This document shows positions 1 through 35,838 of a stretch of DNA of 35,838 nucleotides, in pieces; the first letter of the stretch is position 1; the number at the start of each line of letters is the position of its first letter. Source of the DNA: Spirochaetaceae bacterium (GTDB lineage Bacteria > Spirochaetota > Spirochaetia > CADAEX01); NCBI GenBank assembly GCA_009780675.1, contig WQZP01000022.1, positions 1-35,838 of the forward strand, given 5' to 3'. The notes under the pieces were generated by a model. It made no database searches and was not told the DNA's origin. It saw only the letters and a program-made list of their open reading frames with translations. The translations under genes were made by a program, and so were the position numbers.

Positions 1-2
1 CC

Positions 3-3000
3 TCTGTTACAATATCTAATACAGATGATTTAACTCTTACAAATATCAATACAGGAACAGTCTCTCTATCAATGCCGTCGTCAATGGGGTTAGTAGAAAT
101 TGACTGGGGAACTAGTTTAGCTTTACCAGGCTTTTCAGCAACAAGCCTTAATGTAACAACAACAGCCGGAAATATAAGCCAGCAGGGTGGAACAACAATA
201 AGTGTAGACCCTGGAACTCTTACTTTTACCTCCGCAGGTGATATTACCCAGCCAACAGGTGCTACAATATTTACTTCACCTGCGGGCACCTCAAGTTTTT
301 CAGCAGCAGGGGAGATAATTCTGGTTGGGACAAATAATAGCTTTAGAAATGCAGTTACAATAGCTGGAATAGGACCAAATAGAGACTTAAGAATAAGAAA
401 TGACTATACGCTACCCCCTCCGGGATCAATAGCGCTTGATTTACCTACGATGCTAGCCCCGACAGCTATGGGAGCAGTGGTAATTGATTGGGGAACAGGG
501 CTGGTTTTGTCCGGGTTAAATGCAGCAAGCCTTAGTGTAACAACAAGAAATGATGGGAATCTAACCCAGCTGGGTGGAACAACAATAAATGTAACAACGG
601 GAGATCTTGCTTTTACCTCTGATGGGGATATAATCCAGCAGGCTAACGCAACAATAAATGTAACATCTGGAGATCTTGTTTTTGACTCTGCAGGTAATAT
701 TACCCAGCCAGCAACTTCTAGAATAACTGCTGTGAGTGCCTCAAGTTTTACAGCAGTAGGGAACATAGCCCTTGCGGGACTAGAAAACAGCTTTGGTGGA
801 GTTGTAAGTGTAGAAGGGGAAGAAGTAACAGTTGTTGCAACTGGGCATATAACGTTTGGCGACAGCACTGCAGAAATCCTTAGTGTAACAACAGGAAATA
901 ATGGAAATATAATCCAGCAAGATCTAACAACAATAAATGTAACATCTGGAACTCTTACTTTTAACTCCGCAGGGAATATTACACAGCCAATAGGTTCTGA
1001 AATAATTGCTGCGAACACCTCAAGTTTTACAGCAGCAGGAGAGATAACCCTTGACGGGGCAGCTAATGAGTTTAGGGACACAGTTACAATAGCTGGAATA
1101 GGGCTAAATAGAAACTTAAGAATAACAAATGACTATACGCTACCCCCTCCGGGATCAATAGCGCTTGATTTACCTACGATGCTAGCCCCGACAGCTATGG
1201 GAGCAGTGGTAATTGATTGGGGAACAGGGCTGGATTTATCCGGGTTAAGAGCAGCAAGCCTTAGTGTAACAACAAGAAATAATGGAAATATAACCCAGAA
1301 TGCTGGAACAACAATAAGTGTAACATCAGGAGCTCTTATTCTTAACTCCGCAGGAGCTATTACACAGCCAGCAAATTCTGCAATATCAACTTCACTTACG
1401 AGTACCTCAAGTTTTACAGCAGTAGGGGACATAAACCTTATTGGAGAAGATAACAGCTTTGGTGGAGTTGTAAGTGCAGTAGGTGCAGCAGTAACAGTTG
1501 TTGCAGATGGGCATATAACGGTTGGCAACAGCACTGCAACAAGCCTTAGTGTAAGAACAAGAAATAATGGGAATATAAGTCAGGCTGGCGGAACAACAAT
1601 AAATGTAACACCTGGAACTCTTACTTTTGATTCCGCAGGCAATATTACCCAGCAGGCTAACGCAACAATAAATGTAACAACAGGAACTCTTACTTTTGAT
1701 TCCGTAGGCAGTATTACCCAGCAGGCTAACGCAACAATAAATGTAACAACAGGAACTCTTGCTTTTACCTCCGCAGCAGGTAATATTACACAGCCAGCAG
1801 GCCCTTTACCAACAGGTGCTGTAATAAGTGTTGGGGGTATCTCAAGTTTTTCAGCACCAGCAGGGGATATAATTTTGCTTGGGGCAGGTAATAGTTTTGA
1901 AGATGCAGTTACAATAGATGATATAGGACCAAATAGAGACTTAAGAATAATAAATGCCTTTGGGCCATCACCCCCGGGATTGATAGCGCTTACTTTGCCT
2001 TCAACAACTTTTGGAGCAGTGGTAATTGATTGGGGGACAGGGCTGGTTTTATCCGGGTTAAATGCAGCAAGCCTTAGTGTAACAACAAGAAATAATGGGA
2101 ATCTAACCCAGCAAGGTGTAACAGCAATAAATGTAACATCTGGAGCGCTTATCTTTAACTCCGCAGGTGATATTACACAGCCAGCAACTTCTACAATATT
2201 AACTTCACCTACGAGTACCTCAAGTTTTTCAGCAGCAGGGGAGATAATTCTGGTTGGGACAAATAATAACTTTAGAAATACAGTTGCAATAGCTGGAATA
2301 GGATCAAATAGAGACTTAAGAATAAGAAATATCTTTGCGCCACCACCTCCGGGATCAATAGCGCTTAATTTGCTTCCCGAAGGGACCGTGACACATGGAG
2401 CAGTGGAAATTTACTGGGGAGCAGGCTTAGCATTAACCACCTTTAGAGCAGCAAGCCTTGATGTAACAGCCAGAGGGAATATAACCCAAAGTGGTTTGCT
2501 TCATATTAATGGATCAACTACTTTGCGAACAGGTTCAGGTTTAAGTTCAAGAATAGAACTGGGAAGTTTTGCAAACATATTTGGAACTGCAACTACAGAC
2601 ACAATAACAATAAATTCTTATCCCACTCCCGGAGGCAACCTGGAAGATGTTCATTTATGGAATGCTGCTCCAAATGCTGCTATGCCAGTATTTGCCGCGG
2701 ATTTAACAATAACCCATAATTTAACTTTGAGATGGACAAACTCTGTGATAACTTTGGGACCTTTTACTGTACTTGAAAATCTAGTGCTTGAGGCATTTGG
2801 AACAATAACCCAGACAGGTAACTTTGTAGTAGGAGACAGAACCACTCTTAGGGCAGGTGCAGCAGTAAACCAAGGTACGCATCGCATAGAGAGTAATGAG
2901 CTTCTGCTTCTTGGAGCAGGACCTTATAATCTTACAGGTCCCAACGATATAGGGACACTTGCCGCTTTTACAGGGGGAACTGCTCCTCCTGCTCCAGGAG

Positions 3001-6000
3001 CTATTTCATTCGAAAATAATGGCCCTTTTACGGTAGGGCTTCTTCCGGCAATTCCATTGCATCCTCTTTTAGGGACAGGGGATGGAATTGTAACAACAGG
3101 CGGAAATATTTCTCTGACTAATACAGGAAGTGGTGTCATTACTATTGAGCGAAATATAGCTTCTTCGGGCGGAGCCATAACATTTAATAATAATGTTGAA
3201 ATAAATAATCAAACTTTACTATCAGAGTTGCTTATTGCAACAACAGGAACAACTGTTAACGGAGCAATAATCTTTAATGAATCTGTGACAGGGGCATCAT
3301 CTCTTCGCTTGACAGCAGGTATGACAGGTGCCACGGGAAATATCGAATTTAGAGGCCCTGTAGGCACTGCGACGAATAGATTTGGAGCTATAATAATAGA
3401 TGCTAATGCTGTAACTTTTGATGAACCTGTATTTGCCGGAAGCGCTAATATAACCAATCGGGGACTGCTTTCAATAAATCCCGGAGCAAATTTTGACCTT
3501 ACTGGGCCATTTACTCAAAGAGGGGGAGGTGCTGTAAGCCTTGGCGCAAATATAAGAGCTGGAACTCATTTTACAGGACCTGCTCCTGGCACAAATACTT
3601 CAATATTTTTTAATGGAGCAGTATCCTTGACAACACCTTTGGATGCAGTTCCTGTAAGATTAACAACAAATGGAGCTTCTGCAGCAAATGGAATTACATT
3701 TAACAATACAGTAAATGGCATGCGAGACCTTATTTTGGAAGCAGGAGCAGGTAATGTAGTATTTAATCAGCCTGTAGGTGGAGGAACACCGCTTAGAGAT
3801 ATAACAATAGGAGATCCTGTGCCGCCTGCTTCTGGCGCTGGAAACGTTACATTTTCTGCAGGAGCAGGCGTATTTGCCAGACATGTTAATATTATCAACT
3901 CTGGAAACCTTGCAATAAATAGCGGGGCAAATTTTAATCTTACTGGCGACTTTGTGCAACGGGCGCCAGGAGCAACTGTAAGCCTTGGCGCAAATATAGA
4001 AACAGCAAGTCCTTTTGAAATACGTTTTTATGGAGCAGTAACCTTACTACTGCCTGCGACACCTCCTATAACATTAACAACAGGTTCTGGTGCAGGTAAT
4101 ATTGTTTTTCTCAATACAGTAAATGGCACACAAGACCTTACTTTAATAGCAGGCACAGGTGATGTAACGTTCAGTGGCGCTGTAGGTGCAGCGCCAGGCG
4201 GAGCTCCGCTTAGAAATATAGAAATAACTGCTAGAGATGTCATATTTGCTCCAAATGCATCTGTAGTAACTGGACCTGCAGCTGGAGCTGGACGTGTTGT
4301 TATAGACAATAGTAGATTTCTTACAATAAACTCTGGGGCAAATTTTAATCTTACTGGCCCATTTACTCAAATAGGGGGAGGCGATGTAAACCTTGGCGCA
4401 AATATAACAACATCAAATAATTCTGAAATACTTTTTAACGGAGCAGTATCCTTAACACTGCCCGCGACACCTCCTATAACATTAACAACAGGCGCTGGTG
4501 CAGGTAATATTACATTTAACAATACAGTAAATGGCACACAAGACCTCACTTTGGAAGCAGGCGCAGGTGATGTATGGTTTGATAATACTGTAGGCGCTAC
4601 GACTCCGCTTAGAGATATAGAAATAGCTGCTGGAGCTGTTACATTTGCTCCAAATGCATCTGTAGTAACTGGACCTGTAGCTGGAACTGGACGTGTTACT
4701 ATAAACAATGCCGAGTTGCTTACAATAAGCTCTGGAGCAAACTTTAATCTTTCTGGTAACTTTGTGCAAACTGGCGCTGGCGAAGTTCTTTCTGCAGCAA
4801 GCTTGGTAACAACAGGGACTATTACTTTTGATTCTGTAGTACATTTTGCAGGTGACCCTGCTCCTGCTGGTGGCACTATTATAGAAATATCAGCAAACAC
4901 CGCGCCCCATGTTCTTCTTCATAGGGATGTTTACATATATCTTCCACCTTCAGTAATAATCGAATTTGGTAACCGTTTTGAATGTGAGAATTTTATACTG
5001 CTTAGCGGTACTGCTCGTTTGCGCAATAATATTACTCTTGCAACAAGACAGGATTTTGTAGCTCTTGGTACTGGATATAGTATTGATGATAACTTGCCAG
5101 GCGGTTCGGGTGTTGCAGGTCTTTTTGCATATCATCAGCCTCCTCATCCTCATCCTTTTGCAAGACCTACATTAATACAAACACCCGCAGGTATTCTTAC
5201 TAAACCGATTCCAATAGGAACAGGAGTTGTTGTTAGTCCAAGTAATTATGCTGGTAGATTTGATAGTATTGGCACTGGCGCGAGAATTCTTGTTGGTCAG
5301 AATTTTTATGTAAATGGTTCTGATATGCTTGGGCCCACAGGCGTATGGATGCTTGATATTCCAGATAATAATTATTCTGCAGATGCATTTGCAGAAGCAT
5401 ATAATATGACTGTTTCTAACTCCCGTGTTGAATCTCGCGGAAATGCAACAGCAACAGCATGGGTTGCTGCTGCCGAGAATGTTGCATTTCCAGGCACTGA
5501 TCCAAATCCAGCAGGTGGTACTTCTGGCTGGGCTTACAGACGATCCACCATAATGCCTGGAAATGTTGATCGTAGAGGAACAGATTGGGAGCGTAGAACC
5601 CTAGGGGTTGACCTTAATCATCCAGAGGGTTTTCTAATCGAGGAAAGTAGGTTGACAGGAACTGTTACGATTTTTGATAATGTCATAAGAGTACAGATAA
5701 CCACTTATCCGCCTGCTGCAGATCCCGTACTCACCGCGCACATCCCAAATCTCAAATTCGAAAACACAAATAACGAGATACAAAGAGCTATTGGCACAGT
5801 TGCAGTTCCAGGTGCATTAAGAATAAATAACAATACTGCAAATGTAGTAGCATTTGTTGACAGAGACCTCACAATCCCTACGAGTGATTATCCGTATGAT
5901 CTTGCGGTATTTTATCTAATGGCCAGAGATACTACATGGACTACAGATGCAACAGGCAGTGTTCTTGGACACGCTAACAGCACAGATATGTCTGGGAATC

Positions 6001-8873
6001 CACGAAATGTTTTACCCAATATTTTCGCGCCTAAAGCAGCAGTCAGACCAGACCCGGCCCCCGATATTTTCTTTTCTTTGCTTGACAATAGAAAAAACAG
6101 GATCACTATAAACAATACAGCCCCAGCCAGCGCCCCAGTCGTCACATTTACAGCTGTAGAAGATTTTTGCAGACCTGTTGTTGTGCGCATAGAAACAGGG
6201 CGCGATCCTAACACAGGAGGCACTTATAACTGGCACAACTTTTTCGAAATAACATATTCAGAACCTGTACGTTTTGGGGGAACTGAAACTACAATGGGAA
6301 GTATAGATATGGGTCTTGCTGCTTTCCCAGGCCACAATCCGGACCCGGCACTTATTCCTACTGGTGCTGCTTATACTACAACAGATGGTGGCTTAAGGGC
6401 AACCAGAGAATTTAATCCTTCAGCCGGCCAATTCGGAGGACATCTTTTTGAGTCTGATCCTTCTGGCAATCTCGCGCCTAATTCTGGGGTCGTAAGGATG
6501 TCTGGTTTTTTTGAATATGGAGACCCTGTTCATAATCCAGCAAGATTTAGATCTGGTTCGCAACATATAGATGGAAGGCTTCTAACTACAGATGGAACGC
6601 CTTCATCTGTAGTCATCCCCGGAATACTGAATAATAATGTACCATCAAATGTATTATTCAGGCACGCAGATAAAGGTAATGTGCATGGAATTAGAATATA
6701 TGTTGTGGGGTTTAGTCCTGGTACTCTGAGGACTATACCTACCAATAACATTCATAATCAGGGTGACGATACTCTCCCAGTAAGATGGTGGCCTGGCTAT
6801 ATGTTTGATCATGAGGAGCCACTACCAGCACCGCCACCAGCACCACCGCCACCACCAATACCACCAACAGCGCCACCAGAGGGGAGAGTAGCAAGAATTC
6901 TCCCTACTACGTATATACGGGATAACAGTGGTGGAGCACTAGTGACGCCTAGACCGGGAAATGTTTTAAATGAATTGCCATACCGACGCTATTTTATTGG
7001 TACTAATCCTATTCCGGAGCAAAGTCGAATACAAACAACAATTACTCCTTTAGGGCCGTCATCACCTTTTCCTCCTCCTCCTACTCCTACTACTCCGCTT
7101 AGAGCACACTGGGTACAACCAGAAATCGCTTATTTCGAGAAGCCAGATGTAAGAGAGGTCGTGAGAATTGACACTAATAATAATGGGCTTACAGACAGAC
7201 TTGAATTTCATATACATATACCACCAACTCCAGTTGCAGTATGGGATATTACGAATCACCCGGAAGATGGTTATTCTGGCGGACCTGTTGGGCTTAGCAC
7301 ATTTGATCGTGGTAAAGGTGTAAGGGATTCATCTATTACCGCAGAAACTTTTAGGGCTTTTAGAATAGGTCATAATGATGACGAATACTACAACTACGAG
7401 TTATACAGAAACAACCCTTTCTTTTGCACAAGAGTAAGAAATCCTATGTTTAATCCAATGATTCCGCAAGGGATCAGGTTTGCTGATGATACCTATTTTT
7501 CAATTTCTTTTGATGACATAGAGGCTCCAGTATGGTACTTGACTTTTGCTGCTCCTCATATTTTTACATATAGAGAAGAAGGTGGAATCACAGACCTTGC
7601 AGGCAATCTTTTGCGCGGTGCCCGGTTGCAGTTGACTATAGCGCCTATGCCGCCAACAATTCAATATACAATAGCTTCTGTTGATAGTCGCAGAGTATAT
7701 GTAAAATTTGATGAATTTGTGTTCCGTACATATCCACTTAATAGAGATGACTTGCTTACTGCAGAGGATTTTGAAATAGTAAATGCAGATGGGACACCAT
7801 ATATTAACCACCTTACTGGCTTGCCTTTTAGAATCAGTGAGGTTTATTTTGACCCTCAGGATGTAAGACAGAGACCTCGGCCAGACGCAGATATTGGCAG
7901 AGACGAAAACGTAGCCGAAGGTATCTTTTTTATTCTTAATTATCCTCTTGAGCCAAATGACTTGCTTAATGCGAGGATAAGACCTGCCAGATTTTATGAT
8001 AGCGACGGGATCGCAAGAAGCAGGGTGTCTAATCTGGCTAACCTGGAGATGAGCCTCGAAATAACATATCGCATAAGCAATTTTGCAATTGGGCTTGCAA
8101 TACCAGTATGGGCAATGGATAGCTTTGATCCAGACGGACGTCATCCAGATCAAAGCACTGCTAATGTAATTATGCGTGATTTTACAGGAAAAGACAGGCT
8201 TCGTGCATCGGATATAACTCTTGAAGTTGTTCTTGATGAGAGATTGGAAAATAAAAGTGGTATTCCTGTTGCAATGTACTTTGACTCAGGTATTCCTGAT
8301 GCTGTAAGAGTAATTCCACCCCCTTCTAACTTTTGGATTCCTTCACTTTTTCCTGGTTTTAACCGTTCTGCAAATAGTGGTGCGAGAATGCTTAGGCCTG
8401 TTTCTTTGCCATCAGAAAGGCATAGAAATTTTGTTATTCCTGCTTCTGACAGCGCAGTAAATGCTGGAAGAAATATAGAATTTATATTTACTGTTCTTGG
8501 GCTGTATGCTGGATATCTTACTAATCCTGAGGACCCAAGAAGCGTAACTCCATGGAAAATCCCTATCCATGGTATAAGAACGCAGCGTGGCGGAGTTACA
8601 ATACTCAATAATGTTATAAATGTATCGCGTGGGGATAGGGCTGTATTAATGTATGATCTCCAGAGAACAGGTCATGTTACGGTAAATATTTTTAACCTTG
8701 CTGGCAATGTTGTAAAAACACTTGTAAAAGGGGTGCAGCCGCAGGGACGTTACATCTATACATGGGATGGGACAAATACAGGCGGAAGGCGTGTTGCGCG
8801 AGGAATCTATTTTATAAGAGTTGTTGGTCCTGACATAGATGAATTCAGAAAAGTAATGGTTGTCAGGGATTGA
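3..8873 (+). CDS. Giant repetitive surface protein, haemagglutinin-like beta-helix with C-terminal FlgD-type Ig domain (5' truncated)
   Basis: The frame is open from base 3 with no start, so the gene begins upstream; the ATG at 72 is only internal. At least 2956 residues are visible. Bases 3 to about 2500 encode beta-strand-rich repeats (motifs GAVVIDWGTGL, SLSVTTRN, GNITQ, TTINVT) typical of filamentous-haemagglutinin-like parallel beta-helices. A second repeat family (motif INSGANFNLTG) spans about 3470-4800. From about 4850 the sequence is non-repetitive, with proline-rich linkers near 6820-6890 and 7067-7095. Around 7130-7660 lies an SbsA/Big_5-like Ig module (DTNNNGLTDRLEFHI and ITDLAGNLL). 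Bases 8626-8873 encode a FlgD-type Ig domain (NIFNLAGNVVKTL, YTWDGTN, GIYFIRV). A secreted adhesin or surface-layer role is inferred. The signal peptide and any secretion domain lie outside the window, so the export route is unknown. Confidence 0.85.
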   Translation, partial: SVTISNTDDLTLTNINTGTVSLSMPSSMGLVEIDWGTSLALPGFSATSLNVTTTAGNISQQGGTTISVDPGTLTFTSAGDITQPTGATIFTSPAGTSSFSAAGEIILVGTNNSFRNAVTIAGIGPNRDLRIRNDYTLPPPGSIALDLPTMLAPTAMGAVVIDWGTGLVLSGLNAASLSVTTRNDGNLTQLGGTTINVTTGDLAFTSDGDIIQQANATINVTSGDLVFDSAGNITQPATSRITAVSASSFTAVGNIALAGLENSFGGVVSVEGEEVTVVATGHITFGDSTAEILSVTTGNNGNIIQQDLTTINVTSGTLTFNSAGNITQPIGSEIIAANTSSFTAAGEITLDGAANEFRDTVTIAGIGLNRNLRITNDYTLPPPGSIALDLPTMLAPTAMGAVVIDWGTGLDLSGLRAASLSVTTRNNGNITQNAGTTISVTSGALILNSAGAITQPANSAISTSLTSTSSFTAVGDINLIGEDNSFGGVVSAVGAAVTVVADGHITVGNSTATSLSVRTRNNGNISQAGGTTINVTPGTLTFDSAGNITQQANATINVTTGTLTFDSVGSITQQANATINVTTGTLAFTSAAGNITQPAGPLPTGAVISVGGISSFSAPAGDIILLGAGNSFEDAVTIDDIGPNRDLRIINAFGPSPPGLIALTLPSTTFGAVVIDWGTGLVLSGLNAASLSVTTRNNGNLTQQGVTAINVTSGALIFNSAGDITQPATSTILTSPTSTSSFSAAGEIILVGTNNNFRNTVAIAGIGSNRDLRIRNIFAPPPPGSIALNLLPEGTVTHGAVEIYWGAGLALTTFRAASLDVTARGNITQSGLLHINGSTTLRTGSGLSSRIELGSFANIFGTATTDTITINSYPTPGGNLEDVHLWNAAPNAAMPVFAADLTITHNLTLRWTNSVITLGPFTVLENLVLEAFGTITQTGNFVVGDRTTLRAGAAVNQGTHRIESNELLLLGAGPYNLTGPNDIGTLAAFTGGTAPPAPGAISFENNGPFTVGLLPAIPLHPLLGTGDGIVTTGGNISLTNTGSGVITIERNIASSGGAITFNNNVEINNQTLLSELLIATTGTTVNGAIIFNESVTGASSLRLTAGMTGATGNIEFRGPVGTATNRFGAIIIDANAVTFDEPVFAGSANITNRGLLSINPGANFDLTGPFTQRGGGAVSLGANIRAGTHFTGPAPGTNTSIFFNGAVSLTTPLDAVPVRLTTNGASAANGITFNNTVNGMRDLILEAGAGNVVFNQPVGGGTPLRDITIGDPVPPASGAGNVTFSAGAGVFARHVNIINSGNLAINSGANFNLTGDFVQRAPGATVSLGANIETASPFEIRFYGAVTLLLPATPPITLTTGSGAGNIVFLNTVNGTQDLTLIAGTGDVTFSGAVGAAPGGAPLRNIEITARDVIFAPNASVVTGPAAGAGRVVIDNSRFLTINSGANFNLTGPFTQIGGGDVNLGANITTSNNSEILFNGAVSLTLPATPPITLTTGAGAGNITFNNTVNGTQDLTLEAGAGDVWFDNTVGATTPLRDIEIAAGAVTFAPNASVVTGPVAGTGRVTINNAELLTISSGANFNLSGNFVQTGAGEVLSAASLVTTGTITFDSVVHFAGDPAPAGGTIIEISANTAPHVLLHRDVYIYLPPSVIIEFGNRFECENFILLSGTARLRNNITLATRQDFVALGTGYSIDDNLPGGSGVAGLFAYHQPPHPHPFARPTLIQTPAGILTKPIPIGTGVVVSPSNYAGRFDSIGTGARILVGQNFYVNGSDMLGPTGVWMLDIPDNNYSADAFAEAYNMTVSNSRVESRGNATATAWVAAAENVAFPGTDPNPAGGTSGWAYRRSTIMPGNVDRRGTDWERRTLGVDLNHPEGFLIEESRLTGTVTIFDNVIRVQITTYPPAADPVLTAHIPNLKFENTNNEIQRAIGTVAVPGALRINNNTANVVAFVDRDLTIPTSDYPYDLAVFYLMARDTTWTTDATGSVLGHANSTDMSGNPRNVLPNIFAPKAAVRPDPAPDIFFSLLDNRKNRITINNTAPASAPVVTFTAVEDFCRPVVVRIETGRDPNTGGTYNWHNFFEITYSEPVRFGGTETTMGSIDMGLAAFPGHNPDPALIPTGAAYTTTDGGLRATREFNPSAGQFGGHLFESDPSGNLAPNSGVVRMSGFFEYGDPVHNPARFRSGSQHIDGRLLTTDGTPSSVVIPGILNNNVPSNVLFRHADKGNVHGIRIYVVGFSPGTLRTIPTNNIHNQGDDTLPVRWWPGYMFDHEEPLPAPPPAPPPPPIPPTAPPEGRVARILPTTYIRDNSGGALVTPRPGNVLNELPYRRYFIGTNPIPEQSRIQTTITPLGPSSPFPPPPTPTTPLRAHWVQPEIAYFEKPDVREVVRIDTNNNGLTDRLEFHIHIPPTPVAVWDITNHPEDGYSGGPVGLSTFDRGKGVRDSSITAETFRAFRIGHNDDEYYNYELYRNNPFFCTRVRNPMFNPMIPQGIRFADDTYFSISFDDIEAPVWYLTFAAPHIFTYREEGGITDLAGNLLRGARLQLTIAPMPPTIQYTIASVDSRRVYVKFDEFVFRTYPLNRDDLLTAEDFEIVNADGTPYINHLTGLPFRISEVYFDPQDVRQRPRPDADIGRDENVAEGIFFILNYPLEPNDLLNARIRPARFYDSDGIARSRVSNLANLEMSLEITYRISNFAIGLAIPVWAMDSFDPDGRHPDQSTANVIMRDFTGKDRLRASDITLEVVLDERLENKSGIPVAMYFDSGIPDAVRVIPPPSNFWIPSLFPGFNRSANSGARMLRPVSLPSERHRNFVIPASDSAVNAGRNIEFIFTVLGLYAGYLTNPEDPRSVTPWKIPIHGIRTQRGGVTILNNVINVSRGDRAVLMYDLQRTGHVTVNIFNLAGNVVKTLVKGVQPQGRYIYTWDGTNTGGRRVARGIYFIRVVGPDIDEFRKVMVVRD
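398..504 (+). repeat. 107-bp exact direct repeat, copy 1
   Basis: Identical base for base to 1127-1233, offset 729 bp (243 codons, in frame). It encodes the PPPGSIALDLP to VVIDWGTGL segment of the giant surface protein. Perfect identity, including silent positions, points to recent duplication or gene conversion. Confidence 0.9.
1127..1233 (+). repeat. 107-bp exact direct repeat, copy 2
   Basis: Second copy of the 398-504 repeat. Diverged relatives of the same unit occur near 1914 and 2289, judged by the IAGIG/IDDIG...NRDLRI signature. Units therefore start at about 360, 1089, 1914 and 2289, with spacings of 729, 825 and 375 bp. Confidence 0.9.
1612..1760 (+). repeat. 69-bp tandem repeat (23 residues per unit) inside the giant gene
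   Basis: Bases 1643-1691 are identical to 1712-1760, and the shared phase runs back to about 1612. Each unit encodes a TLTF-S-G-ITQQANATINVTTG rung, consistent with one coil of a beta-helix. The in-frame period allows copy-number change without frameshift. Confidence 0.85.
3474..4800 (+). repeat. About 400-bp repeat array in the giant gene (second repeat family)
   Basis: Four units start with an INSGANFNLTG-type motif at about 3474, 3915, 4326 and 4725, spaced 441, 411 and 399 bp. Each continues with a LGANI, FNGAVSL, PPITLTTG, VNGTQDL, PNASVVTGP succession. A 35-bp stretch at 4244-4278 is exactly repeated at 4643-4677. All spacings are multiples of three. Confidence 0.85.
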
Positions 8874-8893
8874 TGCATTTGCCTGGTATAGCG

Positions 8894-8918
8894 GCTGGTG
8901 GCTGTCCGCCATTCCAGC
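8894..8918. terminator. GC-rich hairpin downstream of the giant gene
   Basis: GCTGGTGGC pairs with GCCA-TT-CCAGC (9 bp with a two-base bulge and a TGTCC loop), 20 bases after the stop codon. There is no U-tract, so intrinsic termination is uncertain. It lies between convergent genes and may serve either strand. Confidence 0.45.
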
Positions 8919-8937
8919 TGCTAGCCATTTGTCACAA

Positions 8938-8962
8938 CTGCTCCGGCCTGCTGTTGGAGCAG
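8938..8962. terminator. Second hairpin between convergent genes
   Basis: CTGCTCC (8938-8944) and GGAGCAG (8956-8962) form a perfect 7-bp stem with an 11-base loop. Together with the hairpin at 8894 it makes a GC-rich structured island of roughly 85 bases in AT-rich surroundings. No U-tract follows. Confidence 0.4.
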
Positions 8963-9006
8963 ACTCCTGCCAGTATCTCAATACAGTTTGGGAAGTATAA
9001 TAAGTT

Positions 9007-10245
9007 CTATTCAGAAATAAAATAAAGTTCGGGAAGAGCTATAAGAACGCTGCCGATGTCCCAGGTGTGGTGATGTGTTTTATCTGTAGGAGCTATCAAG
9101 AGTATTAAATGCTCGCCATCTCTTATATGAAAAAACTGTTCAATAGAAATCCTTGTCCAGCTTGTTGATGATAAATCTGATGCATCAGTTATTCTGTAAA
9201 TTGGCGCGCGTCCACTGCTGCCAAGACCTAGTGAAACATTTGAAGACCGGAATCTATTTTTGTTAGAAGGATGAGGATTAACATCATTATTTGCTTCTGC
9301 TTTAAAATAAGCGGAAAACCTGTATCTTCCTGAATGGAGGTTTGGCCGCCCTGCTTCTGAAAAAGGGACAATAAGTCTAAGATTGTAATCAATATTGCTG
9401 CTTCTGATTATGCGAAAATCATCTATGTATCCTTCTGGATTGTTATGGTCATGTAAAATGGAAAAAGTGTTAGGGCCTGTTGCTGCAGTTACTTCAGCCA
9501 TTACAGGCTGCACAGGATCTGGAAATCTTGTTTTTGTCCAGGGTAGTCCTCCTGCTGATTGTGGAACCGCTCTAATTTCATTATTAAACATAACTGGCAT
9601 TACGCTAGTTGGGGCGTACTTATAAAAACTTAGGCGAATCATATAATTTATGCGCGGAATAAATGTATCTCTAACTGTTCCAAGATCAAATTCTATACGC
9701 CAATACAGGGGCTCTACATCTGTTATTGGCTGAAATTCGTACAATAAAAGTTGCCCGGTTGTACTGGTAAAGTGATCGGGGTCGGGGTCTTGGGGGAGTA
9801 TCTTTGCTATTGCTGGGGTTGGTAGAGCTCTCCAGCCTAGAAGCGGGGCTTCAAGAGGGTCAAGAGCAGGTTCAAACCCGCCGTTCCGTACAAGATTAAA
9901 AATCTCAAGCCGTAAAGCATTTTCGCAGAGGTGGCATTGGTCAGGATCTGGCGGGCATACATCACAGCGGATCCCTGTTGGGTGCGCTGGGCCTCCACGC
10001 TCATTAGAATTAACCCCAATATAATAAAAATAGTCGCTGTCAACAATATTATATACTCTGGTATTATCAAAACTCCATCCAGCCAAATCCTCCGAAATAG
10101 AGCTAAATTTATTATGTAAAATAAAATTAACGCCCCTAAGATGCGAAATATCAGCAGACTCAGAAAGAGCGCAGGAAAAAAATCCTATTTTTAGAGAAAT
10201 AGAGATTAATAATAAGACTTGTAAAATAATTAGCTTGTTTTTCAT
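9007..10245 (-). CDS. Exported protein with CBM-like jelly-roll modules and a double CxxC motif
   Basis: 412 residues. It has an N-terminal hydrophobic export signal (residues 4-24) ending in GFFSC, which may be a spirochaetal lipobox with C25 as the lipidated residue, or a signal peptidase I site. Residues 94-107 hold CxxC-x6-CxxC. The NLVRNGGFEPALD...LGW start at about residue 113 resembles the opening of CBM4/9-type carbohydrate-binding modules, and the C-terminal part (about 280-412) reads as a second beta-sandwich; both are inferences from pattern. It is transcribed alone, convergent with the giant surface gene, from its own promoter at 10260-10288. Function unknown; binding of a surface glycan is a guess. 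Confidence 0.75.
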   Translation of the reverse strand: MKNKLIILQVLLLISISLKIGFFSCALSESADISHLRGVNFILHNKFSSISEDLAGWSFDNTRVYNIVDSDYFYYIGVNSNERGGPAHPTGIRCDVCPPDPDQCHLCENALRLEIFNLVRNGGFEPALDPLEAPLLGWRALPTPAIAKILPQDPDPDHFTSTTGQLLLYEFQPITDVEPLYWRIEFDLGTVRDTFIPRINYMIRLSFYKYAPTSVMPVMFNNEIRAVPQSAGGLPWTKTRFPDPVQPVMAEVTAATGPNTFSILHDHNNPEGYIDDFRIIRSSNIDYNLRLIVPFSEAGRPNLHSGRYRFSAYFKAEANNDVNPHPSNKNRFRSSNVSLGLGSSGRAPIYRITDASDLSSTSWTRISIEQFFHIRDGEHLILLIAPTDKTHHHTWDIGSVLIALPELYFISE

Positions 10246-10259
10246 TTCAAACCTATATA

Positions 10260-10288
10260 ATTATATTATTTATACCTAATAATGTCTA
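10260..10288 (-). promoter_or_regulatory. Sigma70-type promoter for the exported CBM-like protein
   Basis: On the minus strand: TAGACA (10283-10288), 17-base spacer, TATAAT (10260-10265). The ATG at 10245 lies 14 bases beyond the -10 box, so the leader would be about 8 bases. Only a weak AGG precedes the start. Confidence 0.6.
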
Positions 10289-10358
10289 TTTTTTTATCTG
10301 TATAGCTTGTTTGCATTATTGGCAGACTTTTATCTATTATAATATTATCGGAAAATAT

Positions 10359-11216
10359 ATGAAAAAACCTATGATTTCTGTAGTAATTCCTGTTTATAAC
10401 CGCTCAGATCTGTTGCAAGAGGCTGTAAAATCTGTAATAAGCCAGAATTTTGCTGATTTCGAGCTTATTATAATAGATGACCATTCGGAAGAAGATATAA
10501 AAAGAGTTGTTGAAGCTATCCCTTTGATCGGGAGCATCAGTCTAAAATATTTTAGGCTTCAAAAACATTCGGGGATGCCGGGTTTTGTGCGGAACTGCGG
10601 CTGCAAAATAGCAGAGGCCAGGTATATTGCGTTTCTTGATTCTGATGACTTGTGGTTGCCAGGCAAGCTTGAGAAGCAGATTGCTCTTGTTGGCTACAGC
10701 AAGGTTTCTATTTGTCACACAAGGGAAATATGGCAAAGGGGGGATAAGATTGTTTCCCAGGCTTCGCAGCGGCATAAACGGGAAGGGGATATTTTCGAGG
10801 ATTCTCTTGTTAAATGTATAATAGGCCCTTCAACAGTAATTATGGAAAGAGAGTTGTTTGAAAAACATGGCGGTTTTAGGGAAGATATTGAAATAGCGGA
10901 AGATTATGAGTTTTGGCTTCGGATAACGGAAAGCGCTCTGGTTGGATATATCGATGAGCCGCTTGTTGTAAAAAGGGCAGGGGATTGGGAGCAGCTTTCT
11001 GAGAAATATGGGCAGATAGAGATATTCAGGATAAACGCGCTTAAACAGCTTGTTGAAAAATCTTTTTTTAAGCCCCACAATATGGAGCTTGCCAAAAAAG
11101 TTCTGGCTAAAAAATGCAGGATATATGCGATGGGCTGCAGAAAGCGGGGGAAAGAGGCCGAAGCTCTTTTTTATGAAGATATTGCGCTTGGTTTTGAATC
11201 AGCTTTACCAAAGTAG
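10359..11216 (+). CDS. Family 2 glycosyltransferase (GT-A fold)
   Basis: 285 residues from the ATG at 10359. The frame is open further upstream, but MKKPMISVVIPVYNR is the classical GT2 start. Visible motifs are VVIPVYNR (residues 8-15), the nucleotide-binding IIIDDHS (37-43), the metal-binding DSDD (94-97, in AFLDSDDLW) and EDYEFWLR, where the ED pair matches the usual catalytic-base region. It should transfer a sugar from a nucleotide-sugar donor; acceptor and product are not predictable. There is no membrane segment, so it is probably cytoplasmic. It is convergent with the galU/oxidoreductase pair, so the sugar-related genes cluster but are not co-transcribed. Confidence 0.88.
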   Translation: MKKPMISVVIPVYNRSDLLQEAVKSVISQNFADFELIIIDDHSEEDIKRVVEAIPLIGSISLKYFRLQKHSGMPGFVRNCGCKIAEARYIAFLDSDDLWLPGKLEKQIALVGYSKVSICHTREIWQRGDKIVSQASQRHKREGDIFEDSLVKCIIGPSTVIMERELFEKHGGFREDIEIAEDYEFWLRITESALVGYIDEPLVVKRAGDWEQLSEKYGQIEIFRINALKQLVEKSFFKPHNMELAKKVLAKKCRIYAMGCRKRGKEAEALFYEDIALGFESALPK

Positions 11217-11238
11217 GTGTTAACTTTCACGCGGCCTT

Positions 11239-11283
11239 GCGCCTCCACGCCTTTGCGTGAGGTTATGCTGAGGCTTGAGGCGC
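11239..11283. terminator. GC-rich nested inverted repeat between convergent genes
   Basis: An outer stem GCGCCTC (11239-11245) / GAGGCGC (11277-11283) encloses an inner stem CACGC (11246-11250) / GCGTG (11255-11259). It sits between the glycosyltransferase stop and the stop of the convergent oxidoreductase. No U-tract; a terminator role is inferred from position. Confidence 0.45.
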
Positions 11284-12278
11284 TAAACTTCCTCCAAAGA
11301 AGCGAGGAATTTTACAGCATTAAAGCCGTTAATCGCAGTTGAAACAGGCGTATAATCCGGCTCTTTAAATGCGCGCACAGCATCTTTTACCATGTTTTCA
11401 AAATAAGCTGTTTTTTCAAACAAAGGCTTTTCAGCTACTGCAAGCGAATTAAACCCGGTATAGTATGGGCTTTTTCTGCTTTCCCACTCTTCATAAATAC
11501 CATTGCCTATTTTGATCAGCCCTGATTCAAATGAAAGGTCAAGAGAAAAACCAAGATAATCCCTCCCTGCGCCACATTCAATATAAACCGGCACTTTCCC
11601 CACTTTTTCATTTTTTATATGTGCAGCAATAAGAGCAGTCCCGCTGCCTTTATCGCAACGCCCAATAATTCTATTTTTTTTGAGAATCCCTTCGGTAAGA
11701 TACATTATTATATCTGCAAGGTGAGTCCCATCATGCCACATGACATCAATAATTTTTTTTGTTTTACCCATATAAAGAAAAGCAGAAATGGAAAGCAGCC
11801 GTCCGTATGTCCTTTCGTCGATCCTTTTTTTTGCCAATATATAATTATTTGAATAACGCCTTTCGTGATTCGTAATTATTTTGACAAGCCCTTTTTTATG
11901 GTACGCTGCAATTTTTTTTGCTTTGCTAAGTTTGTTTGCAAGAGGTTTTTCGCAAACAATAACTTTTACCCCCAGCATTATTGCTTTTTGCACCATTTCA
12001 AGATGGGTATTTGGATATGTTGCAATAAAAACAATATCTGGTTTTATTTCTTCTATCATTTTTTCCGGGTTTTCAAAAACAGGACAATCCCATTTCTCCG
12101 AAAAAAGTTTTCTTTTTTTGAGCTTTATATCGCATCCTGCTGATATAACCGTGTCTGGATTCTCTTTCACCGCACCTGCATGAGTGCATGGCTTTTCACG
12201 CAAAGGGTCATCCTCAAGAATGCTCGCGATTCTGCCAAGCCCTATAAAAACGCATTTGATTTTGTTTTCTAATTCCAT
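11283..12278 (-). CDS. Gfo/Idh/MocA family NAD(P)-dependent oxidoreductase
   Basis: 331 residues from the ATG at 12278. The frame stays open upstream into galU, but MELENKIKCVFIGLGRIA is the natural Rossmann start. The dinucleotide-binding segment is VFIGLGRIASI (residues 10-20), followed by VFIATYPNTH and the family hallmark EKP (110-112), whose lysine is catalytic in this family. These enzymes oxidise or reduce cyclic polyols and nucleotide sugars; the substrate cannot be read from sequence. It begins 22 bases after galU on the same strand, so the two are probably co-transcribed and may act on the same glycan precursor route. Confidence 0.85.
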   Translation of the reverse strand: MELENKIKCVFIGLGRIASILEDDPLREKPCTHAGAVKENPDTVISAGCDIKLKKRKLFSEKWDCPVFENPEKMIEEIKPDIVFIATYPNTHLEMVQKAIMLGVKVIVCEKPLANKLSKAKKIAAYHKKGLVKIITNHERRYSNNYILAKKRIDERTYGRLLSISAFLYMGKTKKIIDVMWHDGTHLADIIMYLTEGILKKNRIIGRCDKGSGTALIAAHIKNEKVGKVPVYIECGAGRDYLGFSLDLSFESGLIKIGNGIYEEWESRKSPYYTGFNSLAVAEKPLFEKTAYFENMVKDAVRAFKEPDYTPVSTAINGFNAVKFLASLEEV

Positions 12279-12300
12279 GTTTGTTTCACACGCACCCTTT

Positions 12301-13158
12301 TCAGGCGCGGCTCCATAAATCTTTTGTTTCTTCTTTAAGAACAGCAAGTAACTCGCTGTCTTTTTTTGCATATTTAATTATAGCCTGAAGAAATCCCGAC
12401 GGAATTCCTATATCAAGCCGCTCGCCTTCTATTGTCTGAAAAACAACCTTTTTTTTATCCATAAGTTTTTTAAGGGCATATATGTGAAAATATTCACCTT
12501 TGTTGCCAGCTTCAATATGTTTTTCCCACCCCTCTTTAAGATATTTAAAAATATCAGGAGTAAAAAGATACCGCCCTATTGATGCTTCTTTGCTTGGCTC
12601 TTTCCCTTTTGCGGGTTTCTCTACGATATCAGTTACATGAAGTCCATCTTGTGCCAGGGCAAGAACTCCATACCTTTCAAGCTGAGGGGGATTGTGGATG
12701 CTGGACATTACGCTGCACCCTGTTTCGTTATATTTTTTTACAAGTTGCTTTACAAGAGGCACTTCGCCAAAGTGGAGATCATCTGGATAAGCTACTATAA
12801 AAGGTTCATTGCCAATAAAAGCTTCTGCCTGCATTATGGCATGGCCTGTCCCAAGCATTTCTGTCTGGCGCTTAAAAAAAATATCTGCTTCTGGTGCCTT
12901 TATCGCATCAAGTTTTTTTAAATTGTTTTCTGATTTAAAAAGAGTTTCAAGTTCTGCTTCTTTATCAAAATAATCTTCCATTGCTTTCTTGCGGCGTGAA
13001 GTTATTATAAGTAATTCTTTAATCCCGGATTTTATAAACTCATCGATTATAAACTCTATTGCTGGTTTATTGATAAGAGGAAGCATTTCTTTTGGTATTG
13101 TTTTTGTGACAGGGAGGAATCTTGTCCCATATCCTGCTGCAATTATTACCCCTTTCAT
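12301..13158 (-). CDS. galU: UTP--glucose-1-phosphate uridylyltransferase
   Basis: 285 residues, normal for bacterial GalU. It makes UDP-glucose from UTP and glucose-1-phosphate for surface glycans and glycolipids. The nucleotide-binding N-terminus reads AAGYGTRFLP (residues 7-16), followed by TIPKEMLP with K23. Also visible are GTGHAI, the metal-site YPDDLHFGE and the sugar-binding VEKP. First gene of a probable two-gene unit with the oxidoreductase. There is no Shine-Dalgarno ahead of the ATG; instead a promoter ends 6 bases from it, suggesting a leaderless transcript. Confidence 0.95.
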   Translation of the reverse strand: MKGVIIAAGYGTRFLPVTKTIPKEMLPLINKPAIEFIIDEFIKSGIKELLIITSRRKKAMEDYFDKEAELETLFKSENNLKKLDAIKAPEADIFFKRQTEMLGTGHAIMQAEAFIGNEPFIVAYPDDLHFGEVPLVKQLVKKYNETGCSVMSSIHNPPQLERYGVLALAQDGLHVTDIVEKPAKGKEPSKEASIGRYLFTPDIFKYLKEGWEKHIEAGNKGEYFHIYALKKLMDKKKVVFQTIEGERLDIGIPSGFLQAIIKYAKKDSELLAVLKEETKDLWSRA

Positions 13159-13164
13159 AGCGCA

Positions 13165-13193
13165 ATTATGATGATAGAAAGATTAAAAATCAA
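13165..13193 (-). promoter_or_regulatory. Probable leaderless promoter of galU
   Basis: On the minus strand: TTGATT (13188-13193), 17-base spacer, CATAAT (13165-13170). Only 6 bases separate the -10 box from the ATG, which puts the predicted transcription start at or beside the A of ATG. Confidence 0.5.
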
Positions 13194-13232
13194 GAGCGAT
13201 TATGCCGATTAATAGTATACACAATAAGCTCT

Positions 13233-13246
13233 TGTAAACGCTTACG
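13233..13246. promoter_or_regulatory. LacI/CcpA-type (cre-like) operator candidate
   Basis: TGTAAACGCTTACG matches the cre consensus TGWAANCGNTNWCA at 13 of 14 positions and is nearly palindromic about the central CG. It lies between the divergent galU and outer-membrane protein genes, 40 bases upstream of the galU -35 box. A sugar-responsive LacI-family regulator is inferred; none is encoded in the window. Confidence 0.4.
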
Positions 13247-13304
13247 TAGCATCCTGATGGCAGATAAGCTTATAAAAGCTGTTTACATTAGCAACAAATT
13301 TTAT

Positions 13305-13309
13305 AGGAG
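13305..13309 (+). promoter_or_regulatory. Shine-Dalgarno of the outer-membrane barrel gene
   Basis: AGGAG at 13305-13309, 5 bases before the ATG at 13315. A strong site, in contrast to the neighbouring galU, which has none. Confidence 0.75.
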
Positions 13310-13314
13310 ATAAA

Positions 13315-14931
13315 ATGAAGAAATTATATTTTTTGGCACTGACTCTTTTGCTGGTCAGTAGTGTAGCATGGGCGCAGACGAATCCGCCGACGGTTACTTA
13401 TCCTGTGGGTTTTCCGAGTCCCATACCGGTTGTTTCTGGTCCTCAAGCACCTTTTCTTGGTGGAGTGTTTGATTTTTTCTCAGCAACAGATGCAACATCT
13501 GTGGAAAACCGCTATAGTCAGGGGATCTTTAGATCAACAGTAGATGATTATATTGATGTGCTTGAATTTGACCCTAATATTGGGACCTTCTTTTTTCTGG
13601 GCGGTTTCCCGGAAGGTGAATTAGGCTACGATGTTATTAACTTTGGCGCTGCGCACACTTTTAACTTTGGTTATCTTGGTATTTATTACCGCGGTCATCT
13701 TGTAAATGCCGAGGGCCATTCCGTAACTACTTTTGCCAGACCCGGAGATTTAAGTTTGGGGTTGGCTGGTAACCTGCCTGCTGGAGCTGCGGATTTTGTT
13801 GAAAAATCTTCTGAAAGAACTTGGGAAAACAGGCTTGCATTAATATATGGCACAGAGAATATTGGGGCTTTCCGTTTTGACACGATATTTTCTTCATATA
13901 CCTATATTAGCTCAAGAGAAGGGGACAATTTAGCAGGTAATACTAATTTAAATCAAAGTATTAGGGGCGCTGGTATAGGACCGGAGCCTCGAAGGGCATT
14001 TGCTCTTACTTGGGGTGGTATGGAATTCGCAGGGCTAAATCCCTATATTACAGTTGGATACCAGCTTCCGCAGAGAATTAGATGGTCTCAAGATGTCAAT
14101 CATACTTCTGATCCGGCAAATCCTAATGTCCGAACCAATGAGCATAAAGTATCTCAAGGTTCTATACTTGGTGTACAGGCTGGAGCTATACATGATGCTA
14201 CAGGACTTTGGGGGGATTTAGTGTTTGCAAGAACGGGAGGCGTGACAGAAACATTAGATTGGCATGAGTTTGATGGCACTGCGCCAGTAGCCAGAACATG
14301 GGAACGCAGCACAGGCAATACAATAGCTGGTGGTCTTAGAGCTGGTTATTTGCAGACATTTGATGCAGGCAAAGTGTCATTTGGATTCCAGCCAACTATG
14401 CAAGTCGGCATAAGAAGGTTTAATAATTCCGAGACAAGAACTGACAGTAGGCCAGGTTTTAACAATGTGGATTATGATGGATGGTCTTCCAGAGACTTTG
14501 AATTTAGTGCGGAATTAGACGCTGGTCTTAAATTTCAGGCTAACTCTGTAATTGCTTTATATACAGGAACCAGCATACGGTTGTTTGAATATTTTAGCCG
14601 GAAACATACAGGAGGCAGTTATCATAAGCTACATGCAGATAATACTTCTTATATTGATACAAGAGTAGAAAATAAGTGGTGGACATTTAATGGATTCGAG
14701 TGGCTTGTTCCAGAGGTTAAATTGGGCATGACTGTTACACCTAATGAAAACCTTGTTATTGGCGCTGGTATATCAAACATTACAAACAGGCTTTTTAAAG
14801 CAGACATGGCAGAAATGAGCGTAGAATCTGGCGAATGGTTTGATATGGCTGATCATGACAATGCTCTTAACCAGTTTTTGCATATGTTTAATGACATACG
14901 TTTTGACCTTACTGTAAGCTTTAGAATGTAA
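13315..14931 (+). CDS. Predicted outer-membrane beta-barrel protein
   Basis: 538 residues. A clear signal peptide (residues 1-20, cleavage after VAWA) is followed by a body rich in alternating aromatic/polar strands and ends in RFDLTVSFRM, a typical C-terminal strand of an outer-membrane barrel with a terminal hydrophobic residue. No enzymatic motif is visible. It has its own Shine-Dalgarno and a long upstream region containing a cre-like operator. A porin-like or surface-antigen role is inferred from architecture; I do not recognise the family. Single gene, followed by a strong hairpin at 14939. Confidence 0.8.
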   Translation: MKKLYFLALTLLLVSSVAWAQTNPPTVTYPVGFPSPIPVVSGPQAPFLGGVFDFFSATDATSVENRYSQGIFRSTVDDYIDVLEFDPNIGTFFFLGGFPEGELGYDVINFGAAHTFNFGYLGIYYRGHLVNAEGHSVTTFARPGDLSLGLAGNLPAGAADFVEKSSERTWENRLALIYGTENIGAFRFDTIFSSYTYISSREGDNLAGNTNLNQSIRGAGIGPEPRRAFALTWGGMEFAGLNPYITVGYQLPQRIRWSQDVNHTSDPANPNVRTNEHKVSQGSILGVQAGAIHDATGLWGDLVFARTGGVTETLDWHEFDGTAPVARTWERSTGNTIAGGLRAGYLQTFDAGKVSFGFQPTMQVGIRRFNNSETRTDSRPGFNNVDYDGWSSRDFEFSAELDAGLKFQANSVIALYTGTSIRLFEYFSRKHTGGSYHKLHADNTSYIDTRVENKWWTFNGFEWLVPEVKLGMTVTPNENLVIGAGISNITNRLFKADMAEMSVESGEWFDMADHDNALNQFLHMFNDIRFDLTVSFRM

Positions 14932-14938
14932 AACTAGT

Positions 14939-14980
14939 TGATAGCGGGCAATGGGTAGTTTTTTTCATTGTTCGCTGTCA
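14939..14980 (+). terminator. Long hairpin after the outer-membrane protein gene
   Basis: TGATAGCGGGCAATG (14939-14953) pairs with CATTGTTCGCTGTCA (14966-14980), 15 positions including three G-U wobbles. The T-run lies in the loop rather than after the stem, which is atypical for an intrinsic terminator. It could also act as a 3' stabilising structure. Confidence 0.5.
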
Positions 14981-14996
14981 TACTAACTATACATTG

Positions 14997-15030
14997 CATT
15001 GCGAAAAGCTACCGCAACAAAGCAATCCGG
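14997..15030. repeat. Dispersed short repeat (CATTGCGA...CAAAGCAATCC type), intergenic copy
   Basis: 34 bases resembling the two copies at 26057-26129 (seen on the opposite strand there). Shared core: CATTGCRARAA...CGACRAAGCARTCC. Interspersed repeats of this CATTGCGAG...GAAGCAATCC flavour are known in many bacterial genomes. Confidence 0.55.
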
Positions 15031-15076
15031 AAAATAAAGTGTTACACTTACTAATTTTAATTGTTTGATTTATGTT

Positions 15077-15790
15077 ATGCAGAATAAAATATTAATACCT
15101 GTCTTATTTACTATTATTTTTACCATTATTTCATGCAGCTCCAGAGTAAGCATTGATGTTGCTGCGAACGGCGATATATCAGCCAATATGAACATAAGAA
15201 TTACGCAAATGTTTATGAGCTATATGGATGATCTTTCAGAAGCAATTGGTATTGAAAGAAGTACAGATTCTTACTTTGATATTGACCAAATAAGAGACTC
15301 TTTTGCTGCTTTTGATAATGTTACTCTGGAAGCGATTTCAACTCCAACAAGGCATGATCTTAACCTTAGGTTTACAATAAGAAATGATGCAAGGGGAATC
15401 TCCGAAGCAACTCATGGGATTTTGAATCTTTCTGAAAATAATGGAAACAAAAAAATAGAATTTTTACTTGATCTTGATAAATACAGAATAATATCGCAAA
15501 AGTTTTTAATAGAAGAAAACCCAATTCTTTCGAGGCTCGCGCCATATCCGGATAACCCATTTACAATAGAGGAGTATCTTGATACAGCTGATTTTGTTTT
15601 TAGTGAATATTCAAAAGATGCTTTATCCATTATTGAAAACAGCTTTGTTGATATTGAAATAAATGTACGGGGGAGGATAATTTCTGCCAGAGGTGGGAGA
15701 ATCTCCGGCACAAGAGCAACATTTTCCATCCCTGTTGTAAGGTTCCTTACACTTTATGAACCAATACACCTTGAGGTTATATATAGATGA
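15077..15790 (+). CDS. Predicted lipoprotein, conserved-hypothetical type
   Basis: 237 residues from the ATG at 15077; a TTG in the same frame at 15065 is an alternative start. Hydrophobic signal MQNKILIPVLFTIIFTIISC with lipobox IISC, so C20 would be the lipidated residue. The mature part opens with VSIDVAANGDISANMNIRI, a beta-hairpin-like pattern also seen in other bacterial lipoproteins, and has no C-terminal membrane segment. I do not recognise a named family. No convincing Shine-Dalgarno is present. The gene stands alone and ends at a bidirectional terminator. Confidence 0.75.
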   Translation: MQNKILIPVLFTIIFTIISCSSRVSIDVAANGDISANMNIRITQMFMSYMDDLSEAIGIERSTDSYFDIDQIRDSFAAFDNVTLEAISTPTRHDLNLRFTIRNDARGISEATHGILNLSENNGNKKIEFLLDLDKYRIISQKFLIEENPILSRLAPYPDNPFTIEEYLDTADFVFSEYSKDALSIIENSFVDIEINVRGRIISARGGRISGTRATFSIPVVRFLTLYEPIHLEVIYR

Positions 15791-15835
15791 AAAAGTATCA
15801 CGCTTGGGGACAATGTTTATTATTGACCAACAAAC

Positions 15836-15857
15836 AAAATAACCGCAAGGTTATTTT
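15836..15857. terminator. Bidirectional intrinsic terminator with GNRA loop
   Basis: AAAATAACC-GCAA-GGTTATTTT: a perfect 9-bp stem capped by a GCAA tetraloop, followed by a T-rich run on the plus strand and preceded by an A-rich run serving the minus strand. It lies between convergent lipoprotein and HAD genes. Confidence 0.8.
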
Positions 15858-15859
15858 AT

Positions 15860-16519
15860 TTATTTTTTGAAGTCCAGTATTAGCCAGCTTCTTTTTTTTG
15901 CAAGAAGTCTTAATCTTATGTCAGGGTTTACAGCAACAGGATTTCCAACTACCTCCAGAAGCGGGCGGTCATGGATGCTATCAGAATAAAATGAAGATTG
16001 CGCAAGCAATATATTATGCTTTGCCGCATATTCAATAACTTTTTTTCTTTTTTCTGTTTTAAATACAGGGGTATTTACAAATTCACCTGTACAAATATCA
16101 TTTTCAAATTTAAATTCTGTTGCAATGATATCATCTGCTCCAAGGTATTTAGCGAGAGGTTGTAATATTATATCAAGAGAAGAAGAGGCAAAAATAATTT
16201 TTTTGCCATCATCTTTAAGTTTTTTTATGAAGCCTTCTGTTTTTGGATAAATTGATTTTTTTATGGATTTTTCAAAATTTTCTAAAGCTATATTTTCAAG
16301 AATAGACCTTTGAATCCCTTTAAGCTCCGGAACTGTGCGGTCAAAATGTTTTTCAGCCATCCTGCCATACTTATAATTAAGATATACATACGGGAGAGAT
16401 CTAAGGACAGATGGAGATACATACTTCCTTTTTATTAAGATAATGAGATAGCTTAGAGCTGTTGATTTTGCCGTAATCGTGTGATCTACATCAAAAATTT
16501 CAGTGGTAAAATTTCCCAT
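15860..16519 (-). CDS. HAD-superfamily phosphatase, subfamily IB (SerB-like)
   Basis: 219 residues. HAD motif I is FDVDHT (D10 nucleophile, D12 general acid). Motif II is the serine of IFASSS near residue 110, and motif IV is YSDSIHDRPLL with the two metal-binding aspartates. The DVDHT variant and YSDS...D pattern fit subfamily IB, which includes phosphoserine phosphatase and phospholipid-linked phosphatases; the helical cap follows motif I. The substrate is not deducible. A TAGACA-17-TATATT promoter lies upstream at 16559-16587. The gene's stop overlaps the T-run of the shared terminator. Confidence 0.88.
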   Translation of the reverse strand: MGNFTTEIFDVDHTITAKSTALSYLIILIKRKYVSPSVLRSLPYVYLNYKYGRMAEKHFDRTVPELKGIQRSILENIALENFEKSIKKSIYPKTEGFIKKLKDDGKKIIFASSSLDIILQPLAKYLGADDIIATEFKFENDICTGEFVNTPVFKTEKRKKVIEYAAKHNILLAQSSFYSDSIHDRPLLEVVGNPVAVNPDIRLRLLAKKRSWLILDFKK

Positions 16520-16558
16520 ATCATCCCAAAGATATATATAGTCCCAAAGACAAAGTAG

Positions 16559-16587
16559 AATATAAGATATTATTTAAAATCTGTCTA
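16559..16587 (-). promoter_or_regulatory. Promoter candidate for the HAD phosphatase
   Basis: On the minus strand: TAGACA (16582-16587), 17-base spacer, TATATT (16559-16564), about 39 bases from the ATG. It has the same TAGACA -35 as the promoter at 10260. Confidence 0.45.
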
Positions 16588-16622
16588 TATGAAAATGGGG
16601 CAGGCCATGGATTTTCATCCTG

Positions 16623-18287
16623 TTAGCGCAATTCAATGTGATATTTATACCCTTGCTCTGTTAAAAATTTCTGCCTGTTTGATGAAAATTCTTCTTCAAC
16701 AGTATTGTTTGAAACAATGCTGTAAAAATATGCATTTTTCTCTTTTGGCCTTAAAATCCTTCCCAATCTTTGCGCTTCTTCCTGTCTTGACCCAAAACTC
16801 CCGGAAATCTGTATGGCTACCGAAGCATCTGGGAGATCAACTGCGAAATTTGCAACTTTTGACACTATTATGATTTTTTCTTTCCCTTTTTTGAATGCAG
16901 TAAATATTTTTTCCCGTTCATTATTTGGAGTTTGGCCTGTTATTATGGGCACTTTGATCATCTGCTGAATTTTTTTTAGCTGACTTATATATTGTCCAAT
17001 AATAATTATTGAATCTTCTCTGTGATTTTCAATAATATCTTTTACGATTTCAAACTTTATTGGGTTTTCAGCAGCCAGCCGGAATTTTTCCCTTTTATCA
17101 GATATAGCATAGGGGACTTCAAGATTTTGCGGAAGCTCTGTTCTTATTTCAAAACAATTCGCTTCTGCGATCCACCCTTTTTCCTGAAGTGTTTTCCATG
17201 GGCAATCAAATCTTTTGGGACCCACAAGTGAAAAAACATCTGTTTCCCTGCCATCTTCTCTTATAAGCGTAGCTGTAAGCCCAAGTCTGCTTATTGCCTG
17301 AATCTCTGCTGTTACGCGGAAAACAGGAGCTGGCAAAAGGTGAACTTCATCATATATTATCAGTCCCCAATCCCCTTTTCTAAAAATATCAAAGTGGGGA
17401 AATTCAGAGTCTTTGTCCGGCCGCCATGTAAGTATCTGATAGGTTGCAATAGTTATAGGCCGTATAGCTTTTTTAACTCCTGTATATTCACCAATTTGCT
17501 CTTCGTTAAGATTTGTTTTATCAAGCAGCTCATTTTGCCACTGTCTGACTGCTGTAATGTTTGTTGTTAAAATCAATGTATTGGTTTTATATATTTCCAT
17601 AACATTCATCCCAACAACTGTTTTTCCAGAGCCGCAGGCAAGAACAATAGTCCCAAAGCCATTTCCAGGCTGCCCTTCTCCGTAAAATGTAAAAGCAGCT
17701 TCTTTTTGATAATCTCTTACTGAAAAAGAATAACCGCTTAATGTTGTTTCTCTGAATGTTATATCAAGGTGCGCCCCTTTTTTAAGAGGGATTTCATCTT
17801 TTACAGGGTATCCAAGATTTATAAGCTCTTGTTTGACTGTGCCTCTGTCAACAAGTTTAAGGAAAAAAGAATTGTCCTCCATATCTGATAACATAATAAT
17901 TTTAGCAATTTTTTTATGAGCTTTGATTTCATTATAAATTCTTGTATCTGTGACTTTGAGGATGAGTTTGTAAGGGTCATCCGAAGGGAGCAGCACTATT
18001 TTCCCAAAAAGCCCTACACTTTCTTTTATTCTGAATAAAATGTTTTCCGGAATATCATATTTAGACCATTTTTCAAGTCTCTTTATTATATCATCAGGGG
18101 GAATTCCTGCTGATGCAGCATTCCAAAGGGAAAGTGATGATAGTTTATATGTATGGATGTGTTCTGGTGATTTTTCAAGTTCTGCAAAAACTGATATATC
18201 ACTCCTTGCTTCCTCAAAAGCAGGATCATGGACATCGAGTAAAAGAGTAGCATCGCTCTGTATTGTTACAGGCTTGTTTTCTTTCAT
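16623..18287 (-). CDS. XPB/Rad25-type DNA helicase (bacterial XPB)
   Basis: 554 residues, a superfamily 2 helicase of the XPB (ERCC3) branch, which unwinds DNA in repair or transcription-linked processes. Residues 1-150 look like the helicase-associated domain found N-terminally in bacterial XPB (QSDATLLLDV opening). Walker A is CGSGKT (218-223), the DEAH-box variant is DEVH (313-316), motif III is TAT (338-340), and the XPB-specific RED motif (REDGR) is at 343-347. Motif VI is QRLGRILR (506-513). Treponema genomes are known to carry such a helicase. Divergent from serS; no Shine-Dalgarno, with a promoter ending 8 bases from the ATG. Confidence 0.93.
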   Translation of the reverse strand: MKENKPVTIQSDATLLLDVHDPAFEEARSDISVFAELEKSPEHIHTYKLSSLSLWNAASAGIPPDDIIKRLEKWSKYDIPENILFRIKESVGLFGKIVLLPSDDPYKLILKVTDTRIYNEIKAHKKIAKIIMLSDMEDNSFFLKLVDRGTVKQELINLGYPVKDEIPLKKGAHLDITFRETTLSGYSFSVRDYQKEAAFTFYGEGQPGNGFGTIVLACGSGKTVVGMNVMEIYKTNTLILTTNITAVRQWQNELLDKTNLNEEQIGEYTGVKKAIRPITIATYQILTWRPDKDSEFPHFDIFRKGDWGLIIYDEVHLLPAPVFRVTAEIQAISRLGLTATLIREDGRETDVFSLVGPKRFDCPWKTLQEKGWIAEANCFEIRTELPQNLEVPYAISDKREKFRLAAENPIKFEIVKDIIENHREDSIIIIGQYISQLKKIQQMIKVPIITGQTPNNEREKIFTAFKKGKEKIIIVSKVANFAVDLPDASVAIQISGSFGSRQEEAQRLGRILRPKEKNAYFYSIVSNNTVEEEFSSNRQKFLTEQGYKYHIELR

Positions 18288-18295
18288 GTAGACTA

Positions 18296-18324
18296 AGATT
18301 AGGAATTTTTGAAACTTTAGTCAA
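18296..18324 (-). promoter_or_regulatory. Probable leaderless promoter of the XPB helicase
   Basis: On the minus strand: TTGACT (18319-18324), exact 17-base spacer, TAATCT (18296-18301). Eight bases separate the -10 box from the ATG at 18287, so the predicted transcript starts at the start codon. Confidence 0.6.
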
Positions 18325-18371
18325 ACAGATTTACATGGCTGATTAAAGAATTAAATAAAGAGTTATCATTC

Positions 18372-18399
18372 TTGCCATAGCTCTGAATTTTATTATAAA
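18372..18399 (+). promoter_or_regulatory. Probable leaderless promoter of serS
   Basis: TTGCCA (18372-18377), 16-base spacer, TATAAA (18394-18399), then 8 bases to the ATG at 18408. No Shine-Dalgarno. It lies 48 bases from the divergent XPB promoter. Confidence 0.6.
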
Positions 18400-18407
18400 A
18401 TCCAATT

Positions 18408-19697
18408 ATGCTTGATATAAAATTTATTCGTGAAAATCTTGAGTTGGTTAAAAAAAATATAGCAAACAGGAGTATGACTGCGGATGCAGATATCGTAGTA
18501 TCGCTGTATGATGAAAAAAACAGTTTGCAGCAGGAGATTGATTCTCTAAGGCAAAAGAGAAATGCAAATGCAGCTCTTATGAAAGGCAAGCTTTCTGAAG
18601 GAGAAAGAGCTTCTTTAATTGAAGAAGGGAAAGCTCTTAAGGAAAAAATAGCAGAACTTGAAAAGCTTTTTACTGAAAAAGAAGCTGCTTATAATAACGT
18701 AATGCTTGAGATTCCCAACATGGCTCACTCTGCAGCTCCTGTTGGAAAAGAAGATAAAGACAATACAGAAATAAAAAAAGTTGGCGCTGTTCCATCATTT
18801 AATTTTAAGCCAAAAGATCATGTGGAGCTTGGGGAAGCTCTTGATCTTGTTGATTTTGAAACAGCAGCCAAGGTTTCTGGTCCTAAATTTTATTACTTAA
18901 AAAATGAGGCTGTTCTTCTTGAGTTAGCGCTTATGAGATATACTCTTGATATTTTAAGAAAAAAAGATTTTACCCTTATGAGAACGCCTGATATTGCAAA
19001 GGAAGAAATTGCTGCTGGAATAGGTTTTAATCCGCGCGGGGATGAGAGCAATATCTACACGATAGAAGGGACAGGCACTTGTCTTATTGGTACTTCTGAA
19101 ATAACTTTGGGTGGTTACTATGCGGGTAAAATTTTTGATAAATCGAATCTCCCTATAAAGATGGCGGGCATTTCCAGTTGTTTTAGAAGGGAAGCAGGCG
19201 CTGCAGGCAAACACTCCAGAGGGCTTTTTAGAGTGCATCAGTTTACAAAAATTGAGATGTTTATCTATTGTTTGCCGGAAGAGTCTGATTCATTCCATGA
19301 GTATATTCTTGGAGTGGAAGAAGAAATTTTTCAGGGGCTTGGCCTTCCGTACAGGGTTGTTGATACTTGCACTGGTGATCTTGGCGCATCTGCATACAGG
19401 AAGTTTGATATTGAAGCATGGATGCCGGGGCGCGAAAATGGCGGAGACTGGGGAGAGGTTACAAGCACTTCTAACTGTACAGATTTTCAGTCAAGGCGTC
19501 TTGGGATAAGATACAAGGCGGATAACGGCAATAAGTTTGTGCATATGTTGAATGGCACTGCGATGGCTCTTTCCCGCGCTCTTGTATGTATATTCGAGAA
19601 TTTTCAGCAGGAAGATGGTTCCATACTTATTCCCGAAAAACTTGTTCCATATACGGGCTTCGACAGAATTAGCAGCATGGACGCTGCCAAGCGATAG
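18408..19697 (+). CDS. serS: Seryl-tRNA synthetase
   Basis: 429 residues, a class II synthetase that charges tRNA-Ser. An N-terminal antiparallel coiled coil (about 30-105) binds the tRNA long arm. Then come the serine-pocket TSE (GTSEITL), motif 2 (CFRREAGAAGKHSRGLFRVHQF) and motif 3 (NGTAMALSRALVCIFENFQ). Families usually end shortly after the VPY-G motif; here VPYTGFDRI is followed by SSMDAAKR, and those last codons lie in a repeated hairpin element (19672-19711) also found upstream of the ABC-F gene. The ATG is preceded by a probable leaderless promoter instead of a ribosome-binding site. Confidence 0.97.
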   Translation: MLDIKFIRENLELVKKNIANRSMTADADIVVSLYDEKNSLQQEIDSLRQKRNANAALMKGKLSEGERASLIEEGKALKEKIAELEKLFTEKEAAYNNVMLEIPNMAHSAAPVGKEDKDNTEIKKVGAVPSFNFKPKDHVELGEALDLVDFETAAKVSGPKFYYLKNEAVLLELALMRYTLDILRKKDFTLMRTPDIAKEEIAAGIGFNPRGDESNIYTIEGTGTCLIGTSEITLGGYYAGKIFDKSNLPIKMAGISSCFRREAGAAGKHSRGLFRVHQFTKIEMFIYCLPEESDSFHEYILGVEEEIFQGLGLPYRVVDTCTGDLGASAYRKFDIEAWMPGRENGGDWGEVTSTSNCTDFQSRRLGIRYKADNGNKFVHMLNGTAMALSRALVCIFENFQQEDGSILIPEKLVPYTGFDRISSMDAAKR

Positions 19698-19711
19698 AGC
19701 GCGGGGTGGCA
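19672..19711. repeat. Dispersed hairpin element, short copy (overlaps the serS stop)
   Basis: The GCAGC-ATGGAC-GCTGC hairpin is followed by CAAGCGATAGAGCGCGGGG. Bases 19683-19711 match 34055-34083 at 27 of 29 positions, and 19672-19684 matches the left part of that longer element (33943-33955) at 12 of 13 positions. The copy supplies the last codons and stop of serS. Confidence 0.75.
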
Positions 19712-19752
19712 CGACACCTCTGCAAATTCATCCTTTTATGTATGTTTTTTCC

Positions 19753-20076
19753 TTATAGCAACTCTATTCCAGTTGCCAGAATTTCCCGAACAAAAGGGTT
19801 GCCCCGCTGTATCTCGGATATTTCAAATACAATCGGTTCAAAACCTATATGGCAATACTTTTCTCCGCCAATCCCAAGAATTTGAGCTACCAAATCAACC
19901 TTGCGTTTTCCGTTATAACTTTTTAGAAAAAAGCAAATATCAACATCACTGAGTTCGGTTGCGGTTTTTCTGGCACATGAGCCAAAAAGTATTGCTTTTT
20001 CTATGGGCAGTTCACGACTTACATCAACAGCATAGTCTCGCGCTACTTTGCTGACGGCTTCAAGGTCAATAGCCAT
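19753..20076 (-). CDS. MNT-type minimal nucleotidyltransferase (antitoxin-like)
   Basis: 107 residues. The nucleotidyltransferase signature GSx10DxD is complete: FGSCARKTATELSDVDI, with G32-S33 and D44/D46, and D61 as the probable third carboxylate. In studied MntA/HepT pairs the MNT partner is an antitoxin that AMPylates the HEPN toxin. Here it overlaps the preceding HEPN gene by 34 bases, so the two are translationally coupled. The ATG at 20076 gives the full N-terminal helix. Role inferred from family and partner. Confidence 0.88.
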   Translation of the reverse strand: MAIDLEAVSKVARDYAVDVSRELPIEKAILFGSCARKTATELSDVDICFFLKSYNGKRKVDLVAQILGIGGEKYCHIGFEPIVFEISEIQRGNPFVREILATGIELL

Positions 20077-20453
20077 GAGAACACCTCCCTGGTCTTTTTT
20101 AGAATTTGCTCTGCCTCACTTTTATCGGTCTGTCGCTCTGGGCTGTTTTCGAAATCCGGATACCTATATGTAATATACTGAGCTGAAAGGGAATCAAAAA
20201 ATCGCAGATTATCTTCGCTAATAACTATTGGCAATTTATCTTTAAATCGGGAAACAATAGTTTTGATATTATGAATTTTTGGAACATTATCATCAAGGTA
20301 TAGGGTATATAATCCTTTACAACATTTTTCTATTGCTTGTTGGCACATAAATATTACATAAAACCAGCGTTCCGTTGAAAACATTGCGGTAGCAGTATCA
20401 AGGTCGTATTGAGCCAATTCAAGCCAATAGGTATATTTTTCCTCGTTTGTCAT
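20043..20453 (-). CDS. HEPN-domain protein (partner of MNT nucleotidyltransferase)
   Basis: 136 residues, all-helical HEPN fold. WLELAQYDLDTA at the N-terminus, the CQQAIEKCCKGLY helix, the KIHNI turn and the late YITYRYPDF motif are diagnostic. HEPN toxins usually cleave RNA through an R-x4-6-H motif. Here the only histidine is H61 in KIHNI and no arginine precedes it at that distance, so the ribonuclease motif appears to be missing. It is the first gene of the HEPN/MNT pair, with a promoter candidate at 20473-20502. It may be an inactive, regulatory or differently acting relative. Confidence 0.88.
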   Translation of the reverse strand: MTNEEKYTYWLELAQYDLDTATAMFSTERWFYVIFMCQQAIEKCCKGLYTLYLDDNVPKIHNIKTIVSRFKDKLPIVISEDNLRFFDSLSAQYITYRYPDFENSPERQTDKSEAEQILKKTREVFSWLLTLKPSAK

Positions 20454-20472
20454 AAAAGCACCATTTGCTATT

Positions 20473-20502
20473 ACTATAGTATAGGGCAGATGGTATATGC
20501 AA
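20473..20502 (-). promoter_or_regulatory. Promoter candidate for the HEPN/MNT pair
   Basis: On the minus strand: TTGCAT (20497-20502), 18-base spacer, TATAGT (20473-20478), 19 bases from the ATG. It lies in the 62-base gap after the DUF3943 gene, so the pair can be transcribed on its own. Confidence 0.45.
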
Positions 20503-20515
20503 GTAAATTATTGGC

Positions 20516-21940
20516 CTACATATTTCTGGCAATGAACAGTTTTAGTGAGTCGTTCTTTTTTCTGGTATTTGGAAACTCGCTGAATCTTCCCCACTCCCTT
20601 GCAAAAGAACTGGTAATGCCCAGAGAAACATGGTTTGAAACAGAGCGGGAATAGGTAAGGTCTGTAAACAGCCAAAGAACAGTTCCGCTCGAAAGAGCGC
20701 TTGTTCCCGGATATGGCCATAACACATAAAAGAGGAAATCTGTGTCTACCCTGCCCAGCCTGTTGTTTGCCAAATTAAAAAATAGTTTTGAATTGATACC
20801 ATACCCGTAGTTTCTTAGGTCATAATGGTATCTGTCCGAATAGGGATTGAATGATCCATCAGGCGAATAGTAGTTGGATGCGCCCCAGAAAGTAAGCGCT
20901 GCGTGGCCTTTTACTTCCATAATAGTATTTTCGGAAAACAAATATTGATACTTTGCTGTCCATCCCAAAGCATTGCTGAACATATCAATGGTGCTGTTGT
21001 ATATGCCAAATTCCCCAAGAGATATAAAGTCAAGGTGCATGGAAAGGCCTGTGCTCATTGCAGCGTTATGAGTATGTATGGGTGAAAATGAAAACAGGTA
21101 GCCATCGGAAATAAAGCGGTAATTAAGATAGCTGCCTGGATTTATGCCAAAGGATGCAGAAAGCTCAAAGTGGCGATAGGGGACAAAAGTGTTTTGGTCA
21201 AAGGGGTTGCCGTAGATGATATCGAGGCTAATATCTGCAAACTGTCGGTTATTAAGGGAAAAGAGATTCTCCTGAGTGTCTGTGCGCGAATAATGGGTTC
21301 TGACAATGCCTGTTGCAACAGAGGTTTGAAGCTTATAGAGATTTTTGCCTGTGTCAGGAGCTTGCCGGCCACCAGTCACGAAGATGTGGAAGCCGCCCAT
21401 AGGGTTGATAAGAAATGTCAAAGGTAACGGTGAGCCTGCTGTATGAGCTTCCAAATGTAATCGGTACAACATTTCCCCCATAGCCATCGATCCGGGAATA
21501 GTAGTAAGGACATCATTGATAGATGCCCGCTTTGATTCCCCCATGGTTTCCCATGTAAGGCTGCCGAGGGAGCTAAAAAATAGGGATTGATAAAATCCGA
21601 ATCCATTGACCCGTCCTGCAGTAAAATAGATTGCCCCTTGATATGGATGGCCTAACTGATTTACCAAAAAACCATCAGTATCTTCCCACTCCCAGGGGAG
21701 AGTGAAGTTATCCCTGATCGTTTGCGGTGTTGGAGTGGCCCATTGAAACCCAATGATTCTATTAGCTGACATAAGGACCAAATTGCTCAGGAGGGTTTCT
21801 CCGCTTGCGATAAGTCCGGATATTGCGATATCCCTTGAACTTCTGGGACCAGGCTTATCCCAGTCTTCGGTCAAAGAAAAAACAAATTGCTTTTGCATCA
21901 ATAACAGCAAGCATAACAGAATACACTTTATTTTATTCAC
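20516..21940 (-). CDS. DUF3943 family outer-membrane protein
   Basis: 474 residues starting at GTG 21940, chosen because GGAGG lies 7 bases upstream. Signal peptide at residues 1-22. The DUF3943 signature begins with NQLGHPYQGAIYF (residues 94-106) and continues through GFYQSLFFSSLGSLTWE; the rest is rich in amphipathic beta strands, consistent with an outer-membrane barrel. Function is not established for the family. It lies 18 bases after mntP on the same strand, so the two are probably co-transcribed. Confidence 0.82.
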   Translation of the reverse strand: MNKIKCILLCLLLLMQKQFVFSLTEDWDKPGPRSSRDIAISGLIASGETLLSNLVLMSANRIIGFQWATPTPQTIRDNFTLPWEWEDTDGFLVNQLGHPYQGAIYFTAGRVNGFGFYQSLFFSSLGSLTWETMGESKRASINDVLTTIPGSMAMGEMLYRLHLEAHTAGSPLPLTFLINPMGGFHIFVTGGRQAPDTGKNLYKLQTSVATGIVRTHYSRTDTQENLFSLNNRQFADISLDIIYGNPFDQNTFVPYRHFELSASFGINPGSYLNYRFISDGYLFSFSPIHTHNAAMSTGLSMHLDFISLGEFGIYNSTIDMFSNALGWTAKYQYLFSENTIMEVKGHAALTFWGASNYYSPDGSFNPYSDRYHYDLRNYGYGINSKLFFNLANNRLGRVDTDFLFYVLWPYPGTSALSSGTVLWLFTDLTYSRSVSNHVSLGITSSFAREWGRFSEFPNTRKKNDSLKLFIARNM

Positions 21941-21947
21941 TCCAATT

Positions 21948-21952
21948 CCTCC
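21948..21952 (-). promoter_or_regulatory. Shine-Dalgarno fixing the GTG start of the DUF3943 gene
   Basis: GGAGG on the minus strand, 7 bases from GTG 21938-21940. It lies in the short gap between mntP and this gene. Confidence 0.75.
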
Positions 21953-21958
21953 GTAAGA

Positions 21959-22525
21959 TCAAGCAGCCCATACAATTCCGGAAATCAAAATTCTTAATCC
22001 TATAAGGATAAGAACTATGCCACCTGCGATGCCAAGTTTTTTCTCAAACATATAACCCAGTCTGTCTCCAATATGAACACCCATAAAGCAGACAAAAAAA
22101 GTTACAAAACCTATTATTGCAGCAGGCAAGAATATATTTATACCAATAAGAGAGAAAGTCAATCCAACAGCAAGAGCATCTATGCTTGTGGCAATAGATA
22201 GAGTCAGCAGCGTGGTAATACCAGGTTTTTTTTCCTGCTGATTATCTTTTTTCCCAAAAATTGACTCATATATCATTTTACCGCCAACTATTGCAAGAAG
22301 TATAAATGCAATCCAGTGGCTTATATTTTCAATATATCCTTTAAAAAGAGGCCCTATGCTCCATCCAATAATAGGCATAATAGCCTGAAAGCTGCCAAAT
22401 GAAAATGCAATTACAAAAGCCTGCCTGAATTTTATGCTTTTAGCAGTGACCCCTTTAATGACAGATACAGCAAAAGCATCCATAGAAAGGGCAAGCGCAA
22501 TCCCCAATATATAAATAATATTCAA
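21959..22525 (-). CDS. mntP: Manganese efflux pump MntP
   Basis: 188 residues when started at TTG 22525. An in-frame ATG at 22570 would add 15 residues, but its codons contain the AGGAG at 22536-22540, and the family begins immediately before the first helix (NIIYILGIALALSMDAFAV). The two conserved halves each carry the aspartate motif, SMDAFAVS (D16) and SIDALAVG, in a six-helix inner-membrane protein that exports Mn(II). The upstream gap to plsC is about 90 bases and shows no yybP-ykoY-like riboswitch. First gene of a likely pair with the DUF3943 gene. Confidence 0.92.
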   Translation of the reverse strand: MNIIYILGIALALSMDAFAVSVIKGVTAKSIKFRQAFVIAFSFGSFQAIMPIIGWSIGPLFKGYIENISHWIAFILLAIVGGKMIYESIFGKKDNQQEKKPGITTLLTLSIATSIDALAVGLTFSLIGINIFLPAAIIGFVTFFVCFMGVHIGDRLGYMFEKKLGIAGGIVLILIGLRILISGIVWAA

Positions 22526-22535
22526 AAGAACAAAT

Positions 22536-22540
22536 CTCCT
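22536..22540 (-). promoter_or_regulatory. Shine-Dalgarno deciding a TTG start for mntP
   Basis: AGGAG on the minus strand, 10 bases ahead of TTG 22523-22525. The upstream ATG at 22570 has no comparable site. Confidence 0.6.
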
Positions 22541-22601
22541 ATATAAACCCGCAGGGAGAATAAAAACCAATCTGATTGTAGAAAAATAATTTATTATTTT
22601 A

Positions 22602-22607
22602 TATACT
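22602..22607 (+). promoter_or_regulatory. -10 box candidate of plsC, very short leader
   Basis: TATACT ends 10 bases before the ATG at 22618, and no Shine-Dalgarno is present. The -35 region is poor (TTGTAG would need a 20-base spacer), so this is the weakest of the leaderless-type sites. Confidence 0.35.
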
Positions 22608-22617
22608 ATTTACTATT

Positions 22618-23439
22618 ATGAAAGTTAAATTAACACAAGTTGATGAAATAAAACAAATGTTTTCTGTGAACGATTTTATCACAGAAGCCAGTCAGGGAAT
22701 AGGCAACAAACCCGAAAAAAAATTATCTATTTTCAAAACTTTTTCTTTTTATATTAGTTTTATAAAATTGGTATTTTCTTTGCGCAAGGCTGTTTTGAAA
22801 AATAAATGGACTCAGGAGCTTTTTATACAATATTGTTTTCAAGTTATAAAGATTTCCGAAAAGATCGGGGCAAGGTTTGAAGTAAAAGGGCTTGATAACC
22901 TTAGAAAAGAGCAGGGTCCTTTTGTTTTTGTTGGTAATCACATGAGCACTCTTGAGACAGTTATATTCCCTGTTATTATAGGCGCCATAATGAATGTAAC
23001 TTACGTTGTAAAACAAAGCCTTGTAAAGGGTTCAATATTTGGTCCTATAATGAGAACACGGAATCCAATTGCTGTAGAGAGAAAAGACCCAAGAAAAGAT
23101 CTTGATATGGTTTTAACAAAAGGGACTGAACTTCTTTCAGAAGGCTGCTCTGTTGTTATTTTCCCGCAAGCAACAAGAACGCCCCTCTTTGAGCCTGATA
23201 AATTTAATTCCCTTGGGATAAAACTTGCAAAAAGAGCAGGGGTTCCTGTAATTCCTGTTGCTTTAAAAACAGATTTTTGGGAAAACGGAAAATTGGTAAG
23301 CACTATTGGAAATCTTTATCCAGGCAGAACTGTTCACATAGAGTTTGGAGCGCCTGTAAAAATTGAAGGGGCTGGTAAAAAAGAACATGAAGGGATAATT
23401 ACTTTTATAAAAACCCATTTTGATAGCTGGAAGAAGTAA
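22618..23439 (+). CDS. 1-acyl-sn-glycerol-3-phosphate acyltransferase (PlsC-like)
   Basis: 273 residues, acylates lysophosphatidate or a related acceptor in phospholipid synthesis. The active-site motif is NHMSTLE, an HX4E (H108, E113) instead of the usual HX4D. The second acyltransferase motif, VIFPQATRT (about 180-188), replaces the common FPEGTR. Both changes fit what I recall of treponemal PlsC proteins, so the enzyme is probably active. N-terminal hydrophobic stretch FSFYISFIKLVFSL suggests membrane association. The next gene starts 4 bases after its stop, indicating a two-gene operon. Confidence 0.87.
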   Translation: MKVKLTQVDEIKQMFSVNDFITEASQGIGNKPEKKLSIFKTFSFYISFIKLVFSLRKAVLKNKWTQELFIQYCFQVIKISEKIGARFEVKGLDNLRKEQGPFVFVGNHMSTLETVIFPVIIGAIMNVTYVVKQSLVKGSIFGPIMRTRNPIAVERKDPRKDLDMVLTKGTELLSEGCSVVIFPQATRTPLFEPDKFNSLGIKLAKRAGVPVIPVALKTDFWENGKLVSTIGNLYPGRTVHIEFGAPVKIEGAGKKEHEGIITFIKTHFDSWKK

Positions 23440-23443
23440 TTAT

Positions 23444-25492
23444 ATGGCAGATATCGATAAATGGAAAAAAATAATTATTTCACTTCCGGAACATATTTTT
23501 TTTGATTTAATAAGAAATTATCTTGGCGATGTTAAAACCCCTTTTAATAAGCACGACCTTATTGAGAAACTTGCAGTATTTTTGCGCAGAGAAAAAAATA
23601 TTGAAAAGATAATATCTTTAATCGACAGGCAAGATGCTTCTGTTCTTACTGCGCTTGATATTTTAGGGCCTGTAGAAATCAGAAAACTTTATATGCTTTT
23701 TTCAGACAAAAAAAGTTATTATGATTTTTATCTTCATTTGCAAAATCTTGAGGAAAGGATGCTTATTTGCACAGATAAAGATGCAGCAAAATTTCCTTTG
23801 CTTATTATATCTCCGCTTTTTGAAGATATTCTTAAAGAGAAAGTAATAAATCATTCTCTTGTTATTCCGGTAGTTGATGTTAGCGATGATCTTAAAAAAG
23901 AGACAGAAACATGGTATTCGGAGTCCATTCTTTTTTCTGTACTGTCATATCTTCTTGGCCGGGAGCAGGTTCTAAAACTGGATGGCAACTTTAAAAAAAG
24001 AATAAAGGAAGAATTGATAGAAATATTCCCCGATAGAATGAATATAGATGCTGAACTAAGAATAGATATTATGCGAAAAGTTTTAAAAAGGCTCAATTTA
24101 GTCAGGCAGGAGGCAGATATTTTCAAGCCTATTGCTGAAAGATGGAAAGAGTTTATGACCCTCTCTTTTTCAGAAAGACAAACTCTTTGCACAGGCGCTT
24201 TTTTTTCCTCAAATTACAGATTATATTCTTCTCTTATAGATAAATTTATGAAAATAATTTGTACTGTGGAAAAGGGATTTTCAAAAAATTCATTATTGAA
24301 AATAATTGACCTTTTATTTATTAAAAATTTTTTGCCTCAGGAAGAATGGCGTGATGATATTATAAAAATATTGTCTGGTCTTGAATATCTCAAAAAAGAT
24401 GGAGATTGTTATTATCCGAACCCTACCTATCTTTCAAAGATAAAAAATGAAAATAGCGCTGTGACGTGTAATGGCAGGGCATCAGGACACTTTATTCTCC
24501 AGCCTAATTTTGATATCCATGTTTCAAAGAGTATTGATTTTCGCGATGGTGTCATGCTTGCGTTTGCTGCAAATATAAAAAAATATTCAGATATTATTTT
24601 CTTCACATTGTCAAAAGAAAGTTTTTTGCGCGCCTTAAAAGCAGGATATACAAACAAAGATATTGTGGAGTTTTTTAGCCGATTTGCGGGGTATCCTGTT
24701 GCTCAAAATGTAAAATTCTCAATGGAAAGCTGGGAGAAAGAATACAGAAGTCTCGAATTTTCCAAAGGAATAATTCTTGTTGCTGATGAGAAGAAGAGTA
24801 ATATTATTGATAATTCAGGATATTTTGGTTCTGATTTGTGCAGAAAGCTTTGTTGCGGAGTTTATTTAATTAATGAAGAAAATATGTCAGCGCTTTTGGA
24901 AGCTTTTGACAAAGCAGGGGTTGATAATATATCTCTTCCGCAGTCATTGATTTCGGATTCTGCAGAGGCAAAAGCAGAAAAAAGCCATATTCAGTTGTTT
25001 AGTGATGATCTTAGGGCTATGAGGCGTATTGATGGCTTTGAGCTTGATTATAATAAAAAAGCTTGTACAGTTCCTGAAAAAATAGATGTGGATTTTTCTG
25101 ATATAAGAGAAAAAATCCAAAGTTTAAATTTTACTGCTGAACAAAAAGAGGTGGTTTTTGAGCGGATAGAGAGGAAGCTTATTCTTTCTGCTGAACAGAT
25201 CAGCAAAGGGAGCGCTAGGCTTGAGAAGACAGAAGCCAGAGGGTTTGACTATAATGGCAAAGTAAGAATAGCAGAAGAGGTGGCAGGAAATTTAGGTTAT
25301 TTGGCAGAAGTTGTTGAAAATAATCTTGAAGGTGAACCTGGCAGGCGGTTAATCAAGGCTGCAAAAGTTGAGAAAGAAGGCAATGTCTGTTATTTAAAAG
25401 GCACTCTCTTGCTGGATGACAGCGAAGTGACGATTAGCATAAGCAAAATGAGCCTTATAAGGAAAATAAGAACATCTCTTGTCGCATACTGA
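23444..25492 (+). CDS. Stand-alone XPB-helicase-associated domain protein (Helicase_C_3-like)
   Basis: 682 residues from the ATG at 23444, 4 bases after plsC; an in-frame ATG at 23420 would overlap plsC. Residues from about 346 to 470 (FILQPNFDIHV opening, then FFTLSKESFLRALKAGYTNKDIVEFFSR and GYPVAQNVKFSMESW) resemble the Helicase_C_3 / Ssl2-XPB-like associated domain, known from actinobacterial proteins and from the N-terminus of bacterial XPB. No Walker motifs are present, so it is not itself a helicase. The N-terminal 340 residues are helical, as in winged-helix arrays. Association with the XPB helicase at 16623 is inferred. Identification is by pattern only. Confidence 0.7.
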   Translation: MADIDKWKKIIISLPEHIFFDLIRNYLGDVKTPFNKHDLIEKLAVFLRREKNIEKIISLIDRQDASVLTALDILGPVEIRKLYMLFSDKKSYYDFYLHLQNLEERMLICTDKDAAKFPLLIISPLFEDILKEKVINHSLVIPVVDVSDDLKKETETWYSESILFSVLSYLLGREQVLKLDGNFKKRIKEELIEIFPDRMNIDAELRIDIMRKVLKRLNLVRQEADIFKPIAERWKEFMTLSFSERQTLCTGAFFSSNYRLYSSLIDKFMKIICTVEKGFSKNSLLKIIDLLFIKNFLPQEEWRDDIIKILSGLEYLKKDGDCYYPNPTYLSKIKNENSAVTCNGRASGHFILQPNFDIHVSKSIDFRDGVMLAFAANIKKYSDIIFFTLSKESFLRALKAGYTNKDIVEFFSRFAGYPVAQNVKFSMESWEKEYRSLEFSKGIILVADEKKSNIIDNSGYFGSDLCRKLCCGVYLINEENMSALLEAFDKAGVDNISLPQSLISDSAEAKAEKSHIQLFSDDLRAMRRIDGFELDYNKKACTVPEKIDVDFSDIREKIQSLNFTAEQKEVVFERIERKLILSAEQISKGSARLEKTEARGFDYNGKVRIAEEVAGNLGYLAEVVENNLEGEPGRRLIKAAKVEKEGNVCYLKGTLLLDDSEVTISISKMSLIRKIRTSLVAY

Positions 25493-25563
25493 TTTTTGCC
25501 CCTTTGCGCTGCGTAATGAAATTTAAAACCAAGCACCTGCTGGGGCGTTAATCGCTGGCTTGC

Positions 25564-26154
25564 TTAAAAGTCGCCTCGATAAAGATATATGTCATAAAGA
25601 TTATTATTCTGGTCATAGATCAATCTTAGTCTTATGGGAAAACCTCTTCTGGGTCTTGTAATTCCCGCAGGATTAAGGAATATATCTTCATTATCTCCTG
25701 AATAATAAGGGGTTCCAAGAATTTCTCTTACAGTTGTTTTTGCCATTCCCGGAGTAATGCCTATAAGCATGTCTCTTGACCTGTGATCATATCTTACCTG
25801 CCACACGCGGTTATCAAAGAAAAAAAGATACAAATGGTTTGAGTCATAATAGAATATTACATTATCCTGCCAGTGTGCGCTTCCCCTTAAAGGATATACA
25901 AATCCTGGTGCGCCAAGCTGTGCGATTACTTCTGCTGGCGTAAGTCCCAAAAGATTTTCTGCTTGCAATAGGGCTGTATTGCCTCTCTCTCTGCCCTGAC
26001 CATACAGTGGCAAAAGAAAGAGCAGGCCTATAATCACTGCTAATACCAGGTATTTATGCGGACTGCTTCGTCGCTTTGTTTCTCGCAATGACAAGTTGTT
26101 ATTGCTTTGTCGTCCTGCTTTTTGCAATGGCAGGTTATTTTGGATTTTGTTCAT
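25564..26154 (-). CDS. BamE/SmpA-like exported or membrane-anchored protein
   Basis: 196 residues. Two BamE-like segments are visible, LLGLTPAEVIAQLGAP and GITPGMAKTTVREILGTP, each the helix-then-LG-P pattern of SmpA/OmlA repeats; the rest is short beta strands. A hydrophobic signal or anchor (YLVLAVIIGLLFLLPLYGQ) lies at about residues 35-53. The 34 residues before it are unusual: most are encoded by two copies of a dispersed repeat (26057-26129). The ATG at 26154 overlaps the upstream gene by 20 bases. Last gene of an icd-headed unit. Function unknown; an envelope-assembly role is speculative. Confidence 0.68.
   Translation of the reverse strand: MNKIQNNLPLQKAGRQSNNNLSLRETKRRSSPHKYLVLAVIIGLLFLLPLYGQGRERGNTALLQAENLLGLTPAEVIAQLGAPGFVYPLRGSAHWQDNVIFYYDSNHLYLFFFDNRVWQVRYDHRSRDMLIGITPGMAKTTVREILGTPYYSGDNEDIFLNPAGITRPRRGFPIRLRLIYDQNNNLYDIYLYRGDF
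26057..26090. repeat. Dispersed short repeat inside a gene, copy A
   Basis: Read on the minus strand it begins CATTGCGAGAAACAAAGCG and ends GAAGCAGTCC. It encodes LSLRETKRRSSPH of the BamE-like protein in frame. Related to 14997-15030. Confidence 0.6.
26096..26129. repeat. Dispersed short repeat inside a gene, copy B
   Basis: Tandem neighbour of copy A, 39 bases away. On the minus strand it begins CATTGCAAAAAGCAGGACG and ends AAAGCAATAACAA. The 39-base spacing keeps the reading frame. Confidence 0.55.
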
Positions 26155-26674
26155 AACGTTTTACCATAAAAATTATTATTAGAGTAATACCCATTGCTAT
26201 AAGAACAACAGGCCACCATATAATGGCAAGTGGAAGAAATTTCATTGTAAAAAGCCTAAGGCTGAATGGAAGAAAAAACAGCGAAAGTATTATTATCGCA
26301 AATGCAGGAACAAAAATTTTTAATCTGCTGTCTTTTTTCTTTTTCAAGCCATATGGCAAAAGCGAAATTCCTGTGAATAACATAAAGAATGGCCATACTC
26401 TTTCTATTTCAATTCTGTCAAGAAATGCAGTTCTTAAAAGCAAAGAAAGTCCTGTAAGAGATAAAAACATTCCAATAAGGATATATATCTCTTTTTGAGA
26501 TTTGAAAAACCCTCTATATAACAGGAGAAAACCCAGCATCAGTGTCAGAAATGGCCAAATCAATTCCTTGCGTGTAAGTATTCCTGTTGTTGAAAGGAGA
26601 AAGACTACGCCAAGGAAAATAAAAATAATTCCGAATGCAAGTAGTTTTTCTCTACCTGGTTTTTTAGTGTCCAT
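26135..26674 (-). CDS. Multi-span membrane protein (LiaF/DUF5668-like)
   Basis: 179 residues, almost entirely hydrophobic helices in short pairs: FGIIFIFLGVVFLL, FLTLMLGFLLLYRG, LIGMFLSLTGLSLLL, WPFFMLFTGISLLPYG and two more after a KKKKDSR loop. The repeated WP-(4-8)-LG-LL-G pattern is that of LiaI/LiaF-type and DUF5668 transmembrane modules, which sense or respond to envelope stress in some bacteria. It lies 11 bases after icd on the same strand and overlaps the next gene by 20 bases, so it is likely operonic. Role unknown. Confidence 0.75.
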   Translation of the reverse strand: MDTKKPGREKLLAFGIIFIFLGVVFLLSTTGILTRKELIWPFLTLMLGFLLLYRGFFKSQKEIYILIGMFLSLTGLSLLLRTAFLDRIEIERVWPFFMLFTGISLLPYGLKKKKDSRLKIFVPAFAIIILSLFFLPFSLRLFTMKFLPLAIIWWPVVLIAMGITLIIIFMVKRYEQNPK

Positions 26675-26685
26675 AAAATAAGTTT

Positions 26686-27894
26686 TTACATATTATCAGC
26701 TATAAGTTGTCCAAAATCGCTGGTAGAAACTTTCTCTGCTCCGTCCATGCCTCTGGCAAAATCATAAGTTACTTTTTTCTGTTTTATGGTTTTAGTAAGC
26801 CCCTGTTCAATCAGATCAGCAGCTTCTTTCCAGCCAATATAATTAAACATCATCTGGCCTGAAAGAATAAGAGAGCCTGGGTTGACCATATTTTTACCTG
26901 CATACTTTGGAGCTGTGCCATGCGTTGCCTCAAATATCCCTATGCCATTGGCAAAATTTATATTTCCTCCAGGCGCTATTCCAATTCCTCCAACCTGCGC
27001 TGCAAGAGCATCTGATATGTAATCTCCATTAAGATTTGTTGTTGCGATTATGTCAAAATCAGTGGGTCGTGTAAGGATATGCTGCAAAAAAGCATCTGCA
27101 ATAACATCTTGTATTAAAATTTTACCCTCTGGAATTTTGTTATCTGTAATGTCATCCCATGTAACCACGCGGTCGCCAAACTCGTTTTTAGCAAGCTGAT
27201 ATCCCCATTCCCTGAAAGCACCCTCTGTATATTTCATGATATTGCCTTTATGCACAAGGGTAATGTTTTTCCTGTTGTTTTTTATGGCATATTCAATTGC
27301 AGCTCTTACAAGCCTTTCTGTATATGCTTTACTTATGGGCTTGATCCCAATGCCTGTCTCTTTATTCAAATGCCACCCAAATTCTGTTCTAAGAAAAGCA
27401 GCAAGTTTTTCCACTTTTGCATCATCATGGCGCGCTTCAAATCCTGCATAAACATCTTCTGTGTTTTCCCTGAAAACAACCATATCTACTTTTTCAGGAT
27501 GCTTGACCGGGGAAGGAATCCCCTCAAAGTATTTTATGGGACGTAAGCATACATAAAGGTCAAGTTTTTGTCTTAATGTAACATTTAAGCTTCTGATTCC
27601 ACCGCCAACAGGTGTTGTAAGAGGTCCTTTTATCCCTATCCGGTAATCAATAAAAGACTGTAATGTTTCACTTGGAAGGTATTCGCCTGTTTCTTTATAA
27701 GATTTCTCGCCAGCAGCAACTTCTTTCCATTGAACGCTTTTTTTTCCGCTATATGCTTTTTGCACTGCAGCATCAAGGACGATTTTTGTTGCTTTCCAGA
27801 TGTCTGGACCTGTGCCATCCCCTTCTATAAATGGAATTACAGGATTATCGGGAACAATAAGTTTACCATCTTTCATTGTTATTTTATCGCTCAT
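26686..27894 (-). CDS. icd: Isocitrate dehydrogenase, NADP-type
   Basis: 402 residues; converts isocitrate to 2-oxoglutarate and CO2 with NADPH. Diagnostic blocks are [10 protein letters not shown] near the N-terminus, [36 protein letters not shown], the metal-binding [14 protein letters not shown], and [21 protein letters not shown]. The KY in APKYAG is the pair that favours NADP in the E. coli enzyme. In an organism with few respiratory genes it would mainly supply 2-oxoglutarate and NADPH (inference). GAGG precedes the ATG by 7 bases, and TATAAT lies at 27909-27914. Heads a unit with two envelope genes. Confidence 0.95.
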
Positions 27895-27908
27895 GCTTGA
27901 CCTCTTAA

Positions 27909-27914
27909 ATTATA
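27909..27914 (-). promoter_or_regulatory. -10 box of icd
   Basis: TATAAT on the minus strand, 14 bases from the ATG at 27894. A GAGG at 27901-27904 is the likely ribosome-binding site, but the predicted transcript start falls within it. No good -35 box is evident. Confidence 0.45.
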
Positions 27915-27990
27915 GATATTTACAACTAACAACACTATGAATAGTTGATATTTTAGCAATTCATTTCAATCATTACAATAATATGACCTA

Positions 27991-28019
27991 TTGTTTCATA
28001 TTATTTATTGTGCTATAAT
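27991..28019 (+). promoter_or_regulatory. Sigma70-type promoter of the envelope operon
   Basis: TTGTTT (27991-27996), 17-base spacer, TGCTATAAT (extended -10, TATAAT 28014-28019). The predicted start at about 28026 excludes the ATG at 28024 and supports translation from 28039. Confidence 0.7.
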
Positions 28020-28038
28020 TTAAATGTTTTTAGAAGTA

Positions 28039-29109
28039 ATGAAAAAAAGAACCTTATTTTTGATATTAATTATAATCCTGTTATTCTCAGTATCAGGCTG
28101 CCATACAGAAGGAAATTACCTTTCCCTAAATGCGCAAGACAGAGGCAGGTTTAATAGGCTTTATAGACAGCTTGAAGCAGAAACATCTTATCAAAAAAGG
28201 TTTATAGTAATGAGGCAGATACTTGAATTTCTGTCAGGAAAAGTAAGTAATGGAGAGATAAACCTTTTTCTTACAACATATGCTGAAAAAAATCAGGATG
28301 ACCCTTTTAATGCTTATTATCTTATGGTTGTTGCGCGGAAATTCCGTGAAGATATGGCATTTCCATTTGCAGTAAAGTATTATGAAAGGATTCTGAGAAA
28401 TTATCATGATCTTTTATATAGGGGTAATTCAATACATTTTCTTGCTTTGCGGGATCTTTTGGATATTGTTGATGATGATGAAGCAAGAATTCTCTATTAT
28501 AGAGATAAGATTACAAGATTTAGTGATAATATAAATGTAAGTGAAATTTATTATCATCTTGGAAATTCCTATGCAAGAATGGGAGAGTGGGATCGGGCAA
28601 TTCAAGCGTACCGCAATTTCCTTAATACTTATGATAGTTCCATTAGTGTTGATTCAGATGCGCGGGAAAGAGTAGTGGAGTTTTTAGCTTATTACAATGC
28701 AAATGTAAACTGGACATTTGAGTCTCTGGATGAGCTTGTCGATAAAGTAGTAAGCAATATTAATGTGGCTAAATTCAGGAGCGACGGCAGATTACTTAGG
28801 TCAAATATGTCAAGGGTTAATTTTTTTGCTATATCCTGGGAAGATCGGGAGAGAACAGCAGACCCGGAATTTATTGCAAATTTGGGCGTATTTCTTTCTC
28901 CAAGAATTTCTGTAAGTAGATCCCTTGATGGCGCTTCTAACCAGCATGAAGCATTTCTTAGAACAACAGGCTGGTCGCACAGAATACCTACATGGTATCT
29001 TTATTTCAGGCGGGTAAATTTTCCAGCAGATTCAGAGATCCATAGAAATTGGGAGTGGGCAGGTATATATTTAGGAGAAAAACCTTTTGCAGTGTCAGAT
29101 GAAAGATAA
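28039..29109 (+). CDS. TPR-like lipoprotein
   Basis: 356 residues from the ATG at 28039, chosen over 28024 because the promoter's predicted start lies between them. Signal MKKRTLFLILIIILLFSVSGC with lipobox VSGC. The mature part is helical; ALRDLLDIVDDDEARILYYRDKI and IYYHLGNSYARMGEWDRAIQAYRNFL are TPR/Sel1-like helix pairs of the kind that mediate protein contacts. A beta-rich C-terminus follows. First gene of a three-gene unit with a lytic transglycosylase, overlapping it by 11 bases. Probably a periplasmic or outer-membrane scaffold for that enzyme (inference). Confidence 0.78.
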   Translation: MKKRTLFLILIIILLFSVSGCHTEGNYLSLNAQDRGRFNRLYRQLEAETSYQKRFIVMRQILEFLSGKVSNGEINLFLTTYAEKNQDDPFNAYYLMVVARKFREDMAFPFAVKYYERILRNYHDLLYRGNSIHFLALRDLLDIVDDDEARILYYRDKITRFSDNINVSEIYYHLGNSYARMGEWDRAIQAYRNFLNTYDSSISVDSDARERVVEFLAYYNANVNWTFESLDELVDKVVSNINVAKFRSDGRLLRSNMSRVNFFAISWEDRERTADPEFIANLGVFLSPRISVSRSLDGASNQHEAFLRTTGWSHRIPTWYLYFRRVNFPADSEIHRNWEWAGIYLGEKPFAVSDER

Positions 29110-30436
29110 ACTTTTTTTTATATTTTTTATTTTTATTTTTAATTCGCTATTATTTTCAGCGCCGCTACCTTTTAGCGGAGATGTTAATAATATTAGTGTT
29201 GCGAGAAGTACTGCTACTCCAAGATGGCTTGAGTCTGCGCAAACACATTCAGGAAGAAAAGTTTTTACTTTGAATGCTCCGGAAGATAATAAGCTTTTTA
29301 ATTACTATATGGAAAGATTTAGTTCTCCTGAACAACTAAGATGGCTTAATGTAGTAATGGAGCGGGCAGATATTTATATTGATTTTATTGACGACCTTCT
29401 CCATCAAAATAATATGCCGCATGAAATTCTTTTTCTTCCAGTAATAGAATCAGCGTTCAGGCAAAATGCGGTTTCACGTTCCGGCGCTGCTGGTATGTGG
29501 CAATTTATGAAAAACAGTATTGCCCCGCATAATATGAGAGTAGATGAGTTTACAGATGAAAGGCGTGATTTTTGGAAAGCAACTAAAGGCGCTATTGCCA
29601 AGTTAAAGCATAATTATGAGGCGCTTGGCGGGGATTGGTATCTTGCTCTTGCTGCTTATAATTGCGGACTCAACAGGGTAAGGAGAACGATCAGCGCAAC
29701 AGGAATAAGCGATTATTGGGAGCTTAGCGAAAAAGGGCTTCTTCCCAAAGAGACGATCCACTATGTTCCAAGACTTCTTGCGATGTCGAGAATTCTTTCT
29801 CACAAAGGCAGAAACGGGATTGCAACACAATGGAGACCGCCAAACCGTTGGGAAAGGGTAAAGCTTCCCCACTCTATAAGCATATCAAGGCTTTCAGAGG
29901 CAACATCCATTCCTCTTGATGTGCTCAGGAGAGGAAATGCAGAACTTAATTTTGATATAACGCCTTCCGGAAGGGATTATTTTTTAAAGGTTCCAGAGGG
30001 GTATGGGGCTATTGTATTAAGAGCATTGGAGTCATCTGATAACCTTATGAGGTTTTATTTTTATCAAGTTAGAAGAGGCGATACTCTTTATGATATTTCA
30101 CGCCATTACGGTGTTCCGGTTAGAATGATAGAGAACTATAATAGAGGAATAAATCCTTCTGTTCTCCGCGTAGGGCAGAGGCTTGTTATCCCTGCATTAA
30201 GAGATGTTCTGCCATATACTGGAAGAAGAACAGCGCCTGTAGAAATACCAAGACCACGTTTAGATGACCCCGGAAGATACAGAAGAAGTTATGTTGTGCA
30301 ACCAGGCGATACGTTGTGGTCAATAGCCAGAAAGCATGGATCAGATCCGGATAGTATTGCGTATCATAATGGTCTTCAGGTGGATGGTATTCTTTCCATA
30401 GGAATGAGACTAAAAGTGCCAGAAATGGACAGTTAA
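29099..30436 (+). CDS. MltD-like lytic transglycosylase with two LysM domains
   Basis: 445 residues from ATG 29099, which overlaps the preceding stop by 11 bases. Export signal KLFFIFFIFIFNSLLFSA. The SLT domain carries catalytic E117 in LPVIESAFRQNAVSRSGAAG, then GMWQF, and ALAAYNCGLNRV. It cleaves the MurNAc-GlcNAc bond of peptidoglycan to give anhydro-MurNAc ends. Two peptidoglycan-binding LysM modules follow at about 318-365 (VRRGDTLYDIS) and 395-443 (VQPGDTLWSIA). Middle gene of the envelope unit. Likely periplasmic and acting in wall turnover, perhaps around the flagellar apparatus. Confidence 0.93.
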   Translation: MKDKLFFIFFIFIFNSLLFSAPLPFSGDVNNISVARSTATPRWLESAQTHSGRKVFTLNAPEDNKLFNYYMERFSSPEQLRWLNVVMERADIYIDFIDDLLHQNNMPHEILFLPVIESAFRQNAVSRSGAAGMWQFMKNSIAPHNMRVDEFTDERRDFWKATKGAIAKLKHNYEALGGDWYLALAAYNCGLNRVRRTISATGISDYWELSEKGLLPKETIHYVPRLLAMSRILSHKGRNGIATQWRPPNRWERVKLPHSISISRLSEATSIPLDVLRRGNAELNFDITPSGRDYFLKVPEGYGAIVLRALESSDNLMRFYFYQVRRGDTLYDISRHYGVPVRMIENYNRGINPSVLRVGQRLVIPALRDVLPYTGRRTAPVEIPRPRLDDPGRYRRSYVVQPGDTLWSIARKHGSDPDSIAYHNGLQVDGILSIGMRLKVPEMDS

Positions 30437-30450
30437 AAAAGAGATAGTTT

Positions 30451-31320
30451 ATGCTGCGTTATCTTGCTTCAGTAATTGTTTTTCTTTTTTTAGTAGGCCC
30501 CCTTTATGCCCAAAATCCCACATTTAATTATCACTCGGTTGTTGATTGGAGCGCTGGGGAGGTGGTTATAAATTTTGAAACAGTTTTTCCTCCAGGGAGC
30601 GGGTCGCTCAGAATAAGAGATAGTAGCGAGATTCTTTTTAGAAATAATTTTTTTAGAATACTAATAGATTCGATCAGCAATGATAAATATGGCCGGATCC
30701 ATTTTAATTCATCTTCTACAATGGAAGAAAGAATTCAGGCTAATCCAACGATACTTTCACACATAGATGATATTTATAATAATATTGAAAGAATGTTCAA
30801 TGTTCATACCCGGGATATGGCAGGTATGAATATGCAGTATAAGCTCAATATTTTTAGAAATATTGGAAGTTACTTTATTACGCATAGACAGCCAATAAGA
30901 TCCGAAAGAACGATTTTATGGACTCCATCGGCCCGATATACCGGCATTGTAATTTATGCGGATGATATTTACCCGGTGCATGGGGAAAATAGGGTTAGCG
31001 CTCTCCAGGTTGCCCTGTTTCCAGAAATATATGATGAAAGAATGAGAAGAGTTTTGGCCAAAAATATGGTAAGACCTGCATATCTTGAAACATGGGGAAC
31101 TGCCGGCTATTTTAGCGACCCGAATGATCCAAGGATAGCGCAGCGGGTTGGAGACAGGCCGTTATATACAAGAGCAGTCAGGCTTTTTGGCCGATATAAT
31201 ACAGATATAATAATACCTACAGTAGATGCGGAAAAAATTTTTTATAGGGGACAAAATGCAAATCTTATAGCAGAAGGAAGATTTGTAATTATAAGGACCC
31301 TGCCATCAGATACGCCATAA
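30451..31320 (+). CDS. Exported protein of unknown family, third gene of the transglycosylase unit
   Basis: 289 residues; signal peptide 1-20 (cleavage after LYAQ or LYA). Mature protein of mixed alpha/beta character with no motif I recognise; the WSAGEVVINFETVFP and TGIVIYADDIYPVHGENRV segments are the most distinctive. It starts 14 bases after the transglycosylase with a purine-rich AAGAGA ahead of the ATG, so it belongs to the same unit. Its last 32 bases overlap the convergent M20 peptidase gene. Co-occurrence suggests a cell-wall or envelope role. Confidence 0.75.
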   Translation: MLRYLASVIVFLFLVGPLYAQNPTFNYHSVVDWSAGEVVINFETVFPPGSGSLRIRDSSEILFRNNFFRILIDSISNDKYGRIHFNSSSTMEERIQANPTILSHIDDIYNNIERMFNVHTRDMAGMNMQYKLNIFRNIGSYFITHRQPIRSERTILWTPSARYTGIVIYADDIYPVHGENRVSALQVALFPEIYDERMRRVLAKNMVRPAYLETWGTAGYFSDPNDPRIAQRVGDRPLYTRAVRLFGRYNTDIIIPTVDAEKIFYRGQNANLIAEGRFVIIRTLPSDTP

Positions 31321-32518
31321 CAACAGCATCTCCTTCAAGATGATCAAGCTTGCAATGTTCATTAGGCATATGAGCTGTGCCATCAATTCTGCTCCAGACT
31401 ACAGCATCGATCCCTTTCTTTCTAAGATGCGCAGCAACTGTGCCTCCACCTATTCCTATAAGTTTTGATTTTTTACCATACACTTCCTTAATTGCTTTTT
31501 TCATAAGAGAAACAATAAGTGATTTTTTGGAAGTTGCGGGGGAAGAGCTTTTTTGCGCTATTTCGTATTTTATTTTAACTTTGTATTTTTTTTCAACTTT
31601 TTTGATAATTTTTTTAATACTGGAGAGCACTTTATCTACCCCTGTTGTTGGAAGTATTCTGCAATCCAGGTAAAAAACATCTTCGCCGGGTATTGTATTT
31701 ATGTTTGGCACATTGGCTTCTTTTTTTGTTGGGGTTATGGTTGTTCTTGGTGGACCAAAAATAGGGTCATGATCCCCAATAGTTTTTTCAAGCTTTAGAA
31801 GTTTGTTAATAAGTTTTGCAGAAGCTGTAAACGCATTTATCCCAAGATCTGGTCTTGATGCATGGCATTGTTTTCCCAATGTTGTAAATTTAAGCCATAA
31901 AATATTTTTCTCTGCAATTTCTATATGTGTGCCGCTTTCATCTCCAGCATCCGGAACAAGCACAAAATCTTCTTTTCTGAAAAGATCATGTTTTTCTATA
32001 AGAAATTTGATGCCATAATCAGAGCCTGTTTCTTCATCTGCAACGAAAAGAAGTTTTACATCATATTCCGGTACAATATTATTTTCTACAAGAGAAAGAG
32101 CTGCAAACACAGAAGCAGTAAGCCCTTGCTGATTATCCTCGACACCTCTGCCGTAAATCGTATTATCTTCTACCTTTAGTGTGTAAGGATCGCTATTCCA
32201 CAGAGAGAGTTCTCCGGGAGGAACTATATCAATATGAGACATGATCCAAAAGGTTTTGTCATGCTTTTTCCCTGGAATTTCAAGCACCATATTTGGTCTT
32301 ATTCCCCCGTCAGCGCTATTATCTTCTGCATTATACCACTTTATTTTCCCTAAATTTTTTGACTCAAGCCAGGTTTCAAGCGCTTTGGCTTTTGCAAGCT
32401 CCCCATTTCCGCCGGAACTTGGTGAGATAGCAGGTATTGAAGTTAAAAGTTTTTGAAATTCTATTATCTCTTTTCTTGCTGAAGTTATATATTTCTTTAT
32501 TAGTTCTTTTTCTGACAT
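31289..32518 (-). CDS. M20-family metallopeptidase (ArgE/DapE/ACY1 type)
   Basis: 409 residues from ATG 32518; an upstream in-frame ATG at 32539 would add only seven residues. The two-zinc site is complete: H95 and D97 (MSHIDIVP), D128 (GRGVEDNQQG), E162/E163 (ADEETGSD, with E162 as catalytic base), D190 (VPDAGDESG), and the C-terminal histidine in AHMPNEH. The WNSDPYTLKVEDNTIYGRG block is typical of peptidase members that act on di- or tripeptides, but acyl-amino-acid substrates cannot be excluded. Cytoplasmic. Divergent from the SH3 lipoprotein and overlapping the convergent envelope gene by 32 bases. Confidence 0.9.
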   Translation of the reverse strand: MSEKELIKKYITSARKEIIEFQKLLTSIPAISPSSGGNGELAKAKALETWLESKNLGKIKWYNAEDNSADGGIRPNMVLEIPGKKHDKTFWIMSHIDIVPPGELSLWNSDPYTLKVEDNTIYGRGVEDNQQGLTASVFAALSLVENNIVPEYDVKLLFVADEETGSDYGIKFLIEKHDLFRKEDFVLVPDAGDESGTHIEIAEKNILWLKFTTLGKQCHASRPDLGINAFTASAKLINKLLKLEKTIGDHDPIFGPPRTTITPTKKEANVPNINTIPGEDVFYLDCRILPTTGVDKVLSSIKKIIKKVEKKYKVKIKYEIAQKSSSPATSKKSLIVSLMKKAIKEVYGKKSKLIGIGGGTVAAHLRKKGIDAVVWSRIDGTAHMPNEHCKLDHLEGDAVVMAYLMAGSL

Positions 32519-32560
32519 CTTTTTTACTCTCTGTAACAAAATCTATTTTTTATATGTTTA

Positions 32561-32589
32561 TATATAAAATTTTAAAAATAATATATCAA
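32561..32589 (-). promoter_or_regulatory. Promoter candidate of the M20 peptidase
   Basis: On the minus strand: TTGATA (32584-32589), 17-base spacer, TATATA (32561-32566), 42 bases from the ATG. The region is extremely AT-rich, so chance matches are likely. Confidence 0.35.
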
Positions 32590-32602
32590 ATTACTGCAAA
32601 AT

Positions 32603-32611
32603 TGGTATAAT
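32603..32611 (+). promoter_or_regulatory. Extended -10 promoter of the SH3 lipoprotein
   Basis: TGGTATAAT, an extended -10 without a recognisable -35 box, 34 bases before the TTG start at 32646. Confidence 0.5.
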
Positions 32612-32635
32612 TCTAAAAAATTATGCTTCAGGTGC

Positions 32636-32640
32636 GGAGG
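32636..32640 (+). promoter_or_regulatory. Strong Shine-Dalgarno for a TTG start
   Basis: GGAGG five bases before TTG 32646-32648. It fixes the start of the SH3 lipoprotein at a non-ATG codon. Confidence 0.75.
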
Positions 32641-32645
32641 ATTTT

Positions 32646-33935
32646 TTGAAAGCGCTTATTTTAAAAACTCTTTTAATATCAATAATATTACTCTTTTCAT
32701 CTTCATGTTCCAGAGGGGGGACAGGTTTTTTTGTCGCAATATGGCCGCCCGAAGAATCTTCGCTTAGATCAGGTGATATTGTCAGAGTAGTTTCCCAATC
32801 AGAAATAAGGAATTTATTTGTTATAGAAAATGAAGGAAGAATAAGAGAGGAAATTCCCAGATATACAGGAAGATTTTTTACCAGAAGAAGAGATGCTGAA
32901 CAATTTTTACTGCAATATGAGCCGTATGTTGATATGTTCGCATACTCAGAAGTAAGCCTCAATATAAGAACTTCTCCTACTTCTTCTGCAGCCAGAGAAT
33001 ATAGATTAAGACCAGGCCAAGTTGTAAAGGTAATAAGTAAACTGCCAGAGCCTTATACGGTAGGTAATTTGACAGGGAACTGGATAGAAGTTTTAACAGA
33101 AACTGGATTTTCCGGTTTTTGTTTTGATAGACATCTTTCATTTTTTGAAAGAGATAGCGCTGTTTCCACAGCAGATTATGAGGAAAAATTTCTTGACAGT
33201 TTTTTTACCAACAGGTGGTACCCATCAGCCTATTTGGACATAATAAATAGCGGCAGGATTGCTATAGAAAGGCTAAGAACAGGTGAGGGGCTTTTTCCGG
33301 ACAAGAATAATAGAAGAATAGTTATTCAGACAGAAAGGGACAGGATCGAATTTTCTTTTACAAATATATTCTTTTCGGGCAACAGCGCTATTTTTATGGG
33401 TTCGCCAGTTGAAGTTATTTTTTATTCAACAGAAAGAATTTATGTAAAATATACTCACAGAGGAGTAGACCATTTATCTTTTTTTACAACCCTTGAAATG
33501 CCTGTGGAGCACTATGTGCAAGAAGAGATCGGGCGTAGAAATGACGCTATGGATTTATTCTTTAGGCGGGGGAGACATCTTGTAAGTGATCTTTATGGTT
33601 CAATAACGCTTGGTGACAGAAGGGGATTTACCTGGACAGGATATGTAAACCTTGTGCCTGATGTTATTCCACTTGCTTCAGGAAGTTTGGGAGTGGTAAG
33701 AGATAATCATTTTTTAGGGCGTCACCTTGAGAGAAGATTTGATGGAGTTTTGGCATTTGAATTTGACGCAACCAGAAGAGCAGCAGTGTTTGCCTATGTT
33801 TTTGTTGATGGTGGCATACGATTTACGCATGTTTCTGCAAGGAATATTGAAAACAATATTATAACTTCTGTTCCTGCTGATTCCCATATATTATATTTTA
33901 GACAAAGTTTATTACCGCATGAAGGAGATCAATAG
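32646..33935 (+). CDS. Lipoprotein with bacterial SH3 domain
   Basis: 429 residues from TTG 32646. Signal with lipobox SSSC (C21). A bacterial SH3 module spans about residues 98-160: VSLNIRTSPT, GQVVKVISK, NWIEVLTETGFSGFC. Such modules often bind peptidoglycan or peptides. The C-terminal 260 residues are beta-rich, with no motif I know. It would sit on the periplasmic face or the outer membrane. Not obviously operonic with the following ABC-F gene, from which it is separated by a 164-base structured spacer. Confidence 0.82.
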   Translation: MKALILKTLLISIILLFSSSCSRGGTGFFVAIWPPEESSLRSGDIVRVVSQSEIRNLFVIENEGRIREEIPRYTGRFFTRRRDAEQFLLQYEPYVDMFAYSEVSLNIRTSPTSSAAREYRLRPGQVVKVISKLPEPYTVGNLTGNWIEVLTETGFSGFCFDRHLSFFERDSAVSTADYEEKFLDSFFTNRWYPSAYLDIINSGRIAIERLRTGEGLFPDKNNRRIVIQTERDRIEFSFTNIFFSGNSAIFMGSPVEVIFYSTERIYVKYTHRGVDHLSFFTTLEMPVEHYVQEEIGRRNDAMDLFFRRGRHLVSDLYGSITLGDRRGFTWTGYVNLVPDVIPLASGSLGVVRDNHFLGRHLERRFDGVLAFEFDATRRAAVFAYVFVDGGIRFTHVSARNIENNIITSVPADSHILYFRQSLLPHEGDQ

Positions 33936-33942
33936 CAAGCCT

Positions 33943-34083
33943 GCGGCATGGACGCCTGTGAGCCCCCTGCGCTGATCGCCATCCGTGGCTTGCGCAGGGC
34001 ACAACGTCCCTGTTGTAGACCATACGCCACAGGCGGGCAGCATCTATAGGAGATGCTGCCAAGCGATAAAGCGCGGGGTTGCA
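33943..34083. repeat. Dispersed hairpin element, long copy (GC-rich, multi-stem)
   Basis: About 140 bases, clearly richer in G+C than its surroundings. Stems seen: CCCTGCGC / GCGCAGGG (near 33964-33998), CGCCTGTG / CACAGGCG enclosing it, and a perfect 10-bp stem GGCAGCATCT (34036-34045) / AGATGCTGCC (34051-34060) with an ATAGG loop. Its two ends match the short copy at the serS stop, where the interior is absent. It fills the spacer before the ABC-F gene. Confidence 0.7.
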
Positions 34084-34099
34084 AGAGGAATAGCAAATA

Positions 34100-35838
34100 A
34101 TGCCGTTTGTTAATTTAGCAAATATCTCTGTTGCTTTTGGCAGTAGAGATATTATCGATAAAATAAATCTCAATATATCTGAAAATTCAAAAATAGCGCT
34201 GGCAGGGGCAAATGGAAGTGGCAAGACAACTCTTCTTAAAGTCATTGCTGGAAAAATAAAGCCAGACAATGGTTCTGCTTCGGTGCAGAAAGACACAAGA
34301 ATTTCTTATCTCCCCCAGTCCGGAGTAGTTTATTCAGGATATACTCTTTTTGATGAAGCTGATAAAGCATTTATCCCTTTCCAAAAAATGATTGAAAGAT
34401 TAACAGAAATCGAAAAAGAACTGGCTTTGCGCAAAGAAGGGGAGAGCGTTATTTCTGCGCTACTTGAAGAACATCATGTTATCCAGGAAGCAGTTTTAAA
34501 TAGCGGGTACTATGAAAGGGAAGGGGAAATAGAAACAGTTCTTACGGGACTTGGATTTTCAAGAACAGATCTTGATAAAATGACAGAAAGTTTTTCCGGT
34601 GGCTGGCAGATGAGGATTGCGCTTGCAAGAACTTTGCTTGAAAAGCCGGATATCCTGCTTCTTGATGAGCCCACAAACTATTTGGATATAGAAGCAAGAG
34701 AGTGGCTTGAAGATTTTTTGAATAAATTTAAAGGTGGTTATATAATAGTATCGCATGACAGGTTTTTTCTTGATGTAACCTGTAATGAAGTTATAGAACT
34801 TTTTAATGGAAAGCTTAGCAGGTATAAGGGCAACTATACAACTTATGAAAAAATAAGACAGCAAGAGCTTGAGTCTCTTGTCGAGCGTTATGAGAGACAG
34901 CAGGAAGAGATAGAAAAAACCGAGGATTTTATAAGAAGGTTCAGGTATAATGCTTCAAAAGCAGCTCTTGTCCAAAGCAGGGTAAAACAGCTTGAAAATA
35001 TTGAAAGAATAGAAATCCCGGAAAGCTTAAAAAAAATGCGTTTAAAATTTCCCTCTCCTCCACACTCAGGGAAAGAAGTTCTTATAATAGAAGATTTAAA
35101 TAAATTTTATGGAGAATTTCATGCTCTCAAGAATGTAAATTTTTATGTGAACAGGGGAGAGAAGATTGCTCTTGCAGGGAAAAACGGAGCAGGAAAATCA
35201 ACTTTATTAAGAATATTATCACAAACAGACAAAGGGTATTCGGGAAATATAAAACTTGGCAAAGATGTAAGTATTGGTTATTTTTCCCAGGATTTTGAAG
35301 CAACTCTTAATAATGATAGTTCTGTTATTGAGGTAATTGAATCTTCTTCGCCAACAGAGCTTATCCCTTCCTTGAGAAATCTTCTGGGAGCTTTTCTGTT
35401 CAGAGGGGATGATATACAAAAAAAAATCTCTTATCTTTCAGGAGGAGAAAAAAACCGCGTAGCGCTTTTAAGGCTGCTTCTCCATCCTTCTAATTTGCTT
35501 ATACTTGATGAGCCTACAAATCATCTTGACCTTAACTCCAAAGATATTCTCCTTGAAGCATTAAAAAAATATTCAGGAACCCTTATTTTTGTTTCACACG
35601 ATAGATATTTTATTGAAAATCTTGCCACACGAGTTTTGGAGCTTGATGATGGGATTGCAAAAGATTATCCAGGAGGATATGAGTACTATCTCTTTAGAAA
35701 ACAAAAAGAATTAATAGAAGCCAGCAGGAACTCTGGCGCGGAATCCAGTACCGAAACTATTTTGCGGCAAAATTCTTCTGTTCAAAAAGATAACAGGCCA
35801 GAGCAAGCCGGAGAGAGAGAAAAATTAAAACAGGAAAA
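34100..35838 (+). CDS. ABC-F family ATPase, 3' truncated
   Basis: Open to the window edge; 579 complete codons are visible. Two ABC cassettes without membrane segments define ABC-F, a family of ribosome-associated translation factors. First cassette: Walker A GANGSGKT (36-43), signature SFSGGWQ (about 163), Walker B ILLLDEPTN. Second: GKNGAGKS (about 358), LSGGEKNR (about 446), LLILDEPTNHLD. Between them lies the charged helical linker (YERQQEEIEKTEDFIRRFRYNASKA) that reaches toward the peptidyl-transferase centre in structurally studied members. A glutamine- and lysine-rich tail begins before the edge. AGAGGA at 34084-34089 is the likely ribosome-binding site. Subfamily not assigned. Confidence 0.93.
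   Translation, partial: MPFVNLANISVAFGSRDIIDKINLNISENSKIALAGANGSGKTTLLKVIAGKIKPDNGSASVQKDTRISYLPQSGVVYSGYTLFDEADKAFIPFQKMIERLTEIEKELALRKEGESVISALLEEHHVIQEAVLNSGYYEREGEIETVLTGLGFSRTDLDKMTESFSGGWQMRIALARTLLEKPDILLLDEPTNYLDIEAREWLEDFLNKFKGGYIIVSHDRFFLDVTCNEVIELFNGKLSRYKGNYTTYEKIRQQELESLVERYERQQEEIEKTEDFIRRFRYNASKAALVQSRVKQLENIERIEIPESLKKMRLKFPSPPHSGKEVLIIEDLNKFYGEFHALKNVNFYVNRGEKIALAGKNGAGKSTLLRILSQTDKGYSGNIKLGKDVSIGYFSQDFEATLNNDSSVIEVIESSSPTELIPSLRNLLGAFLFRGDDIQKKISYLSGGEKNRVALLRLLLHPSNLLILDEPTNHLDLNSKDILLEALKKYSGTLIFVSHDRYFIENLATRVLELDDGIAKDYPGGYEYYLFRKQKELIEASRNSGAESSTETILRQNSSVQKDNRPEQAGEREKLKQE

Follow-up and report, generated by a model that had tools for sequence, protein, structure and literature searches.

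A conserved spirochaete envelope operon joins an MltD-like lytic transglycosylase to a Tp0624 D1-D2 family protein that may assist the periplasmic flagellum

The window, by which we mean the whole 35,838-nucleotide stretch of Spirochaetaceae DNA analysed here, carries three adjoining envelope genes, P1, P2 and P3 (Table 1), which are conserved as an operon beyond chance. By sequence profile and predicted fold, P3 belongs to the family defined by domains D1-D2 of Treponema pallidum Tp0624. Among Spirochaetia, the absence of P3 coincides with that of flagellar core genes, while P1 and P2 can persist, and the exported P3 may have an unrecognised part in assisting the internal flagellum.

Results

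The genes lie as the first-pass annotation described them, with an 11-base P1/P2 overlap and a 14-base gap between P2 and P3. The "strong promoter" claimed for them is not borne out as worded: the -10 element, read from the sequence, is a perfect TATAAT (6/6), but the upstream TTGTTT matches only 3/6 of the -35 consensus, which is why the putative promoter is missing from the consensus-scan list.

Table 1. Positions of the operon and associated features in the window.
Feature	Positions	Strand	Description
Promoter-like stretch	27991..28019	+	TTGTTT 27991-27996, 17 nt, TATAAT 28014-28019; read from sequence
P1	28039..29109	+	Predicted lipoprotein, 356 aa; alternative ORF start ATG 28024
P2	29099..30436	+	Predicted exported MltD-like lytic transglycosylase; start ATG 29099, alternative TTG 29087
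P3	30451..31320	+	Predicted exported protein, 289 aa; Tp0624 D1-D2 family by profile and fold, without OmpA-like D3
P4	32646..33935	+	Predicted lipoprotein with SH3_3-like stretch

Among 60 genomes (our own and 59 relatives), P1-P2-P3 are contiguous, in the same order and on one strand in 28, G003 included, although a contig end truncates its P1. A further 21 genomes keep at least two of the trio side by side on the same strand (8 P1-P3, 8 P1-P2 and 2 P2-P3, together with G024, G025 and G056), and P1 and P3 are neighbours in 8 of the 9 genomes that have both without P2; G014, a genome with P1 and P3, retains a P2 remnant. The first-pass annotation had staked its reading on the three genes being neighbours in related genomes, and neighbours they are, across the class and at one locus of another class (L163). 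Presence counts leave out a P1 match in G049 (E 8e-4, generic TPR length), a P2 match in G038 (E 1.6e-5, in the LysM portion) and further matches that were short or covered LysM alone. P4 lies downstream of P3 on the same strand in 56 of 94 loci, or 47 of 82 distinct P3 copies, the flanks being too short to judge in some loci; in the window a convergent peptidase-like gene stands between the two, and the SH3_3 match of P4 (E 6.7e-6, 26.6 bits) falls just under the cut-off of 27. Among the matches listed, literature on Tp0624, BB0397-BB0399, TP0622/TP0623, spirochete LysM transglycosylases, BB0259, Sphaerochaeta or the flagellar collar does not describe the operon itself.

P1 is a predicted TPR lipoprotein, with a TPR match over the curated cut-off (PF13174, TPR_6; E 9.1e-7, 29.6 bits against 26.3) and a lipobox ending in Cys21, a residue at least 90% conserved in 52 sequences. 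The C-terminal α/β region (approximately residues 225-346) is highly conserved, and W312, F323, W338, E339, W340, G342 and G346 are invariant in the 52 sequences. The AlphaFold2 model has a pLDDT of 92.1; TPR proteins were the sole matches in the fold search, and barely cover the C-terminal region.

P2 combines an SLT domain (E 8.2e-27) with two LysM domains (E 5.9e-28), and its predicted catalytic Glu117 is invariant, together with S118, in 27/27 sequences. Against NCBIfam NF008050 (MltD) it scores 162.7 bits (E 9.2e-48), below the cut-off of 508, and is therefore named MltD-like rather than MltD. It is the only PF01464 (SLT) match in its own genome, in which no match of the type of BB0259, the Borrelia flagellar lytic transglycosylase, was found; separate BB0259-type matches over the NF047373 cut-off occur in 36 of the 60 genomes. 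In a comparison confined, among lytic transglycosylases, to the P2 family and the BB0259 type, none of the 51 FliG-bearing genomes lacks both. Eight of these 51 are without flagellar core genes, and in the remaining 43 the BB0259 type is missing in 6, the P2 family in 10 and both in 0. The idea that P2 and BB0259 are mutually exclusive alternatives found weak support and is retained as a side point only. Where P2 is gone from between P1 and P3, the gene inserted in L103, L106, L107 and L131 is aminotransferase-like by sequence reading, so a functional substitute for P2 is not evident.

P3 begins, by eye, with a signal-peptide-like stretch, and searches of Pfam and NCBIfam gave no match at E<=1. 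A P3 family profile nevertheless matches the solved structure of T. pallidum Tp0624 (PDB 5JIR, 5jir_B) with E 6.7e-69, profile positions 22-283 aligning to chain residues 4-264, so the description "unrecognised exported protein" in the first-pass annotation no longer applies. The template-free P3 model (pLDDT 91.8) finds Tp0624 in Foldseek with E 1.8e-22 and superposes on its D1-D2 with Z 28.0 and rmsd 2.4 over 257 aligned residues at 24% identity. P3 does not have the full three-domain architecture of Tp0624: it ends where D2 ends, without an OmpA-like D3, and is thus classed under D1-D2 only. A C-terminal OmpA-like domain is seen, by eye, in the Treponema-type P3 of L051, and most P3 frames outside f24 are too short to hold one. 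The D1-D2 unit is present in 266 of the 296 Spirochaetota genomes searched. Beyond this family, a comparison of D1 of P3 with the LPP20/FlgP-type fold gave an alignment to Lpp20 (5ok8) with Z 5.6 and rmsd 3.1 over 94 residues, many ribosomal S24e entries tying on Z, and the sequence-profile match to 9hmf_C (E 0.8) is non-significant.

P3 is present in 42 of the 60 genomes, 39 of which show flgB-flgC-fliF-fliG by tblastn; the other three are undecided, G041 and G051 being cut by contig ends and G002 being a 3.3-kb contig in which nothing was detected. Our own genome has flgB, flgC, fliE-fliI, fliK, flgD, flgE and motA in a full flgB-to-motA cluster. Among the 18 genomes without P3, fliG is missing in nine, and G048 has flgB, flgC and fliE on a contig that ends inside P1. 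In seven, belonging to sister genus g2, flgB, flgC and fliE were not found between hslU and fliF, and G019 has a lone fliG in 14.5 kb; the search for rod genes in these eight covered just the fliG locus, and in G009 and G010 the stretch examined stops soon after fliI. The same tblastn picks up flagellar genes in remote members of the class, Borrelia-type G028 and G050 among them, and so appears sensitive enough within the class. All eight genomes that have fliG but show no flagellar core genes around it keep P1-P2 (8/8). Since P3 is missing along with the core genes while P1-P2 persist, P3 appears to track the flagellum, and P1-P2 need not. Across the 43 genomes taken as flagellated, P3 occurs in 42, P2 is missing in 10 (in G048 by contig end) and P1 in 2.

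Within the phylum sample, the 118 rows that belong to the class, tallied by hand, comprise 102 genomes with both P3 and FliG, none with P3 and no FliG, four with FliG and no P3, and 12 with neither. Three of the four belong to g2; the other, G145, is 99% complete, has FliG, lacks both P1 and P3, and may be an exception to the pattern. Genomes of 0.9-1.2 Mb retain P3, so small size alone fails to explain its loss. On an rpoB tree the flagellar trait needs three changes, two of them forced by well-supported branches, and a paired test of P3 against the trait, leaving out G096 and G132, gave a median p of 0.5, significance being out of reach with about three independent losses. P1, P2 and FliG are gone from the FliG-less clade of nine genomes, as are PF01464 enzymes (0/9), so that in this clade the reason could lie in cell shape or wall chemistry.

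Outside the class Spirochaetia the pattern is not clean and gives the link no support. Of the 14 other-class genomes in which no P3 match was found, 13 have FliG, and P3 occurs in five MAGs of other classes (54-88% complete) that show no FliG, the P3 profile being weak outside the class and the MAGs there incomplete. At 17 of 18 other-class P3 loci P1-P2 are absent; no flagellar neighbours were noticed at the 18 loci from the starts of neighbouring ORFs, and five neighbours searched against families gave TPR, ankyrin or DNA-glycosylase matches or nothing over cut-off. One of these other-class genomes, G069, yielded fliF, fliG, fliH and fliI and not flgB, flgC or fliE, with no same-class control; it was not used because the ORFs around its flagellar genes are not clearly readable.

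Discussion

We propose that the genes form a conserved spirochaete envelope operon of two modules. In the first, P2, a LysM-guided lytic transglycosylase, would cut glycan strands, tethered or positioned by the membrane-anchored P1. In the second, soluble periplasmic P3 would act together with the periplasmic flagellum, its likeliest site being where the rod and hook traverse the peptidoglycan or bear against it. Where no other PF01464 enzyme is found, as here, P2 might also provide the opening for the flagellum. We regard the link between P3 and the flagellum as reasonably probable, and the full two-module mechanism as a tentative proposal with slightly less than an even chance of being right. 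A bolder combined statement, that P3 is an unrecognised phylum-wide flagellum part or helper at the meeting of rod, hook and wall and that P2 here replaces the wall opening of BB0259, is doubtful. The dedicated remodelling complex tied to periplasmic flagella that the first-pass annotation envisaged survives in its flagellar half, in that, within the class, genomes without P3 tend to miss flagellar core genes too, but the trio does not behave as one dedicated unit.

It is somewhat unlikely, in our estimation, that P1-P3 instead serve elongation or helical shape as a general wall module, with P3 and flagella vanishing together upon a change of shape or wall. Such a role would suit the housekeeping character of an MltD-like enzyme, the retention of P1-P2 without flagellar core genes, the parallel absence of PF01464 enzymes from the FliG-less clade and the SH3-like lipoprotein gene often found downstream. 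However, g2 and G019 miss P3 alone and not P1-P2, and P3 is almost constant in genomes taken as flagellated (42/43) whereas P2 is missing from 10 of them. Gut spirochaetes in which flgB-flgC-fliE are missing next to fliF offer natural experiments for separating flagellum-linked from general wall functions.

P3 might also be a peptidoglycan-to-membrane brace without a specific tie to P2, the operon being shared for co-regulation only. Models of this kind, OmpA-like or MotB-like, are put forward for Tp0624 in its structural report (PMC5104382), and the Treponema-type proteins (L051, Tp0624) do carry a C-terminal OmpA-like domain. The P3 studied here has no such domain and most frames outside f24 have no room for it, while the same paper reports that the Tp0624 domain does not bind diaminopimelic acid, and we find the brace improbable. 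Least probable to us is a single three-protein complex dedicated to local wall remodelling around flagella, as first annotated: the gene order is tight and conserved, with frames often overlapping or abutting, yet some genomes taken as flagellated do without P2 (10/43) or P1 (2/43), and P3 is missing from every one of the eight fliG-bearing genomes that keep P1-P2 without core genes.

The crystal structure of Tp0624 has been available since 2016 (PMC5104382), and the Tp0624 literature found, among the matches listed, holds no tested function. With a possible flagellar role for P3, the D1-D2 unit, a solved fold that spirochaete pathogens also have and that had been a structural orphan, becomes a testable flagellar candidate.

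Among known systems, the Borrelia-type pair, which by gene order we take to be BB0398/BB0397, resembles the operon in the direct overlap of its P1 frame with its P3 frame (L047, L062), and differs in that P2 is absent and the P4 homologue is divergent and upstream. P2 shares with MltD the SLT and C-terminal LysM layout and an invariant predicted catalytic Glu; E. coli MltD is a lipoprotein, whereas P2 has no lipobox Cys by eye and shares its operon with P1 and P3. The genome that we infer to be T. pallidum likewise has a P2 homologue directly 5' of P3, although P1 was not found in it, while here both P1 and P2 precede P3, and Tp0624 carries the C-terminal OmpA-like D3 that P3 lacks. More distantly, the authors of the work on Pseudomonas PA1624, a two-domain protein from another phylum, give a Tp0624 domain as the closest structural match of its C-terminal domain (their DALI Z 8.3, 78 residues; PMC7716261). 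Finally, P2 and BB0259 are both SLT-type, although P2 scores 29 bits against the NF047373 cut-off of 234; BB0259 is reported to allow passage of the hook through the wall (PMC8517470).

Organisation of the operon

The first-pass annotation described three open reading frames, P1, P2 and P3, the first two overlapping by 11 bases and the last two separated by 14, and reading of the sequence bears this out throughout. It also placed them behind a strong promoter. The TATAAT upstream of P1 is indeed perfect, but the -35 candidate, TTGTTT, has 3/6 consensus matches and the pair is missing from the results of the consensus scan, so a strong promoter is not demonstrated. The window belongs to a 2.4 Mb assembly of 82 contigs with 99% completeness.

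Features in and around the operon, window coordinates
Feature	Position	Strand	Reading
2933-aa open reading frame	72-8873		Repeated sections; from its sequence, like large exported repeat proteins
TATAAT	28014-28019		Upstream of P1
P1	28039-29109	+	Lipoprotein with TPR, as first annotated
P2	29099-30436	+	SLT transglycosylase domain and two LysM domains, confirming the annotation as a LysM transglycosylase
P3	30451-31320	+	Signal-peptide-like start
Peptidase-like gene	31289-32539	-	Reads like an M20-type peptidase; between P3 and P4, tail-to-tail overlap of 32 bases with the 3' end of P3
P4	32646-33935	+	SH3-like lipoprotein

At least 90% of 52 sequences retain the lipobox cysteine of P1, and the C-terminal region holds many of the columns invariant among them. 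The P1 model (pLDDT 92.1) matches only TPR proteins, in rows that barely cover this region. In P2, E117 and S118 are invariant in 27/27 sequences, with the SLT motif around them, and no lipobox is seen by eye. P2 is MltD-like, with a score far below the MltD equivalog cut-off and also below that of BB0259, the Borrelia flagellar lytic transglycosylase.

Treated as one operon in the first-pass annotation, the three genes are neighbours in related genomes. After weak part matches were dropped, P1-P2-P3 are contiguous on one strand in 28 of 60 genomes (the window's own and 59 relatives), a count that includes G003, whose P1 is cut by a contig end. A P1-P3 pair without P2 is found in 8/60, a P1-P2 pair without P3 in 8/60, a P2-P3 pair without P1 in 2/60, and none of the three genes in 9/60. 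P2-P3 adjoin in G024 and P1-P2 in G025, with P1 and P3, respectively, on a separate contig; G056 has all three at one place with the P2 match in pieces, G044 has P1 and P3 on separate contigs without P2, and G048 has a P1 truncated at a contig end. In the stretches fetched for 80 named loci found via P1, P2 is present at 47 loci and P3 at 60; several stretches lacking one or the other stop at contig borders. P4 follows P3 on the same strand at 56/94 P3-holding loci or, as these overlap in origin, for 47/82 distinct P3 copies; in two Borrelia-type genomes it sits upstream of P1 in divergent orientation. In classes other than Spirochaetia one locus (L163) has P1-P2-P3, and the other 17 of 18 loci have P3 without P1-P2.

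Two further arrangements were observed. In G014 (locus L037, 3569-5839) P2 has shrunk to a 113-aa frame that matches a single LysM region and lies between full-length P1 and P3, a decaying enzyme whose neighbours are kept. At L170, in a genome with a 1,139,633-bp contig, P2 adjoins a long P3 (476 aa), and the genome yielded no P1.

P3 corresponds to domains D1-D2 of Tp0624

P3 had been called an unrecognised exported protein; a signal-peptide-like stretch at its start agrees with export, and its recognisable relative is Treponema pallidum Tp0624. No Pfam or NCBIfam model matches P3 at E<=1, but a 32-sequence P3 profile matches PDB 5jir_B (Tp0624) with E 6.7e-69. The template-free AlphaFold2 model (pLDDT 91.8) superposes on the Tp0624 structure with Z 28.0 and rmsd 2.4 over 257 residues (Foldseek E 1.8e-22). 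Tp0624 carries a third domain, D3, which the window's P3 lacks. Among the frames listed in the phylum search, those of family f24 measure 440-592 aa and most others about 270-400 aa, consistent with OmpA-domain fusion being mainly an f24 trait; an OmpA-like tail was read directly in one row, L051.

P3 and the flagellum

FliG is missing in a clade of nine of the 60 genomes (G012, G013, G018, G026, G038, G039, G043, G049 and G058), and P1, P2 and P3 are missing in all nine. The surroundings of fliG were searched using genes of the window's own genome as queries. P3 is present in 42 genomes, 39 of which have flgB, flgC, fliF and fliG in the fliG region; in G041 and G051 it is cut by contig ends, and in G002 no queried flagellar gene was detected on its 3.3-kb contig. 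Nine genomes have fliG without P3: seven of the sister genus g2, G019 and G048. All seven g2 gut-type spirochaetes (L219, L220, L222-L226) keep hslU-fliF-fliG, six with fliH-fliI as well, and hslU is followed by fliF with no flgB, flgC or fliE there; nor do the fetched fliG stretches hold flgD, flgE, fliK or motA (those of G009 and G010 end soon after fliI). What g2 keeps at this locus is a flagellar remnant that lacks rod and hook genes there. In G019 (L227) fliG stands alone, none of the other flagellar genes queried being found within 14.5 kb; its 5.7-Mb genome has P1-P2 and a second P2-like gene. Across the 60 genomes P3 therefore tracks the core genes, being missing when they went undetected and present when they were detected, except in G048, which has flgB, flgC and fliE and whose contig ends inside P1. 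P1 and P2 are kept in 8/8 fliG-bearing genomes without flagellar core genes. On an rpoB tree the flagellar trait requires three changes and P3 four, the extra one being G048; since well-supported branches force no more than two of the three, a formal test has no power.

Genome reduction alone does not account for the loss of P3 in g2 (1.5-1.8 Mb), since genomes of 0.9-1.2 Mb retain it. Among 296 Spirochaetota genomes, P3 occurs in 266 and FliG in 278; 193 have a P1 hit with E<=0.001, though a large share of the weaker hits are generic TPR matches. Within the class Spirochaetia, rows counted by hand from the P3 and FliG listings give 102 with both, 12 with neither, none with P3 only and four with FliG only. 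The latter are three g2 genomes and G145, a 99% complete assembly that also lacks P1 and may be an exception to the flagellar link. The pattern does not hold cleanly outside the class: FliG is found in 13/14 genomes without a P3 match (four named in the P3 listing, the rest identified by comparing listings), and P3 without FliG in five MAGs of 54-88% completeness (G103, G176, G201, G255 and G271). Most of the sequences behind the P3 profile come from the class, and in other classes the profile performs weakly (down to E about 1e-6); these rows therefore carry little information in either direction. At L269 (G069, another class, from which there was no control) fliF, fliG, fliH and fliI lie near each other, with no P3 match and no flgB, flgC or fliE found.

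Transglycosylase census

With PF01464 (SLT) and BB0259 models, at least one PF01464 match was found in 51/51 FliG-positive genomes and in 0/9 FliG-less ones. The window's genome has flgB, flgC, fliE to fliI, fliK, flgD, flgE and motA; P2 is its only PF01464 match, and no protein exceeds the BB0259 cut-off. An assembly gap may account for this single enzyme, since both types occur in G001, a congeneric genome. In 43 genomes treated as flagellated (the 51 minus g2 and G019, three undecided included) the P2 family is missing in 10, the BB0259 type in 6 and both in none, a distribution that is suggestive only.

Discussion

The conserved operon couples P3, whose presence follows the flagellum within the class, with a wall-cutting module formed by P1-P2. 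Beyond domain identity and phylogenetic profile, we infer each step: P1 would tether P2, possibly the sole SLT enzyme of the window's genome, and P2 would supply local glycan cleavage, while P3, we think, may support or license passage of rod and hook through the thin wall, or their bearing against it.

Parker et al. (2016; PMC5104382), in the sections consulted, describe D1-D2 of Tp0624 as a single integrated unit, function unknown, and report that the OmpA-like D3 does not bind diaminopimelic acid; a flagellar role for Tp0624 is already voiced there, within one of two models. Tp0622, Tp0623 and LysM gave no hits when the main text of that paper was searched. In the portions consulted of the literature on Tp0624, BB0397-BB0399, TP0622/TP0623, BB0259 and the collar, and on the combination of spirochete, LysM and transglycosylase, neither the operon context nor the co-absence was found. 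What is added here to the known Tp0624 is this operon context and the co-absence of P3 with flagellar core genes.
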